Positions 1 to 64,000 of a DNA stretch of 64,000 nt are shown in pieces. Both the position numbers and the translations under genes were made by a program. The notes beneath the pieces were generated by a model. It was not told the DNA's origin. It searched no databases and saw nothing but the letters and a program-made list of their open reading frames with translations. This DNA is from Desulforhabdus amnigena. Lineage in GTDB: Bacteria > Desulfobacterota > Syntrophobacteria > Syntrophobacterales > Syntrophobacteraceae. Where the stretch lies: contig NZ_BSDR01000001.1 of NCBI RefSeq assembly GCF_027925305.1, positions 3,986,501-4,050,500 on the forward strand, written 5' to 3'. The stretch's first letter is position 1, and each line of letters opens with the position of its first letter.

Positions 1-250
1 CTGGCTGCCGACGAGTCTCATCTCTGAATGCCGCTGGCTTGGGGAGGCGGGATTCACTTTGTATACCCCTCAGAGAACCATCGCGATCCAGATGGGATCA
101 GAAGGCTTTGAAGAAAAGCTGGTTCGTTTGAAAGGCATTTTTGCCATGCTGCGGGAGAATCAGTGGCTGGATTCTGTGACACGCATCGATCTCGATTATC
201 CAAACCGGGCATATGTTGAGAGGCATTTTCCACCGCAGAAGGATACTTGA
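1..250 (+). CDS. ftsQ: Cell division protein FtsQ, C-terminal end (partial)
   Basis: The frame is open from the left edge (second base) to a TGA at 248-250 and gives about 82 residues of the C-terminal part of an FtsQ/DivIB-type protein. FtsQ is a bitopic inner-membrane divisome protein that links early cytoplasmic and late periplasmic division proteins. The segment includes 'GSEGFEEKLVRL' and 'IDLDYPNRAYV', which resemble the C-terminal beta region of FtsQ. The identification rests mainly on position directly before ftsA and ftsZ, the usual ftsQ-ftsA-ftsZ order. The N-terminal POTRA domain lies outside the window. Confidence 0.75.
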   Translation, partial: WLPTSLISECRWLGEAGFTLYTPQRTIAIQMGSEGFEEKLVRLKGIFAMLRENQWLDSVTRIDLDYPNRAYVERHFPPQKDT

Positions 251-391
251 TTTTCTCTAACAAGTGGTATCGTTGAATGTAGTAGAATGGCTTGCGGTCC
301 GGCATGGCGCAGCGTCGTCAGCTCCGGGAGCCATCAACCATAGGATTTGTGCGCCATCTCTCAAGAGTTGAAGGGGGGGGGAGAGGAAGCA

Positions 392-1618
392 ATGGGTAGA
401 AGAGAGGAATTGATAGTCGGCCTTGACCTTGGGACGACCAAGATTTGTGCCGTTGTCGGGGAGGTCACCTCCGAAGGGATCGATATCGTTGGCGTAGGGA
501 CCTATCCTTCCATTGGATTGAGGGGAGGAGTGGTCGTCAACATCGATCAGACGGTACAATCCATCAGGAAAGCAGTGGAAGAAGCCGAACTCATGGCCGG
601 CTGCGAGATTTCTTCCGTCTATGCCGGGGTGGCGGGGACTCATGTTCAAAGCCTCAACAGCCACGGTGTGATCGCGGTCAAGAGCCGCGAGGTGACTCAG
701 GCCGATATCGACCGGGTTTTGGATGCCGCCAAGACCATTGCTCTCCCCTATGATCGTCAAATACTCCATGTTTTGCCTCAACAGTTCCTGGTGGATGACC
801 AGGAGGGCATTCAGAACCCTACGGGAATGGCGGGGGTGCGTCTCGAGGCCAAGGTTCACATCATCACAGGGGCGGTCAGTGCAGTTCAAAATATTATCAA
901 ATGCTGTGAGCGGGCTGGTTTGCAGGTGCAGGACGTAGTGTTGGAGTCGTTGGCTTCCAGTGAATCGGTCCTTGATACCGACGAGAAACATCTGGGGGTC
1001 GCTCTCGTGGATATTGGCGGAGGCACCAGTGACGTAGCTGTCTTTCTGGACCATGCCATCCGGTACTCATGTGTAGTTGGGCTGGGGGGGAGCCATATCA
1101 CATCGGATATTTCCGTTGGATTGCGGACCTCGATGGAAGAGGCGGAAAAGATCAAAAAGAAATATGGCTGTGCCCTGGTAGATCGGATCAACCAGCAGGA
1201 GATGATAGAAGTCGGTTCCGTAGGAGGTCAGAAACCCCGTCAATTGGCACAATCCATTCTTACGCAAATCATCGAAGCCAGGGTTGAGGAGATTATCAAA
1301 ATCATTGAGTGGGAGTTGGTTCGGTCTGGATTCATGGAATCGCTTCATGCCGGTATGGTGCTGACGGGTGGCGTATCGCTTTTACCGGGTATTCGGGAAG
1401 TGGCGGAAAGGATCTTCGATATGCCGGTTCGAATTGGTGTCCCCTTTCATTTCGGAGGGTTGGGCGATGTGGTCAAAAATCCCATGTATGCCACAGCTAC
1501 GGGCTTGCTGGCTTATGGCAGAAAGCATGGAAAAAGTCGTGGACCCATTGATGAAGATTCCAACCTGGTGAGCAAAGTCCTGACAATGATGAAGCGTTGG
1601 TTCAGAGAATTCTGGTGA
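392..1618 (+). CDS. ftsA: Cell division protein FtsA
   Basis: FtsA is an actin-fold ATPase that tethers FtsZ filaments to the inner membrane. The 408-residue product begins with a 'LIVGLDLGTTKICAVVGE' phosphate-1 motif near residues 6-23 and has an 'LVDIGGGTSDVAVF' phosphate-2 motif in the middle. It ends in a basic, aromatic helix ('MMKRWFREFW') of the kind FtsA uses for membrane attachment. The ATG at 392 is preferred over the longer frame from 347 because gagagga lies just upstream and the family N-terminus starts there. It sits between ftsQ and ftsZ, the classic end of the division cluster. Confidence 0.97.
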   Translation: MGRREELIVGLDLGTTKICAVVGEVTSEGIDIVGVGTYPSIGLRGGVVVNIDQTVQSIRKAVEEAELMAGCEISSVYAGVAGTHVQSLNSHGVIAVKSREVTQADIDRVLDAAKTIALPYDRQILHVLPQQFLVDDQEGIQNPTGMAGVRLEAKVHIITGAVSAVQNIIKCCERAGLQVQDVVLESLASSESVLDTDEKHLGVALVDIGGGTSDVAVFLDHAIRYSCVVGLGGSHITSDISVGLRTSMEEAEKIKKKYGCALVDRINQQEMIEVGSVGGQKPRQLAQSILTQIIEARVEEIIKIIEWELVRSGFMESLHAGMVLTGGVSLLPGIREVAERIFDMPVRIGVPFHFGGLGDVVKNPMYATATGLLAYGRKHGKSRGPIDEDSNLVSKVLTMMKRWFREFW

Positions 1619-1758
1619 GAGAAGGCCCGTGTGGGATGAGGATGCATGAGGGGGAACGGAGTCTTTCGAAAGTCATTTCGAGTCTATGGCATATATGAGC
1701 GCAATCTTGAATGTAATTTTTTGACATGAAACGTTCAAGCACTGGGAAGGGCACGGAC

Positions 1759-2973
1759 ATGGAAAAAAAATCTGAAAATGTAATCATAACGAACAACAGT
1801 AGAGCGAAAATCAAGGTTTTGGGGATCGGGGGCGGAGGTGGAAACGCTATCAACAACATGATCAACGGTGGTTTGGATGGTGTCGAGTTCATTGCCGCAA
1901 ACACGGACTTTCAGGTATTGGATCAGAATCTGGCTCCCACCAAGATTCAGCTGGGAGTGAATCTGACGAAGGGGTTGGGAGCGGGTGGGAATCCCGAGAT
2001 AGGGAGCAAGTCTGCCCAGGAAGACATAGAAAAGATTCGTGAAGCTGTGGATGGCAGTGACATGGTCTTCATCACCGCCGGTTTGGGAGGTGGGACCGGC
2101 ACTGGAGGTGCTCCCGTCGTTGCGCAGGTCTGCAAGGAAATGGGAGCCTTGACGGTGGCCGTTGTGACCAAGCCTTTTGCCTTTGAGGGAAAGGTGAGGC
2201 ATCGCAATGCCGAGGAAGGTCTCAAGTCTCTTCAGGAGGTAGTGGATACACTCATTACCATTCCAAACAACCGTCTGCTGTGCCTGGCGGACCGCAGAGC
2301 CACATTCCTGGAAATGTTCAAGCGAGCAGATGATGTATTGTTGTACGCCGTGAAGGGAATTTCGGATCTCATTACGCATCCCGGCTATATCAATGTGGAT
2401 TTCGCCGACTTGAGGACCGTCATGAGTGAGAAGGGGCTGGCCCTTATGGGGACCGGTGTGGGTGTGGGTGAAAACCGGGCTTCACAGGCTGCGCAACAGG
2501 CGATCTCGAGTCCTCTTCTCGAAGATATTTCCATTCATGGAGCGCGTGCCGCTCTCATCAACATTTCGACCGGCCAGGATTTGGGAATGCATGAGTTTGA
2601 AGAAGTGGCTTCTCTCATTCACAAGGAAATGGACGAGGATGCCAATATCTTCCTCGGCATGGCTCTGGACCCGGCGATTGGAGAAGAAGTTCGGGTAACC
2701 GTAATAGCCACTGGAATCGGAAAAATGGAAAAGCCGTTGAAACAGGAAGCTCCGACGCGCGCCAAGCGTCTTCCCTCGGAAGGAATTGTTCCCGAGTTGA
2801 ATTATGATTATCTTCAAATACCTACAGTGGTACGGCACCGCCCGGCCAGGGAAGAGGCGGCGGTTGAGGAACAGCAGCCCAGGAGACGGACATTCCTTCA
2901 GAAGCTGACGGGAGCTTCCAGGGATGAGGAAGATCTGAGTATTCCTACCTTCATTCGCCGTCAGGCGGACTAG
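1759..2973 (+). CDS. ftsZ: Cell division protein FtsZ
   Basis: FtsZ is the tubulin-like GTPase that polymerises into the Z ring. The 404-residue product has the N-terminal 'IKVLGIGGGGGNAINNMI' nucleotide-binding loop, the tubulin signature GGGTGTGG near residues 109-116, and a C-terminal tail ending 'DLSIPTFIRRQAD', the conserved peptide that binds FtsA. The ATG at 1759 follows gggaaggg and fits the family start better than the frame opening at 1726. The T5-loop region reads 'CLADRRATFLEMFKRADDVL', less typical than the usual LAGKNMSLLDAFK version, but the GTPase core looks intact. Confidence 0.98.
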   Translation: MEKKSENVIITNNSRAKIKVLGIGGGGGNAINNMINGGLDGVEFIAANTDFQVLDQNLAPTKIQLGVNLTKGLGAGGNPEIGSKSAQEDIEKIREAVDGSDMVFITAGLGGGTGTGGAPVVAQVCKEMGALTVAVVTKPFAFEGKVRHRNAEEGLKSLQEVVDTLITIPNNRLLCLADRRATFLEMFKRADDVLLYAVKGISDLITHPGYINVDFADLRTVMSEKGLALMGTGVGVGENRASQAAQQAISSPLLEDISIHGARAALINISTGQDLGMHEFEEVASLIHKEMDEDANIFLGMALDPAIGEEVRVTVIATGIGKMEKPLKQEAPTRAKRLPSEGIVPELNYDYLQIPTVVRHRPAREEAAVEEQQPRRRTFLQKLTGASRDEEDLSIPTFIRRQAD

Positions 2974-3112
2974 CTGCGAGTTGCAGGCTGGAGTCCTCTT
3001 CCAAAAGGTATGAACGGCAGGTGGAGGGCTCCGCTTCCCGGACTACCGGGTCCCTCTTTATATTTACATCTCTTTTGGCCATGGTCCGTGGCCCTCTGAC
3101 AGCAATCCGACT

Positions 3113-4867
3113 ATGCTTTGGAAACTGAAAAAACGCCAGCAGCAATGGCTGGCTGAAGAAAAAGGAACGATCCTTAAGGATTGGGGGGGGAGGATCCGTG
3201 TCGCCCTGGCCTTCCCGAACCGTTATGCCGTGGGAATGTCCAATTTGGGTTTTCAGACGGTTTATGCGGCCCTGAACCAGTTGGAAGAAGTAGTTTGCGA
3301 AAGGGTTTTTTATCCGGAACCTGAAGACCTGGCGATTCTGAGTCAGAATACGGGCAATCTACTCACAGTCGAATCCCAGCGTCCCCTTCAAGACTTTCAT
3401 CTCATTGCCTTTTCTATTCCCTTTGAAAACGACTACACCAATGTCCTTGAAATGCTCAAGTGGGCGGGTATACCTTCTAAGACCGAAGGACGCACTGCCG
3501 TCCATCCTCTTGTGGCTGCAGGTGGGGTGGCCGTGTTTCTCAATCCCGAACCCCTCGCTCCTTTTATGGATTTCATTTTTGTTGGGGAGTCTGAAGCCAT
3601 TCTTCCAGATTTTCATGGCTTGCTGGAGGATCTGCATCGAAACAATCTGAGCAGAACGGAGTTTTTGAGAGTTCTTGCAGAAGAAGTGCCTGGGATTTAT
3701 GTCCCTTCCCTCTATGAGGTCTCCTATCGTTCCGACGGCACCATCAAGTCCATGACGCCTCGGAGAGGGTATCGAATCCCCGAGAAGATTCCTTACCGGC
3801 GCGCGGACCTCTCCAAAAGCATGCCGTGTAGAACCGTCGTTTTCACGCCCCAAACAGAATTCAGCAATGTCATGCTCCTGGAGATAGGGCGAGGGTGCGG
3901 CCGTGGGTGTCGTTTTTGTGCTGCAGGCTATGTATATCGCCCTATGAGGTATCATGGGGCCGGTAAGCTGTTGGAAACGGCGGAGCCTTTGATTTCAGAT
4001 GTTCCGAGGATCGGACTGGTGAGTGCAGCCGTTTCCGATCATCCGGAGATCTCTTTTCTCTGCCGCTCTCTTTTGGACGAAGGGGGGGCGCTTTCTTTTT
4101 CATCACTGCGGGCGGATACCCTCAACCCGGAGATCGTTTCCGCCCTGCAGTCGAGTCAACATCAATCGGTAGCCATCGCTCCCGAGGCCGGGTCCGAGCG
4201 TATGCGGCGCGTCATCAACAAGAACCTCTCCGAGGAACAGATCTATTCCGCCGTAAACCTGCTCACACAAAAGGGGATCCTCCATCTCAAACTTTATTTC
4301 ATGATCGGCTTGCCCACGGAAATGATCGAGGATCTCGAGGCCATTGTCGATCTGGCCAAAGGTGTGAAGCACCACGTTCTCAGGATCAGCCGGGGACGCA
4401 AACAGCTCGGAACCATCACACTCAGCATTCATGGCTTTGTTCCCAAAGCCTTTACCCCGTTCCAGTGGGTATCCTTTGCCGGGGTCCGCGAATTGAAAGA
4501 ACGGGCAAAGTGGATTCAGAAAGCGCTCCAAAAGGTTCCCAATGTTCGAGTTCACTTCGATATGCCCAAATGGGCTTATATACAGGCACTGCTTTCACGG
4601 GGCGATCGGCGGGTGAGTGGATTTCTTGAAAGAGTGGGGGTGGAAGGAGGCTCCTGGACGCAGGCCCTGCGCAATGTCCCGTTCAATCCCGATTTCTGGG
4701 TCATGCGGGAGCGAAATAAAGATGAAGTTTTTCCTTGGGAGATCATCGATCACGGAGTGAAGAGGGCTTACCTGTGGGAGGAATACGAGAGGGCTCTCAA
4801 AGGAATCAGCAGCCCTCCATGTCGGTTGGAGAAAAATTGCCGAAGATGCGGTGTGTGTTCTCCATAG
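3113..4867 (+). CDS. B12-binding-type radical SAM protein (TIGR03960-like)
   Basis: This 584-residue protein has an N-terminal region resembling a degenerate cobalamin-binding domain ('ALAFPNRYAVGMSNLGFQTVY'-type start), followed by a radical SAM core. The 4Fe-4S ligands are C262, C266 and C269 (CxxxCxxC in 'GCGRGCRFC'). The C-terminal end is Cys-rich ('CRLEKNCRRCGVC'), which could bind a second cluster. Family members of this type are widespread in anaerobes and lack an established reaction, so no substrate is proposed. It follows ftsZ by about 140 bases. The start is uncertain because no strong ribosome site precedes 3113. Confidence 0.85.
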   Translation: MLWKLKKRQQQWLAEEKGTILKDWGGRIRVALAFPNRYAVGMSNLGFQTVYAALNQLEEVVCERVFYPEPEDLAILSQNTGNLLTVESQRPLQDFHLIAFSIPFENDYTNVLEMLKWAGIPSKTEGRTAVHPLVAAGGVAVFLNPEPLAPFMDFIFVGESEAILPDFHGLLEDLHRNNLSRTEFLRVLAEEVPGIYVPSLYEVSYRSDGTIKSMTPRRGYRIPEKIPYRRADLSKSMPCRTVVFTPQTEFSNVMLLEIGRGCGRGCRFCAAGYVYRPMRYHGAGKLLETAEPLISDVPRIGLVSAAVSDHPEISFLCRSLLDEGGALSFSSLRADTLNPEIVSALQSSQHQSVAIAPEAGSERMRRVINKNLSEEQIYSAVNLLTQKGILHLKLYFMIGLPTEMIEDLEAIVDLAKGVKHHVLRISRGRKQLGTITLSIHGFVPKAFTPFQWVSFAGVRELKERAKWIQKALQKVPNVRVHFDMPKWAYIQALLSRGDRRVSGFLERVGVEGGSWTQALRNVPFNPDFWVMRERNKDEVFPWEIIDHGVKRAYLWEEYERALKGISSPPCRLEKNCRRCGVCSP

Positions 4868-5015
4868 TGACCGGAAGGGGAACGGCATCTTGATCTTGCA
4901 TATTTAAGATTTTATATTTAGTTGCTAATTTATACAAAATCTATGGAGAGTAGAAAGAGTCCGGACGGGAGTCGTTTTCTCCCTGCGGGGAGAATTTAAG
5001 GAGAACTGAAACAAG

Positions 5016-5915
5016 ATGTCTCAGCAAGATTATTATCAAATCCTGGGTGTTTCGCCTGAAGCTTCGGTAGACGAGATCAAGAAAAATTACCGAAAGCTGG
5101 CTTTGGAAACGCACCCTGACCGAAATCCCAACGATCGGGGGGCGGAAGAACGCTTCAAGAAAATCAGTGAAGCTTATGGGGTCCTCATTGACCCGCAAAA
5201 ACGTGCTCAATATGATCAGTATCGCAACTTAGGGTTCCAGCAGCGTCAGAATGGTGCTGCAGGGGCGGGCTTTGGGTATTCTCAGGAAGAAATATTCCGG
5301 GATTTTTTCAACAGCCGTTATGCTCAAGATGCCTTCTCCGAGATGCAGCGGGAATTCCAGCGCATGGGGTTCCGTTTCGACGATACGTTTTTGAATCGTC
5401 TTTTTTTTGGAGATAAGACCATATTTTTTCAGGGGATTTTTTGGGGCGGCCCCGGCGGGTCGCGGGTCTTCCGCTACAATGGCAGTACTGGACAGAGGGC
5501 GGGAGGACATTCGGCGCACATTCGCAGAAATGTCCCTCCTCAACCTTCGGAGCCCAAGGGTCTTTTGGAACAAGGGATTTCCCTGTTGGGCAAGGCGGGC
5601 AAGAAAATTGGTGGCTACATCCTCAAGAAGGCACTGGGATTGGCAGCCGGTTCTCCCGTAGCCAATGATAAAGAGGCTGTTGGGCATAACACTCCGGATG
5701 TCACTTACGAGTTGATGATTTCTCCTCAGGATGCCGTCACCGGTACCGTAGTGAAAGTGGAGCTTCCGCATATGGGGGAAGGTAAGCGGATCTCCGTGCG
5801 CATTCCACCCGGCGTGAAGTCGGGCACCAAATTGCGGCTAAAGGAAATGGGACGGGCCTTTGCCAACAGCATGCATCACCGGGGAGACTTATATATTCAG
5901 TTGCGTGTCATGTAA
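5016..5915 (+). CDS. Short DnaJ-family co-chaperone
   Basis: The protein (299 residues) opens with a complete J domain (residues 5-70) including the HPD tripeptide at 33-35, which stimulates DnaK ATPase activity. It lacks the CxxCxGxG zinc-finger repeats of true DnaJ. The middle (about residues 75-215) is rich in Phe, Gly and Arg and looks unstructured. The last 70 residues ('[20 protein letters not shown]' onward) match a single DnaJ C-terminal beta domain. It is therefore a CbpA-like or specialised type B/C J-protein, not the housekeeping DnaJ. An aaggaga site precedes the start, and the gene converges on selA with 20 bases between. Confidence 0.85.
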
Positions 5916-5935
5916 GAATGAAGCCATCGCCTTGC

Positions 5936-7366
5936 TCAATCTTCTTTGAACTTTGAAAGGATATCTTTGAAAGCTTGCTGAAGGATCGGGAGTTCGTTGG
6001 GCTGAAGGGTCCGGACATCCATGAGAAAAAGGTCGGATTCGATGCGTCCGATGATAGGGGGAGTGTTGTTTCTGAGGAAAAGCTCAATTTTCCGGGTGCT
6101 CATTCGGTGTGACCGGACCGCAACCACATAGGTCGGGAGGTTTTGTGCCGGCAGAGACCCGCCACCTACCTGCGAGGAACTGGACTGCACTTTTATCTGA
6201 AGGGCTTTGCGGGTATCCGCTTCCCCAATGAGGGATGCCAGGCGATGTGCCCGTTCTTCCAGCACCGGCAGAGGGGTCGTGATCATTCGAAGTGTCGGTA
6301 TCCGCTCCATTGCCAGCCTTTCATCCCGGTAGAGGCGAAGAGTTGCTTCAAGAGCGGCCAAGGTCATTTTATCTACGCGAAGTGCACGCGTCATTGGGTT
6401 TTTCTTGCAGCGCCCGATCAATTCTTTCTTTCCCAGTATGACTCCCGCCTGTGGCCCGCCCAGCAGTTTGTCTCCACTGAAAGTAACGATATCGGCGCCC
6501 CCGCGGACAGTTTCCTGAACAGTGGGCTCACCCTGTAAACCGAAGGGGGCGAAGTTCAGGAAAGAACCGCTTCCCAAATCCTCCACCACCAGCAATCCAT
6601 GCTTTCTCCCCAGGGCGACCATTTCTTCCAGCGGGACTTCCGAGGAAAACCCAATGATGCGGTAATTGCTGGTGTGAACTTTCATGAGCAGCGCCGTCGC
6701 TTCGTTGATGGCCGACTCGTAATCTCTCGGATGAGTACGATTGGTGCAACCCACTTCACGCAGGATGGCTCCGCTGCTGCGCATTACATCAGGAATCCGG
6801 AAGGATCCTCCGATTTCCACAAGTTGTCCACGGGAGACAATGACCTCTTTCCCTGCGGCCAGAGTGTTCAACACGAGGAAGACTGCGCCTGCGTTGTTGT
6901 TGACCACCAAAGCGGCTTCCGCTCCGGTCAGTTCGCACAGTATGGCCTCGGCATGCACGTAGCGTGAACCTCTCCGACCTTTTTCCAGGTCGTATTCGAG
7001 GTTGTTGTAGCTGCAGCAAAGTATTTTCAAACGTTCGACGGCTTCTTCAGGGAGAAGGGATCGCCCCAGATTGGTGTGAATCACAATGCCGCTTGCATTG
7101 ACTACGGGACGCAGGGTGTGGCCACTGATCTGCCGGAGACGATCGAGAATGAGTTGCACGAGGCGTGGTGGTTCGAGGTCGGCCTCATGAAGTGATTCTT
7201 CTTGACCAAGAATGCTCTTTCTTTTGGCCTCCAAAACGTGGCGTATACTTTCAAGAAGGAGTTTACGCGGGTGTCGGGTGAGCGCCTCCTGCAGCGGTTC
7301 CATTTGGAGCAAGGCATCCACACCGGGAAGCTTGCGAAGCAAATCCTGGACTGACATTCTAGCCAT
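5936..7366 (-). CDS. selA: L-seryl-tRNA(Sec) selenium transferase
   Basis: SelA is a PLP enzyme that converts seryl-tRNA(Sec) to selenocysteinyl-tRNA(Sec) using selenophosphate. The 476-residue product has the family N-terminal helical domain ('LRKLPGVDALLQ'), the 'NASGIVIHTNLGRSLL' segment near 90-105, and the PLP-binding lysine K300 in 'SGDKLLGGPQAG'. Length and motifs are normal. selB, selC and selD were not seen in the window. Its presence shows the cell makes selenocysteine, which supports the TGA-containing gene at 46074-46340. Confidence 0.97.
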   Translation of the reverse strand: MARMSVQDLLRKLPGVDALLQMEPLQEALTRHPRKLLLESIRHVLEAKRKSILGQEESLHEADLEPPRLVQLILDRLRQISGHTLRPVVNASGIVIHTNLGRSLLPEEAVERLKILCCSYNNLEYDLEKGRRGSRYVHAEAILCELTGAEAALVVNNNAGAVFLVLNTLAAGKEVIVSRGQLVEIGGSFRIPDVMRSSGAILREVGCTNRTHPRDYESAINEATALLMKVHTSNYRIIGFSSEVPLEEMVALGRKHGLLVVEDLGSGSFLNFAPFGLQGEPTVQETVRGGADIVTFSGDKLLGGPQAGVILGKKELIGRCKKNPMTRALRVDKMTLAALEATLRLYRDERLAMERIPTLRMITTPLPVLEERAHRLASLIGEADTRKALQIKVQSSSSQVGGGSLPAQNLPTYVVAVRSHRMSTRKIELFLRNNTPPIIGRIESDLFLMDVRTLQPNELPILQQAFKDILSKFKED

Positions 7367-7382
7367 TATGTATTCATCCTTC

Positions 7383-7507
7383 CTAATGCGACATTGTCAC
7401 ATTAACCACGGAGACACAGAAGGCATGGAGAAAGACCTTTCAAATGAAATCTCTCTGTTCTCCGTGTCTCTGTGGTCTAGATGCATTCTGACAGTGTCGA
7501 GCTAAGA
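7383..7507 (+). repeat. Dispersed ~125-bp repeat, family A copy 1
   Basis: The element starts 'ctaatgcgacattgtcacat' and ends 'tgacagtgtcgagctaaga', so its ends are roughly inverted. The middle reads as an imperfect palindrome around paired 'cacggagacac' and 'ctccgtgtctctgtgg' segments. Closely similar copies lie at 44997-45120 and, inverted, at 50470-50592, with a partial copy near 30328-30390. No coding function is apparent; this looks like a small non-autonomous or REP-like element. Confidence 0.85.
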
Positions 7508-7754
7508 CTATTGGCAAAATGCAACCCTCTTGTAGAATGAGCAAAAGAGGAGTGTTGCCCACCGGGAAGAGGTGTTGCTTTAATGGAGGCAGACAAGGAA
7601 AAGATATTGCCCGCCCTGCGCTGTTGTGAATCTTTCTTTAACATGATCATAAATCATATGAAAACTTTCTTTCCAAACACATCTTGGTTATATTTCAAGC
7701 TTTGAATCGAATGAAATCTTTTTTGCTTCAGAAACGAAAGGACAATAGGAACGC
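7508..7754. other. Intergenic region upstream of mfd
   Basis: Together with repeat A copy 1 this fills the gap between divergent selA and mfd. A 40-codon ORF (7583-7705, plus strand) starts ATGGAGGCAG, but it has only a poor ribosome site and no recognisable protein character. The region presumably holds the promoters of selA and mfd; no clear -35/-10 pair can be defended. Confidence 0.3.
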
Positions 7755-10700
7755 ATGGAAACTTTGGTTTTTCAGGATGAAGAAATCTCTCCCGACGGAG
7801 GAAAGGTGGACGGAGGGGCCTGGAAAGACAATGTCGAGAAGATCTTATCTTTTTTGAATCACTCGAAAGAATCGTTTTCCTTGCGTGGAACACATCCGAC
7901 GGCTCTATCCTATCTGCTGGCCAAAGGAATAAAGTCTCTCAAAAGGAATTTCCTGTTGATTGCCCCCACGGACCGGGAGGCAGAAAAATATATGGAGGTT
8001 ATTCGTTTTTTTTGGGGAAAAGAGAGTTCCCGGGCGGATACTCCTCTTGCGCAGCGTATCTGGTATTTTCCTTCCCGAACCGGCCGAAAGATACAGTCTC
8101 TCGGCAAGATGGAGACCACGGCCCGCAGGCTGGAGACTCTTTATGCCCTGAGGAACGCATCCTCTCCCATTTTGGTTGTAACTTCGGCCCTGGCTCTTAT
8201 GGAGCGTCTTCCCCTGCCGGAAGATCTCATGAAGCATGCGGAGTACAAGGTCGTGGGAGAGGAGATGGACCTGGAATCTTTTTCCAGAAAACTGGTCGAC
8301 TGTGGCTATTACGGGGTTTCCCTGGTGGAGGAATACGGGGATTTCAGCCGGAGGGGAGGAGTTCTGGATGTGTATGCGCCACTTTATCCGTGGCCGATAC
8401 GTTTGGAATTCTTTGGAGACGAATTGGAATCCATTCGGCTGTTTCATCCCAGTTCACAGCGTTCCATGGGAACCCTGGAAGACTTCATCCTGTTGCCTGT
8501 CAGTGAGATTATTCTGAACGATGCTGCAAAGGAACGGGCTCGAGATGCTGTTTATGAAGATGTGAATAAGGAAAATCTGACTCCTTCGGCAGGGAACGTC
8601 TGGCTGGAGAAGTTTCAGGAGGGTCACCAATTCGGAGCCTTTGAATCGGTTATCTCCATTTTTTATGAGAAATTGGGGACACTTCTGGATTATCTGCCCT
8701 CCGAAACGCTCATGGTTTGGTCCGATGACATTCTCGTGCGGAAGGAAATGAACGAACATTACTGGAAAATGGCGCGGGATTGGGAAGGAAACCGTGCCGG
8801 TGATGAATGGAAAAGACCGCCCGAAGAGCTCTTTGAAGTTCCGGAACGTTTGCTCGCAGCGGCAGATGCGTTCCGGCATATCCGAGTGAATTCCATCGAG
8901 GACCAGGCTGCCGAAGTGAAACGATTCGATTTGGGGGCTGGAGGGCACGAAGATTTGGTCCTCACCGTCAAATCTCACCCCAACAAGGAACGTCTGCTGG
9001 AGCCGCTTGCCCTGCAGTTTCAAAAATGGCAGCGGGAGGGAATCATCGTTTTTCTTGTCTGCCACCAGAAAGGGCAGGCCAAGCGCATGACAGAGTTGCT
9101 CACGGGTTATGGTGTGGACGCCTTGTACAGTCCTTTTCCCTTCGGTGAGGAGTCGTACGGTGCGCCGGCGGTCAAAGTGATTGAGGGGGGGCTTGAAAGG
9201 GGCTTTTTCTGGCCAGCGGAAAGGCTGGCCGTGATTGCTGAAGAAGAGATCTTTGGAAGGCGGTCACATAGAAGGTCGAGGAAGTCTCTTTCGGGTATTT
9301 TCCTGAATTCTTTTCAGGATCTTCATGTCGATGACTATGTTGTGCACGTGGACCATGGAATAGGCCTTTACAAAGAGTTGGTACATTTGAATGTGCGGGG
9401 CATTGAAAGTGATTTCCTGCTCATTCATTACCAGGATGCGGACCGCCTGTACGTGCCGGTGGATAAGCTGCAAAAGGTCCAGAAGTATCTTGGAGTGGAA
9501 GGGCAGGAGCCGCGATTGGACAAACTGGGAGGGAAGTCCTGGGATGCGGCCAAAAAGAAGGCGGCTGAATCTGCTGAGCGGATTGCTGAAGAGCTTTTGA
9601 ATCTCTATGCTTCGCGCGAGGTCAAAGAAGGGTTTCGATTTTCACCTCCCGACAGCCTTTTCCAGGAGTTTGAGACGACGTTCGGCTACGAAGAAACTCC
9701 GGACCAGTTGAAGGCTATTGACGACGTACTGGAAGATATGGCATCTGCACGCCCCATGGATCGCTTGATTTGTGGGGATGTGGGGTTTGGTAAAACGGAA
9801 GTGGCGCTTCGAGCGGCTTTCAAAGCGGTGTCGGATGGGAAACAGGTGGCCATGCTGGTTCCCACGACGATTTTGGCCGAGCAGCATTACCAGGCTTTCA
9901 AGGAGAGATTCGAGGGCTTTCCAGTAGAAGTGGCCAGTTTGAGCCGCTTCAAGACGACGGCTCAGCAAAAGCAGGTGCTGGAAGGGTTGAAAAAAGGGAC
10001 GATCGATGTGGTTATCGGAACACATCGATTGTTGCAGAAGGACGTCGTTTTTCGGGACCTGGGTCTGCTCATCATCGATGAGGAACACCGTTTTGGAGTC
10101 AAGCACAAAGAAAAACTCAAAGAGTTCCGGGTCTCCGTGGACGTTTTGACGCTGACGGCTACTCCCATTCCACGCACTCTTCAAATGTCCCTTTCTGGGA
10201 TGCGAGACCTCAGCACCATTGAGACCCCTCCTCAAGACCGCCACTCCATAGAGACCTTCATGTGCAAGTACGATGACCTCACGATCAAAGAGGCTATATA
10301 CCGGGAGTTGGCAAGGAAGGGACAGGTTTTTTTCGTCCACAATCATGTGCAGAGCATATACCAGATGGCCAATGTACTGAAACAGCTTGTTCCTGAAGCC
10401 CGGCTTGCTGTGGCACACGGCCAGATGAAGGAACGGGAGCTTGAAAAGGTAATGCTCGACTTCATCGCTCAAAAAGTGGATGTCCTGGTTTGTACTACCA
10501 TCATTGAATCGGGCCTGGACATCCCTGCGGCCAACACCATCATCATCAACCGTGCCGATAAGTTCGGACTGGCTCAGATTTACCAGTTGCGCGGGCGCGT
10601 GGGTCGATCCACCGAGCAGGCGTATGCCTATCTTCTCGTTCCAGGTGAAGATCTGATCAGTCGAGATGCTCAAAAACGTTTGAGGGCTTTGATGGATTTC

Positions 10701-11336
10701 AGTGAACTGGGTGCAGGGTTCAAAATCGCACTCAATGACTTGCAGATTCGTGGAGGAGGAACGATTTTAGGATCTTCTCAGTCAGGACACATCGCCGCCG
10801 TGGGCTACGAGCTCTACCTGGAACTGCTGGAAAGAACCGTGAAAGCGATGAAGGGCGATAAAGCTGAATCCGAGCCCATCGATACGGAAATCAATGTCCC
10901 CCTTTCCGCTTTCCTGCCGGTGACCTTCATTCCAGATACGGATCAAAGGCTTCTAGCGTATAAAAGGTTGTCGACGGTCGTCGCGGAAGAGGATGTGGAT
11001 GAGTTGGTCGGAGAATGGCGGGACCGGTACGGTCCTTTTCCCGATACAGCCCGGAATTTGATCCTGTTGGCGAAAATTCGATTGCTTTTGAAACGGTTTG
11101 GCATCGTGAGAATGGACGGGGGAGAAGAGACTTTTACACTTCATTTTACGAAGGATACCGACCTTCAGAGGGTTTTTTTCTTTCTCGAGGAACAGAAATG
11201 CACCTGTCAACTGGAAGCGGATCGCAAGCTCAAGATGGAGATATGGGGGCGTAATTTGCCTCAGCGGTTGGCACGTTTCAAAAGAATCTTGCAGGAATTG
11301 GGGAAGAATGCTAGTAATATTAAGTTAATTCAGTAA
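7755..11336 (+). CDS. mfd: Transcription-repair coupling factor Mfd
   Basis: Mfd is a double-stranded DNA translocase that removes stalled RNA polymerase at lesions and recruits UvrA. The 1193-residue product has the UvrB-like N-terminal module ('[20 protein letters not shown]'), the RNA-polymerase-interacting domain ('[13 protein letters not shown]' region), and the RecG-like motor. Walker A is 'GDVGFGKTE' near residue 674, the DEEH box '[10 protein letters not shown]' near 774, and motif VI '[10 protein letters not shown]' follows. The C-terminal TRCF domain closes the protein. Length is normal for the family. Confidence 0.98.
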
Positions 11337-11463
11337 CTTAAATTAAGGTCGAGGTGCGTGTGTCGACGGGTTCCGGAGAAAGCCCCAAGGTACGGCCGGC
11401 ATGCGGAAATAAATTCTTTTAACAGTGGATAAAATTTTATCATCACCTGTATGAGGGGATTGC

Positions 11464-12435
11464 ATGTTGACCACAAAAAGATGGTGTTCCATTCTGCTGA
11501 TTGTTTTGACGCTGTGGGCGGGAGCAGCGTGGGGAGAAACTTTGGACCGCATTGTGGCGGTTGTGAACGGTGACGTTATCTTGTATAGTGAGCTTCAGGA
11601 AAAAGTCCGTCAGGTGGAAAAAATTTCTCCTGAGTCGAAGCCGGCCGATGCGACTTTGCAACCTCAATTCGAACGTCAGGTCCTGAATCAGATCATCCAG
11701 GAACGGCTGACGGAACAAGAAGTACGCCGCATGAAGATCGCCGTGAGCGACCGTGAAGTGGATGCCGCCGTCGATTCGCTCAAAAGGGAGAATAATTTTA
11801 CAGACGCTCAATTTGAATATGTTGTGCAACAGGGAGGGCAGACCATCGAGCAGTTCCGGAGTGGAATCAAGAAAGAGCTGGAACGTTCGCGACTTCTGGA
11901 ACGTGTGCTCAAATCCAAGACGGTGATTACCGATGAACAGGTTGATGCCTACTTGAAGAATGCGAAAACGGACGAAGGGAATACGAAGGAGCGTCTTAGG
12001 CTTTCCATCATTTTTTTGCCGACTTCGGAGGGGGCTCAGGGCAAGGATGCGGATGATGTTGAGAAGCTGGCAAGAGAGATTCATCGGCGTTTGAAAGGCG
12101 GGGGAGATTTTGCCAAACTGGCAAAAGAGTATTCCAAGGGCCCTGCGCCGGAAGAGGGTGGTGATATTGGCTACATTGCGGCGGAGGAGCTTGCGCCGGA
12201 TATCGCGTCGGCCGTAAGGGGGCTCAATGCAAATGACGTGAGCGAGGTGGTGAAAGCTCCGGCTGGTTATTACATTGTAAAAGTTGTGGACGTACAGAGA
12301 GAGAAGCTGGATTCCGGGGATTCCAGTGCTCGCGATAAAGCCCGCAGGGCTTTATTTCAAAGAGAAATGAGTCGCAAGTTCGAAGAGTGGATCAAAGAGC
12401 TGGAGGCTCGGTCCTTCATCCAAGTTTCCCTATAG
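11464..12435 (+). CDS. SurA-like periplasmic peptidyl-prolyl isomerase
   Basis: This 323-residue protein begins with a signal peptide (hydrophobic 10-22, likely cut after AAWG). A SurA N-terminal chaperone region follows ('LDRIVAVVNGDVILYSEL', typical of SurA). About residues 175-280 form one parvulin-type rotamase domain ('LRLSIIFLP', 'GGDFAKLAKEYS', 'GGDIGYI'). It would assist folding of outer-membrane proteins in the periplasm. E. coli SurA has two parvulin domains and this has one, as in many deltaproteobacteria. A gagggg site precedes the ATG. It lies close to the rodZ-like gene and may be co-transcribed with it. Confidence 0.9.
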   Translation: MLTTKRWCSILLIVLTLWAGAAWGETLDRIVAVVNGDVILYSELQEKVRQVEKISPESKPADATLQPQFERQVLNQIIQERLTEQEVRRMKIAVSDREVDAAVDSLKRENNFTDAQFEYVVQQGGQTIEQFRSGIKKELERSRLLERVLKSKTVITDEQVDAYLKNAKTDEGNTKERLRLSIIFLPTSEGAQGKDADDVEKLAREIHRRLKGGGDFAKLAKEYSKGPAPEEGGDIGYIAAEELAPDIASAVRGLNANDVSEVVKAPAGYYIVKVVDVQREKLDSGDSSARDKARRALFQREMSRKFEEWIKELEARSFIQVSL

Positions 12436-12448
12436 GGTGCCGAATATT

Positions 12449-13417
12449 ATGAGTGAATTGTCGGAATACTTAAAGTCTGAGCGATTGCGTCAGGGGATGA
12501 CACTGGAGAGCATTTCTCAACAAACCAGGGTAAGTGTCAACGCATTGCAAGCTTTAGAAGCAGGTGAGTTCGGTCGCATTGGGGCTCCCTTGCTGATCCG
12601 CAGCTTCGTTTCATCATATTGTTCAACATTGAGTATTGATCCAGGGCCCTTGTTGGAGAAATATAGCGCCGAAATTCAAGCTCGCAACTGGCAGGAAGAG
12701 GGGATTCAGCGCTATGGAACTCTATCGAAATCCTTTGAGAAAAAAAAGGGAACGCGGATTTTTGCCATCTTGATTCTTGGCATGGCATTGGTGGGAGCTC
12801 TTTACGGCGGCGTCTGGATATCAAACCGTCAGGACAAATTGTCTGTGTCTCAGTCGATCAACAATGACGGCTATCCGCAACAGGAACTGCCTTCAGATCT
12901 ATCGGAAAGAGCCGTTCCTCCGAAAATCCCGGAAACGGAGGAAAGAGCTTCCGTTCCATCCCAGCCGGAGTATCCCCTTGGCGTCAAGAAAGAGGAGCCG
13001 AAAACTCAACCCCCCTCTGTGCCGCCTTCTCCAGCCTCTTCTTCGAAACCCGAAGAAGTTGCATCCGCTGAATTTGCCGCTCCAAAGCCTTCTGCTGCTG
13101 ACCGCCCTGTAGTGGAGGGGACAGCGGAAGAGAAACCCGAGATGCCGCCGAGAGAGGTAGGTCAGAAACATCGTCTTACATTCGAAGCGAACCAGGAAAC
13201 ATGGGTCCAGGTCAAAGCCGACGCAGGAAAGCCGCAGAGCGTACTCCTCAAGCCGGGTGACACGCGAGAATGGGAAGCATCGGAAAAAGTCAGCCTGGTG
13301 ATCGGAAATGCAGGTGGAGTCCAGTTGAAATGGGATGGGAAACCAGTGGCCATTCCCGGAAAATCTGGAAGTGTGGTACGTTTTCGACTTCCCGATCCTC
13401 GATATCTTAAAGAATAA
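12449..13417 (+). CDS. RodZ-like helix-turn-helix membrane protein
   Basis: The 322-residue product starts with a cytoplasmic XRE-type helix-turn-helix ('LKSERLRQGMTLESISQQT', residues 7-25 and beyond). A single transmembrane helix lies near 98-118, followed by a Pro/Glu/Lys-rich linker and a C-terminal DUF4115-type beta domain ('TWVQVKADAGKPQSVLLKPG'). This is the architecture of RodZ, which links MreB to the cell-wall elongation machinery. An ATG at 12449 is chosen; a GTG at 12437 in the same frame is possible. The gap to the SurA-like gene is 13 bases. Confidence 0.85.
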   Translation: MSELSEYLKSERLRQGMTLESISQQTRVSVNALQALEAGEFGRIGAPLLIRSFVSSYCSTLSIDPGPLLEKYSAEIQARNWQEEGIQRYGTLSKSFEKKKGTRIFAILILGMALVGALYGGVWISNRQDKLSVSQSINNDGYPQQELPSDLSERAVPPKIPETEERASVPSQPEYPLGVKKEEPKTQPPSVPPSPASSSKPEEVASAEFAAPKPSAADRPVVEGTAEEKPEMPPREVGQKHRLTFEANQETWVQVKADAGKPQSVLLKPGDTREWEASEKVSLVIGNAGGVQLKWDGKPVAIPGKSGSVVRFRLPDPRYLKE

Positions 13418-13451
13418 GGAAAAATCTCGGATTCTGAAAAGGGTGTTCGTG

Positions 13452-13612
13452 TGAAGTGATGAAAATCGGAGGGTGGCAATCGGACTTTTTCATCCTGTTT
13501 CTATCCGCGGATTATGCAGATTGGATAGATTTTACCAAACCAGGATCGAAAGATTATTAATCTTCGAAAATCCGTGTAATCTGCGGATCGATTTAGCCCG
13601 ATTTTCAACACG
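13452..13612. repeat. Palindromic intergenic repeat, family C copy 1
   Basis: This element occupies much of the 13418-13782 gap. Its ends are inverted ('gaaaatcgg' near 13460 and 'cgattttca' near 13600), and inside are 'atccgcggattatgcagatt' and 'gtaatctgcggatcgattta'. The same outer pieces recur at 39131-39535, where other repeats are inserted between them, and in weaker form at 61166-61270. The rest of the gap, 13613-13782, shows no gene. Confidence 0.7.
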
Positions 13613-13782
13613 CTGGTGTGCGCGTTGAGTATTTTGTCGGGAGCAATCGATTCTGCATGTGTAGAGGACTATCGTCTGAAGGATCTGAGCGATGGGATTA
13701 TCCTGCCCTTGCATCTTTCTGTATTACCTCCCGGAATTCCGACCCTCGACAAAGGAATGTTCTTTTATAATTTCTGGAAAAT

Positions 13783-14574
13783 ATGAAAATTTGCGAAACC
13801 GAGGCCATTGTTCTGCATACCAGGGACTACGGGGAATCTGACCGGCTGATCACTTTCTATTCCAAAGCGGCGGGAAAGCTCAGGGGAATTGCCAAAGGAG
13901 CGAGGCGGAGTCGAAAACGTTTTGTCCATGCATTTGAGCCATGCAGCCTGGTGCTCTTGACATATCGTGAACGAAAATCTCTCCTATGGGTTGAAGCTTG
14001 CAAATTATTGGAACCGTATTTAGCCTTAACGACTGAGGTCGAAAGGTGGGGATATGCAGCCCTGGTTTCTGAGATTTTGCTGGAGATGACCCCTGAAGGG
14101 GATGAGCAGGAAGAGCTCTTTTATCTTCTGACTGCCACCCTGGGCCAATTGACTGAGAGCAGAGATCCTCTGAACGTGATGCTGCTGTTTCTTATCCGGT
14201 TTATGGACATGATGGGCTACCTGCCCGAGCTCCAAAGCTGCAGCATATGTCGATGTCCTATTCGAACGTCCGCAAGGTGGGCCTGGCGTCTCAAACAGGG
14301 AACACTGGCTTGCCAGAAACACCGATTTTTGAATGATGATCACCTTTTGTTGGATGCGGGTACTTTGATTCTGATTCAACAGGTCAGGTCGTTGACCGTG
14401 GATAAGATTTGGCGATTACATTTTTTGCAGGAGAAAAAAGCTCCTCTTTTTTATGGTTTGATGGATTGGATTCGTGATCTTATCAGGAAAGAGCTGAAAA
14501 GTTTGAAGCTCTTGGAACAGGTTCAATCCGCATGCGGATTCAAAATTGAAAGGAATCAACGTTGGAGTGGATGA
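13783..14574 (+). CDS. recO: DNA repair protein RecO
   Basis: RecO loads RecA on SSB-coated DNA with RecR during gap repair. The 263-residue product has the N-terminal OB fold ('TEAIVLHTRDYGESDRLITF', 'GKLRGIAKGARRSRKRF') and a helical C-terminal domain. A cysteine group ('CSICRCP' and a later C-QKH) resembles the zinc site found in many RecO proteins. Its end overlaps the following ccdA-like gene, suggesting coupled translation. Confidence 0.95.
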   Translation: MKICETEAIVLHTRDYGESDRLITFYSKAAGKLRGIAKGARRSRKRFVHAFEPCSLVLLTYRERKSLLWVEACKLLEPYLALTTEVERWGYAALVSEILLEMTPEGDEQEELFYLLTATLGQLTESRDPLNVMLLFLIRFMDMMGYLPELQSCSICRCPIRTSARWAWRLKQGTLACQKHRFLNDDHLLLDAGTLILIQQVRSLTVDKIWRLHFLQEKKAPLFYGLMDWIRDLIRKELKSLKLLEQVQSACGFKIERNQRWSG

Positions 14575-15269
14575 CTCAATTTGAGCAGATTGCAGGCGCG
14601 CGCCCCGTCTTTGCCATTTTCCTGGCTTTCGCGGGCGGGCTTCTGGCGAGCTTTACCCCATGTACCTATCCTATGATGCCCATTACCGTTGCCTACATAG
14701 GTGGCAGATCTCACGGCAGCCGATGGAAGGGATTCATTCTTTCCGTGTTTTATGTTTTTGGATTGGCTTTGGTTTATTCGACCCTTGGAGCTTTTGCGGC
14801 GTTGACGGGTCAACTTTTTGGAGCACTGACCACCAATCGGTGGACGTACTTTTTTGTGGGAAATGTATGCCTTATCTTTGGTCTCGCGATGTTGGAGGTA
14901 GTTCCCCTTTCTCCCCCGGCTTTTTTGAACCGTGTTAGAGTGAAAGAAATTGGCGGGCATGATATTCTCACCAGTGTTTTATTGGGAGGAGCCTCTGCTT
15001 TGGTTGTGAGCAGTTGTACGACTCCCATTCTGGGTGTGCTTTTGACCATCGTAGCTGCCAAACATGATCTTGCATGGGGAGTGGGAATGCTTTTTGCCTT
15101 CGCCTATGGTATGGGAGGGTTGGTGATTCTGGTGGGAACTTTCACCGGTCTTCTTGCATCTTTTCCCCGCTCGGGAATTTGGATGCGACGAGTCCAGAGG
15201 GCTTTTGGCCTGGTCATGATTATCGCAGCCGAGTATTTTTTTATCAAAACAGGAGAATTCTGGTTATGA
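14562..15269 (+). CDS. CcdA/DsbD-type thiol-disulfide transmembrane protein
   Basis: A 235-residue, six-helix membrane protein of the DsbD/CcdA family, which carries electrons from cytoplasmic thioredoxin to periplasmic thiol proteins. Two cysteines lie in the helix motifs expected of CcdA: 'SFTPCTYPMMP' near residue 31 and 'SSCTTPILG' near 155. A TTG at 14562 with aaagga upstream and an ATG at 14571 are both possible starts. The end overlaps the thioredoxin-like gene by ATGA, so the two probably work as a reductant relay. Confidence 0.88.
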   Translation: MEWMTQFEQIAGARPVFAIFLAFAGGLLASFTPCTYPMMPITVAYIGGRSHGSRWKGFILSVFYVFGLALVYSTLGAFAALTGQLFGALTTNRWTYFFVGNVCLIFGLAMLEVVPLSPPAFLNRVRVKEIGGHDILTSVLLGGASALVVSSCTTPILGVLLTIVAAKHDLAWGVGMLFAFAYGMGGLVILVGTFTGLLASFPRSGIWMRRVQRAFGLVMIIAAEYFFIKTGEFWL

Positions 15270-15811
15270 ACCTAAAAAAGAATTTGTTTTTTTTGAAGTT
15301 GGCATTCATTTTTTTTCTGGGTGTCTCGTTTGTCACATCGAGTTTTACAGGGAAGGTCTTTGCGGAAGAGGGAAAGCAGATTCTGGCTTCTTTACTGGGT
15401 ACTGATTCCAAAACAAAAGCCCCGGATTTTGAATTGAAAGATCTAAACGGAACCTCTGTCAAACTCAGCGATTACAAGGGGCAACGGCCTGTTCTGCTTT
15501 ATTTCTGGGCGACGTGGTGTCCTTACTGTATAGAAGCCAAGCCAAAACTCGCTAAGTTGCGTCAGGAAATTGATCCAAAAGAGATGGAAATCCTGGGTGT
15601 CAACGTGGGAGGCGGCGACTCCTTGGAGCGGGTCAAGCGTTATCAAGAAGGCCATCCGGCTCCCTATCCCATTCTTTTCGATGCCCAGGGGAAGGTTTCC
15701 CGAAGCTATGGGGTTCAGGGAATCCCGCTTTTTATTATTGTGGACAAGGAAGGAAGCGAGGTTTACCGTGGGAACAATTTCCCGGAAAATCCTATGAAAT
15801 ACTTGAAATAG
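15266..15811 (+). CDS. TlpA/ResA-like periplasmic thioredoxin
   Basis: The 181-residue protein has an N-terminal signal anchor (about residues 8-25) and a thioredoxin fold of the TlpA/ResA class. The active site is WCPYC with C85 and C88, and the cis-Pro loop is 'GIPLFIIV'. The start ATG overlaps the TGA of the ccdA-like gene (ATGA), so it is translationally coupled. It probably receives electrons from that protein and reduces periplasmic thiols, for example in apocytochrome c maturation. The ccsA-like gene is elsewhere in the window. Confidence 0.9.
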   Translation: MNLKKNLFFLKLAFIFFLGVSFVTSSFTGKVFAEEGKQILASLLGTDSKTKAPDFELKDLNGTSVKLSDYKGQRPVLLYFWATWCPYCIEAKPKLAKLRQEIDPKEMEILGVNVGGGDSLERVKRYQEGHPAPYPILFDAQGKVSRSYGVQGIPLFIIVDKEGSEVYRGNNFPENPMKYLK

Positions 15812-15882
15812 CCCGCTGTGATCGGAATAGCCGTACCTGCCATAACAAGCCAGTCTCCGTGAAGTGGCTTCAAAGGGGAATT

Positions 15883-17163
15883 ATGAAAGATGTGCTCACC
15901 ATCATCATGGCCGGAGGAAAGGGGCAGCGCCTCATGCCGCTTACCCAGGATCGTTCCAAACCTGCGGTGCCTTTTGGAGGCATATACCGCCTCATCGATA
16001 TTCCCTTGAGCAACTGCATCAATTCGCAGCTCTATAAGATCCTGATTTTTCCGCAATACAAGTCCCAGTCCATGGTAGATCACCTGGAGGAGGGATGGAA
16101 TATCTTTTCGGGAGATTTGGGCCATTATCTGCGGATTGCAGCTCCTCAGCAAAGATTCGGAGAACAGTGGTACAGGGGAACCGCGGATTGCGTGCGCCAG
16201 AACCTCTACCTCGTGGAAAGAGAGCAGCCAAAATTCGTGCTTATACTTTCGGGCGATCATGTCTATAAAATGGATTATGTGGCATTTCGCGAGTATCACG
16301 AAAAAAACGATGCGGATGTTACTGTGGGGCTGCTGGAAGTGGACCGTAGCCACGCTTCGGAATTCGGAATTGCCGAGGTCGACAATGATTTCAGGATTCG
16401 GGCATGGGAGGAAAAACCGAAAGACCCAAAACCCATTCCTGATGATCCCGATCGATCTCTCGCATCCATGGGGATTTATCTTTTTCGGACAGATCTGCTA
16501 TTGGACCTTCTCACCAAATCCGAGGATGACGATTTCGGGCGTGATATCATTCCCAAGCTTATAGAAAGTCACAAGGTTTTGGCCTATCCCTACCGTCGTA
16601 TGAACAAGATAAAAGATTATATTCATGTAGTGGATTCGGAAGGGGGGCGGCGGTTGTGCCTGGTGGATGGGACTCGCGATTCTCAGTACTGGCGGGATGT
16701 CGGGACTCTGGATGCCTACTGGAATGCCAATATGGATCTCACGGGTATCGATCCTTTTTTCAATCTTTACGGATCCCTCTGGCCCATTCGGACCTTCCAG
16801 CGGCAGTATCCCCCCGCAAAATTCGTCTTCAATCAACCGGATGGTAAACCGCCCCGCGTGGGAACCGCGGTGGATTCCCTTGTTTCCCCAGGCTGCATCA
16901 TCAGCGGGGGAATCGTGAGAAGCTCTGTTCTATCCTATAAAGTTATGGTACGGAGTTGGGCGGAAGTGGATGAATCCGTCATCATGGATAATGTGGAGGT
17001 AGGGCGCTATTGCAAGATCAAGAAAGCCATTATCGATAAACACAATGTCATTCCACCGAATACGAAAATCGGTATTGATCCCCAGGAAGACCGTAAAAAG
17101 TTTCATGTGACTCCACGAGGAATTGTGGTGGTGCCCAAAAGATATTTTAGTCAGGAAGGCTGA
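15883..17163 (+). CDS. glgC: Glucose-1-phosphate adenylyltransferase
   Basis: GlgC makes ADP-glucose from ATP and glucose-1-phosphate, the committed step of glycogen synthesis. The 426-residue product has the nucleotide-binding 'AGGKGQRLMPLT' motif with 'DRSKPAVPFGG' directly after, the 'YRGTADCVRQNLYL' region, 'ILSGDHVYKMDY', and a C-terminal left-handed beta-helix. The ATG at 15883 is preferred because aagggga lies upstream and the conserved protein starts there. No other glycogen gene is nearby. A strong terminator follows. Confidence 0.96.
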   Translation: MKDVLTIIMAGGKGQRLMPLTQDRSKPAVPFGGIYRLIDIPLSNCINSQLYKILIFPQYKSQSMVDHLEEGWNIFSGDLGHYLRIAAPQQRFGEQWYRGTADCVRQNLYLVEREQPKFVLILSGDHVYKMDYVAFREYHEKNDADVTVGLLEVDRSHASEFGIAEVDNDFRIRAWEEKPKDPKPIPDDPDRSLASMGIYLFRTDLLLDLLTKSEDDDFGRDIIPKLIESHKVLAYPYRRMNKIKDYIHVVDSEGGRRLCLVDGTRDSQYWRDVGTLDAYWNANMDLTGIDPFFNLYGSLWPIRTFQRQYPPAKFVFNQPDGKPPRVGTAVDSLVSPGCIISGGIVRSSVLSYKVMVRSWAEVDESVIMDNVEVGRYCKIKKAIIDKHNVIPPNTKIGIDPQEDRKKFHVTPRGIVVVPKRYFSQEG

Positions 17164-17186
17164 ATTTATTCGGACGCTTTCGCAGC

Positions 17187-17230
17187 ATAAGAAATCCCCA
17201 GCTTTTGTGCGAAGGCTGGGGATTTCTTAT
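17187..17230 (+). terminator. Strong intrinsic terminator of glgC
   Basis: A perfect inverted repeat with 16-base arms (17187-17202 and 17215-17230) surrounds a 12-base loop, beginning 24 bases after the glgC stop. The right arm ends tttcttat and is followed by ttg. The arm length and location fit a rho-independent terminator, although the T-run is interrupted. Confidence 0.85.
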
Positions 17231-17282
17231 TTGTGGGGAATCGAAGAAACTGTGTGTACTTTCGGCAACCTAAGGAGGGACT

Positions 17283-20174
17283 ATGAACTGGTATCGACTC
17301 GATGTGCATCAGATACTTGCAGACCTGAACACTTCAGATCACGGTCTGACGGAGGCCGAGGCCAGGGAACGCCTTACGCAGTTTGGTCCAAACAAGCTGG
17401 CGGAAGTGGAAAAGATCGGTTTGCTGAAAATTCTGTTTCACCAGTTCATGAGTCCCTTGATCTACATTCTCGTGATTGCCGGGGTGGTTACCTTTTTCCT
17501 GGAGGAATACAAAGACACCGGGGTAATTGCCGCCGTGCTGATCTTGAACGCTCTCATCGGTTTCATTCAGGAATACAAGGCCGAGAAGCAGGTTCAGGCT
17601 CTGAAAAAGATGGTGGTGGCCAGGGCCCGGGTTGTCAGGGATGGAAAAGAGGTGGAGATCAACGGGGAAGATGTGGTGCCCGGGGACATAGTCCTGCTGG
17701 CCTCGGGAGGCCGAGTGCCGGCGGATGTCCGGCTCATCAAGACCATCGAATTCAAGGCCGATGAGTCTATGCTCACCGGGGAATCCGTTCCGGCGGAAAA
17801 AAAGAGTGAGGTCATCTCCGAGGAAAACCTCACCCCGGGCGATCAGCTCAACATGGCCTTCATGGGTACGGTAGTGGTCAACGGCCGGGGCAAGGGGATC
17901 GTAGTGGCCACCGGATCCCGGACGGTCCTAGGGCGCATCGCCAAAGATGTCCAGGAGGTCGGAGTGGCCAAGTCACCCCTCCAGGAAAAGATCGACCGCT
18001 TTGCCCAAGCCATCGGAATCATCGTTTTGGTGGCTGCAACATTGCTCTTTCTGGTCGGTGTCCTGGTGGGCGAAAACGCCAAGGATATGTTCATGACCGC
18101 AGTGGCGGCCACGGTAGCCACCATCCCCGAAGGGCTGCCCATCGTGGTGACCATCGCCCTGGCGATCGGGGTGACACGCATGGCTCAGCGCGACGCCATT
18201 ATCCGGAAACTGCCAGCCGTCGAGACCCTGGGCAGTACCACGGTGATTTGCTCGGACAAGACCGGTACCCTCACCAAGAACGAAATGACGGTAAACCGGG
18301 TTTATGACGGGCAAAAAGTGTACGAACTGACCGGCAGCGGCTACGACCCGACGGGAGAAATTCTGGAAGAAGGCCGCCCTGTCCATGCCGGAGTCGACTC
18401 ACAGCTTGCGTTGCTCTTCCGGATCGGCCTGCTGTGCAACGAGTCAGAGGTTTTCAAAGAAGGGGAGGACTATCGGGTGGACGGCGACCCCACGGAAGGC
18501 GCCCTCATTGTCGCTGCTATGAAAGCCGGTCTCGATCCTGAAAAGGAAAAGGACAGGCTTCCGCAACTCGCGATCATCCCCTTTGAGTCGGACCGGGGGT
18601 ACATGGCCACTCTTCATCGGGGCGGCGATCACAACCTGGTTTTTGTCAAGGGAGCGCCTGAGAAACTCATGGAACTTTGCGTCGACTGTAGGATGGATGC
18701 CTGGAAAGAAACTCCCAGGGTGGCCGAGCATTTCGCCCGAGAGGGGCTGCGGGTATTGGGCATGGCCTTCAAAGAAGTTCCTGCCGAGCAGAAAGATATC
18801 TCCATGGACGACCTGCAAACCGGGCTGGTTTTCGCAGGACTGCAAGGGATGATCGACCCGCCCCGCCCGGAGGCTATCGATGCTGTGGCGGGCTGCAAGG
18901 AGGCGGGCATCCGGGTGGTGATGATCACTGGCGACCATGCTGTCACCGCTCTGGCCATCGCCAAAAAACTAGGCATCGCATCCGAAGAGGAGGTGGTGGA
19001 GGATCTGACGGCGAAGCCGGTAGATTCTCTGACCGATGACGAGATCCTGTCCCTGCTCCAGGATGTGGTGAGGGCTCTGGCGGTACGTTCCGGGCTGGGC
19101 CAGGTCGAGCCTGAGAGCCTCACCGGCAGGCACGTACAGGCTATGAACGATCCGGAATTCCTGGGATTGATTAAAGGCCTCCTCGCTACCCTTGTCAAAA
19201 GAGCCGGACCGGAAGGAGCGGTCCGCAACGTTCTTTCCGGTAAAGAGATAGAGACCATGACCGATGCAGACCTGTTTCACCTGGTGCAAAAGGTGTCGGT
19301 TTATGCGCGTGTTTCTCCCCAGCACAAGTTGCGCATCACCCAGCAGTTGCTCAAGCATGGCGAGATTGTGGCGATGACCGGAGACGGCGTGAACGATGCT
19401 CCCGCCCTGAAGGCGGCTCACATCGGCGTGGCCATGGGCAAAACCGGCACCGATGTGGCCAAGGAAGCCTCGGACATGGTCATCGCCGACGACAATTTCG
19501 CCAGCATCTATCAGGCCGTGGAACTAGGGCGGATCGTCTTCGACAATATCCGTAAGGTCATCTTTTTCCTTATTCCCACCGGTATTGCCGCCATCATCAC
19601 GATTTTGGCCACCGTGATGCTGGGATTGCCGCTTCCCTATCTGCCTGCGCAGCTCTTGTGGATCAACATCGTCACCAACGGACTCCAGGATGTGGCCCTG
19701 GCGTTTGAACCGGGAGAGAAGGACGTTTTGAAAAGGCCTCCGAGACCCCCTCGATCCGGTATTTTCAACCGCCTCCTTGTGGAACGCACCATCATTGTGG
19801 CCCTGTTGATTTCAGCAGGAGTGGTCTATGAATTCATCCATGACCTGAACATGGGCATGTCTCTGGAGAAAGCCAGGACCATCGCAGTGACTACCACTGT
19901 CTTCTTTCAATTCTTTCAGGCTTTTAACAGCCGTTCCGAGATGCAGTCCCTTTTCCGCATGAATCCCTTGGGGAACCCTTTCCTCTTTTTCGGAACCATG
20001 GCCGCTTTTTTGGCCCATCTGGCTGCCATTTATCTCCCGGCTTTACAGTGGGTCTTTCGCATGGAGCCCATCATGCCGATGGAATGGCTGCGGATCGTTT
20101 TGATCTCGGTCACTGTTGTGATTGTTGTGGAAATTGACAAGCTGGTCAGAAGGATCGTGGCTTCGAACCGATGA
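17283..20174 (+). CDS. P-type cation-transporting ATPase (calcium/P2A-like)
   Basis: A 963-residue inner-membrane ATPase with the N-terminal cation ATPase domain, TGE actuator motif ('MLTGESVPAEKK'), phosphorylated D325 in DKTGTLT, and hinge GDGVNDAP near 700-707. Helix 4 carries 'ATIPEGLPIVV', the PEGLP motif of P2-type pumps such as SERCA or PMR1, so Ca2+ or Mn2+ is likely though H+ or Na+ cannot be excluded. Residues 574-679 hold three tandem copies of a ~38-residue unit ('LTGxxxxxMxDxxL') where most relatives have one. A strong aaggaggg site precedes the start. Codon use looks more GC-rich than its neighbours, hinting at transfer. Confidence 0.93.
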   Translation: MNWYRLDVHQILADLNTSDHGLTEAEARERLTQFGPNKLAEVEKIGLLKILFHQFMSPLIYILVIAGVVTFFLEEYKDTGVIAAVLILNALIGFIQEYKAEKQVQALKKMVVARARVVRDGKEVEINGEDVVPGDIVLLASGGRVPADVRLIKTIEFKADESMLTGESVPAEKKSEVISEENLTPGDQLNMAFMGTVVVNGRGKGIVVATGSRTVLGRIAKDVQEVGVAKSPLQEKIDRFAQAIGIIVLVAATLLFLVGVLVGENAKDMFMTAVAATVATIPEGLPIVVTIALAIGVTRMAQRDAIIRKLPAVETLGSTTVICSDKTGTLTKNEMTVNRVYDGQKVYELTGSGYDPTGEILEEGRPVHAGVDSQLALLFRIGLLCNESEVFKEGEDYRVDGDPTEGALIVAAMKAGLDPEKEKDRLPQLAIIPFESDRGYMATLHRGGDHNLVFVKGAPEKLMELCVDCRMDAWKETPRVAEHFAREGLRVLGMAFKEVPAEQKDISMDDLQTGLVFAGLQGMIDPPRPEAIDAVAGCKEAGIRVVMITGDHAVTALAIAKKLGIASEEEVVEDLTAKPVDSLTDDEILSLLQDVVRALAVRSGLGQVEPESLTGRHVQAMNDPEFLGLIKGLLATLVKRAGPEGAVRNVLSGKEIETMTDADLFHLVQKVSVYARVSPQHKLRITQQLLKHGEIVAMTGDGVNDAPALKAAHIGVAMGKTGTDVAKEASDMVIADDNFASIYQAVELGRIVFDNIRKVIFFLIPTGIAAIITILATVMLGLPLPYLPAQLLWINIVTNGLQDVALAFEPGEKDVLKRPPRPPRSGIFNRLLVERTIIVALLISAGVVYEFIHDLNMGMSLEKARTIAVTTTVFFQFFQAFNSRSEMQSLFRMNPLGNPFLFFGTMAAFLAHLAAIYLPALQWVFRMEPIMPMEWLRIVLISVTVVIVVEIDKLVRRIVASNR

Positions 20175-20349
20175 CAACTCAGCAGTCCCGGAGGCTACCA
20201 TTCTACCCGCTTCGGGACTTGATGGGATAGGCCGGGACAGTTGAATGAGCCGAAGTCACTTTCGGAAGGTATGAATCAAGTCAAAAAATCCGACCTTGCT
20301 GCGGCAACTCAGACCCACATTGATTGAAAAGTTACATCTTACCTTATTT

Positions 20350-20880
20350 TTACTGTTTCCGGCTCACCTGCTGGTGTCCACCGTCTTCAGCCTCATCGGC
20401 GTGGGCCATTGTCTGCTTTGCCAGATGCCGTTTGATCTTCGTTTCCTCATGCTCCGACCATTTCAAGATGAGCCAGTAGCCAAGGCTCATAGCCAGAACC
20501 AATGCTGCCGTGGCCCAGATGTAATCCGAGCTGATCTTGGAAAAATCCAGGATGATAACCTTTCGCGCAATGGCCATAAGGGCAGTAGCCATGACTATCT
20601 TGACGTGGATCACGTCATCCTGAAGATAGACCGTTATGTTGATGAATATCTCTATGGCAATCAAAACGGCCATAAACGCACCAAAGGTATCTAAAATATC
20701 ACTGATGGTCAGCATCATGAACGGGGGATCCATCAGATGGGAATATAATACCCATGCCACATCGATGACTCCCCATAGGATGACCAACGTCATCAGTATT
20801 GCCAGAAGCCGAACGGCGAAGCGAATAATGCTTTTCAGCTTGAAGATCAATGGTTCCTGCATGGAATAGAGCTCATCCAT
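20350..20880 (-). CDS. PsiE-family membrane protein
   Basis: This 176-residue protein has about four transmembrane helices ('FAVRLLAILMTLVILWGVID', 'AFMAVLIAIEIFINITVYL', 'IWATAALVLAMSLGYWLIL') and a charged C-terminal tail. The 'HVKIVMATALMAIARKVIIL' segment resembles the phosphate-starvation-inducible PsiE family, whose role is unknown. The gene converges on the ATPase gene. No phosphate-regulatory site could be made out upstream. Confidence 0.75.
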   Translation of the reverse strand: MDELYSMQEPLIFKLKSIIRFAVRLLAILMTLVILWGVIDVAWVLYSHLMDPPFMMLTISDILDTFGAFMAVLIAIEIFINITVYLQDDVIHVKIVMATALMAIARKVIILDFSKISSDYIWATAALVLAMSLGYWLILKWSEHEETKIKRHLAKQTMAHADEAEDGGHQQVSRKQ

Positions 20881-20975
20881 GGCTCACTTTCTCCTTATTC
20901 TTCCATGATCCTGGCAGTCAAAGGGATATCCTAGTGAATGAACCCCGCACACATGAGAATCGAACCTTATGTATA

Positions 20976-21029
20976 AGGAGCGGCTTCCAGCCGCGACGAG
21001 AAGGCTGATCGTGGCTGGAAGCCGCTCCT
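20976..21029. repeat. Long-stem hairpin repeat, family D copy 1
   Basis: Two 21-base arms (20976-20996 and 21009-21029) form a near-perfect hairpin around a 12-base loop; the core is 'ggcttccagcc' and its complement. A diverged copy lies at 39351-39424. It sits between the psiE-like gene and gatA. It is too far from either gene to be a normal terminator and lacks a T-run. Confidence 0.8.
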
Positions 21030-21074
21030 AAAGGGCTGAAAGAGGTCCGGAATTCGGCTGTTCGCAGGATATAT

Positions 21075-21106
21075 AAAAAAGGGATAGAGTCGTGCCGGGT
21101 TATCCC
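21075..21106 (-). terminator. Probable gatA terminator
   Basis: On the minus strand, a gggata/tatccc hairpin is followed by a run of six T. It overlaps the gatA stop codon at 21100-21102. The stem is only six bases and its loop is long, so this is a moderate call. Confidence 0.5.
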
Positions 21107-22560
21107 AATTTCGGTTTCATCTTATGATGTTCGGTTGCCTGTTCGAATTGGTGGGCAATTCTGAGAATGATGTCTTCCCGAAAATGAGGACCGAGAATCT
21201 GAAGGCCTATCGGCAGATTCCCTGATGAGAAGCCGCAGGGGACCGAGATGCCCGGAATTCCCGCAAGACTGGCCGGCAGGGTGAATGCGTCACTCAAGTA
21301 CATCTGAAGAGGATCATCGATCTTTTCGCCAATCTTGAACGGAGTGATCGGGGCGACCGGAGTCAATATCGCATCGCACTTTTCAAAGGCATCCAGAAAA
21401 TCCCGGCGAATGAGCGTGCGCACCTGAGAGGCCTTCTTATAGTATGCGTCATAATAGCCGGCAGAAAGAACATAAGTCCCCAGCATGATGCGCCGCTTGA
21501 CTTCTGCTCCGAATCCCTGGGAACGACTTTGGCGATACATACTCATAAGGTCCTTGGAATTGGAGGCTCGAAGACCGTATTTGACCCCATCGTAGCGGGC
21601 CAGGTTGGAACTCGCTTCGGCTGGGGCTATGATGTAATAGGCTGCCACACCATAGTCGGTGTGAGGCAGGGAAACCTCCACGATTTCCGCGCCCAGTTGT
21701 TTGAGAGTTTCGATCGCCTTCTGGACTGACGCAGCCACATCGGGTTCGATTCCATCGATGAAGTATTCTTTGGGAATCCCCAGCCGAAGCCCCTTTATGG
21801 ACTGCCTGAGTGCCCCGCGGTAATCCGGGACGGGCAGATTCACGGAAGTGGAGTCTTTGGGGTCGTAACCGGCAATCTCCTGCAGGAGAAGGGCTGCATC
21901 TTCCACATCCTTCGTGATGGGGCCGATTTGATCCAAGGAAGACGCGAAAGCCACCAGGCCGAAACGGGAAACCCGGCCGTAGGTGGGTTTCAAGCCGACG
22001 ACACCGCAAAAAGAAGCGGGTTGACGAATGGAACCGCCTGTATCGGTTCCCAAGGAAGCCGCGCACAAATCCGCCGCAACGGCAGCGGCCGATCCGCCGC
22101 TCGATCCGCCCGGAACCCGCTCCGTATCCCAGGGATTATGTGTGGGGGTAAATCCGGAGTTCTCCGTAGACGAGCCCATTGCGAATTCATCCATGTTGTT
22201 TTTCCCCAGTAAAATGGCCCCGGCTTTATAGATGCGTTCCGCAACCGTCCCATCGTAGGGGGGAATGAAATTTTCCAGAATACGGGACCCGCAGGTGGTT
22301 CGGAATCCTTTGGTACAGATGACGTCTTTGATGCCGAGAGGGATACCGGCCAGAGGGGAAGCGGCGAGGTCTTTGCGGCCATCATCGTAAAGCTGTGCTT
22401 CTTTTAGCGCCTCGTCTTTCATCAAGGTCAAAAAGGAGCTCAGCAGAGGATCGATGCTTTCAATGCGTTCGAAATATGCCGTAACCGCTTCGGTGGTACT
22501 CACCTCCTTGCGGAGGAGTAGTTCACGGAGTTCGTGAATGGTAAGGGAGTGGAGATCCAT
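21100..22560 (-). CDS. gatA: Asp/Glu-tRNA amidotransferase subunit A
   Basis: GatA is the glutaminase/amidase subunit of GatCAB, which converts misacylated Glu-tRNA(Gln) or Asp-tRNA(Asn) to the correct amidated form. The 486-residue product carries the Ser-Ser-Lys amidase triad: K78 in 'PLGIKDVI', S153 in the '[12 protein letters not shown]' region, and S177 in '[12 protein letters not shown]'. Length is normal. gatC lies just upstream; gatB is not in the window. Confidence 0.97.
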
Positions 22561-22628
22561 GCTGATAACCTCTTTTCTATCGGATCATAATATGCTGGGG
22601 AAGAAATACATGGTTTTGTTCTTCTGCA

Positions 22629-22919
22629 TCAAATCACTTTGGGAACGATAAAACTCACGCCATCGGTTTGTGGAGCGTTTGCCAGCACCAGTTTGCGATC
22701 CAGAGACGGCTGTACTTCATCCTGGCGGAAGACGTTTTGAAGCTGGATGGCGTGTGTTGTATGAGGAATCTTCGAAGTATCCAACTCATTGAGTTTATCC
22801 ATGTAAGTCAACACCTGATTCATTTGCTCCGTCATTTGAGTCTCTTCCTGATCGGAGAGCTCCAGTCTCGCAAGTTTCGCAACGTGGCGAACCTCTTCCC
22901 GCGTGATTTTTTCATTCAT
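22629..22919 (-). CDS. gatC: Asp/Glu-tRNA amidotransferase subunit C
   Basis: A 96-residue GatC, the small subunit that wraps and stabilises GatA in the GatCAB transamidosome. It shows the family signature 'ITREEVRHVAKLARLELS' at the start and 'MTEQMNQVLTYMDKLNELDT' in the middle. It lies 68 bases upstream of gatA on the same strand and is probably co-transcribed with it. Confidence 0.95.
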   Translation of the reverse strand: MNEKITREEVRHVAKLARLELSDQEETQMTEQMNQVLTYMDKLNELDTSKIPHTTHAIQLQNVFRQDEVQPSLDRKLVLANAPQTDGVSFIVPKVI

Positions 22920-22949
22920 CTTGTTGATCCATCCTTTACTGTTTCTTAG

Positions 22950-23055
22950 AACCTATCCGGAAAGCTCCTGTAGACTTTGGAACACCCCCCTTAGTCCTCC
23001 CCTCGAGGGGGGAATTGAAAGGGGGCCGCTGCCGGGGACGGTCTTCGGATAGGCT
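22950..23055. repeat. Palindromic intergenic element with inverted ends
   Basis: The element is bounded by 'aacctatccg' (22950-22959) and 'cggataggct' (23046-23055), an inverted pair with one mismatch. Inside is a GC-rich block 'cccctcgaggggggaatt' and further C/G runs that can fold. It fills the space between gatC and the HExxH gene. A loosely similar C/G-run block lies near 45875-45950. Confidence 0.55.
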
Positions 23056-23092
23056 TTTAATGATGTTTGGAGAGAATACGCAAACTCACTTT

Positions 23093-23668
23093 TTATTCGT
23101 TTGAAGCCTTCTCCCGGGTACCATAAAAGGTTTCCATGGTGCGACAATCCTTGAATGCCAGCAAAACTTCCGGAAGACCTTTGATCTTGCAGTTTTTCAG
23201 AAGCTGGTAGGTCAGGGCGTGAACACGCCCTTCCTCGGCTTCCTGTTCATTGGGGGTACTGTAAAATCTTTGGAGGAATTTGGCAAAGCGTATCACATGA
23301 ATCAGTTCATGGGTGACGATATACGTTGTGAGAGGAAGAAGTTCGATATGCGGGTCCCTCTGGACGGCTTTCCTGATCATGTGATCCTGCAGGCAGATCT
23401 TAAAAAAGTCTCCGGTCTCGCTCCCTCTGAGCCGTTGATGTGGTGATTGCGCATATCGATGGACCTGAGCGAAGGCGATATCGACGATTTCTTCTTCCAG
23501 CAAATCTTTTAGTGATTGAATGTCATAGCGGTAGCGCTTCCATTCCGATGTGGAAATCTTGTAAAAATCGCTGATGAGCTCTTCCGAAATGGAGATGGAT
23601 TGCCTCAATACGGCAATCTCTTCCTTGTTAAACGGAATCCGCTCGATATTTTCTGGTTTTTTGCTCAC
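23093..23668 (-). CDS. Uncharacterised HExxH-containing protein
   Basis: This 191-residue protein belongs to no family recognised here. It contains HELIH at residues 120-124, the zincin-type HExxH zinc motif, followed about 20 residues later by an acidic group ('EQEAEEGRVH', 141-150) that could supply the third ligand. The N-terminal half is helical and charged. No signal peptide is visible, so it is probably cytoplasmic. The start is a GTG. It is between gatC and the sigma-54 regulator, on the same strand as both. A metalloprotease role is inference from the motif alone. Confidence 0.75.
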   Translation of the reverse strand: MSKKPENIERIPFNKEEIAVLRQSISISEELISDFYKISTSEWKRYRYDIQSLKDLLEEEIVDIAFAQVHRYAQSPHQRLRGSETGDFFKICLQDHMIRKAVQRDPHIELLPLTTYIVTHELIHVIRFAKFLQRFYSTPNEQEAEEGRVHALTYQLLKNCKIKGLPEVLLAFKDCRTMETFYGTREKASNE

Positions 23669-23762
23669 CGGGCTGCATCCTGTCAGTCACGCATGTTCCT
23701 CTTTGTGCTGTTGCCAGGGAGATTCACCAAAGCGTATTTCCCTGGAATCCCTATTACAGTTC

Positions 23763-25208
23763 CTAATCCGCAGGAGGATTTTCTCCTCCCGCGCGCTTGC
23801 TTGAAAGTTCAATGCCATATTTCTTGATCTTGTAGTGGATCGCGCGCCGGCTGATTCCCAGGAGCTGCGCCGCATCCTTCTGCACCCACCCGGCCTGCTG
23901 AAGGGCACGAATGATAGCGTGTCGCTCGCTGTCTTCCAGGGATAAAGAATCGCTTTCAGGCGGTGGTGGAGCGGCGGCCCGATGCGGAGCGTGCGGGAGC
24001 CCCGAGAGATGAAGGTCACTGGGATGCAGCACCCCGTTTCTGCACAATACCACTCCCCCCTCCAAGGCGTTCTTGAGTTCCCGAACATTTCCCGGCCATG
24101 GGTACTCCATGAGCCATTTCACAGTCTCGGTGGGGAGCTTTATAGGAGGGAGTTTATGGCTCTCGCAGAATGACTGAATAAAGTGTTGAGCCAGTATGGG
24201 GATATCCTCTTTTCTGTCGCGCAGCGGCGGGATTTTGAGCGTTACGACGCGGAGGCGGTAATAGAGGTCTTCACGAAAAGTGCCAGCTTCCACTTCTTCG
24301 GGCAGGTCTACGTTCGTGGCGGAAATGACGCGGCAATCGACGGAGATTTCTTTCAGATCTCCAATCCTGCGTATTTTCCGGTCCTCCAGAAACCTGAGGA
24401 GGCGGACCTGCATTTCAGGGGAGATGTTTCCGATTTCATCCAGAAACAAAGTTCCGTGGTCGGCCGCTTCGATCAAGCCCTTCTTGTCCCGGATGGCATG
24501 AGTGAAAGCGCCTCGCACGTGTCCGAAAAGTTCACTTTCAAGAAGCCCCGTAGGGGTGGAACCACAATCCACCACAACAAAAGGATGTTCGCGGCGGGGG
24601 CCTCTTTCATGGATCAGGTGGGCCACGCGCTCCTTGCCCACGCCGCTTTCTCCCAGCAGAAGCACATTCACGTCGCTCGGAGCGATCCGTTCTATCAGGT
24701 CATAAAGTTCCTGCATGGCAGGGCTCTTGCCCGTATAGAGCACTTGGTCCAGAGGTGGAACCGCCTCCTTAGGTGGAACCGCCTCCTTCTCCTTTCGGGG
24801 CTCCATAACGGTTTGCCGCTTGAGGATTTCATTTACCTTCGACAGGAGATCACGCCCGCTGAACGGTTTGGTCAGGTAATCCACTGCACCGGCCTTGACG
24901 GCACTGACCGCATCCGGAATGGTTCCGTAAGCCGTGAGAAAGATAACGGGAAGTTCAGGGTAAAGAGCGTGTACCTCTTTAAAAAGATCCATTCCCCCCA
25001 TTCCCGGCATGCGGACATCGGAGATCATCAGATTTACTGGATGATCTTTAATGATCTCCAATGCTTCTGTCCCGGAGGTTGCCGTGAGAACCTGAAAATC
25101 AGCCGATGTGAGGCGGGCTTCCAAGACTTCCAGAATATGAGAATCATCATCCACAATCAGGATGGTTTGTTTCACACTCAAGATTTGCTCCAATTTTGAG
25201 GTTCTCAT
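23763..25208 (-). CDS. Sigma-54-dependent response regulator, NtrC/GlrR type
   Basis: A 481-residue activator with three domains. A receiver domain (about 15-130) has phospho-acceptor D64 in 'LMISDVRMPG'. An AAA+ domain has Walker A 'GESGVGKE' near 186 and 'GTLFLDEIGNI'. A Fis-type helix-turn-helix lies near the C-terminus ('AAQLLGISRRAIHYKIKKYG'). The sigma-54 contact loop is GAFTHA (233-238) instead of the usual GAFTGA. The linker holds a tandem 18-base duplication. Its start overlaps the end of the lipoprotein gene by four bases. The kinase-lipoprotein-regulator order matches E. coli glrK-qseG-glrR. Confidence 0.93.
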   Translation of the reverse strand: MRTSKLEQILSVKQTILIVDDDSHILEVLEARLTSADFQVLTATSGTEALEIIKDHPVNLMISDVRMPGMGGMDLFKEVHALYPELPVIFLTAYGTIPDAVSAVKAGAVDYLTKPFSGRDLLSKVNEILKRQTVMEPRKEKEAVPPKEAVPPLDQVLYTGKSPAMQELYDLIERIAPSDVNVLLLGESGVGKERVAHLIHERGPRREHPFVVVDCGSTPTGLLESELFGHVRGAFTHAIRDKKGLIEAADHGTLFLDEIGNISPEMQVRLLRFLEDRKIRRIGDLKEISVDCRVISATNVDLPEEVEAGTFREDLYYRLRVVTLKIPPLRDRKEDIPILAQHFIQSFCESHKLPPIKLPTETVKWLMEYPWPGNVRELKNALEGGVVLCRNGVLHPSDLHLSGLPHAPHRAAAPPPPESDSLSLEDSERHAIIRALQQAGWVQKDAAQLLGISRRAIHYKIKKYGIELSSKRAGGENPPAD

Positions 25209-25885
25209 GGTGAGGATATCTCTTGTTTCTTTTCCTGAAATTTCAAGTGAATTTCTTCAAGAGAATTGATCTGCTTTTTCAGCTTTTTTACTTCTTTTTC
25301 TTTAATGTCGAGCCTGGATTTGATGCGTTCGATTTCCTTATCACGGGCGCGAAGGAGCTCCTTGCATGTCAGGTAGCTATTGTAGATATTGCTGTGTTCG
25401 GCATTCCTGGAAGGCTTCTTTGCTGACGGCAAGGGAACGCTTTCAGAAGTGCCTGGCGGCACAAGCCGTTCCAGAAAGGGAGTAATCATCCGGGGGTCCT
25501 GCCCCTCGAGATCAGTGACGCTCTCCTCGCTCCAACACTCCCAGACACCCATGGCCTGGCTGAATTCTTCAGGGCTCTGGGCCAGAATAAGACGTGTGAC
25601 AGCCAGAGCATACAGGGCCCGGTGGCGAATTTTCTCGTTTTCGGTGTTTTCACTCATCACTTCAAAGAGAGCTGCAGCTTTTCTGTAATCACCATTTTGA
25701 AATGCTGCCATGCCTTCCTTCCAGTTAGACAAATGCAATTTATCTTCCGAAGAGGTTTCTTTGATGACTGTTACTTCACCCTTTTGAACCGGAGGCAAAG
25801 AACTGCACCCCGCTCCCAAAACGAGAATAGTGAATAAACCGATACAATATAATAAATTTATTTGAAGAATTTGCCTTTGCATCAC
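25205..25885 (-). CDS. Lipoprotein of the two-component operon (QseG-like position)
   Basis: The 226-residue product has a lipoprotein signal with lipobox LGAGC (C27). The middle (about 55-100) resembles a TPR-like helical hairpin ('[20 protein letters not shown]'). The C-terminus is a charged coiled coil ('[17 protein letters not shown]'). It overlaps both neighbours by four bases and so is co-translated with the kinase and regulator. E. coli QseG sits in the same place and acts as an outer-membrane lipoprotein that stimulates its kinase; a similar job is inferred here from position and not from clear homology. Confidence 0.8.
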
Positions 25886-27348
25886 CCTGGTTCTTCCTCC
25901 GATGCGATCGGAAGGGTAAAAGTAAACGTGCTGCCTTGCCCCAGTTGACTCTCCACCCAGATGGTTCCCCCATGCGCTTCAATGATATGCTTGGAAATGC
26001 TCAGACCCAGTCCGACACCGTCCACCTGGTCCCGCATTCCTGTAGCTCTGTAATACTTGTGAAAAACCATGGGGAGTTCTTCTGCGGGGATTCCGGAGCC
26101 TTTGTCAGAAACACAGAACTTCAGCCATTTTGAATCCCCATCTTGATCGAGTTCTATTCGTACAATAATATCGCTTCCAGGGGAAGAGAACTTGATGGCA
26201 TTTCCCAAAAGATTCAACAGAACCTGTTGAAGATTTTCGGGATCTCCCAAAGCGTGTGGAACGTTGTTGGGGATCTGCGTCTCAATCCGGATGTCCTTCG
26301 CTTCGGCAGCGGGTGTCATGCGATAGATGCTGCCCGAGACGAGGCTCACGGGATCGAATCGCTGACGTCGTATGGGGACCGCTCCCGCCTCCAGGCGGGA
26401 TACCTGCATGAGATGGTTCAGCAAATCACAAATGCGCTCGATTTCACGACTTGCAATCTCCAGAAAACGCCTTTGCCGGTCATTGATCTTGCCCATGACT
26501 TCTTCCGCAATGAGGTTTACCGATTCACGGATGGATGTCAATGGTGTTCTGATTTCGTGGCTCAGCATGGAAATGAAGTCGGATCGCATGCGTTCCTCAT
26601 CTTTGAGACGGTTGGCCATGTCATTGAATGCCCCTGCAACTTCACCAAATTCATCCTTCGTACGTATGCGGATGGGTTCCCTCAGTCCATCGCGTGAAAC
26701 GGAATGGATTCCTCGAAGAAGTTCCCGCAGAGGCCGGCTCATGGAACGGGTCAGGAATATAATCCCTAGTAAACCGAGTAAGGCGGAGAATGCCAACCCC
26801 ACAACCCCCCACCTTACGGCCATTTGCCCACGGTCATTGAGGGTTCTCATTTCCGATTCGATCTGTTGTTCATTTTCCATTCTTGCCTTGGAGATCCGTT
26901 GGATCCAGTCGTTGATGACCTGCTCGGGGATCCAGAGTATATTGGACGATTCCACTTCCTCCGAGTTTTCAGAACCTTTCGGGAGCTGGCCAACGTAATC
27001 CTTGAAAAGCTCTTTCCAGGGATTCTGATTGTCTGCCGTAGTGCCTTCGAGAAAAAGGACTTCTGTCAAGTTCTCTTCAAATTGTTTCTGGGCTGACGCG
27101 AAATATGTTTTATAATCTTCTTTTTTCAGCAAATTGTATTTGCTTTCCGTTTCCGCCATCCATAGCAGGCTTTCGATCATTTTCTTGGAAGCGGAGGATA
27201 TCTTGTAGTTTTTGTTCACAATATCTTCAGATATTCTCATGATTTGCTGAATGTGGATGAACAGAATGACAATTGTGCCGTAAAAAATTGAAATCAGAAC
27301 AAAATAGAACAAGAAAAATTTGATCGTTATTCCAAATTTTATTTTCAT
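25882..27348 (-). CDS. HAMP-domain sensor histidine kinase
   Basis: The 488-residue kinase has a first membrane helix (about 8-32), a periplasmic helical region to about 178, a second helix (about 180-200), and a HAMP domain. The dimerisation/phospho-acceptor domain carries H264 in '[11 protein letters not shown]', and the C-terminal ATPase domain has N-box '[12 protein letters not shown]' and 'DKGSGIP'. It overlaps the lipoprotein gene and should phosphorylate the sigma-54 regulator. The signal is unknown; the predicted all-helical sensor region and lipoprotein partner point to envelope sensing. Confidence 0.93.
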
Positions 27349-27671
27349 CGATCTCCCGATTTATCGTCAAACCCGCCTGGCTTGGTGATTTCCATCTCAT
27401 TGCTGGCAGAATCCATGATAATCTTTATGGCCCCGAGGCCGAGTTAGGAATTATAACCGAAGTTTCAATGATATATGAAGAATTTTCAGGAGGACAATGG
27501 CGGCTCCGTTCCAATCTCTGTGATGCGCATTTTGAAAGGAAAAATGGCTTGGATCTTATCATGGGAAGGTGTATGTAGACGGTTCGTCTTTCTGCGGCAT
27601 CGGTGCAATCCGCGGATATGCAAGTGGGGCGGTTACGAAATAACTTAGTGGTTACTCAATAAAGGGATATT
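27349..27671. other. Divergent intergenic region
   Basis: This 323-base gap separates the kinase (minus) from the TauE-like gene (plus). It contains 'atccgcggat' near 27608, resembling part of repeat family C. The direct repeat 'ggttac' flanks the region before the plus-strand ribosome site aaaggga. No gene was found; promoters for both directions must lie here. Confidence 0.4.
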
Positions 27672-28031
27672 ATGGACTGGAACTTGGTGATGATGGTTGT
27701 CTATGGGGTCCTTGTTGGTGTGGGGGCATCCTTTACGGGTTTGGGGGGAGGATTTCTGATGGTCCCCTATTTGCTGTTCCTGGGATACTCGGCGCAAAAA
27801 TCCGTGGGGACATCGTTTCTCGCCATTTTGGTGATTTCCGTTTCAGCCCTTGTCGCACACAACAAATTGGCAAATGTTGATTATAAGGCAGGTATATTGC
27901 TCGGCATCGGTGGCATTATAGGAGCTCAGGTGGGTGCGCGTCTCGTAGAACATATATCTACAGCCAGCTTCAAGAAAATATTCTCTGCCATACTGGTTGC
28001 GCTTGCTGCTTATCTCTTTTTCAAGAAGTAG
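27672..28031 (+). CDS. Half-size TauE/SafE-family membrane protein
   Basis: A 119-residue, about four-helix protein with the TauE/SafE (DUF81) signature 'GVGASFTGLGGGFLMVPYLL' and 'KSVGTSFLAILVISVSALVAH'. Family members usually have two such halves in about 250 residues and export sulfite or organosulfonates. This one is a single repeat and may act as a dimer. The end FFKK is natural, and no second half follows. A good aaaggga site precedes the ATG. Substrate unknown. Confidence 0.85.
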   Translation: MDWNLVMMVVYGVLVGVGASFTGLGGGFLMVPYLLFLGYSAQKSVGTSFLAILVISVSALVAHNKLANVDYKAGILLGIGGIIGAQVGARLVEHISTASFKKIFSAILVALAAYLFFKK

Positions 28032-28128
28032 GTATTGAGAAGAGGATCAAATCCTGGCCGATTTTTCTAGATCCCTGGAATAAAATCACTCTAAGATCAT
28101 GCGTACGCAATAGAATTGAGGTCATTTT

Positions 28129-28413
28129 ATGGAAAAAGGCTTGCTTGCTCTCGGCTTCATCGCCCAAGGGCTTTTTTCGGCAAGATTCCTGGTGCAGTGG
28201 ATTGCCAGTGAACGGGTGGGCAAAAGTGTGGTTCCCCTCTCATTTTGGTTCCTGAGCGTGGCGGGTGGAGGGCTCTTGCTTGTCTATGCCATACTGCGCC
28301 GGGATCCGGTATTTATCGTTGGACAGGCGGGGGGGTTGCTGATTTATATTAGAAATGTTTGTTTGATTTATAAGGAACGCTTTGCAAAGCGCGAAAGCGC
28401 CGACGAAGAATGA
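28129..28413 (+). CDS. LAB_N-domain membrane protein (lipid A biosynthesis N-terminal-like)
   Basis: This 94-residue protein with about three helices matches the small 'lipid A biosynthesis N-terminal' domain ('GFIAQGLFSARFLVQWIASERVGKSVVPLSFWFLS', quoted only in pieces elsewhere) that is found fused to some LpxB proteins or as a stand-alone gene beside glycosyltransferases. It may help flip or present polyprenyl-linked sugars; this is inference. It precedes the ArnT-like gene by about 90 bases on the same strand. Confidence 0.82.
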   Translation: MEKGLLALGFIAQGLFSARFLVQWIASERVGKSVVPLSFWFLSVAGGGLLLVYAILRRDPVFIVGQAGGLLIYIRNVCLIYKERFAKRESADEE

Positions 28414-28502
28414 ACGACTGTTGTCTTTGAAAAAATGCATGGATCTCTTCGCTGATTCCGGGCTGCATGATTTGAACCCCGATACTTTTGGGATGGTTTT
28501 AC

Positions 28503-30293
28503 ATGGTTTTTCGTACGAAGTCTTTCCAGTGCGCACTTCTTTTCGTTCTTTGGGCGGCGATCTATTTGGGCGGTCTGTTCCGTCCCGCTTTTTTTGACGA
28601 TGCCGATACCGTGCATGCCGAAGCGGTCCGTGAAATGGCCGCAAGCGGCGACTGGATTACGCTGAAGATCAACAATGGAATCCGCTACCTTGAAAAGGCC
28701 CCTTTCATGTATTGGATGTCCGCCCTTTCCGTAAGGCTTCTGGGCCTTTCGGACGGGGTAGTCCGCCTCCCCGTGGCGCTTTTTGCCCTCTTTCTCACTT
28801 TTCTTCTCTATACCCTTGGAAACAGATTTTTCGGTAATCGCGCGGCATTTTATTCGGCCCTGGTCTATGTCACCAGCCTAGGGCCTTATGCCTTCACGCG
28901 AATACTTCTTCCAGATGTGATGCTCGCCTTCTTCATAGCGCTTGCCTTCTATTTCTACCTCAGAATAGTTTACGATACAGTTTCCCCGAAAAAAATTGCA
29001 CGACATTTGGACCCGAGGAATGTGGGGCTTTTCGCTTCAGTTGCTCTGGCTGTGCTCACCAAGGGGTTGGTGGGGATGGTTTTCGTGGGAACAGTGATTT
29101 TTGCCCATATCCTTCTGACCGGACGCTGGGAAATCTTCAAACGCATCCAGATCTTCCAGGGTATGGTGATCTTCCTGCTGGTGGCTGTTCCCTGGCACCT
29201 GATAGCGGGCATCACCAACAAAGGGTTCCTATGGTTCTATTTCGTAAATGAACATTTCCTGCGTTACCTGGGATTGAGATATCCTAAAGATTACGACACG
29301 GTTCCCCTATGGCTGTTCTGGCTCCTTCACCTGGCATGGCTCTTTCCATGGAGCACCTATTTCCTGGGATTAAGGCAGATCATTCCCTCTACCTTGCGCC
29401 CCAAGGAAGCGTCGGAACAGATCAATCAGTTCCTTTTGCTGTGGATTCTGGTCATCTTGACCTTCTTTTCCTTTTCAACGACTCAGGAATACTATACGTT
29501 TCCAACGCTCCCGGCATTTGCTCTCCTCTTGGGGCAGGTGCTTGCCCGGATCGATTCTCCCCAGGGTGCATCGGAGCAGCGGACGGCTTCTTTCGCTGTG
29601 GCGGTGCTGGCGGGAGTGGGGCTTATTGTGGGCAGTGGATTGTTTGTACTGGCATGGTTGGGTAAGGGAGGGGCAGCCGCTGCTGGAGATGTGAGCAGCA
29701 CCTTGACCGTGAATCCGGAACAGTATGCGCTCTCTTTCGGACATATGCTGGACCTCACTCCTGAAACTTTCAGCCGTTTGTCCGGCCTCGTTTACCGGAC
29801 GGCCTTCATACTCCTTTTGGGGCCTCTCCTGGCTTTGCTGGCCACTCTCCGTAAGCGCTGGTCTCTGTCGGCCCTCTGCCTGGCCTTGATGATGGTCGGA
29901 CTGCTTCATTCCTACAGTTCAGGCATGGTGGCATTTCAACCGGTGCTCTCATCCAAAGGTCTGGCGGAAGTCATTCAGGAGCAGCATCAGCCCGGGGATA
30001 TGATTTTTGTCAACGGAGTTTACGAAAGAGGATCTTCCATCAACTACTACACGCACCTTCAGCTCTCTATCCTCAATGGGCATTTTGGAAACTTGTGGTA
30101 TGGTTCCTTTTTCCCCGATGCCCCTTCCATTTTTTATGATGACGAGTCCTTTCCGAAAATCTGGAAATCCGACCAAAGAGTTTTCCTTTTCAGTGAAAGC
30201 GGGCCCTTGGAAGCTTTTCTCGCCAGACATCCGGATCTGGAATTCCGTGTGCTGGCGGAAGAGGGTGGGAAGAAAGTCCTTGTGAACTGGTAG
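28503..30293 (+). CDS. ArnT/FlmK-like polyprenyl-sugar:lipid A glycosyltransferase
   Basis: A 596-residue integral membrane transferase of the GT83/PMT-like class. The first periplasmic loop has the acidic pair in 'FFDDADTVHAEAV' followed by 'YLEKAPFMYWMSAL', as in ArnT proteins that move an aminosugar from undecaprenyl phosphate to lipid A phosphates. About eleven to twelve helices follow, then a soluble C-terminal domain. The ATG at 28503 with gggatgg upstream is preferred to the TTG at 28488. It converges on the EptA-like gene of the same apparent pathway. Confidence 0.85.
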   Translation: MVFRTKSFQCALLFVLWAAIYLGGLFRPAFFDDADTVHAEAVREMAASGDWITLKINNGIRYLEKAPFMYWMSALSVRLLGLSDGVVRLPVALFALFLTFLLYTLGNRFFGNRAAFYSALVYVTSLGPYAFTRILLPDVMLAFFIALAFYFYLRIVYDTVSPKKIARHLDPRNVGLFASVALAVLTKGLVGMVFVGTVIFAHILLTGRWEIFKRIQIFQGMVIFLLVAVPWHLIAGITNKGFLWFYFVNEHFLRYLGLRYPKDYDTVPLWLFWLLHLAWLFPWSTYFLGLRQIIPSTLRPKEASEQINQFLLLWILVILTFFSFSTTQEYYTFPTLPAFALLLGQVLARIDSPQGASEQRTASFAVAVLAGVGLIVGSGLFVLAWLGKGGAAAAGDVSSTLTVNPEQYALSFGHMLDLTPETFSRLSGLVYRTAFILLLGPLLALLATLRKRWSLSALCLALMMVGLLHSYSSGMVAFQPVLSSKGLAEVIQEQHQPGDMIFVNGVYERGSSINYYTHLQLSILNGHFGNLWYGSFFPDAPSIFYDDESFPKIWKSDQRVFLFSESGPLEAFLARHPDLEFRVLAEEGGKKVLVNW

Positions 30294-30327
30294 GAAGGGA
30301 AACGACTTCCTCTGAACCAGAAGATAC

Positions 30328-30390
30328 GAGAACACAGAGATTTCGTTTAAAAGTCTTTCTTTGTGGCCTCCGTGTCTCCGTGGTTTTTAT
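30328..30390 (-). repeat. Dispersed repeat family A, partial copy
   Basis: The stretch 'gagaacacagagatttcgtt' and 'ctccgtgtctccgtggttt' match the core of the inverted family A copy at 50470-50592. The ends with the cgacattg signature are missing. It lies in the convergent gap between the ArnT-like and EptA-like genes. Confidence 0.6.
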
Positions 30391-30454
30391 ATGAAAAAAA
30401 AGCTCATGGTTCATGATAATATCGCTTTTCAAGAGCGTTTCCTGCTTTCCCTAT

Positions 30455-32011
30455 TTATCTGCAGATGCTGAGCCCCGGATCGATGATGGAGGAGTGGATC
30501 CCCGCACAGTCGAGGATGCTGTGAAAAAGGTTGTCGTGCGTCAAAGGGCTGTTGAGATGGGCTTTCAGAGACTCTAATTTTTCTGCATTCTCAATCATGT
30601 AGCGATTTGAAGGCCAAACCAGAAAAGGGATTTTTTTCTGCTCCAAAAATCCCCCGGCCTGCCCATGGCCGAAACGGCCTTCTTCTCCCAGCGATTCACC
30701 GTGGTCGGATAGATAGAAGACGATGGAGTTGGTGCTGCTCACTCGATCGATGACATCCTTGATAAAGTGATCCGTGTACAGAATGGTGTTGTCATAAGAA
30801 TTGATCAGTTCCTCATGGGTGCAATTGCCCGGTTCCTTCTGCGTGCAGACGGGAGTGTATAGCCTGAATGCATCCGTGTAGTGGTTTTCGTAAAACCAAT
30901 GACTTCCTACCGTATGCAGGACGATCATTTTTCTGGGGACCGGTTGGTTGAGACAGGTGTCGAGAGTCTCCAACAAGTCTTCGTCCAATAACTTGGTATA
31001 AATGAATTCACTCCCTTTATTTCCAAAATAAACATATTCGGCTTCCCTGGCGATAGAGGTTATCGGGGTGTCATTGTCGCCCATTACTCTTTGATTTGAA
31101 ATCCATGCCGTGTAGAAGCCCAGTCGCTTGAAAACGGAAATGAAAGATTTCTCGCCAATGGATGGATCGAGATCGTCGGGGGTGGCTCTGGTCATCATAC
31201 AAGGCACGGATTCTCTCGTGGAGACTCCACACGATGTGACATCCTTAAATGAAAGAACCCCCAGTTTTTCAATATTTGGAGAAGTTCCTCTGGGATACCC
31301 ATTGATGTGAAAATGATCGGATCGTGCGGATTCCCCTATGATGAGGATAACGGTGATGTCCTCGTTTCCTTCTTGTGCGAGGTCCCCCGCATTGGAGATG
31401 TCCGTTTTTGCTTGGGACATTTCCTTGAAACGCTGCTGTTCTTTTGCATACGTCAAAGTGGCTTCGAAAATGCCGAATGGCAGGGGAAGAGGGCTTGGAA
31501 ATTCGTAATAGAGCGCCAGGGAAACGGAGACAATCGCCGACATTAAAATCAATTTCAGCTTTGTCCAGGTTTTGCACTGGAGGCGACTGCGGTTGTAGAC
31601 ACAAATGATAACTATTGAAATGACCAGGCCTGTTAAAACTCTCGTTATCAAGTCTTGGCCTATAAACGCGGAAGCCTCTTCCAGATTGGATTCCGCGGCA
31701 AAGGCAATGGACTGTGCACTGAGATTCGTCATTTTATAATGATTTATAAAATACGAACTTAAAGAACTTAAAAGGAATATAATTGGAGTTGTTATGGAGA
31801 ATAACAGCCTGTTTATTGCGATAGTCTGATAGAAAGCATATGTGATTATATATGTAATGATTGCATTTCTTGAAATGAATAATATATTGTCATTTCCCCA
31901 AAGACTAATAAAGTTATAATTATATATCCAATTATATAATATGGATATCATTATTAAGAATGTGAAATGAGCCAGCCAGTTGCACTTGTATGATGATCGA
32001 AAAAAAAACAT
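30455..32011 (-). CDS. Phosphoethanolamine transferase, EptA-like
   Basis: A 518-residue inner-membrane enzyme with about five N-terminal helices and a periplasmic sulfatase-fold domain. Metal and catalytic motifs are present: 'IIGESARSDHFHINGY', the 'SCGVSTRESVPC' loop with the nucleophile Thr near residue 264, and 'LSDHGESLGEEGRFGHG'. EptA moves phosphoethanolamine from phosphatidylethanolamine to lipid A and protects against cationic peptides. The nucleophile loop reads CGVST where most have CGTST; the reactive Thr is kept. The first ~150 residues are AT-rich and Ile/Asn-rich compared with neighbours. It follows the GT2 gene by 48 bases. Confidence 0.9.
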   Translation of the reverse strand: MFFFRSSYKCNWLAHFTFLIMISILYNWIYNYNFISLWGNDNILFISRNAIITYIITYAFYQTIAINRLLFSITTPIIFLLSSLSSYFINHYKMTNLSAQSIAFAAESNLEEASAFIGQDLITRVLTGLVISIVIICVYNRSRLQCKTWTKLKLILMSAIVSVSLALYYEFPSPLPLPFGIFEATLTYAKEQQRFKEMSQAKTDISNAGDLAQEGNEDITVILIIGESARSDHFHINGYPRGTSPNIEKLGVLSFKDVTSCGVSTRESVPCMMTRATPDDLDPSIGEKSFISVFKRLGFYTAWISNQRVMGDNDTPITSIAREAEYVYFGNKGSEFIYTKLLDEDLLETLDTCLNQPVPRKMIVLHTVGSHWFYENHYTDAFRLYTPVCTQKEPGNCTHEELINSYDNTILYTDHFIKDVIDRVSSTNSIVFYLSDHGESLGEEGRFGHGQAGGFLEQKKIPFLVWPSNRYMIENAEKLESLKAHLNSPLTHDNLFHSILDCAGIHSSIIDPGLSICR

Positions 32012-32059
32012 TGTTTCGCCTTTGACTCATATCTTTTCACGTAAAGGCCAAGACCATTC

Positions 32060-33073
32060 TCATTCTTCCCGGCGGAGAAGCCTGCGGACGGCGTAGATCT
32101 TTTTGTCCTGAGATTCGAAATACACGCGAGCCAGAATCTCTCCCAAAAGCCCGATGGCGAGGAACTGAACTCCGGCCAGCATCAGAACGGCGGCAAGAAG
32201 CGTCAGGGGGCCGTGTTCCTGGAAGAGATGGACTCCTGAGAAGACCTTGCGGAATAACAGGAACAACCCTATGAGGGAGGAGCTGCCGGAGCAGGCAAGG
32301 AAAAGCTTGCCGAAAAAATGAAGCGGCCGGGTCATGTAACGCAAAAGGAATCCCACAGTCAAGAGATCGAACATGACTCTGAATGTTCTCGAGAGTCCAT
32401 AGTGGGACTTGCCTTCGTTGCGTCCCATATCCTTGATGGGGATTTCGACGATGCGAGCGCCGTTCAATGAAGAAAGGGCGGGAACAAAACGATGGAGTTC
32501 CCCGTAGAGACGGATGTCGGAGAGCACTTCCCGACGATATCCCTTGAATGTGGTGCCGAAATCGTGAAGCTGGACGCCGGATACCTTGGCCATGAGCCAG
32601 TTGGCGATGCGCGAGGGGATGGTCCGGGTCAAAAGGGCGTCGGAACGTGAGACTCTCCAGCCGGATACAAGGTCGTAGCCTTCCTCTATTTTTTCAATGA
32701 AATTCGGGATTTCTTCGGGAGCATGTTGTAGGTCGCCATCCAGGGCGACGACGTATTCCCCCCTGGCATGATCGAATCCTGCCATGAGGGCCGGGGTCTG
32801 ACCGTAGTTTCGACGCAGGTGAACCACGGAGACCCGTGGATCTCTTTCATACAGAGTATCCAGAATTTTGGAAGTGCCGTCGGTACTGCCATCATCGACC
32901 AAAACCAGCTCCCAGGGCTTTTCCTGTTTTTCCAGGGTAGTCTTGACTCGTTGATACAATTCCTCGAGTGTTTTGGCTTCATTATGCAAGGGAATCACGA
33001 CGGAAATACCAGGTGCTTTCGAGTTGGATTCCGATGGTGTTTCCGACAACGCCGCTTCAGATGACGTTTTCAC
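32060..33073 (-). CDS. Polyprenyl-phosphate glycosyltransferase (GT2, ArnC/FlmF2-like)
   Basis: The 337-residue product has a cytoplasmic GT-A domain with 'SVVIPLHNEAKTLEEL', DDGSTDG, and DGDLQ metal-binding motif, then two C-terminal helices ('LLAAVLMLAGVQFLAIGLLG'). This is the dolichyl-phosphate mannose synthase/ArnC class, which loads a sugar on undecaprenyl phosphate. The GTG at 33073 with ggagaag upstream is chosen because the long frame running to 33490 only covers the opposite frame of the deacetylase. It overlaps that deacetylase by four bases (GTGA), which indicates tight coupling. Confidence 0.9.
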   Translation of the reverse strand: MKTSSEAALSETPSESNSKAPGISVVIPLHNEAKTLEELYQRVKTTLEKQEKPWELVLVDDGSTDGTSKILDTLYERDPRVSVVHLRRNYGQTPALMAGFDHARGEYVVALDGDLQHAPEEIPNFIEKIEEGYDLVSGWRVSRSDALLTRTIPSRIANWLMAKVSGVQLHDFGTTFKGYRREVLSDIRLYGELHRFVPALSSLNGARIVEIPIKDMGRNEGKSHYGLSRTFRVMFDLLTVGFLLRYMTRPLHFFGKLFLACSGSSSLIGLFLLFRKVFSGVHLFQEHGPLTLLAAVLMLAGVQFLAIGLLGEILARVYFESQDKKIYAVRRLLRREE

Positions 33074-33981
33074 GTTGTTTCTTCTCCGTAGTGTTCTAAG
33101 AGGATGTGATGTTTGTAAAGAAGATCCCTTAAAAGGGGAGAGCACAGGAGGTCTCTTTCTTTTTCCCGCTGCAGGAGCAGGCGGGTTCGCTGCCGACGCA
33201 ATGCGTCGTCGCAGTTGCCGGGATGGTACATCCATTCGCTGATTCCGTTCGGCAAACGTTCGATGAGGTAAGCCATGGAGGCTTCGTTCCAGATGCCCGT
33301 CAGGGAAACACCAAAAAAATGATCGGGAGTACGCAATCCGGCGTGTCTTATTTTGCTGAGGAAGGTGCCACGGTATATTGAAATCCATTTGGCCATCGTG
33401 TGTTGCTTGATGAAGACGGACCTTTGATCTCTGTCTACATTGGGCAGCAATGGGAGACCTGCGGAGGATTCGAAAGGATTCCGGATCCAATGGATCGAAT
33501 GCCTGCGGGCAACCTGAATCACCACCTCCAGAACTTCGGGAATGGCATGGATATGTTTGTGACTGTCCAGATGAGTGGGGGAAAGCCCTGCATCCACTAT
33601 TCTTGCCACTTGAAGATCGAGCTCTTTGAAGAGTTCGTCCCGCTTGATCTTGCGAAGCTTTAGAGCAGTCAGAAGCTTCCCCGGAGTGGCGGGTAATAAA
33701 CCCTCCGGATTCAACAGGCCCGGGATCTTATCGACTGGAGCGAGGGGAGGCATTTCCGTGAGGGTGAGATGTACGCCGACACCCAACTCCGGCTTTTGCT
33801 TGCAGAGGAGGACAGCCTCTTCAAAAGCCGCTCCATTGGCCAGTAATGTGGAACTGCGCAGGCTTCCTTTGTCCAGACAGTGACGTACGGCGAGATTGAC
33901 CCCTTGCGTGTAGCCGAGGTCGTCGGCATTGATGATCAATTTGCGCTTCATGGTTTGGGAAAAGATCCGGTGATCTTTCAT
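33070..33981 (-). CDS. YdjC/ChbG-family sugar deacetylase (NaxD-like)
   Basis: A 303-residue protein of the YdjC/HpnK carbohydrate deacetylase family. The metal site is visible as 'LIINADDLG', 'GVGVHLTLT' and 'THLDSHKHIHAIPEV'. In Francisella, NaxD of this family deacetylates undecaprenyl-phosphate N-acetylgalactosamine before FlmK adds it to lipid A. The overlap with the polyprenyl-phosphate glycosyltransferase and nearness to the ArnT-like gene suggest the same role here. It is a separate paralogue of the HpnK-like gene at 41552. ATG 33951 is an alternative start. Confidence 0.87.
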   Translation of the reverse strand: MKDHRIFSQTMKRKLIINADDLGYTQGVNLAVRHCLDKGSLRSSTLLANGAAFEEAVLLCKQKPELGVGVHLTLTEMPPLAPVDKIPGLLNPEGLLPATPGKLLTALKLRKIKRDELFKELDLQVARIVDAGLSPTHLDSHKHIHAIPEVLEVVIQVARRHSIHWIRNPFESSAGLPLLPNVDRDQRSVFIKQHTMAKWISIYRGTFLSKIRHAGLRTPDHFFGVSLTGIWNEASMAYLIERLPNGISEWMYHPGNCDDALRRQRTRLLLQREKERDLLCSPLLRDLLYKHHILLEHYGEETT

Positions 33982-34235
33982 TCTCCTGCGCGTCTTTCAT
34001 GAGCGCCTTGTTTGCTCTTGGCTATATCGGAATAAAATAATAAAAAATTTGGCCATACCTCGATACCTGTAGGCAAACCCCAGGCTTCCGAGTGTGGAAT
34101 AGCTAACAGATGTGCTGTTTCATGTCAAGGTAGGGGTATCCTGTGCAAGGCGCATTCTCGCTTTTCATTCAGGTCAAAGTGCGATATTTTAACCCGATTT
34201 CAAGTTTGCCACATTCCCATAAAGAAAGGTGCGAA
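33982..34235. other. Divergent promoter region between deacetylase and TolC-like genes
   Basis: A 254-base gap between divergent operons, AT-rich near 34030-34055 ('aataaaataataaaaaattt'). It should hold promoters for the lipid A operon (minus) and the TolC-HpnN-HpnM operon (plus). No clear operator palindrome was found. Confidence 0.4.
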
Positions 34236-35648
34236 ATGAAAGTACCCCCCCGAAAAATGAAAAAATTCTGGATTGTATCCGTACCGCTTGTTTTTTTCAT
34301 GATTTTGGGAAGCATTCTTCAGGCGGCGGAATCTCCTGAAGTACTGGGGCTGGAAAAACTGATCCAGATGGCTTTGGAGAAGAGTCCGGAAGTCAAAGAG
34401 GCGGAACAGGATGTCGTTGCAGCTCAAAGCGATTTGGCTCAGGCTAAAGCGGGGCGATGGGCTCAGTTGGATATAACGGCTGTCGGAGGGCCGGCGGAAG
34501 ATGCCGATCTGCCGACCGTTCTGGTCGATAAGTCCCTGGGAGGGGGATTGTTCAGCGGGCAGATTCAAAACAATGACAAAGACAGCATTGGAATCTTTGG
34601 GCGGCTCGATTTCAATATCGTGCAACCTTTGTACACCTTCGGAAAGATTTCCCATCGCCAGGACGCCGCCGCTTATGGAGTGGAAGCTCAGAAATCCGCC
34701 AAGGTCAAAAAGGAAGGCGATATCATCCTGAATGTGAAAGAGCTTTATTTCGCAATGATTGTGGCGGGGCAGGGCAAGGATGCCGCAAAAGATGCGGATG
34801 GTTTCGTCCGGGACGCGCGGCAGCGCATCGAGCGGTTGATCGCGGTAGGATCGGCGAATGCCGACGAGACGGACTTGTATCGTCTCGATGCCTTTGAAGC
34901 CGATATCCAGAGGTTCAAGGTACAGGCGGATTCGGGGGCGAAGATGGCCTACATGGCCTTGAAGAGAACCATCGGCTATCCACCGGACAAAGAGTTCAAT
35001 CTGGATGCCAAAGAGCTCCCCAAAGATACGCGGGCCCTGGGGGATCAGGAAGATTACATACGTGAGGCCCTTGAAAAACGGCCCGAACTGGATCAGCTGG
35101 AAAAGGGCCTCGCTGCCAGGAAGGCTATGTTGGATGCCGCCAAAGCGGATCTTTATCCCTCGTTTTTCCTTGCGGCGGTCGGTTCCTTTGCGGGGGCCCC
35201 AGGGCGTGAACGCATGCCCATTTCCTATTTTTCCGATGAATTCAATCACGCCTACGGCGGAGTGATGCTGGGAAGCCAATGGCACTTCGACCTGGGGATC
35301 GGCCAGGGAAAAGTGCGCAAGGCCGCGGCTGAATATCAAAAATTGCTCTGCACTAAGGATTTTGCCGAACAGAATATCCCCCTCGAGGTTGCCAAAAATT
35401 ACCAGGATGTATTGGAAGCGAGGAGTTCTTACGAAGCCTATGAAAAAGCGGCGAAAGCTTCTCGGAAATGGATCGTGTCCGCCTTTTCAAATTTTGATAT
35501 CGGCGTGGGAACCGCCAAGGACATGTTCGAAGCGATTGAGAGATATGGAAAGAATCAGGGGGATTACCTGCGTTCTCTTTATGACTATCATGTTGCTCTG
35601 GCCCGGCTGAGTCATTCCATCGGTGAATACACTTCCGGAACGCCTTGA
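34236..35648 (+). CDS. TolC-family outer-membrane channel protein
   Basis: The 470-residue product has a signal peptide (hydrophobic about 10-25, ending QAAE) and two long helical repeats typical of TolC family proteins ('LEKLIQMALEKSPEVKEAEQ', 'LEKRPELDQLEKGLAARKAM'). TolC trimers form an outer-membrane tunnel for efflux or export. The ATG at 34236 follows aaagg and is preferred to the longer frame from 34143. No periplasmic adaptor gene is present. It is followed by the RND protein HpnN and HpnM, suggesting lipid export. Confidence 0.88.
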   Translation: MKVPPRKMKKFWIVSVPLVFFMILGSILQAAESPEVLGLEKLIQMALEKSPEVKEAEQDVVAAQSDLAQAKAGRWAQLDITAVGGPAEDADLPTVLVDKSLGGGLFSGQIQNNDKDSIGIFGRLDFNIVQPLYTFGKISHRQDAAAYGVEAQKSAKVKKEGDIILNVKELYFAMIVAGQGKDAAKDADGFVRDARQRIERLIAVGSANADETDLYRLDAFEADIQRFKVQADSGAKMAYMALKRTIGYPPDKEFNLDAKELPKDTRALGDQEDYIREALEKRPELDQLEKGLAARKAMLDAAKADLYPSFFLAAVGSFAGAPGRERMPISYFSDEFNHAYGGVMLGSQWHFDLGIGQGKVRKAAAEYQKLLCTKDFAEQNIPLEVAKNYQDVLEARSSYEAYEKAAKASRKWIVSAFSNFDIGVGTAKDMFEAIERYGKNQGDYLRSLYDYHVALARLSHSIGEYTSGTP

Positions 35649-35750
35649 ATGTGGAAATTTTATCGATTCAGGATTCGTGAAATCAGGCAGTGCTCATGAG
35701 AGACTGCCCTGGAGAGAAAGCCGGAGAGGGCTGAGGATGATAAATCGACA

Positions 35751-38486
35751 ATGGATTTTATATTAAGATTGATACGTCTATGGATGGCCTGGGTTCTACC
35801 CAGGCCACGCCTTGTTCTGGGGATCGCTGTCGTGTCGGCCGTGCTTTCATTCGGTTATGCCGTCACGCACCTGGAAGTGGAAACGGACCAACTGGAGCTC
35901 ATTTCCACCCACCATCCTCTCATTACCCTTTCCGACAAACTGGACACCTTTGAACCGGGGGGGGAGCAAAGCCTCTCGGTAGTCATCGAGGCGCCTTCTC
36001 CCGAACGCGGGATTTCTTTTCTACTGGCCCTTGTACATCGTATCAAGGAAGATACCCTTCATTTTGAAAATGTCTTTTACCGCGTGGACCCGGACCTTTT
36101 CAAGCATTGGGCTTTTCTCTATCTGGACAAGCAGGACCTGCTTTATCTGCAGCACACTCTTCAGGAAAACTCCGCCATGATCCATGGCCTGGCCGCGGAT
36201 GCGACTGTTCCCAACTTTCTCAAACTGGTCAATGATGAAATGGCCAGGCGGATGGTTGGAGAACTCTTTACAGGCTTTCTGGATGAAGAAAAATCGGAGG
36301 AGGGCTCGGATAACAGCGGAGGGACCATGGATTTGGAGTTTCTGCTCCAAACCCTGGAGGGCCTCAGTGGGTACCTGAAGGGAACGTCAGATTACAAGTC
36401 TCCCTGGGCTTCCTTTTTTACCAAAGAAAAGATGGACTTGAGCCAGGAGGGCTATTTTTGGGAAGGGAACAAACGATTCCTCATTGTCTCCGTCATACCC
36501 AAAAAGGTCAAGGGAACCCTCACCAAAGCCCAGGACGCTCTCGATCATTTGCGTCGGTTCATCCGTGAGACCCGGGTATCCTATCCGGATGTGCAGGCTG
36601 GAGTAACGGGCCAGGAGGCTCTCAATAACGATGAGATGAGCACGGTCCTGGAAGATATGGAGAGGGCGACCTGGATTTCTCTGCTCGGCGTCTGGATACT
36701 CATGGTCGTATTTCGTGGAGGTTCCCGGCGTCCCCTCATACAGATGGTATCTCTTGGCATTGGCCTCTGTTGGACTTTCGGCTGGGCCACTCTCTTCATC
36801 GGCCATCTCAATATGCTTTCCGTCGTCTTTGCTCCCTTACTGATCGGACTCGGTGTGGACTACGGGATCCACTGGTTCAGCCGGTTTGAAGAAGAAGAGC
36901 GCCTGGGCTTCAAGGATCGCCGGTCTATCATCCGGCGCGTGATGGAATGCTCGGGGCCGGGAATTTTTCTTGCTGGATTGAGTACCTCCCTCACTTTTCT
37001 GGCTTTTGTGCTCACCGGCTTTCGAGGCCTCATGGAGTTGGGGCTCATTACCGGCTTTGGCACGATCCTCAATCTGCTTGCGGATTTTACCATCCTGCCC
37101 GCCTTGAGCATTTTCCTGGCGGGCAAGCCCGGAAAAACCTTTGTACTCAAACCTGTTTCCGATGACGGAAAAAGACTTATCCATCTCAATCCGAAGGGTG
37201 CCCGCTTGCTGCTGGCCTGTGTGGTCGTCTTGTGTCTTGCGAGTTTGGGCAGCGCCTCTCGAGTGAAGTTTGATCTCAACCCCCTGAGGCTCCAGGCAGA
37301 AAATGCGGAAGCCGTTGTGTGGGAAAAGCGGCTGATGGAAAATTCGCAACGTTCTTTGTTGTCTTGTGCCTCATTCGCTTCTTCTCCCGAGGAGGCAAAG
37401 GCTAAAATCAAAGCCTTCAAAGAACTGCCGACGGTGTCGGACGTCGAGAGCGTCTTCTCCCTCCTGCCGGAAAATCAGGATGAGAAACTGGCCATCCTCA
37501 GGTCCCTCTTGCCCGAAATTCCAAGAGTGCAGTCCGTACCCGCCGTTACGGGAATCCGGGACATCGAGAGGTTGAAAGAGGTGCTCGAGAGAATTCGCTT
37601 TAAAATGCAGGAAGATCAAGCGGATCAGTGGGGGGCCGATGCCCCCGTTCTGGAACAGATGGCCCGCGTAAGGGTCCTCACGGGTGAGGTGGTTCGGGAA
37701 CTTCAAGACTCACCGGAGGCTTTGAAAAGACTGGCGGAGTATCAGAAACGCTTCCAGGAGGACTTGGCGGATACCCTGAATTTCGTTCGCAGCGGAGCTG
37801 ATGCACCGCCAATGACCATTGCGGATATCCCGGCGGACTTGAGGGATCGATTTTACCAGGGCAATGAATATTTGATTCAGGTGTTCCCCAGGGAATCCAT
37901 TTGGGAAGAAGGCGCACTGGCTCGTTTCATAAAAAGCCTCCAGGGTGTGGATCCGCAAGTCGTGGGAGATCCGGTTTCCCTGTATGTTTTTTCCAGCGCT
38001 TTCAAGCGGGCGTGTTTTCTGGCATCATTATATGCGATAGTCGCCATTTCCCTGTTGCTGGCTCTTTCGTTCCGGAAATTGGGACTTGCTCTATTGGCTC
38101 TGGTCCCACTCGTGATCGGGACCATATGGACCGTGGGGATCATGGGGCTGGTCGGGGTTGATTTCAATCTGGCCAACAGTATTTTTATGCCGCTCATTGT
38201 AGGAGCCGGCGTGGAATACGGAGTAGTCATCCTTCACCGGTGGAAGGAAGGCGGGATGCGTCCGGGAGACCTCCCCTTGAGCACTGCCAAGGGAGTTATT
38301 CTGGCCGCCTTGACCACTACGATCGGGTTTGGTACGCTCATGTTGTCGCACCACCGGGGAATCTTCAGCCTGGGATTTGTCGCCTGTGTAGGAAGCTTGT
38401 GTGTTTTGATTGCGGCCATTATTATTTTACCTGCTCTACTGGCAGGTCTGGTACCTCGGAAAATGAGTTCTCGCAAGGAGATCTAA
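35751..38486 (+). CDS. hpnN: Hopanoid-associated RND transporter HpnN-like
   Basis: A 911-residue MMPL-type RND protein with twelve predicted helices in two halves and large periplasmic loops after the first and seventh helices. Motifs include 'FAPLLIGLGVDYGIHWFSRF' and the mirrored 'IVGAGVEYGVVILHRW', with the expected Asp/Glu in helices 4 and 10. The order with an MlaC-like protein directly after matches the hpnN-hpnM pair of hopanoid producers, where HpnN is needed to move hopanoids to the outer membrane. The stop is one base before the next start. Confidence 0.87.
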   Translation: MDFILRLIRLWMAWVLPRPRLVLGIAVVSAVLSFGYAVTHLEVETDQLELISTHHPLITLSDKLDTFEPGGEQSLSVVIEAPSPERGISFLLALVHRIKEDTLHFENVFYRVDPDLFKHWAFLYLDKQDLLYLQHTLQENSAMIHGLAADATVPNFLKLVNDEMARRMVGELFTGFLDEEKSEEGSDNSGGTMDLEFLLQTLEGLSGYLKGTSDYKSPWASFFTKEKMDLSQEGYFWEGNKRFLIVSVIPKKVKGTLTKAQDALDHLRRFIRETRVSYPDVQAGVTGQEALNNDEMSTVLEDMERATWISLLGVWILMVVFRGGSRRPLIQMVSLGIGLCWTFGWATLFIGHLNMLSVVFAPLLIGLGVDYGIHWFSRFEEEERLGFKDRRSIIRRVMECSGPGIFLAGLSTSLTFLAFVLTGFRGLMELGLITGFGTILNLLADFTILPALSIFLAGKPGKTFVLKPVSDDGKRLIHLNPKGARLLLACVVVLCLASLGSASRVKFDLNPLRLQAENAEAVVWEKRLMENSQRSLLSCASFASSPEEAKAKIKAFKELPTVSDVESVFSLLPENQDEKLAILRSLLPEIPRVQSVPAVTGIRDIERLKEVLERIRFKMQEDQADQWGADAPVLEQMARVRVLTGEVVRELQDSPEALKRLAEYQKRFQEDLADTLNFVRSGADAPPMTIADIPADLRDRFYQGNEYLIQVFPRESIWEEGALARFIKSLQGVDPQVVGDPVSLYVFSSAFKRACFLASLYAIVAISLLLALSFRKLGLALLALVPLVIGTIWTVGIMGLVGVDFNLANSIFMPLIVGAGVEYGVVILHRWKEGGMRPGDLPLSTAKGVILAALTTTIGFGTLMLSHHRGIFSLGFVACVGSLCVLIAAIIILPALLAGLVPRKMSSRKEI

Positions 38487-38487
38487 A

Positions 38488-39111
38488 ATGAAGCTACGTT
38501 TGCTTGGGATCTTGTTGGCTTTCTTTTGGTGTTTTGCCTTCGCCTGGGAATGCGGTGCCGCCGACGGCGGAGCCATGGCCCAAGTGAAGTCCGTGCTGGA
38601 TAAGGCCATGGAGATACAGACCCGGCCGGACCTTGAGGGCGATGCCCATCGTGCCGAAAGGGCTAGGTTGGTGCGACAGATCATCTCTGAAAACTTTCTT
38701 CCCCAAGAAATGGCAAGGGAATCCGTAAAGGACCAATGGGATAAAATCTCGGCAGCACAACGCAGCGAGTTTCAAAGCCTCTTTACGGTGTTGTTTCAGG
38801 ATTCCTATACGCGCATGGTCCTCAATTTCCTCAAAAAGGAAAATATCGAATACAGCGCTGAATCTCCTGAACCCGGAGGCATGCGGGTCGGGACCGTCAT
38901 CATGCGCACCAATGAACATATTCCCGTGGACTATCACCTGATACAGAAGGAAGGGCGGTGGTTCATTCGGGATGTGGATATCGACGGCGTGAGTATTGTT
39001 GACAACTACAAAAACACCTTCCGCCGGGTGATCGCCACCAGTTCGTTTGGTGACTTGCTCGAGAAAATGCGAGTGCAGAAAAAAGCGATCGGAGACAATG
39101 CCGGTGTGTAG
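38488..39111 (+). CDS. hpnM: MlaC/Ttg2D-like periplasmic lipid carrier, HpnM-like
   Basis: The 207-residue protein has a signal peptide (about 1-25) and a Ttg2D/MlaC fold, with 'QKEGRWFIRDVDIDGVSIVDNYKNTF' (family motif, quoted in part as 'FIRDVDIDGVSIVDNY'). MlaC proteins shuttle lipids across the periplasm. HpnM is the version found with hopanoid genes, and the adjacent HpnN supports that name. The start follows an aaggaga site within the end of hpnN, so the two are coupled. Confidence 0.87.
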   Translation: MKLRLLGILLAFFWCFAFAWECGAADGGAMAQVKSVLDKAMEIQTRPDLEGDAHRAERARLVRQIISENFLPQEMARESVKDQWDKISAAQRSEFQSLFTVLFQDSYTRMVLNFLKKENIEYSAESPEPGGMRVGTVIMRTNEHIPVDYHLIQKEGRWFIRDVDIDGVSIVDNYKNTFRRVIATSSFGDLLEKMRVQKKAIGDNAGV

Positions 39112-39190
39112 GTTTTGAATAGACCTGTGGTCTTGTTCATCCTGTTTTTATCCGCAGCTTGCGCAGATTGAGAAGCTTTTTATCTTTGTG

Positions 39191-39274
39191 GTGCGTAGGT
39201 TGCGTTAGATGGAATGAAACGCAACGGACAATCATGAAATGTCGCGTTTCGAAACTCAACGCGACCTACGTGCT
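39191..39274 (+). repeat. Dispersed ~85-bp repeat, family B copy 1
   Basis: The element runs from 'gtgcgtaggttgcgtt' to 'aacgcgacctacgtgctg', so its ends are inverted and the inside holds a second pair 'gaaacgcaac' and 'gtcgcgtttc'. A near-identical copy in reverse orientation lies at 47355-47439. It is REP-like and can fold into a double hairpin. Confidence 0.85.
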
Positions 39275-39350
39275 GTTGCTTCTGCCTCCAGGTTCCTCTC
39301 TTTTGTTTCCTTATCCGTGTGGAGCCGTGCTTATACGTGGCCACTTCCTT

Positions 39351-39424
39351 GTAGGAATGGCTTCCAGCCGTGACAGCAACCGGCAACCGCACACCTTGTC
39401 GCGGCAGGATGCCGCTCCTACGAA
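39351..39424. repeat. Hairpin repeat, family D copy 2
   Basis: It begins 'gtaggaatggcttccagccg' and ends 'gcaggatgccgctcctacg', with inverted ends like the copy at 20976-21029 but a longer, diverged loop. It is nested in the family C composite. Confidence 0.65.
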
Positions 39425-39536
39425 AACGTATGGGTAAACGGCTGCGTAATTACGAAGACCAGTACTTTAGCCTGTGCCGTCTGCGTAATGCGGATCGATT
39501 TAGCCTGATTTTCATCATATCACTTGAAGCCTCTTT

Positions 39537-40721
39537 TCATTTGCTGTGTTTTCTGCGGTGAATGGCTGAAAGCCCGTCGGTAGGAATGATTTTTCCATCG
39601 TCGACAATCCTGAAGAGTCTGCCTCTCCATTCCACACCTTTTCCAAAAAGACTTGTACACCAGACGACAAAGCTCAGGAGGTCTCTCAGGGGAATGAGGG
39701 AAATATTTTGAGCCAGTATTTTGTCGCCGAGCTTATGGATTCCAACGAACCAGGCCATGGCCAAACGTGCGGAGACCGTCAGGATCAATAAAAAAAGGCT
39801 CAGGGGGGATCCTGTATGGAACAGAGCGTTCAGGATTGCCAGGGACGTGCCATGAGTAATGATGGAACCGAGATGCCCAAGAGGCCGACAGGCCCTGATC
39901 CCCCTAGACCAGCGAACCTGATGACGGATCATGTTCTTGATGCCGGCTGGCGGCAAGAAGGTCTCCACTACGTAAGGCAGGAGCCTTATTTCAAAGCCGG
40001 CCTGCCAGAGGAGATTACCCAGCATGAAATCATCGGCGAGATAATCCGCAATAGCCTTGAATCCCCCGATGGATTGTAACTTGCTCTTTGTGAGAGCCAT
40101 GGTCGCCCCCAGAGCAAAGGATATCCCTTCTGTGAGTTGAGCTGCAAGAACACTTGGAGCAAATTCTCCTGTAATCCCCAAAGCCTCCAGTTTGGCTGCG
40201 AAGCTTGGAGCCTCCCCTGCGCGGTAAAAAGCGGTGACGAGACCTACGTGTTCGTCTTTGAGGGGAGAAACAAGGGTTGCCAGGTAATCGGGCTTCACGC
40301 GAATATCGCTGTCGACAAGGACCAGCACGTCGTACTTTGCTCTGGAGAGCATGTTCTGCAGATTGTTTACCTTGGGATTCTGACCCGTCACCGCAGAGTC
40401 GATGACCAGTTCAATATCTCTTTCAGGGAAATCGGAGATGAGTTTTCGAATGACCGGGATGGACGAATCTTCGGGATCCTGGACACCGAAAAGAATCTGA
40501 TAGGTGGAATAGTCTTGACGGCAGAAGGAAGTGTAGTTTTCGTAGGCCTTAAAATCAGACCCGCAAAGTGGGATCATGATTGTTGCCGGGGGAAGTGAAT
40601 TCTCACAGGGGATGGAAGAACGGGAAAAAAACCTGTGGGCCGAAAGGATGCAGAGAAGGTAATAGAGTACAGAACAGAGAGTAAGACCGGCCAAAAGGAA
40701 TTGAATGATTCCAATGAACAT
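39537..40721 (-). CDS. hpnI: Hopanoid-associated glycosyltransferase HpnI-like
   Basis: The 394-residue product has an N-terminal helix, a GT2/GT21-type catalytic domain ('TIMIPLCGSD', 'VLVDSDIRV' with the DxD, 'YLADDFMLGNLL', and 'RHQVRWSRG'), and C-terminal helices. HpnI adds N-acetylglucosamine to bacteriohopanetetrol, the first step to the cyclitol ether headgroup. The ATG at 40721 with caggag upstream is preferred over the frame from 40775. It is last in a minus-strand operon with HpnJ, HpnK and two small transporters, which supports the name. Confidence 0.87.
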   Translation of the reverse strand: MFIGIIQFLLAGLTLCSVLYYLLCILSAHRFFSRSSIPCENSLPPATIMIPLCGSDFKAYENYTSFCRQDYSTYQILFGVQDPEDSSIPVIRKLISDFPERDIELVIDSAVTGQNPKVNNLQNMLSRAKYDVLVLVDSDIRVKPDYLATLVSPLKDEHVGLVTAFYRAGEAPSFAAKLEALGITGEFAPSVLAAQLTEGISFALGATMALTKSKLQSIGGFKAIADYLADDFMLGNLLWQAGFEIRLLPYVVETFLPPAGIKNMIRHQVRWSRGIRACRPLGHLGSIITHGTSLAILNALFHTGSPLSLFLLILTVSARLAMAWFVGIHKLGDKILAQNISLIPLRDLLSFVVWCTSLFGKGVEWRGRLFRIVDDGKIIPTDGLSAIHRRKHSK

Positions 40722-40743
40722 AAGGCTCCTGAAAAACCGGTCT

Positions 40744-41112
40744 TCAAGGAAGACAGACCAGTGCCACGCCGACACAGACCAGAAGGGTCCCTGTCCAGCG
40801 TAACCTGCTGATTTCTTCTTTTAAAACAAATTTGGCTCCGAGAATGCTCACCACGTAAAACACCGAGGTCGCAGGGACAACGAAGCTCATATCGGCCCAG
40901 GAGAGAATGGCGAGAAAAGAAAAAAAACTGACAGCAAGGGAGACAATGCCGAGCACGAAATCTCTGTTTGTTATGACCTGTCGAGCGATGGAAAGGAGTT
41001 CCCTGGGGTTGAAAGTCGTGATTTCCCCGATGCCTTTCATTCCCCTTGTGATCAGGACATCGCCTGCTGCATTGGAAAGCACTATGATCGCGATCATGAC
41101 GGCGGTAATCAT
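40744..41112 (-). CDS. Small SMR/EamA-like transporter subunit, copy 2
   Basis: A 122-residue, four-helix protein of the small multidrug resistance/ArnE-ArnF-like class. It shares 'ILSWADMSFVVPATSVFYVV' with the preceding gene, which has 'SLSWADLSFVLPVISFGYIV', so the two are paralogues. The ATG at 41112 is chosen; the longer frame upstream only covers the opposite reading of the neighbouring gene. It lies between hpnK and hpnI, so it likely serves hopanoid headgroup building. A paired flippase role like ArnE/ArnF is inference. Confidence 0.82.
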   Translation of the reverse strand: MITAVMIAIIVLSNAAGDVLITRGMKGIGEITTFNPRELLSIARQVITNRDFVLGIVSLAVSFFSFLAILSWADMSFVVPATSVFYVVSILGAKFVLKEEISRLRWTGTLLVCVGVALVCLP

Positions 41113-41147
41113 ATGGATGTTTCCTCTATAAGCTTCTTCGGCAAGGG

Positions 41148-41561
41148 TTATTGCGCGTTGACCTCTTTTACGGCTGTTCTTCCGGCTCCCGTTTTCGATA
41201 CCAGAACAACGCCCAGAAATATGAAGGCGGTTCCCAGCCATCGCTTGGGTGAAACGGGTTCGTCCAGAAACTGGTAAGCCAGGGCTACGTTTACGATGTA
41301 GCCAAAGGAGATAACGGGAAGCACAAAGCTCAAATCCGCCCACGAAAGAGACACGGCGAAAAAGATAAAAAAAAGAATCAAGAGAATGGTTCCCAGCCAA
41401 ATCAATGGATTTTCCATGGCGTGAACGAGCATCATAAGGGAAAAACCGTCTTCTGCGGGGCTCAAGGATGCAATGAACTTCATTCCCTTGCTGAGGCATG
41501 TGTTTCCAATGGCCTGGGCCAAAATAGCCAGAGTCAAAACAATTGCTGTCTTCAATCCCAA
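41148..41561 (-). CDS. Small SMR/EamA-like transporter subunit, copy 1
   Basis: About 137 residues with four helices, paralogous to the following gene. The end has 'QFLDEPVSPKRWLGTAFIFLG', typical of EamA/SMR proteins, then a short polar tail. The start is uncertain: TTG codons at 41561 and 41555 are both possible, the second overlapping the hpnK stop (TTGA). The protein-like sequence begins 'LGLKTAIVLTLAILAQAIG'. Together the two small subunits could form a heterodimeric lipid-sugar flippase. Confidence 0.78.
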   Translation of the reverse strand: MGLKTAIVLTLAILAQAIGNTCLSKGMKFIASLSPAEDGFSLMMLVHAMENPLIWLGTILLILFFIFFAVSLSWADLSFVLPVISFGYIVNVALAYQFLDEPVSPKRWLGTAFIFLGVVLVSKTGAGRTAVKEVNAQ

Positions 41562-42424
41562 CGGTCCATTTCTCCGTAACTGATTCGTGTGATTTCCAGT
41601 TCTTCCATCCATTCAAGGAACTGCCTGCCGACCAGGAGTTTGTACTCTTCGAAGCACCGCTGATCTTCAGAGTTCAGGTCTGATCCATCAGAATGGATAG
41701 ACGGATGAAAATACAGTTCGCTCGTTTTCCCACTTTGAAGAGCTTCCAACACAGAACGAACGTAATGATGATTTATTTTACCGCTCATCAGGTGGCCGTA
41801 CACCCGGTGGGCAAAACAGAACCCCTTTGCTCGAAGTTTTTTTTGCATAGCCCTCGTGAGGAGGCGAAAAACCAGAGCGCCAAAGATTTTTTCCCACCGA
41901 TTTTCCGGGTCTGCCTGAAGAGAGAGCCTGAGATCGTCTCGGGGAACCCTCATTTTGCGTATACCGAAGCGCTCTCCCAGTTCCACGGCCGCCTTAAAAA
42001 TGACAGGGTGGACATGCATATGCAGGTGGCTGTCGATGTGAGTCCCCTTCAAGCCGGTGGAACGAAACTTCTCGAATTGCGCCTCCAGTTCCTTCTTCAG
42101 TTCCCGGCGCGCCACGGGTAAAAAATAATATTTGAGTCCGCAAACTGTGGGATTGGAAGGAAAATTCCCCTCTGAATCCACGAGATGCGGAATCTCGCCA
42201 TGTGGGAGGACGGATTTGCCCATTACTGTGACCAGATGGATGCCAACAGACAGGCGGTCGTTATCCCTGGCCAGCTGAACAGCATGCTCAAAGGCCTTTC
42301 CACTGACCATCAGGCTGCAGCTGGTCAGTGCGCCCTCTCTGAATGCACGGATGATGGCTTCGTTTGTCTCTTCGGAGATTCCGAAGTCATCTCCATTGAC
42401 GATCAGTCTGGGATATCCCGTCAA
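41552..42424 (-). CDS. hpnK: Hopanoid-associated deacetylase HpnK-like
   Basis: The 290-residue YdjC-family protein has the metal-binding 'LIVNGDDFGIS', 'SVGIHLVTV' and 'THIDSHLHMHVHPVIF'. HpnK removes the acetyl group from GlcNAc-bacteriohopanetetrol made by HpnI. It overlaps hpnJ by four bases (ATGA). The metal-site Asp pair, His residues and length are normal for the family. Confidence 0.9.
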   Translation of the reverse strand: MTGYPRLIVNGDDFGISEETNEAIIRAFREGALTSCSLMVSGKAFEHAVQLARDNDRLSVGIHLVTVMGKSVLPHGEIPHLVDSEGNFPSNPTVCGLKYYFLPVARRELKKELEAQFEKFRSTGLKGTHIDSHLHMHVHPVIFKAAVELGERFGIRKMRVPRDDLRLSLQADPENRWEKIFGALVFRLLTRAMQKKLRAKGFCFAHRVYGHLMSGKINHHYVRSVLEALQSGKTSELYFHPSIHSDGSDLNSEDQRCFEEYKLLVGRQFLEWMEELEITRISYGEMDRWD

Positions 42425-43854
42425 GCCGATGCCTTGCCTCCGGTGAATTTCTTCCGTTTTGCCCGAAGACGAAGGTATTCCCGTGCCTCGGCGTACAGCC
42501 TTGCCCGCTCATTTCTATCGAAAAGCGCCCGGCGCACGATGCGAAATACGATCCGCGGCCTGAAATAGTAACGGCCGTAGAAGTCTTCCACAGCCTCGAC
42601 AATCTCCCGGCGATCCAGTCCCGGATACCGAAGGTTGGGAAGTTGATGTCCCATTTCATCGGTGATCTTATCCTCGGTCAAATATCCTTCACGAGTGGCA
42701 TAGGAATAAAATTCTGTGCCGGGGAACGCATGGGCAATGGAGACTTGAATCGTTTCGGGATCCAGTTGCTCGGCAAATTTCATAGTCTTCCTGATGGTTT
42801 CACGGGTTTCTCCAGGGAGTCCGATGATGAAATCTCCGTGCACGGTCAGCCCCAGGTTCTTGCAGTTTTTCATGAAAGTGACGGCTTGCTCGACTGTGGC
42901 GCCTTTTTTGATATTTTTCAGGATCGTTGGATCGCCCGATTCAAAGCCCACGATGAGCAGTCTGCAGCCCGCATCCTTCATGGCCTTGAGCATATCGTAA
43001 TCGGCATGAACGCGGCAGTTGCAGGACCACGTAAAGTTGAGGGGCTTCAAATGCTTGCAGATTTCGAGGACTCTCTCCTTACCCCAGGCGAAAGTGTCGT
43101 CATCGAAAAAATATTCTTTGACGTTGGGAAACAGATCGAAAGCATGTTTGAGCTCAGCCACAACATTTTCACTGCTTCGTGTACGCCATTTGTGCCCGCT
43201 AAACGTCTGAGGCCAGAGGCAGAAGGAACATTGAGCCGGACAACCACGAGAAGTGTAAAAGGCGACGAAGGGATGGCGTAAAAAGGGGATATTGTACCGG
43301 GTAATGTCCAGGTCCCGCTTGTAGATATCCACAACGAAAGGAAGGGAGTCCAGGTCAGTGAGGGGAGGCCGGTCATCATTATGGACAATATGGCCGTTCT
43401 TTCTGTAACTGACGCCCTGAATATCTTCCAGGTTCTTGCCCCAGGCAAATTCAGCCACGGAGTAGTCAAATTCTTTGCGAGCCACAAAGTCGATTACGGA
43501 TGACCTCCGAAGCGTTTCCTCGGGTTGGATGGAAACAGGAGGACCTACAAAGGCAATTTTGATTCCCGGATTGGAGTCCTTGATTCTTTCTGCCAGACGA
43601 ATGTCATTTTCAAATCCGGGAGTACTGGTAAAGAGAACTAAAAAATCATAATCCTTTGAAATCTGAATGGTTTCTTCTGGCGTCACGCCATGAGGGGGCG
43701 CATCCAGCAGCCTGCTATTTTCTATCAGAGCGGCAGGATATGCAAGCCAGACAGGGTACCAGAACGAAACGATTTCACGTCGCGCGGGCCAGCGCGAACC
43801 TGCACCGCCGTCGAAATTTTCAAAAGATGGGGGATTGAGAAGCAGCGTTTTCAT
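42421..43854 (-). CDS. hpnJ: Hopanoid-associated B12 radical SAM protein HpnJ-like
   Basis: A 477-residue radical SAM protein with an N-terminal cobalamin-binding-type domain ('KTLLLNPPSFENFDGG' start) and 4Fe-4S ligands C205, C209 and C212 ('CPAQCSFC'). 'FDDDTFAWG' and 'IGLPGETRETI' are typical of the B12-radical SAM subgroup. HpnJ contracts the glucosamine ring of the hopanoid to the five-membered cyclitol ether. It is first in the operon, and the promoter should be in 43855-44086. Confidence 0.9.
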   Translation of the reverse strand: MKTLLLNPPSFENFDGGAGSRWPARREIVSFWYPVWLAYPAALIENSRLLDAPPHGVTPEETIQISKDYDFLVLFTSTPGFENDIRLAERIKDSNPGIKIAFVGPPVSIQPEETLRRSSVIDFVARKEFDYSVAEFAWGKNLEDIQGVSYRKNGHIVHNDDRPPLTDLDSLPFVVDIYKRDLDITRYNIPFLRHPFVAFYTSRGCPAQCSFCLWPQTFSGHKWRTRSSENVVAELKHAFDLFPNVKEYFFDDDTFAWGKERVLEICKHLKPLNFTWSCNCRVHADYDMLKAMKDAGCRLLIVGFESGDPTILKNIKKGATVEQAVTFMKNCKNLGLTVHGDFIIGLPGETRETIRKTMKFAEQLDPETIQVSIAHAFPGTEFYSYATREGYLTEDKITDEMGHQLPNLRYPGLDRREIVEAVEDFYGRYYFRPRIVFRIVRRALFDRNERARLYAEAREYLRLRAKRKKFTGGKASA

Positions 43855-44086
43855 TCAGTCTCCATTTGCGATTCAAAAATTCAGATTATACAGTGGCGCA
43901 AAAGATCATGTCAAGGAACGTAGGCCGCTGTTCAGCAATTCTTGTTTCATGGGGCCTCACAGAATGTTCTCAGTTCCATGATGCAGCTCAACACTCTTTC
44001 GAGAGAATTTTGCTACAGAAATACCCCTTGGGGAGAGGTTTTCTGATTGTGAGCCTGTATTCAAGGAAGGGTGACGGTTATACTGA

Positions 44087-44707
44087 TTACTGAGGAATAA
44101 ATTTATCTAAGTCTTTTATATCTTTTAGTTTATCTTTGGAGCCAACCCTTTCGCCCGTCTTTTCTTCCGGATGTTTTGCTTTGTAGCATTCACGTTCTTT
44201 TTCGATGGCGCTGGTTATGGCCATTTTTATAGAATTTCCGCTGGTGTATTCTTCCTCGTCGACGCTGCTGTGTTGCAGGATGAGACTGATTCTATTTTTC
44301 TCCTCGTCGATGAAAGACCATTTCCAGGCGATAAGACCGCCGAAGGGATCTCCTTTAAACTCGGTGGCTTTTCCGAATTTCTTTTTGAAAATATCCAGAA
44401 GATCGTTGAAAAACTCTCTATCATCCCGCAAATATTTCAGTTTGACCTTGACGATCTTGCCAGGCTTGCTGCAATTTCCATAAAAAATATACCCGCTCTT
44501 GTAGCCTTCAAGGGGCTTCATTTCGACCTCTGAAATATACTCCATATGCCGGATGGGAAGTGTCGTTTCTTCCTTGATGAGATCCTTATACTCATTGATA
44601 GGGGCACCCAATCGAATGCCGGCGATTTGCATGGGTGCGCCGGCAAAGCTCAAACTATGAAAGAATAAAGCTACAAAGAAGATCGGAAAAATCGTTCTGC
44701 TTTTCAT
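44087..44707 (-). CDS. Hypothetical exported protein
   Basis: A 206-residue secreted protein of unknown function. It has a clear signal peptide ('IFPIFFVALFFHSLSFAGAP', cut near residue 22). The mature part is charged, with 'IAGIRLGAPINEYKDLI' near the start and a Lys/Glu-rich C-terminal tail. One cysteine pair (in 'YGNCSKPG' and 'ERECYKAK') could form a disulfide. The ATG at 44707 follows aaaggag and is preferred to the frame from 44764. It has no clear operon partner. Confidence 0.8.
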   Translation of the reverse strand: MKSRTIFPIFFVALFFHSLSFAGAPMQIAGIRLGAPINEYKDLIKEETTLPIRHMEYISEVEMKPLEGYKSGYIFYGNCSKPGKIVKVKLKYLRDDREFFNDLLDIFKKKFGKATEFKGDPFGGLIAWKWSFIDEEKNRISLILQHSSVDEEEYTSGNSIKMAITSAIEKERECYKAKHPEEKTGERVGSKDKLKDIKDLDKFIPQ

Positions 44708-44890
44708 CCTGGGCTCCTTTCTTCCGGCATAGCGTTGGGCTCCACATGATCTTGTCTCTATCATTCATGAGCCGTGAATCGGAAGTTCTTGCAAAGGGCA
44801 TGTCGAACGAATCAAAAAGTTCGCTGCAGATCCTGTCTTTCCCCATAGCATGCCAGATGGCTTAAGAAATTATCTTGAAATTTGCTCACA

Positions 44891-44965
44891 CCGTCACCCT
44901 GGCGGAAGCCAGGGGTCCAGCCCTCTCGGGAATGCCCCGCTTCCGGTTTTCACCGGAATGACGAT
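44891..44965. repeat. Short palindromic intergenic repeat
   Basis: The stretch 'caccctggcggaagccaggg' to 'ttttcaccggaatgac' has inverted halves ('cggaagcc' and 'gcttccgg') and looks like the common dispersed 'cattccggtgaaaacc' type. No second copy was found in the window. It shares the 44708-45230 gap with a family A repeat. Confidence 0.4.
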
Positions 44966-44996
44966 CAAGGGTATTCGAACCGTTTTGAGATGGTTT

Positions 44997-45120
44997 CTAA
45001 TGCGACATTGTCATATAAACCACGGAGACGTAGAGGGTATGGAGAAAGACCTTCCAAATGAGATCTCTATATTCTCCGTGTCCCTGTGGTTTAGATGAAA
45101 TCTAGCAATGTCGATCTAAG
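44997..45120 (+). repeat. Dispersed ~125-bp repeat, family A copy 2
   Basis: It starts 'tctaatgcgacattgtcata' and ends 'tagcaatgtcgatctaag', closely matching copy 1 at 7383-7507, including 'ggagaaagaccttccaaatg' in the centre. It is intergenic. The rest of 44708-45230 shows no gene. Confidence 0.85.
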
Positions 45121-45230
45121 TTATTATTATTTAAACATAATTTCAAAGAATATCAAGAAGGCCAGGCATCAAATGGATCTTGTGCACAGTATAGCAAGGC
45201 CAGACCATCTCGCTGGATTCAATCAATTAT

Positions 45231-45761
45231 TCAAAACCACAGGAAGAAGCCATTGATCATATAAAGGAGGCCAAATGTGCTGATGCCAAGACACGAAATC
45301 CACAGAATCCTTTTTTGGAGCAGCACGCCGACAGCCGCCATCAAAATGGCACTTTGCAGGAGGATGATAGCTATAGTGAAGTTTTTGTTGTGTTTTTGGG
45401 ATTCCTCAACATGTTTGAGAATACTTTGTTTCTCCGCCTCTATTTTTTCCTTCTCCTTTTGATAATGCGCCACCGTCTCATCGTATTCCTTGACTTTGCC
45501 TTCAATAAATTTTTGAATACCGGGGTGGGTTGTTCCCAGGAGCTTGTTCAGTTCGAAAACCTCCATCTGGAGCCGAAAGCTGTGATCATGAATGCTTTTC
45601 AGGAAGAAGTCAGCTTTCCTGTTTGCCGTCGAAGATGTCTCATCCTGGACTTTCAAGAGGTAGGAAGAAACCTTGAGAGACGCAACTGCAGTACATGCCG
45701 TAAGAATGACAGCGATGAACACTAATCTGATAACCCATTTTTCAATTTGAGATCCGGACAC
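45231..45761 (-). CDS. DUF4337-like membrane protein
   Basis: The 176-residue product has an N-terminal helix ('IRLVFIAVILTACTAVASL'), a soluble coiled-coil middle ('YQKEKEKIEAEKQSILKHVEE'), and two C-terminal helices. This arrangement and 'SSTANRKADFFLKSIHDHS' resemble DUF4337 proteins of unknown role. The GTG at 45761 with ggagg upstream is chosen; the longer frame to 46055 would translate repeat-like DNA. No operon partner. Confidence 0.72.
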   Translation of the reverse strand: MSGSQIEKWVIRLVFIAVILTACTAVASLKVSSYLLKVQDETSSTANRKADFFLKSIHDHSFRLQMEVFELNKLLGTTHPGIQKFIEGKVKEYDETVAHYQKEKEKIEAEKQSILKHVEESQKHNKNFTIAIILLQSAILMAAVGVLLQKRILWISCLGISTFGLLYMINGFFLWF

Positions 45762-46073
45762 ATATCCTCCATATTTATTTTTATAAACCAGCGCGTAATA
45801 TAATCGAAGAAGAAAATCTCTAGCAAGTGCTCTTTTGTGGTTCCCAGCGGTTCTCATTTTGAAAAGTGAATACCTCCCATGCTCCCTCAAGGGATAATTT
45901 GCCTGGGTAAAGTCTCCCTTTGATAGAAAAGGGGGATTGAGGAGAATGTCGGAAGTGACGGCATCATGTCGAAATGAGAACTGCTGTGCAGTTCCTGCAA
46001 AAGTGGTGAGGAATATTTGTAATAGTTTTAAAGAGCTAAAAAGTTTATACAGCATGAAAAAGGAGGTAGTTCA
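45762..46073. other. Divergent intergenic region upstream of the selenoprotein candidate
   Basis: This 312-base gap contains a C/G-run block near 45875-45950 ('tccctttgatagaaaagggg' and 'ggattgaggagaatgtc') like the element at 22950-23055. At its right end lies the very strong ribosome site aaaaaggaggt (46057-46067) of the next gene. No separate gene was found. Confidence 0.4.
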
Positions 46074-46340
46074 ATGACGAGCGAGGATGTGTCTTCTGGA
46101 AAAGAAAGTGAGAAAAAACCTTGGACGGATTATCGGTCGGACTGCTGATCCGGATTTCAGGACGTAAGTTTACGTCTGAGATTTCTAAGGCCGGGGGAAA
46201 GCTTTCAGATCCTTTGTACTTTGGAACAAAAGGGCAAGTTCGAGAGGGTAATCGCCAGGAACGATGGAGAAGCGATTGTCGAAAAAAGCCTGCCGGATGG
46301 TGTCTTGATTCGCGTTTACAAGTCCGGTGGATCGAGTTGA
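46074..46340 (+). CDS. Candidate TusA/SirA-like selenoprotein (in-frame TGA at codon 25)
   Basis: Translated through TGA at 46146-46148, this gene gives 88 residues. The first 24 codons end 'WTDYRSDC', then Sec25, then an open frame to a natural TGA at 46338-46340. After the TGA the protein reads 'SGFQDVSLRLRFLRPGESF' and later 'ARNDGEAIVEKSLPDG', which aligns with TusA sulfur-carrier proteins: TusA has D-x-R, its catalytic Cys six residues after the D, then a helix and PG about 16 residues on. Here D19, R21 and U25 keep that spacing. A strong aaggagg lies seven bases before the ATG. A SECIS-like hairpin begins just after the TGA, and selA is present in the window. If it is not recoded, this would be a 24-codon stub. 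The C-terminal sequence is well kept, which argues for a working gene. Confidence 0.72.
46152..46184 (+). promoter_or_regulatory. Bacterial SECIS-like hairpin
   Basis: Directly after the TGA the RNA can pair 46161-46166 with 46171-46176 around an AGUU loop (46167-46170). The stem continues with 46157-46159 against 46177-46179 after a bulged G at 46160, and weaker pairs extend further down. The loop begins 18 bases after the TGA and has a G in its second position, both within the described limits for bacterial SECIS elements read by SelB. Confidence 0.65.
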
Positions 46341-46379
46341 TTTCCCATGGCCGTACTACCCCTTGGAAACTGCTTGTCT

Positions 46380-47183
46380 TCAGGAAAGCCTGGTGGGAAT
46401 TTGATAACTGCAGGGTACCTCACAGGCACACTTGCCGCAAACATCCACCAGGGGAAGATCATCGTAGTGGGCATCATTTCGCAGGCACTGCTCGTAACAT
46501 GCGTGCCGATCATAATGAGTCTTATGCAGGGCGTCGTATTTACACTTTGCGACACAGGCAAAACAGTTGCGGCCTGCCTTCACGAGGCACCATTCCCGGT
46601 CGGGACGTTTTGTTGAGGGGAGGGACATGCTCGTGACCAAGCTTCCCAATCGCCCGCAGCATCCCGATGATGTGATGAGCAGGTTGTGGTATCCGAAGGT
46701 CCCTAAGCCTGCAATATAGCCGATGTGTTTGTGGGACCAGCCACTGATGAGTTTCTCCGTATCGAAGTTATGAGTCGCGGGCGTAATGACCGTCTCATGC
46801 CCCTCTTTTTCCAGGAAGGATTTCAAATACATGCTGATGTCCTGGATGAGTCGGTTGGTCGTTACGTAGGATTCAGCCCACGAGCGGGCTGCAAAGGGTG
46901 TGGACTGATCGTTTTCCCGCCCCAGAGTTTTTTGGAAGGGCAAGAAAAACACAATGACGGATCGAGCTTCAGGAAGTAGATCCTGAGGTATGGAATGTTC
47001 CGGTCCCACGACTTCACGAAGTTTGAGGAAAAGGGGATCATCCGCGTTGGCTATACCTACCAGCGCTTCTCTCCAGTAGTTTTTTTCTCCTTTTTGGTCA
47101 AGCCGGCATTTGATGGTCGATTGAATTTCTTTTTGTAACCAGGATACCGCTTCACTGGCCAATGGATCATGGGAGATCGACAT
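46380..47183 (-). CDS. QueG-like iron-sulfur protein
   Basis: The 267-residue product resembles epoxyqueuosine-reductase-like proteins. It has 'LLPEARSVIVFFLPF' near the start, a central 'GWSHKHIGYIAGLGTFGYHN' region, and a C-terminal two-cluster ferredoxin-type region with cysteines in 'CLVKAGRNCFACVAKC' and 'CGKCACEVPC'. True QueG uses cobalamin and two 4Fe-4S clusters to make queuosine; this shorter form is common in anaerobes and its substrate is uncertain. The ATG at 47183 follows aaggag. It converges on the selenoprotein candidate with 39 bases between. Confidence 0.8.
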   Translation of the reverse strand: MSISHDPLASEAVSWLQKEIQSTIKCRLDQKGEKNYWREALVGIANADDPLFLKLREVVGPEHSIPQDLLPEARSVIVFFLPFQKTLGRENDQSTPFAARSWAESYVTTNRLIQDISMYLKSFLEKEGHETVITPATHNFDTEKLISGWSHKHIGYIAGLGTFGYHNLLITSSGCCGRLGSLVTSMSLPSTKRPDREWCLVKAGRNCFACVAKCKYDALHKTHYDRHACYEQCLRNDAHYDDLPLVDVCGKCACEVPCSYQIPTRLS

Positions 47184-47354
47184 CTTTTCTCCTTGTTTTA
47201 TTGCGACAATGTAAAATGATTTCGTGTAGGCTCTCGAAAAAAAGCATTTTATCGTCAAGAGCCTTTTCGGTCAATGTGCCATATCGAAGAGGGTGCTATC
47301 CAAAGTGATTGGATTCAAGCTACATGTTGGAATTGGGAGTCCCAATATGCATCC

Positions 47355-47439
47355 CAGCACGTAGGTCGCGTTGAGTTTCGAAACGCGACATGTCATTATT
47401 ATTTATTGCGTTTCATTTCATTCAACGCAACCTACGCAC
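47355..47439 (-). repeat. Dispersed ~85-bp repeat, family B copy 2
   Basis: This is the reverse-orientation copy of 39191-39274, from 'cagcacgtaggtcgcgttga' to 'caacgcaacctacgcac'. Both ends match exactly or nearly so, while the centre differs ('tcattattatttattg'). It fills part of 47184-47577; a further 'agcacgtaggttgc' follows at 47459. The rest of that gap shows no gene. Confidence 0.85.
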
Positions 47440-47577
47440 TGAACCGTATTGCCCCTTAGCACGTAGGTTGCTTCTTCCAATCCCTTTGGATTGCACCCTA
47501 TCGGAGGACTTGCATCGATCTCGGAAGAAAATGCGGGTTGTTTCCACTCTATGCTGCTGGTATTTTATATTGTGTAG

Positions 47578-48144
47578 ATGCTGTTCCTGGAAATGAGAAA
47601 GAGAAACGCATCTATTCTTATACCCGCTTTGGAATTGGAAGAATGTCGCCAGGATTTTCTGAAAAGGGAGCTTTCATTGAACCCGGATACACCGTATGCA
47701 ACACAGGATATTGCTGTGGCAATGCTGGAGAAAAAAGCCAGAAATTGGGACCGTTGGGTGACTCTTTCTATTGTTTTTCTGCTGATTTTGCCTTTGCCTT
47801 TTGTGCGTTTTGAAGCCTGGCCTCAGGGAACTATCGTTTTCGAGAGAATCATCATGCCGTGGAGCCGGTTTCAGATTTGCTACGTGGATTATGTTCACAA
47901 GGAACCCGTTGTGGAGGAATATCGTTTCACCTGGAAAGGTGAACTTCTTCCCAGGAATATTTCGCTGCCTCTCTTTGCACGCTCTCACGCAGTTGATCCC
48001 CCCCTGTTGAAATGGCAGAATAACCCCGATATCGTCCTGAAGGATATCTTCTACGAGGGAGATTTTCTCCAAATCAAGACATTTTGGCGCCCCATCTTGT
48101 TATGGCCTTTTGCCATGGGATTCCAGATACGTTCCTACCGGTGA
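47578..48144 (+). CDS. Hypothetical membrane protein
   Basis: A 188-residue protein not assigned to a family. One clear transmembrane helix lies near 61-78 ('VTLSIVFLLILPLPFVRF'), and a Trp/Phe-rich stretch near the end ('FWRPILLWPFAMGF') could be a second. The N-terminal 55 residues are charged and helical. The start may be 47578 or ATG 47593; neither has a good ribosome site, so expression is uncertain. It converges on the HpnL-like gene. Confidence 0.55.
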   Translation: MLFLEMRKRNASILIPALELEECRQDFLKRELSLNPDTPYATQDIAVAMLEKKARNWDRWVTLSIVFLLILPLPFVRFEAWPQGTIVFERIIMPWSRFQICYVDYVHKEPVVEEYRFTWKGELLPRNISLPLFARSHAVDPPLLKWQNNPDIVLKDIFYEGDFLQIKTFWRPILLWPFAMGFQIRSYR

Positions 48145-48217
48145 GGATCTTCGAGAAAACGAGCTGACTTGGCATTGCCGGGGAGGGAGGCTGCACCTCG
48201 AATCCATGTGGTGCAAG

Positions 48218-49273
48218 TCAAGGGGGTGCATTTTTTTCGTTTTGAGGAATCGAATCTGCAACTGTGGGCGGAAAAAAACGTTTGTAAAAAAAAAGACTCC
48301 CCAACATGGGGAGAAAAAAGTACCCAAAACGATAGATCAATGTCGCCAGCAAGGCGCGATCGTAGTCAAGACCCAGCAAGTAGAACGACCCCGCCATGGA
48401 TCCTTCCATGAGGCCTATGGATGCGGGAGTGAGAGAAAAGATCGTGGAAAAGATCCCCACTGAAAAGCCGACCAGGAGTGTACTGTTTTCAATGGGATAA
48501 TGGACTGTAAGGAATGCGAATTTCAAGCACAAGAACATAGACAACCAATCCAGCAGGGCAAAAGCTGCCGGTGACAAAAGCTTTCTGACATTTCTTACGA
48601 GCAGGTTCATACTTTCGTTGAAATTTTCGAAAAACGCCTCGGCCCTTTCCTGGTGAAACCAGTGGGGATGGTGCAGCTTATGAGATAGGAAAAGGCCGAT
48701 GCGCATGAGGATCTGCCATAGACGTTTGCGGAAGTTTTCGTGAACAATCGACTGGACAGTCACCCAAGTGAGAACGAATGCGATCATGAGAATGAATATT
48801 CCGAGCTCCATTTCACGGGTATTCATTTTGTATTCGCTGTACAGAAAAAAGAAACCCAAATAGATGAAAATGACGGCAACTGTGTTGGTGAGAAAGCCGT
48901 GCACCATGGAAATGGAAAGAGTATTGCTGGGAGGGATTTTTTCTCTGGCAAGGAGGTAGACTTTTGCAGCTACACCGCTCAGCCCACCGATGGCCATGAC
49001 ATAATTCAGTGTGCTGGAAAGAAGGGAAATCTTGAAAGTCGAGGAGAAAGACAGTGTATGACCGGTTCCCTTTAGAAGCCGTTCGAGCACTGCGGCGATG
49101 CAAATATAACTGGCCGCACTGGCCAGTATCACCGCGATTCCCCAGAGGATATTGATATCACCAATATTTTGCAAAAGCTTTTCAAGATTGGCTTGTTTTA
49201 TGGTGTAGCTCAGGATGAACAACCCGAAAATTGCGGCAATCCAGAATCGTTTGCGAGTCACGCCAACAACCAA
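48218..49273 (-). CDS. UPF0104/LPG-synthase-TM family protein (HpnL-like)
   Basis: A 351-residue inner-membrane protein with about eight to nine helices. The C-terminal 'SLTPASIGLMEGSMAGSFYL' is the family motif of the lysylphosphatidylglycerol synthase transmembrane/UPF0104 group, which flips lipids. HpnL of hopanoid clusters belongs to this group. It lies about 4 kb beyond hpnJ, so the link to hopanoids is only suggestive. A Lys/Phe-rich tail follows the last helix. Confidence 0.8.
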   Translation of the reverse strand: MVVGVTRKRFWIAAIFGLFILSYTIKQANLEKLLQNIGDINILWGIAVILASAASYICIAAVLERLLKGTGHTLSFSSTFKISLLSSTLNYVMAIGGLSGVAAKVYLLAREKIPPSNTLSISMVHGFLTNTVAVIFIYLGFFFLYSEYKMNTREMELGIFILMIAFVLTWVTVQSIVHENFRKRLWQILMRIGLFLSHKLHHPHWFHQERAEAFFENFNESMNLLVRNVRKLLSPAAFALLDWLSMFLCLKFAFLTVHYPIENSTLLVGFSVGIFSTIFSLTPASIGLMEGSMAGSFYLLGLDYDRALLATLIYRFGYFFLPMLGSLFFYKRFFPPTVADSIPQNEKNAPP

Positions 49274-49476
49274 TTTGTCTTCTCCTCGTATGAGAACCGA
49301 TATCCTGATCGGTGGGCTCGGCTTTTCCTTACCCGACAGAATAGTGGAAAAATAGCAAAATCATTTTGTTAAGGGAAGAAAATAAGGGAGAAGGATTCAC
49401 GGGGGTTGTGGCCCATTGGCTGCCTTTAAACTTTGTTGCGTTGGTTTGGAAATGTTCGCGGATGGAAGGATAAGAT

Positions 49477-50013
49477 ATGAAGATCAAAAGAGATTGGCGC
49501 CTCATGATGTCGAATTTGATTGTTCCATTGATAATTTTGAATCTTTGCATGACGATCCCATTGAAATCGGTGGCGGTTGCGGCAGAGGACGTGAAGGGGC
49601 GAATGGGTCGGATTCAATGGATGAGCGGCGATGAGGATGAAGGGCAGGGATTGCTGCCAGGAAATCTTCTCGGTGACATTCAAGTCTCTGAACCGACCAG
49701 GAGTTTCCTGGATGAACTTTATAAGCGGCACAGCTCTGAATTCACCCGTATCATCCAGGACAATCCGCAACTGGTATGGGATGCCATGGACGTGGTCCTG
49801 GATGCTTTACCCGCTCTCAAAGCAATGCCCAAGAATGGCGGAAGACTCTATGTCGACAAAAACATTTATGCGCGGGCATCGGGGCTTGTGGACCGCTGTG
49901 AAGACCTTTCTACTCCGGAATTGGCAAAAGATTTGAAAAAGTTGAGGTTGTTCGTGGAAATGAGAATCAAGGAAGTGGATTCTGACAGGATCATGATCGA
50001 TCTGCAGAATTGA
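49477..50013 (+). CDS. Hypothetical exported protein
   Basis: A 178-residue protein with a signal peptide (hydrophobic about 12-30, ending AVAAED). The mature region is helical and polar, with 'RSFLDELYKRHSSEFTRII' and 'LAKDLKKLRLFVEMRIKEV', and has one cysteine in 'LVDRCEDLS'. No family is recognised. ggaagga lies upstream of the ATG. Confidence 0.75.
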   Translation: MKIKRDWRLMMSNLIVPLIILNLCMTIPLKSVAVAAEDVKGRMGRIQWMSGDEDEGQGLLPGNLLGDIQVSEPTRSFLDELYKRHSSEFTRIIQDNPQLVWDAMDVVLDALPALKAMPKNGGRLYVDKNIYARASGLVDRCEDLSTPELAKDLKKLRLFVEMRIKEVDSDRIMIDLQN

Positions 50014-50058
50014 AAATAGGAAATGCCCTGTGTTGAATGCGTGTCGCAGGAAGGAGAG

Positions 50059-50373
50059 TCACCAGTTGTATAGGCCGGCTCTCTCTTCGCCTTCCCAATC
50101 ACTGCAGAGGACGATAAGCTGCTCCAGAATATCCGGCTCGATTTTGAGGAATTGAACGCCAAAGCCTGGTGGATAGTGGGTGATCTGGCCCCGATTCACC
50201 CAGATCACTTCACCCTGACAAAAACAAGGGGCACCTTTCGCCAGACAAAACAGAATATCGATGATGGATTTGAGAGGGAGCAGATGACCCGTGACGATGA
50301 AAAGCCCTCCCGGACAGATGTCCAGCGTGATTCCATCAAAGATAAGGTTTTCGTTTTTCCACCAGACGCTCAT
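50059..50373 (-). CDS. Truncated PilZ-like domain protein
   Basis: The product (about 104 residues from ATG 50373) aligns with the PilZ c-di-GMP-binding fold: 'FDGITLDICPGGLFIVTG' corresponds to the DxSxxG region, with C replacing S, and 'GEVIWVNRG' and 'PPGFGVQFLKIEP' follow. The N-terminal RxxxR arm that grips c-di-GMP is missing. A better ribosome site serves ATG 50389 in another frame, which reads 'MIVSKDERLVEKRK' and then stops at codon 18, so a frameshift at the N-terminus is possible. Binding of c-di-GMP is doubtful. Confidence 0.6.
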   Translation of the reverse strand: MSVWWKNENLIFDGITLDICPGGLFIVTGHLLPLKSIIDILFCLAKGAPCFCQGEVIWVNRGQITHYPPGFGVQFLKIEPDILEQLIVLCSDWEGEERAGLYNW

Positions 50374-50469
50374 CTTTTGATACAATCATAGCATCTTCTA
50401 CCTTCCATCGTCTCCACTTTGCATGTTTGGCCTTGAATGCGCTTCGAATGAATTATGACCAAATCTCAA

Positions 50470-50592
50470 TTAACTCGACATTGCCGGATCTTATCCGAAC
50501 TACGGAGACACGGAGAACACAGAGATTTCATTTGAAGGTCTTTCTCTGTGTCCTCTGTATCTCCATGGTTAATGTGGCAATGTCGCATTAAA
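50470..50592 (-). repeat. Dispersed ~125-bp repeat, family A copy 3
   Basis: Read on the minus strand it begins 'taatgcgacattgccacatt' and ends 'ggcaatgtcgagttaa', matching copies at 7383-7507 and 44997-45120. Its upstream end contains the TAA stop of RNase J at 50588-50590. Confidence 0.85.
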
Positions 50593-52267
50593 TGTCCACA
50601 ACAATCGCATAAATCACGGGGCGACGATACAGAACCCGGTTGAAAAAACGTTTCAGTTCCCTGTGGATTTCGGCTTGAAGCACTGAGGTGTCCACTTCGT
50701 AATCCTTTTCGAGCAGGTTATCGAGGACTTCGAGAATGACACATTTTGCGCTGTCGAGAATTTCTGAATGGGTTTCTTCCTGAATGAATCCCTTGCTCAG
50801 GATATCCGGCCCGCTGAGGATTTCACTGGTCTCCTTATCGATGACCAATGAAACAATGACAAGGCCGTCTTCCGAAAGATGACGGCGGTCGCGCAACACA
50901 ACTCCCTCGACATCACCGACTCCCTTGCCGTCCACGAGTACTCTACCGGTTGGAACTCGTTCTCCGATACTGATTTGGTCCGGGCCGCAGAGGATCGTGC
51001 TTCCATCTTCCGCCAGAAGGCAATTTTCTTCTGGAATTCCCATATCGATGGCTAGTTGCCGATGCTTCACCAAATGCCTGTATTCCCCGTGAACCGGGAT
51101 AAAGAATCGAGGTTTGACCAGGCTGATCATTGTTTTCAATTCTTGTCTGTAAGCGTGTCCCGACACGTGAATATCCCGGACCTGTTCGTGAATGACCTCG
51201 GCGCCATGACGGTAGAGATGGTTGATGATATTTTGTATGGTGCGTTCATTCCCCGGAATGAACTTGGAAGAAAGAATGATCGTATCTCCCCGCTGCACCT
51301 TGAGTTTTTTATGATCGTCAAAAGCCATGCGTGTGAGGGCGCTCATGGGCTCTCCCTGGCTGCCCGTGGTGAGCATCAGGACCTCGGAGTCGGGCAGTCG
51401 CGCAAGTTCCTGAAGCGTGATCTCTTCCTCCGGAGGAAAGTTCAGGTAGCCGAGTTCCCTTGCGATACGGACGTTGACTGCCATGGATCTCCCGTTCAAA
51501 AGCACCTTGCGGTTGAACTCTCGGGCAAGCCGTATCACCTGTTGGATTCGGTTCAAATTGCTGGCAAAAACCGCAACGATGATGCGCCCTGCACATTCCT
51601 GGAAGATCTCTCGCAATGTATTGCCGACGTCCCTTTCAGACAGAGTGTAACCGGGGCGTTCCACATTGGTGGAGTCAGAAAAAAGAGCAAGCACCCCTTC
51701 TTCGCCGTAAGCGCCGAAGCGGGCCATATCGAATCTTCGACCATCGATGGGAGTATTGTCGATTTTAAAGTCTCCGGAATGAATCAGTATTCCAACGGGA
51801 GTCCGAATGGCCAAACCGACGCCGTCGGGAATACTATGGCATACCTGCAGGAATTCTATTTGAAAAGGTCCAATGGAAATTTGTTCCCGTGGAAGAACCT
51901 GGTTGAGCTCTGATCGCTCCAGCAAGCCATGTTCCTTTAGCTTTTCCCGAATGAGGGCGAGAGAAAGAGGTGTGCCGTAGATGGGAATTTGAAATTCTCT
52001 CAAGAGGAAAGGAATGGCCCCGATATGATCTTCGTGCCCGTGGGTGACGATGAGAGCCCGTACACGATCCCTGTTTTTTTGAATGTATGAAAAATCCGGT
52101 ATCACGATATCGATGCCCAACATGTCGTCTTCGGGGAACATCAGGCCGGAATCGATGAGAATCAAGGTTTCATCGTATTCCATCACCATCATGTTGAGTC
52201 CGATCTCTCCGAGTCCTCCCAGTGGAATGACTTTGAGAAACGGTTGTGTATTTGAACTATTCGGCAT
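50588..52267 (-). CDS. rnj: Ribonuclease J
   Basis: RNase J is a metallo-beta-lactamase/beta-CASP exo- and endoribonuclease for mRNA decay. The 559-residue product has 'LGGLGEIGLNMMVME' at the start, the zinc motif 'THGHEDHIGAIPFLL', a beta-CASP region ('ASNLNRIQQVI', 'LTTGSQGEPMSALTRMA'), and 'FIPVHGEYRHLVKH'. The ATG at 52267 is chosen because the longer frame to 52483 reads into the plsC gene region and lacks family sequence. The last codons fall at a family A repeat that supplies the stop. Confidence 0.95.
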   Translation of the reverse strand: MPNSSNTQPFLKVIPLGGLGEIGLNMMVMEYDETLILIDSGLMFPEDDMLGIDIVIPDFSYIQKNRDRVRALIVTHGHEDHIGAIPFLLREFQIPIYGTPLSLALIREKLKEHGLLERSELNQVLPREQISIGPFQIEFLQVCHSIPDGVGLAIRTPVGILIHSGDFKIDNTPIDGRRFDMARFGAYGEEGVLALFSDSTNVERPGYTLSERDVGNTLREIFQECAGRIIVAVFASNLNRIQQVIRLAREFNRKVLLNGRSMAVNVRIARELGYLNFPPEEEITLQELARLPDSEVLMLTTGSQGEPMSALTRMAFDDHKKLKVQRGDTIILSSKFIPGNERTIQNIINHLYRHGAEVIHEQVRDIHVSGHAYRQELKTMISLVKPRFFIPVHGEYRHLVKHRQLAIDMGIPEENCLLAEDGSTILCGPDQISIGERVPTGRVLVDGKGVGDVEGVVLRDRRHLSEDGLVIVSLVIDKETSEILSGPDILSKGFIQEETHSEILDSAKCVILEVLDNLLEKDYEVDTSVLQAEIHRELKRFFNRVLYRRPVIYAIVVDI

Positions 52268-52320
52268 GATTGCTATATGAATCCTTTTACGTTGATAGAT
52301 CACATGAAACAATGTCGGTT

Positions 52321-53061
52321 CTATTTGCTGTCGGGAAGTATCCCCCCTTCGCTTTCGGTCAGGTTTTCGCGAATGGCTTGCCTCACGGTATTCACCAGGT
52401 TTTCTCTGTCCTGTGACATGAGTCCTGCAGTGGGAATCGGTTTCCCAATGGTCAATTGAATGGTGCCGGGATTCACTTTCCATCCACCCTTCTTGGGAAG
52501 AACACGATAAGAACCGCTGATGCTGATGGGGACAATGGGTTGTTGTGACTTGAGCGCAAGAACAAAGCCCCCCATCCTGAAATCCTGCAGCTTCCCGTCA
52601 AGGCTTCTAGTCCCTTCGGGAAAAATGACTATGGAGGTTCCGTTCCGGACTTTCTCTGCCGCCTGGTTTAAACTTGCAAAGGCTTTCCTGCGGTCACTTC
52701 GGTCAATGGGAATATAGCCGTTGGCAAGCATTGCCGTTCCAAGTACGGGGATCTTGAAAAGTTCCTCTTTGGCCAGCCAACGGAATTGAACGGGAAGCTT
52801 TCCCAAAATGGCGAAAATATCAAACCAGCTCTGGTGATTGGCCGCATAGATGTAAGGATTTTCATGCCCTATGTTTTCCAACCCCTTCACTTGAACCGTC
52901 ACTCCGGCAGACCAGAGATTGACCTTGCCCCAGAGTCTGCCGCAAAGATGGGGCCATTCGTTTTTCCGCGTGATATAGAAGAGTAAAATAGCCGCCAGTC
53001 CGAAAAGAATGGTCGACCAGACAACCGTGAAATAGAAAAAGAGTGAACGAAGCGCCTTCAT
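52321..53061 (-). CDS. plsC: 1-acyl-sn-glycerol-3-phosphate acyltransferase
   Basis: A 246-residue LPLAT enzyme that adds the second acyl chain in phosphatidate synthesis. It has an N-terminal helix, the catalytic 'NHQSWFD' (HX4D), 'GYIPIDRSD', and 'FPEGTRS'. A ggaag site precedes the ATG. It lies 53 bases upstream of RNase J on the same strand. Confidence 0.95.
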   Translation of the reverse strand: MKALRSLFFYFTVVWSTILFGLAAILLFYITRKNEWPHLCGRLWGKVNLWSAGVTVQVKGLENIGHENPYIYAANHQSWFDIFAILGKLPVQFRWLAKEELFKIPVLGTAMLANGYIPIDRSDRRKAFASLNQAAEKVRNGTSIVIFPEGTRSLDGKLQDFRMGGFVLALKSQQPIVPISISGSYRVLPKKGGWKVNPGTIQLTIGKPIPTAGLMSQDRENLVNTVRQAIRENLTESEGGILPDSK

Positions 53062-53608
53062 GATCTTCCTTTTTTGATTACTTCATGCACAGCAGTCACT
53101 GGAATAAGGAAACAACATTGAAAGCCGTGGAAAGCGCCGCGAAACCCAATCCACAAATCCGGTGTGTGATGGACACTTATTGGTATGAAGCTGTGCATAG
53201 AAAAGTGTTTTGACTCACAGACCCTGTCAAAAACAGAATATGAAATGAAATGATTATAAAAAACAATTAGTTGTAATTCAAGTTTCCCGTAGAAATGTAA
53301 ACCGTTTCCAATATTGAGTCAACTGGGCATTTTGGCCTTCCGGTTATTCTCAACTGCTGCAACGAGACTTCTGCTGTAGAGTGGGCACGAAGTGTTGCCC
53401 GACGGAGAGAAATCCCCTGGAACTGCAGTGGGTCAGGAGAAGGATTTGCCCAACCCATGTCTTCTTTGTGGGGCCGATGGCGGGGAGGTGGCGTTTCCTG
53501 GCCGGATTTAGGACTTGTCCCGTATTCTCACGATGTGCTATACGTGTATAACTAGTAAAAATCATTTCTAGATTTGAAATTATAGATCAATGTGTAAAGG
53601 AAAAAAAC
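53062..53608. other. Long divergent intergenic region, possibly structured
   Basis: No gene was found in these 547 bases between plsC and ssb. From 53380 to 53510 the sequence is GC-rich with several local hairpins, for example gggca/tgccc at 53383-53400 and gggt/accc near 53430-53455. This could be a small RNA or an untranslated leader. The part near 53530-53570 has 'tgtgctatacgtgtataact', a possible ssb promoter. Confidence 0.3.
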
Positions 53609-54076
53609 ATGGCAAAAGGCACTGTCAATAAAGTTATCCTGATAGGTAGGTTGGGAGCCGATCCCGACATTCGTTATAGTGCGAATGGAACAGCCATAGC
53701 GAAGTTCAATGTTGCCACAAATGATTATGATCCCTCCTCTGAAACCAAGGAGCGAACCGAATGGCATCGGGTCGTCGCTTTCGGGAAGCTTGCGGAAATA
53801 TGCGGCAATTATCTTGGCAAAGGAAGGCAGGTATTTGTTGAAGGAAACCTTCGCACACAACAATGGGAGGATGCCCAGGGGGTGAAGCGTTATACTACGG
53901 AAATCGTTGCGCGGGAAATCCAGTTCCTGGGCGGCGGAGCGGATGAAGCGAACTACCAGGCCCAGGGCCGCCCGGACTATGGCAAGAGCGGCGGTGAGGC
54001 CTCCTTCTCCAATCGCAGTTCCAGCGAAGAACTCCCCCCGCCGGCAGGGGTGCAGGAAGAAGACATTCCTTTTTGA
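53609..54076 (+). CDS. ssb: Single-stranded DNA-binding protein
   Basis: The 155-residue protein has an OB fold ('VNKVILIGRLGADPDIRYS', 'TEWHRVVAFGKLAEICGNYL', 'VFVEGNLRTQQWED'), a Gly/Ser-rich linker, and the acidic C-terminal tip EEDIPF that recruits repair and replication proteins. Start ATG follows aaggaaa. Family-typical length. Confidence 0.97.
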   Translation: MAKGTVNKVILIGRLGADPDIRYSANGTAIAKFNVATNDYDPSSETKERTEWHRVVAFGKLAEICGNYLGKGRQVFVEGNLRTQQWEDAQGVKRYTTEIVAREIQFLGGGADEANYQAQGRPDYGKSGGEASFSNRSSSEELPPPAGVQEEDIPF

Positions 54077-54221
54077 TGGCCGGTATTGCGTGTTGAGAAA
54101 TGCTTGTAGGAGGGATGAATAGTCTTGCTCCGTGGAGAGGAATACGCTGGGGAACACCCCGGATAGAGCAATAGCCCCAGTGGGTGACGGATAGAAATGG
54201 AACCGAGAGGCAAAAAGATAA

Positions 54222-54255
54222 AAAGGGGCTGACCTTTTCTGAAGGTAGCCCCTTT
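54222..54255 (+). terminator. Probable ssb terminator hairpin
   Basis: Arms aaaggggct (54222-54230) and agccccttt (54247-54255) are complementary, with an inner acctt/aaggt pair. The hairpin lies about 150 bases after the ssb stop. A second hairpin, aatgccca/tgggcatt, follows at 54265-54287 and may end the tatA transcript from the other strand. Confidence 0.6.
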
Positions 54256-54321
54256 AAAGAGGGGAATGCCCATCCGGTTTGGGCATTGAAGTCAAAAACA
54301 ATGTCGAGCCGAATCCGTAGC

Positions 54322-54510
54322 CTATTTGTTCTCCTCAATTTTTTCCGTTTTTTCGTTCGATTCTTCTACGGTGTCGGTCGTGGCCTTCTTGAAATTGCGA
54401 ATGCCTTTTCCGAGTCCCGCTCCGATTTCAGGCAATTTTCCTGCTCCGAAAATGATGAGTACGATCACCAGGATAATTATCAATTCGGGCATGCCGATTC
54501 CACCGATCAT
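54322..54510 (-). CDS. tatA: Sec-independent translocase protein TatA/TatE
   Basis: A 62-residue protein with the TatA layout: short N-terminus, hydrophobic helix ('[20 protein letters not shown]'), FGAGKLP hinge, amphipathic '[13 protein letters not shown]', and an acidic tail. TatA builds the pore for folded proteins. tatB and tatC are not nearby, so this may be a lone tatA. Confidence 0.93.
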
Positions 54511-54542
54511 AAAAGATGCTCCTTGTTGAAAAAGATTGTCCG

Positions 54543-54944
54543 CTATTGTTTCAATAGCTCATCTGCCTCCTCCAGGAGTTGCAGGAATTCCTTGGATTGC
54601 CTGTATTGGTCCAGCCATTGTTGATGTTCCAGCCAGCTTCCCCATACTTCCATCCACGCTTCATTGTGCCAGTAGTACCTGGGAGCCCCCCCTCTACCGC
54701 TGGCGCGTTCTTTGTATTCCTCGTATTCCTCATGGCAATTTCTGCAAAAGGGATAGGGTGTGGCGTATTTCTGGGGATCTTGCCAATCCGACTCGATCTG
54801 AGCCCCGCACTTGGCACATTTCATCATGCAGCGGGTGCACTGAAAGATCTTTCTCAATGCCTCGATCTTTCGTTGGCGAAGGCTTGTGTCCTTCACCGAC
54901 TTTAAATCCTGAGCCCTTCTTCCAAATTCAATGATTTCAGCCAT
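54543..54944 (-). CDS. Zinc-ribbon-like hypothetical protein
   Basis: A 133-residue cytoplasmic protein of unknown role. Cysteine pairs '[12 protein letters not shown]' and 'CRNCHEE' could form a zinc ribbon or metal site. The N-terminus is charged, and the C-terminal third is Trp/Glu-rich ('[18 protein letters not shown]'). It lies 13 bases after hemA and 32 before tatA on the same strand, so it may be in their transcript. Confidence 0.8.
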
Positions 54945-54957
54945 GATGTAACCCCAT

Positions 54958-56322
54958 CTATTTTTTGATACTTTTCAAGATGTTGGTTTCATTCTTAACA
55001 TTTGCGGCCCCTTGAGTCAATGCACATGAATCGATATCATCTTCATTCATCCGGTCCGACAAATTGAATACTTGTTGAGCAAAATCCACGCATGTCTGTC
55101 TGCTCTTTCTTTCACTTTTTTTCTTCAAAAACAGGATCGGATCGTGGAGCAGCTTCTTTACTATGGACTGAGTCAGCATCTCGATGGCCAGTTGATCCTT
55201 CTCGCTGAGGCCGGGCAGATGCGAGAATGTCTTTTGGAGTTCGTTCACACGAATCATTTCGGCTTTTTCCCGCAGTGCAACGATGGTCGGAACCACATCC
55301 AGCGTTCCCAGCCATTCCTGAAACTTCAAAGTTTCCTCTGCAATGATGTGTTCTGCGCGCTCCGCCTCTTTCCTACGCTCCTCTCGGTTGAGCTCTATGA
55401 CTCCCTGAAGATCGTCAATGTCGTAAAGATAGACGTTGTCGATTTCATTCACCTTGGGTTCCACATCCCGCGGAACGGCAATATCAATGAAAAAAAGCGG
55501 TCGGTTCCGGCGCTGGCGCATTCTGGATTTGACGTCCTGATGCTTCAGGATGGGTTCCGGGGAACCGGTGGAAGTCAGCACGATGTCCATGTCCTTGAGT
55601 GTATCGTAGATATGGTCAAAGCGTATTGTATCCGCCTTGAAGCGTTGGGCCAGTTCCACAGCCCTTTCCAGGGTGCGGTTGGCTACCACCATATGGCGGA
55701 CTCCCTGGGCCAGGAGGTGTTCTGCCGCCAACTCGGCCATTTCGCCGGCCCCTATCAGCAGAACCCTTTTGTCTTTCAGTTCGCCGAAAATTTTCCGAGC
55801 CAACTCCACCGCTGCATAACTGATGGAGACGGCGCAGGAACCTATGCAGGTTTGGGACCGTACCCTCTTGGCCACTGAAAAAGTCTTGTGGAGAAGGCGA
55901 TTGAGAATGACTTTCACGGTCCGGCACTCGGTCGCTTCACGATAAGCCGCTTTGAGCTGGCCAAGAATCTGAGGTTCACCCACGACCATGGAGTCAAGAC
56001 TTGAGGCCACTCTGAAAAGATGTGTCACCGCTTCCAGATTCTGATAGATGTAGAAATAGGAATCCAGTTTGGCTGTAGAGGGATTTCCCAGGTGTGTTTT
56101 GAGTAGTGCGGTTACTTCCTGAACCGCTCCATTGATATCTGAACAGGTGAATAAAAATTCCACCCGGTTACAAGTGGAAAGAAAAAGCAATTCATCGACA
56201 TGATCAAGATGCGGCAAAAGATGAAGAGGGTTGACCTGTTGCTTGCACGCAACCGCAAGCTGTTCCCGCACTGCCACTGGCGCTGTTTTATGATTCATGC
56301 CCAAAAGGATGATATGACACAT
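54958..56322 (-). CDS. hemA: Glutamyl-tRNA reductase
   Basis: HemA reduces glutamyl-tRNA to glutamate-1-semialdehyde, the first step of C5 tetrapyrrole synthesis. The 454-residue product has the catalytic C51 in 'LSTCNRVEF', the NADPH domain 'VLLIGAGEMAELAAEHLL', and the C-terminal dimerisation helices. The ATG at 56322 ('MCHIILLGMNHKTAPV') is the family start; the longer frame to 56445 reads the ccsA region. It follows ccsA by eight bases. Confidence 0.97.
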   Translation of the reverse strand: MCHIILLGMNHKTAPVAVREQLAVACKQQVNPLHLLPHLDHVDELLFLSTCNRVEFLFTCSDINGAVQEVTALLKTHLGNPSTAKLDSYFYIYQNLEAVTHLFRVASSLDSMVVGEPQILGQLKAAYREATECRTVKVILNRLLHKTFSVAKRVRSQTCIGSCAVSISYAAVELARKIFGELKDKRVLLIGAGEMAELAAEHLLAQGVRHMVVANRTLERAVELAQRFKADTIRFDHIYDTLKDMDIVLTSTGSPEPILKHQDVKSRMRQRRNRPLFFIDIAVPRDVEPKVNEIDNVYLYDIDDLQGVIELNREERRKEAERAEHIIAEETLKFQEWLGTLDVVPTIVALREKAEMIRVNELQKTFSHLPGLSEKDQLAIEMLTQSIVKKLLHDPILFLKKKSERKSRQTCVDFAQQVFNLSDRMNEDDIDSCALTQGAANVKNETNILKSIKK

Positions 56323-56330
56323 TGCAAATC

Positions 56331-57158
56331 TTACCTGATAAAAGTCGTATGATGACCCTTCATGAACAGGTTGACCCCCAGAAACGTTATGAGAACCGCC
56401 AGAAATCCAAAGATAGCCATCCAGGCGGCTTTGCGTCCGCGCCAACCCACTGTGAGTCGCTCATGCAAAGAGATGGCATATATCACCCAGGTGATCAGGG
56501 CAAAAATCTCTTTAGGGTCCCAGTTCCAAGGGGATCGCCATACAGAGTCGACACTGGCGTAAGCGAAGCCGGTGATGAGACCTGCGGTCATTAGTGGAAA
56601 GCCCACGATCAAACAATAATAGTTGATCTTATCCAATCGTTCAAGTGAAGGCAGACGGCCATAGAGAAACCCGAAACTCTTGCGCTTGATCTGCCGCTCC
56701 TGCAGGAGATACATGATGCCGGCGCTGAAAGCGAGAGCAAAAAGGGCATTGGCGAAAAACAGGGTCGTCACATGAAAAATGACCCATCCACTCTGGAAAA
56801 TTCCCCCTCGGGGAATGATGTGCGCCGGTAGAATGCTGGATATGAACATAAAGAGTACAGCGAGCGGCGCCACGAATGAACCTAGGATGCGCAATTGCAA
56901 ACGCGTCTGGACGACGAGATAAGTGACCACAAGCATCCATGCGAAGAAGGAAAGAGCTTCCTGGCTTGATGTTACAGCCAGTTGTCGTATTTCTATGGAA
57001 CGGACCAGAATGGCAGTGGCGTGGAAGAGCGCTCCTACCAGGAGAATCCCCCAGGATGCCCGGTGGATCGGATTCCAATCTCGCAGAAGATAGATCAAAT
57101 ATCCGATGGTTCCGATGCAGTAAGAGAGGGTAGCGATGATGAGGAATACGGATTCCAT
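56331..57158 (-). CDS. CcsA/HemX-like cytochrome c assembly membrane protein
   Basis: A 275-residue protein with about eight helices of the CcsA/CcsB (ResC) family. It has the haem-binding 'SPWNWDPKEIFALITW' (tryptophan-rich WWD-type) motif and conserved histidines ('IFHVTTLFF', 'SLHERLTVGW'). System II cytochrome c synthesis exports haem through such proteins. In Bacillus-like and delta genomes this gene (hemX) sits directly before hemA, as here, where it may affect HemA level instead. Which role applies is unclear. Confidence 0.85.
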   Translation of the reverse strand: MESVFLIIATLSYCIGTIGYLIYLLRDWNPIHRASWGILLVGALFHATAILVRSIEIRQLAVTSSQEALSFFAWMLVVTYLVVQTRLQLRILGSFVAPLAVLFMFISSILPAHIIPRGGIFQSGWVIFHVTTLFFANALFALAFSAGIMYLLQERQIKRKSFGFLYGRLPSLERLDKINYYCLIVGFPLMTAGLITGFAYASVDSVWRSPWNWDPKEIFALITWVIYAISLHERLTVGWRGRKAAWMAIFGFLAVLITFLGVNLFMKGHHTTFIR

Positions 57159-57832
57159 GCTTCATTCCAAAGTTGAGTCAATTCATCCCAACCGATCCAG
57201 GATCCACAGATATCATAAATCGCCTGGAAGGCCTGATCCCTTTGATTGTTTTGTATCCATCCTATGAGCGGCAACCGGGCCATTTCTCTGAAAATCAGCT
57301 GGTTCTGATCACTTTTCAGTCCCTTGGACTGGATGGCTTTTCTCAATAAGCCCATGAAGCTTAACATTATGGCCCACTCCCGGCCAAATTGATCCTCGAG
57401 CTTTTCTCTTATCTGCCGCGCTACGGCAGGGCTTAGCCCCCCCGTACTGATGGCGATGGTGAGCGGGCCCTGTTCAAAAACAGAGGGTACTATAAAGGAA
57501 CCCTTTTCAGGGTCGGTGGCCATATTGCACCAGACTCTGAGGCTGTGGGCATCATTGGCAATTCTCTCGTTCAGTGCCTTGTCGCTTGTCGCGGCAAAAA
57601 CCAGATCCACACCGTGGAGAAGATTTTTATCATAAACATCCCCCAGCAGATGGATGTTCCCTCCTTCATGCTGAGCTTTAAGCCAGGGAGTGCATTCCGT
57701 GGACACCAATAGAACCTTTGCTCCAAAACGGAGAAGTGTTCTGATTTTTCTCTCCCCCACAGATCCACCACCCACAACCAGGCACAGACGCTCATCCAGG
57801 GAAACGAACAAGGGATAATAACGGGTTTCCAT
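57095..57832 (-). CDS. Siroheme synthase domain protein (precorrin-2 dehydrogenase/ferrochelatase)
   Basis: The 245-residue protein is like the CysG N-terminal domain or Met8p: 'LFVSLDERLCLVVGGGSVGERKI' (NAD-binding GGGSVGERK), 'FAATSDKALNERI', and 'IAISTGGLSPAVARQIREKL'. It oxidises precorrin-2 to sirohydrochlorin and may insert iron. Sulfate reducers also make haem through siroheme, so the place beside hemA and ccsA makes sense. ATG 57832 ('METRYYPLF') is preferred; ATG 57856 is alternative. Its end overlaps ccsA by 64 bases. Confidence 0.88.
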   Translation of the reverse strand: METRYYPLFVSLDERLCLVVGGGSVGERKIRTLLRFGAKVLLVSTECTPWLKAQHEGGNIHLLGDVYDKNLLHGVDLVFAATSDKALNERIANDAHSLRVWCNMATDPEKGSFIVPSVFEQGPLTIAISTGGLSPAVARQIREKLEDQFGREWAIMLSFMGLLRKAIQSKGLKSDQNQLIFREMARLPLIGWIQNNQRDQAFQAIYDICGSWIGWDELTQLWNEAWNPYSSSSLPSLTASEPSDI

Positions 57833-58205
57833 AAAGCTATCTGCTGCCTTTTCCATGTGTCACACTCTTCCAACAAAAGGCGGACAACGTTTTAGGCCAT
57901 TCCGATCTAAGGGTGCATTTACTTAACACGAATAGAATCATGAAACAAGGAGAGGGGAGATTCTCTTCTGCTGCTTTCTGTCCGATGTGGATTACTTTAT
58001 TTCATGTGGCGTCCGCGAGGGGGTTCTTTGTCATGGCGGGCAGAGGAATTGAAAAAAACGGATTTTCCTGTAATCCGGCATGCTTGAGCTGATCTTTCAT
58101 CAAAGAATATGTGTCGGAGCGCTATCGCTTGCTTCGAAAGCCATACAAATAGCTGAGCCGTTCCAGAATTTACATGAACGTTCTCTTTGTGCCTGCCACC
58201 GAATT
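57833..58205. other. Intergenic region with ispB terminator
   Basis: These 373 bases separate the polyprenyl synthase end from the siroheme gene start. Apart from the terminator at 58052-58077 nothing was recognised; 57900-58040 should hold the promoter of the siroheme-ccsA-hemA operon. Confidence 0.35.
58052..58077 (-). terminator. Intrinsic terminator of polyprenyl synthase gene
   Basis: On the minus strand a cggatt/aatccg stem with a seven-base loop is followed by seven T. It lies about 130 bases after the stop codon of the polyprenyl synthase gene, a fitting rho-independent terminator. Confidence 0.75.
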
Positions 58206-59225
58206 TCAGACTCTCCGGCACAACACATAATCCGCTATTTCCACAAGGGTTTCTTTCGTGGGATGTGCAGGAAAAATGTCTAAACTCTCCTTGGCCTTTT
58301 GTACATGCTCAATGGCGGAATGAAGCGTATACTCTATGCCTCCGGAACGCATCACCATTTCCCGGACTTCCAGAAAGTTTTCCGGGAGAATTTCCTCCGC
58401 ACAGAAGATTTCGCCGAGGCGTTTTTTAACAGACGGCTTGGCTTTTTTGATCGTATAAATGAGCGGTAAAGTAGCCTTTCCCTCCCGAATATCATTTCCT
58501 ACGGGTTTGCCCAACTCCTTGACGTCTCCCGTATAGTCCAGTGTATCATCGACGAGCTGGAAGGCTATTCCCAGATGATGGCCATAGGCCCTTAAAGCTT
58601 CTTCCTCTTCGGGGGATGCACCGCCAAAGATGGCCCCTACCTGGCATGCTGCGCTGATAAGGACTGCCGTTTTACGCGTAATGACTTCCAGGTATTCCTC
58701 TTCATCCACTTCCAGGTTGTCGGAATGAACCATCTGGAGAACTTCCCCTTCGGCCATTTTTGTCGTAGCCGAGGAGAGCACTTCCAATATGCGAATATTG
58801 TTGTATCCTACGGTCATCAGGAAGGATTTTGAATAGAGGAAATCGCCCACCAGCACTACACCCGGATTTCCCCAAATGGTATTGGCTGCCGGTTGATTGC
58901 GGCGAAATTCGGCGTGATCCACAACATCGTCGTGTAGTAAGGATGCTGCGTGTATGAATTCGAAAACTACGGAAAGCGAAACATCACGATCTCCCGTATA
59001 CCCGCAGAGACGGGAGGAGAGGATCATCAGCAAGGGTCTCAGTCGTTTGCCCCCGCTTCCCATAATATGGCGGGCCACAACGGATATCAGTGGGATGCTC
59101 GAATTGATATTGCGGTCGATCTCCGCCTCAATGCGGTGGAGGTCGGAACGAATCCGAGCATAAATCCGCCGTTTGATATCTTCTGAATTGGGTGAGATGA
59201 AACTGGGCAGAACAAAAGAGTCCAC
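58206..59225 (-). CDS. Trans-polyprenyl diphosphate synthase (IspB-like)
   Basis: A 339-residue prenyltransferase that extends isoprenoid chains for quinone side chains. Both Asp-rich motifs are intact: D99-D100-x-x-D103 in 'LLHDDVVDHAEFRR' and D226-D227-x-x-D230 in 'QLVDDTLDYTGD'. 'GSGGKRLRPLL' binds isopentenyl diphosphate. Ala and small residues before the first motif suggest a long (octaprenyl-type) product, but chain length cannot be read safely. Confidence 0.93.
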   Translation of the reverse strand: MDSFVLPSFISPNSEDIKRRIYARIRSDLHRIEAEIDRNINSSIPLISVVARHIMGSGGKRLRPLLMILSSRLCGYTGDRDVSLSVVFEFIHAASLLHDDVVDHAEFRRNQPAANTIWGNPGVVLVGDFLYSKSFLMTVGYNNIRILEVLSSATTKMAEGEVLQMVHSDNLEVDEEEYLEVITRKTAVLISAACQVGAIFGGASPEEEEALRAYGHHLGIAFQLVDDTLDYTGDVKELGKPVGNDIREGKATLPLIYTIKKAKPSVKKRLGEIFCAEEILPENFLEVREMVMRSGGIEYTLHSAIEHVQKAKESLDIFPAHPTKETLVEIADYVLCRRV

Positions 59226-59547
59226 TATTTATGTGCCTGCTTGATCCATGGATTATACTGTGAAAGGTTGAAATCAGACTTTATTTCATGGATTCCTCCG
59301 GGAGCGCGGGGTATCTCGTCCACAGAAGGCGGCCAAAATGCTCGCGTTCCCAAGTGTCTCAGTTTCATCCGTTCAGAGTATAAACGTTTTCAATATCGTG
59401 TCTGTTATGACCGGTCCGGAATGCCTCTAAAATGAGCAATGATCCTCATAGAAAGGTCATTTAATAACGAATATTTCTCCATATGTCAAAATGTTTTAGG
59501 AGGTTGAATCCTTGACGGGGCGGATGCCCTTCCCATGCCCACTTCTT
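59226..59547. other. Intergenic region with nothing recognised
   Basis: This 322-base gap lies between rimO and the polyprenyl synthase on the same strand. No gene, hairpin terminator with a T-run, or repeat was recognised. Confidence 0.3.
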
Positions 59548-60927
59548 TCAACTGGATGTCACAATTTCAGCCTCCAGGTCATAATCGTGGGCAGAAGTGA
59601 CCTCAGCTTGGACAATGTCTCCCCTTTGCGCCTCGCCCGCCGTGATTATCACGCTGCCGTCAACCTCCGGGGCCTGGACAGCGAGACGCCCTGTAAGGAG
59701 GAGTTCCGTTTCCGGATGAAAGCCTTCAATGAGAACTCGAAGGGTTTGCCCGATGTACTTTTGAAGACACTGTCGTGAAATTTCTCTCTGCATTTCAAGC
59801 AAAGTGTGACGTCTCTGCTCCTTCTTTTCCAACGGTACCTGATGGGCCATTTTGGCAGCACGCGTTCCAATTTCAGGAGAGAAGGCGAATACGCCCACGT
59901 GCTGGAACTTCATTCTTTCTACAAATCCAAGTAAATCGAGGAAATCCTGATCTGTTTCCCCTGGAAAACCGACGATAAAAGAAGTTCTAAGAACCATTGC
60001 GGGAATGTGCTTCCGGATGAGGTCGATCAATTTCTCCGGATTGACGAAGGAACCTTTACGCCTCATGGCATTCAAGATGCTCGGGACAGAATGCTGAAGC
60101 GGGATGTCGAGATAGGGCACTACTTTTCGGGATTGTGCCATTGTTTGAAGCAGGAGAGGCGTGACACGATCGGGATAGACATAGAGAATGCGAATCCATT
60201 CCAAATGCGGAATGTCGTCCAACTGTTCTAAAAGGGGGATGAGTTCCCCTTCATTTTGTCTGTCCATGCCAAAAGCGGTGGTGTCCTGTGCAATGAGGTT
60301 GATTTCCTTGACTCCTTCGGAGACAAGAATTGTCGCTTCCCGGACGATGTCCTGAATACTACGGCTTCGGTAAGGACCACGGAGATGTGGGATCATGCAA
60401 TACGTGCAGTGATTGCTGCATCCATCGGCAATCTTGACATACGCCGAAAAAGGAAGTGTCGAACGAAGGCGAGGCGTTTGTGACGAGTGCAACCAGCGTG
60501 GTGTAGAAATCCATAGCTTCCTGGGATTTCCATTGCGAGACGCAAGGAGAATTTCTTTGAGCTTTCCGTAGTGGGAAGTACCCAGAAATATGTCAACTTC
60601 GGGTAATAGATCCAGCAGCTTCTTGCCGTAGCGCTGAACCATGCAGCCTGCCACGACAAGCTGAGTGCACATGCCGGTGGTCTTGAGGCTCGATAAATCG
60701 AGAATGGTTTCTATTGCCTCTTCCACCGCACTTTCGAGAAACCCGCACGTATTGACGACGATAAGGGAGGCTTTGGCAGGATCTGTTGCCAGTCGATATC
60801 CAAGAGCCAAAATTTGCGGGAGCATGATTTCGCTGTCGACTAGATTTTTCGCACAGCCCAGGCTGACGAGTGCCGCAAAAGATTCACCTTGATGGATTAT
60901 GGGTAAATTCAATGAGATCGAGTCCAT
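59548..60927 (-). CDS. rimO: Ribosomal protein S12 methylthiotransferase RimO
   Basis: RimO is a radical SAM enzyme that adds a methylthio group to Asp of ribosomal protein S12. The 459-residue product has the UPF0004 domain cysteines C25, C61 and C95 ('SLGCAKN', 'NTCGF', 'AGCMVQ'), the radical SAM ligands C170, C174 and C177 ('CSNHCTYC'), and a C-terminal TRAM domain. 'SLGCAKNLVDSE' is the RimO hallmark over MiaB. ATG 60927 is chosen over the frame from 60969. Confidence 0.96.
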   Translation of the reverse strand: MDSISLNLPIIHQGESFAALVSLGCAKNLVDSEIMLPQILALGYRLATDPAKASLIVVNTCGFLESAVEEAIETILDLSSLKTTGMCTQLVVAGCMVQRYGKKLLDLLPEVDIFLGTSHYGKLKEILLASRNGNPRKLWISTPRWLHSSQTPRLRSTLPFSAYVKIADGCSNHCTYCMIPHLRGPYRSRSIQDIVREATILVSEGVKEINLIAQDTTAFGMDRQNEGELIPLLEQLDDIPHLEWIRILYVYPDRVTPLLLQTMAQSRKVVPYLDIPLQHSVPSILNAMRRKGSFVNPEKLIDLIRKHIPAMVLRTSFIVGFPGETDQDFLDLLGFVERMKFQHVGVFAFSPEIGTRAAKMAHQVPLEKKEQRRHTLLEMQREISRQCLQKYIGQTLRVLIEGFHPETELLLTGRLAVQAPEVDGSVIITAGEAQRGDIVQAEVTSAHDYDLEAEIVTSS

Positions 60928-61921
60928 TCTGTGAAGATTGAAAAAATCATGTTGCCCAGAGGGATCCATGGGGGAAAGGGACCTCAGGCCGAAAAGAAAA
61001 AGTCGGAAAAACAGAACACTTTAAAATTTATGTAAACCGCTCTACCTCAAATAAAATTTCATTTTCTTTTTGATCGTTTATTTGAGGAAATGGAAAAGAT
61101 CCGGCAAGAATGCAGATAAAGACGACACATCAAGGGTAGATTCCCCTTGGTGTGGCAGAAATCAGGCCAGATTGATCCGCGGATAGACAAAATAAAAATC
61201 CTGCCTACCCAAGATAAAAAAATTTTTTTAATCTGCAGAAAATCTGCGGACTGTGATGGTCTGATTTTATTGGATCCTCGCATTTCCAAAGGACAAACAA
61301 ACTTTAAAAATATAACAGAATGCATATAGACTGAAAAGTGGCTTGAAACGATGAATCTTAAAGTTAAAATTAAAAAAATGTTCACCCTATGGTGAGAAGT
61401 AATGAATAAAGTACTTTTGGCCCGGAGGGATGCCTTTCGGATGCTTGATGCTCGCAGCGATGTGGCTCGATTGGTGGAGAAGATCTGATGTTCATGCTGG
61501 ATTTCTTGAAGACTTGTTGAGGGTTTTCCGATGCAAAATTTGATTTTCGTGATTTACGTGTTTAGTATTACCTAAAATATTATTTCCTCAAAAATGCCTT
61601 AACACTTTGAAGCAACCAACCGATTTTGTTTCCCAGGGGAAAGGATGTTGATTTTTTGTTGTCCTGGAGTTTCCATATATTGGGAGGGGTTTCCCCTGCC
61701 GGTTTTGTGCAATGGTGAAAGCTTTTGTGAAAGTTAGGCTGGGGCAAAGGGGAAATTGCGTTCATCATGAAATGAGCCTGGTATTCTGGTTCGGATGTTT
61801 CCGGGGTGATAAGGCGAGACTACATGAAGAATTGTTTGACTTGGGGTGATGCCGGTCCATGAAAAGTCGAATAGGGAACGGGTATTTGTAAGGTCAAGGT
61901 TTTCATCAGGAGACAAAGAAT
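60928..61921. other. Long AT-rich intergenic region
   Basis: Nearly one kilobase without a convincing gene. It holds a diverged family C repeat at about 61166-61270 ('gatccgcggataga' to 'tctgcggactgtgatggtct'). A 28-codon ORF at 61402-61488 (MNKVLLARRDAF start) has ggtgagaag upstream and might be a small gene or relic. Position 61300-61400 is very AT-rich. Promoters of rimO (minus) and of the Cys-rich gene (plus) must be here. Confidence 0.4.
61166..61270. repeat. Family C repeat, diverged copy
   Basis: The inverted outer parts 'gatccgcggata' and 'tctgcggactgtgatggtct' resemble the family C ends at 13501 and 13600. The centre is A/T-rich and differs. Confidence 0.45.
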
Positions 61922-62143
61922 ATGGCAAAGGAAAAGGTATATCGCGGGCAGGCGGGACAAGCTGAGAAGATCGGTAAGTTGTCGCTAGGGCCTGTGATGT
62001 GCAAGGAAGGGAAGGGCGTTCGCAATTTCGCCTGTCAAAACTACGATGCGTGTTTGGACAAGGCCGCCAAGGCAATGTGGAGCGGCTTTACATGCAGGGA
62101 ATGTTGCTTCTACTGTCAAAAAGAGGAAGACGGCTTATTGTAG
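61922..62143 (+). CDS. Small Cys-rich protein, unknown function
   Basis: A 73-residue protein with six cysteines: 'PVMCKEG', 'FACQNYDAC', 'FTCRECCFYC' (the last a CxxCCxxC cluster). It is basic at the start, lacks a signal peptide, and could bind zinc or an iron-sulfur cluster. An excellent aggag site (61908-61912 area) precedes the ATG, and a strong terminator follows, so it is a real monocistronic gene. No family was recognised. Confidence 0.8.
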   Translation: MAKEKVYRGQAGQAEKIGKLSLGPVMCKEGKGVRNFACQNYDACLDKAAKAMWSGFTCRECCFYCQKEEDGLL

Positions 62144-62170
62144 GATATGCATGGCCTTTCCGACGGAAGT

Positions 62171-62208
62171 GAAAAAAAATAACCCGCATTGGCGGGTTAT
62201 TTTTTTTC
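62171..62208. terminator. Strong bidirectional terminator
   Basis: Perfect 17-base arms (62171-62187 and 62192-62208) surround loop attg. One side starts with a run of A and the other ends with a run of T, so it can stop the Cys-rich gene on plus and the rplQ transcript on minus. Confidence 0.95.
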
Positions 62209-62218
62209 AGGACCGTTC

Positions 62219-62695
62219 TTATTCTGCCTGGCTTGCCGATTGGCCTGCCGGTTCGGATGCCGCTGCGGCGGGCTCTGCCGAAGGAACCGTTTTCTGTTGA
62301 GGTCCCTCTGTGATTTTAGATTTCTTGGGAGGCCGACCGGAATCCGTGACGAGTTCGATGATGCACATTGGTGATGCATCGCCTCGGCGAAATCCTACCT
62401 TAATGATACGAGTATAACCTCCAGGGCGACTTTGGTATCGAGGCGCAAGATCCTCAAAGAGCTTATACACGGTGCTCTTTTCCTGGATGAACGACAACGC
62501 CTGACGTTTTGAGTGAAGATCGCCCCGCTTGCCAAGGGTGATCATCCAGTCCGTCCATCTCCGCAACTCTTTGGCTTTGGGTACCGTGGTATAGATTCTC
62601 TCGTGCCGCAGCAGGGAAGTCACCATGTTTCGGAACATGGCCAATCGGTGACTTGTCACACGATTTAATTTTCTACCAGAAACTCCGTGGCGCAT
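62219..62695 (-). CDS. rplQ: 50S ribosomal protein L17
   Basis: The 158-residue protein has the L17 core ('[20 protein letters not shown]', '[17 protein letters not shown]', '[16 protein letters not shown]') and a long Ala/Pro/Ser-rich tail after about residue 120, a lineage extension. It lies at the end of the alpha operon, two bases after rpoA. Confidence 0.97.
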
Positions 62696-62697
62696 GG

Positions 62698-63705
62698 CTA
62701 TTCCTGTTCCTTTCTTCGCTCTTCAATTTCCTCCCGACTGGGGAAATTTTCGAGTTTTACACCCAAGGAAAGCCCCATCTCGCTCAGGATTTCCTTGATT
62801 TCGTTTAGAGACTTACGACCGAAATTCTTCGTTTTCAACATTTCCGCTTCTGACTTTTGAACAAGTTCCCCGATATATCGAATATCAGCATTTTTCAGAC
62901 AGTTGGCCGATCGAACGGAAAGCTCCAGTTCATCCACACTGCGAAAAAGATTATCGTTGAACGCTGGTTCAATACGGATTTCTTCCTCATGCGTCTCAAC
63001 TTCTTCTTCAAAATTGATGAAAATCGTCAGCTGATCTTTGAGGATTTTCGCAGCGAAGGCGAGGGCATCCTCCGGTTTGATGCTGCCATCCGTCCAGATC
63101 TCCATGGTCAACTTGTCGTAGTCGGTAATCTGGCCTACACGAGCCTGCGTTACCGTATAGCTCACCTTGCGCATGGGAGAAAAAATAGCATCAATGGGAA
63201 TCGTGCCAATAGGCTGGTTCTCGTCCGCATTCCGATCTGCGGGCATATAACCTTTACCTTGTTTGACAGTAAGCTCCATGCGCAGCTTGGCATCTTTGGC
63301 AAGAGTGCACACATGTTGATCAGGGTTTAACACTTCAACCTGCGCGGTGCCTTGGATGTCTTTAGATGTTACCTCTCCTTCGCCATCCTTTTCCAAAATG
63401 AGCACGACTGGACCCTCTGTCATCATCTTGAATCTCACCTCCTTGAGATTCAAGATAACATCAGTGACATCTTCCAGTACGCCGGGAATAGTGGAAAATT
63501 CGTGAAGAACACCGTCAATTTTGACGCTGGTAATGGCCGAACCTTGTAGGGAGGATAAAAGCACTCTTCTAAGGGCATTACCCAGCGTGATTCCGAAGCC
63601 CCGTTCTAAAGGCTCACAAACGAACTTCCCGTAAACATCAGGGTGCTCGTTTGTTTCAATTTCCAAGCGCTTGGGTTTGATCAGTTCGCGCCAGTTCCTT
63701 TGCAT
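62698..63705 (-). CDS. rpoA: DNA-directed RNA polymerase subunit alpha
   Basis: The 335-residue subunit has the N-terminal dimerisation domain ('[20 protein letters not shown]', '[19 protein letters not shown]') and the C-terminal helix-hairpin-helix domain ('[19 protein letters not shown]', '[14 protein letters not shown]') that contacts UP elements and activators. rpsD precedes it and rplQ follows, the normal alpha operon order. Confidence 0.98.
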
Positions 63706-63769
63706 AATGTTTCCTCATCAAGAGATGTCGCCAAGGGGGCTTTCCAACTTTCCGTGAGGGAAAGGGAAA

Positions 63770-63839
63770 AACCGGATATGGAGTCGGCCGTTTGACAGAA
63801 CTCTATATCCGGTAGGGATGGCCGTGAGGAATTCCTCAC
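63770..63839. other. Hairpins between rpsD and rpoA
   Basis: Two inverted repeats lie in this gap: accggatat/atatccggt (about 63770-63814) and cgtgaggaattcctcacg (about 63822-63839), the latter just after the rpsD stop. Neither has a T-run on the minus strand, so they may be processing or attenuation structures inside the operon. Confidence 0.5.
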
Positions 63840-63840
63840 G

Positions 63841-64000
63841 CTATTTCGAATAGAATTCAACCACAAGCTGTTCTTGTACCGGCAAATTCATCTCTTCTCT
63901 GGTTGGAATGGTCTTGAAAATCCCCTCATACTTCGCTTTGTCAAGTTCCAGCCAGGAAGGAAGGCCACGGCGAGGGAGTGCCTCGAGAGCGTCATTGATG
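63841..64000 (-). CDS. rpsD: 30S ribosomal protein S4, C-terminal end (partial)
   Basis: The minus-strand frame gives about 52 residues ending 'NLPVQEQLVVEFYSK', the S4 C-terminus, after 'LPSWLELDKAKYEGIF'. The stop is TAG at 63841-63843. The start of the gene is beyond the window edge. It sits upstream of rpoA in the alpha operon. Confidence 0.93.
   Translation of the reverse strand, partial: INDALEALPRRGLPSWLELDKAKYEGIFKTIPTREEMNLPVQEQLVVEFYSK

Follow-up and report, generated by a model that had tools for sequence, protein, structure and literature searches.

The TusA/SirA superfamily (PF01206) includes E. coli TusA, YeeD (TsuB) and DSY4693, and the mark of the TusA sulfur carriers is a CPxP motif. 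YedF (TIGR03527) combines a SirA domain with a DsrE domain. SirA-domain YedF was previously tied to selD, and the regulator LysR_Se to Sec metabolism (PMC5322559, PMC2432076). In M. maripaludis, the TusA and TusD transcripts rise by 4.5-4.6 log2 units upon selenium depletion, and the mode of selenium sensing by HrsM was called unresolved in the same paper (PMC11097638). The delivery of selenium to SelD in vivo was also called unresolved (PMC13188914).

TusA and SirA proteins are absent from a 2026 inventory that covers 119 prokaryotic selenoprotein families (PMC13188914), and a term search of three further surveys from the open literature gave none either (PMC12013277, PMC9312934, PMC2398784). 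Kivenson et al. name a 'sulfurtransferase', not further specified, as one of the previously known selenoproteins (PMC8318568); this is probably of the rhodanese type. The family described here carries an adjacent Cys-Sec pair. Such a pair is also found in KCU-star, SaoL, SaoC, HgcA, CopZ-type form 2 and MbdU (PMC13188914); each of these is catalogued under another protein family.

Results

A short gene with an in-frame TGA in a genome with complete Sec machinery

We analysed a 64-kb stretch of the Desulforhabdus amnigena genome, hereafter the window, in which the following features are relevant to this work:

46060..46066, plus strand: Shine-Dalgarno AAGGAGG, 7 nt upstream of the start codon, read from the sequence
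46074..46340, plus strand: predicted selenoprotein gene of 88 residues with Sec25 and a TusA-fold domain at residues 16-85 (read-through translation, conservation in 77 genomes, AF2 model, fold search)
46143..46148, plus strand: TGC-TGA, the invariant vicinal Cys24-Sec25 pair; Cys precedes the TGA in 62/62 sequences
46160..46177, plus strand: bacterial SECIS hairpin GGACGTA-AGTT-TACGTCT, stem 46160-46166 with 46171-46177, loop 46167-46170 with the conserved G at 46168 (covariation, pair table, synonymous-recoding null)
5936..7366, minus strand: selA, L-seryl-tRNA(Sec) selenium transferase (TIGR00474, 620.6 bits, cut-off 267.9)

The gene layout is directly seen in the sequence and agrees with the initial annotation: the AAGGAGG site precedes an ATG at 46074, which is followed by 24 codons, a TGA at 46146-46148, 63 codons and a stop TGA at 46338-46340. 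The gene was also said to be missed or cut by standard gene calling. Indeed, the mechanical list of open reading frames of at least 60 aa has no entry in its frame at 46074-46340, because the TGA leaves only 24 codons on one side and 63 on the other. When the window gene was compared with the copy from the same genus, the substitutions located 3' of the TGA were distributed 12/13/35 on codon positions 1/2/3, and this third-position excess indicates that the region after the TGA is under protein-level selection. A frameshift, which had been named as a possible source of error, is excluded by the frame common to 77 genomes. We also considered, and ruled out, that TGA is an ordinary sense codon here, since the gene and many of its homologues terminate at TGA and the full Sec system is present.

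The selA gene announced in the window was confirmed at 5936-7366 on the minus strand. Elsewhere in the same genome, we found selB, a tRNA-Sec (anticodon UCA) and selD, the latter itself with one in-frame TGA; the absence of selB, selC or selD, against which the initial annotation had cautioned, is therefore not the case. A YedF gene adjoins the TGA-bearing selD, that is, a Sec-containing SelD (G000:C1:1265315-1266918). In the phylum sample, selB is present in every carrier of the family, which is weak evidence because 353 of the 395 phylum genomes have selB.

Distribution of the family

The read-through protein was looked for by a six-frame search of the window's genome and its relatives, and was found in 18 of 98 genomes, its own included. 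In these 18 genomes, the inner stop is always TGA and there is nearly always exactly one; in G016, the apparent second one is the terminal stop of the gene. A contig search with the single sequence gave Desulforhabdus sp. TSK (74% identical) as the sole match. With the family profiles A1 and A3, 25 and later 31 of the 395 phylum genomes were positive. Profile searches also gave 31 positive genomes out of 85 in one class, plus one partial match, and 24 out of 46 in another. In total, 77 distinct genomes of one phylum contain a near-full-length match, each with one TGA, in counts that include close relatives and with profile searches that cover this one phylum.

In the phylum sample, a sharp gap separates the weakest TGA-bearing member (E 4e-15) from the next matches (E 1e-5 or worse), which have no TGA at the site. 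Six full-length TGA-less matches were read and proved to be TusA-type domains of the ordinary kind, with a CP motif. Neither the profile searches in one phylum nor, in other phyla, the single-sequence query gave a Cys orthologue, and the only Cys counterparts of the family are remote CPxP TusA proteins. It had been proposed to search for homologues with Cys or Sec at position 25: many orthologues carry Sec there, and none with Cys was found in the searched genomes. According to the authors of deep-Sep, a Cys homologue seems to exist for every known selenoprotein, and a selenoprotein that lacks one can be discarded by their filter. The family, which is matched by no NCBIfam model (June 2026), may have been overlooked so far because it has no Cys homologue in the searched genomes.

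A divergent second branch (L041, L042, L043, L073-L078, L084) was also observed, mostly with a DSRxxCU motif and with two extra residues before the second strand. The frames of these loci reach further 5', and some include stretches that are hydrophobic or resemble a signal peptide or a lipoprotein; the start codons of these loci are uncertain.

A SECIS hairpin under selection at the RNA level

In bacterial SECIS elements, the apical loop lies about 16-37 nt after the UGA. The search for such an element downstream of the TGA, suggested as a check in the initial annotation, led to the hairpin at 46160-46177, which begins 11 nt 3' of the UGA and respects this distance rule with an apical loop located ~19-20 nt after the UGA. 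RNAalifold applied to 18 sequences found this hairpin, with compensatory changes. In the named helix, 97.6% of the cells are paired and 7 cells show double changes. The covariation score of the helix is 0.223, as high a value being obtained in 0 of 500 shuffles and slid versions of the helix giving at most 0.112. The four innermost pairs are kept in 61, 61, 61 and 60 of 61 sequences, and 60 of these sequences have the loop G.

Because the hairpin is itself coding, synonymous codons were resampled. The observed pairing was 5.93 out of 6 pairs, against 3.85 under the null (sd 0.11, maximum 4.23 in 1000 draws), and all four inner pairs were formed in 98% of the cases versus 16% under the null; as the sequences are related, the numbers of these hairpin statistics are not independent. 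For the window gene alone, the recoding test gave a P of 0.014. The excess of pairing over the recoding null therefore indicates a selection at the RNA level that exceeds the protein constraint. When the hairpin region is folded by itself, its minimum energy is only mildly unusual (z -1.74), and the case for the hairpin rests on covariation and on the recoding test, not on folding energy. The Rfam scan of the 64-kb window gave no match, and neither did RF00031 on the genome, a negative result that is uninformative since this model describes eukaryotic SECIS elements.

The protein is predicted to adopt a TusA fold

An AF2 model built with 32 homologues, U being modelled as Cys, reached a pLDDT of 89.5 and shows the order b-a-b-a-b-b. 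Foldseek with this model returned YeeD as the top but weak match (E 4.7e-3). The first five VIA-align ranks are all TusA-family structures, namely YeeD (Z 9.9 and 9.7), the SirA-like DSY4693 (8.9) and E. coli TusA (8.8 and 8.1), matched over 69-70 residues at 2.0-2.6 A, and unrelated rows start from 7.9 down. When the family was aligned by hhalign with eight TusA domains, a probability of 96.6 was obtained (P 6.9e-10), and profile searches between the family and TusA matched in both directions. The TusA/SirA fold proposed initially is thus borne out by the AF2 model, VIA-align and hhalign. In Pfam TusA (PF01206) searches, a match was obtained for only 5 of the 32 members (best E 1.5e-4), all the scanned members staying below the gathering score, and the window protein gives no match. 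As a single query, the protein has no useful match in Pfam and NCBIfam, and the PDB sequence search with the family profile returned only a designed repeat protein and chance matches. Judged by these sequence comparisons, the family is a remote TusA homologue and not a PF01206 member by score.

The family and the TusA/SirA superfamily have in common the predicted b-a-b-a-b-b fold, the length, the PG turn, a D-x-x-G before the active residues, and reactive residues at the start of helix 1. In contrast to TusA with its CPxP, the family has a Cys-Sec pair and one residue fewer before helix 1. Because CPxP is replaced by C-U-x-[GA] in all sequences, we file the family as a TusA-fold relative and not as TusA. 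YedF resembles it by a TusA-type domain tied to selenium metabolism but differs by its C-terminal DsrE domain, its CP motif and its lack of Sec; the protein studied here has 88 residues, a single domain and no NCBIfam match, and does not belong to TIGR03527.

Two TusA-type sequences are reported here as separate observations. The window's genome encodes a TusA-family protein (L055, G000:C1:3415740-3415946, minus strand) in which Cys-Pro is changed to Ala-Pro (GVLAPYCLL), the usual catalytic Cys being missing. In another genome, an ABC transporter ATPase of the phosphate type, which by eye resembles PstB, is extended at the C-terminal end by a fused TusA-type domain (IDLKGTTCPGNF...) (L044, G246:C1:1867158-1870364, minus strand).

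Position of the Cys-Sec pair

The residue before Sec is Cys in 62 of 62 sequences (61 tabulated sequences and L084), and position -6 from Sec is Asp in 60 of the 61 tabulated ones. The C-U pair that the initial annotation saw in place of Cys-Pro-x-Pro is thus real and invariant. Where TusA reads D-x-x-G-x-x-C-P-x-P, the family reads D-x-x-G-x-C-U. From the conserved Gly to helix 1 the family thus has one residue fewer, and Cys-Sec can be aligned in two ways: as x-Cys, Pro being lost, or as Cys-Pro, Sec standing for Pro. The hhalign comparison and the helix register place Cys24 on the TusA Cys and Sec25 on Pro, whereas several HMMER single-sequence alignments place Sec25 on Cys with loss of Pro. 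In terms of register, the helix spans residues 24-37 here and 19-30 in the TusA model, where Cys is residue 17, and the PG turn is offset by 7. The earlier statement that Sec replaces the catalytic Cys agrees with these single-sequence alignments and is less favoured by hhalign and the helix register. Since the Cys-Pro bond of YeeD is cis and located at the helix start (PMC11073785), replacing or losing Pro makes a markedly changed motif. It is firm that Cys and Sec stand next to each other at the active end of a TusA fold.

Genomic neighbourhood

Of the 30 loci in the class to which G234 belongs, 25 have a LysR gene immediately upstream in the same orientation. This count omits L140, whose LysR match is on the opposite strand, and includes L029 and L030, which are near copies; contig ends truncate some of the remaining five loci. 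The LysR gene ends anywhere from within a few bases of the selenoprotein start region to about 320 nt ahead of it, and at several loci the two genes overlap or abut. Both LysR proteins that were scanned exceed the cut-off of NF040786 (selenium metabolism-associated LysR regulator). LysR_Se/HrsM (NF040786) is a transcription factor and, in this class, a neighbour and not a homologue. At L130 (G451), the upstream LysR_Se gene is apparently in two frames, owing to a frameshift or an assembly error.

The window's genome also has a LysR_Se gene, at another place than the selenoprotein gene, and in the window's own order the selenoprotein gene stands alone, without a LysR_Se neighbour. Clustering of conserved neighbours in this order gave an uncharacterised protein and a CbiK-like chelatase at varying distance, with no clear function. 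Downstream of the selenoprotein gene, the window encodes a Cys-rich protein without Pfam match (46380-47258, minus strand), relatives of which also lie downstream of the selenoprotein gene in six more loci from this order, the distance being variable.

Discussion

The single TGA in 77 genomes, none of which has Cys, together with the coding constraint, the SECIS covariation and the Sec machinery, supports the reading of this gene as a selenoprotein gene, and we hold it as nearly certain that it encodes a selenoprotein with a TusA fold. If TGA 46146 were instead a true stop, the locus would encode a 24-residue peptide or be a decayed gene whose downstream similarity is a relic. Such a reading could invoke that the read-through is known from comparative evidence alone and that family libraries have no model for the protein, but it is hardly credible given that the frame and its TGA are kept in 77 genomes, that substitutions 3' of the TGA are of the coding type, that the SECIS hairpin covaries, and that the genome has the complete Sec machinery.

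We regard the family as a new, apparently Sec-obligate one with a TusA fold and a probable role in selenium or sulfur trafficking or sensing. According to the comparative evidence, the UGA at 46146 is decoded as Sec25 by SelA, SelB and tRNA-Sec, with the help of the SECIS hairpin, and structure prediction and profile comparison point to a small single-domain TusA-fold product. Cys24-Sec25, which stands where helix 1 begins, in the place of the TusA Cys-Pro, could bind reduced selenium or sulfur as a perselenide- or persulfide-type adduct. This adduct would then be passed on, the protein carrying or reporting selenium within selenium metabolism (SelD, YedF, LysR_Se). We lean, by a modest preference, towards this whole reading of a Sec-decoded TusA-fold protein whose Cys-Sec pair takes up and hands over selenium or sulfur, in selenium delivery or sensing. 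It is supported by the TusA-fold evidence, the LysR_Se neighbourhood (25/30) and the literature on LysR_Se, YedF and the link between TusA and selenium; the missing CPxP, the restriction of the LysR_Se neighbourhood to one class and the lack of a Pfam TusA match for the window protein speak against it. More tentatively, and with real doubt, the Sec-only family could be a dedicated selenium carrier or status sensor, giving selenium held as perselenide to SelD or a signal to LysR_Se, the gene of which precedes its own in what looks like an operon. As its own synthesis needs Sec, the protein level would track the selenium supply, and Sec-gated translation would close a feedback loop.

Two other functions were considered for the pair. 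In mammalian thioredoxin reductase, a Cys-Sec pair at the C-terminus alternates between the selenol-thiol and selenenylsulfide states. Cys24-Sec25 could do likewise in a redox enzyme without carrier role, the reduced substrate being a peroxide, a disulfide or an oxidised selenium species. The invariance of the adjacent Cys-Sec in 62/62 sequences is in line with this, as is the view that most catalogued prokaryotic selenoproteins are redox proteins (PMC13188914). However, the fold is that of TusA and not of the thioredoxin type, the neighbourhood in one class points to selenium metabolism, and no reductase partner gene recurs among the neighbours, and we consider a redox enzyme unlikely. Even less probable is a protein for binding or detoxification in which the pair serves as a ligand of soft metals or metalloids such as mercury, arsenic or copper: SaoL, SaoC, HgcA and MbdU, which have adjacent Cys-Sec, are linked to mercury or metal binding (table of PMC13188914), yet the protein has no sequence match to these families and no metal resistance or transport gene recurs among its neighbours.

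Returning to the carrier reading, a TusA-fold selenoprotein gene located right after LysR_Se is a testable candidate for selenium delivery to SelD or for sensing by LysR_Se/HrsM. More generally, selenoprotein families without Cys homologues can escape current gene finders.
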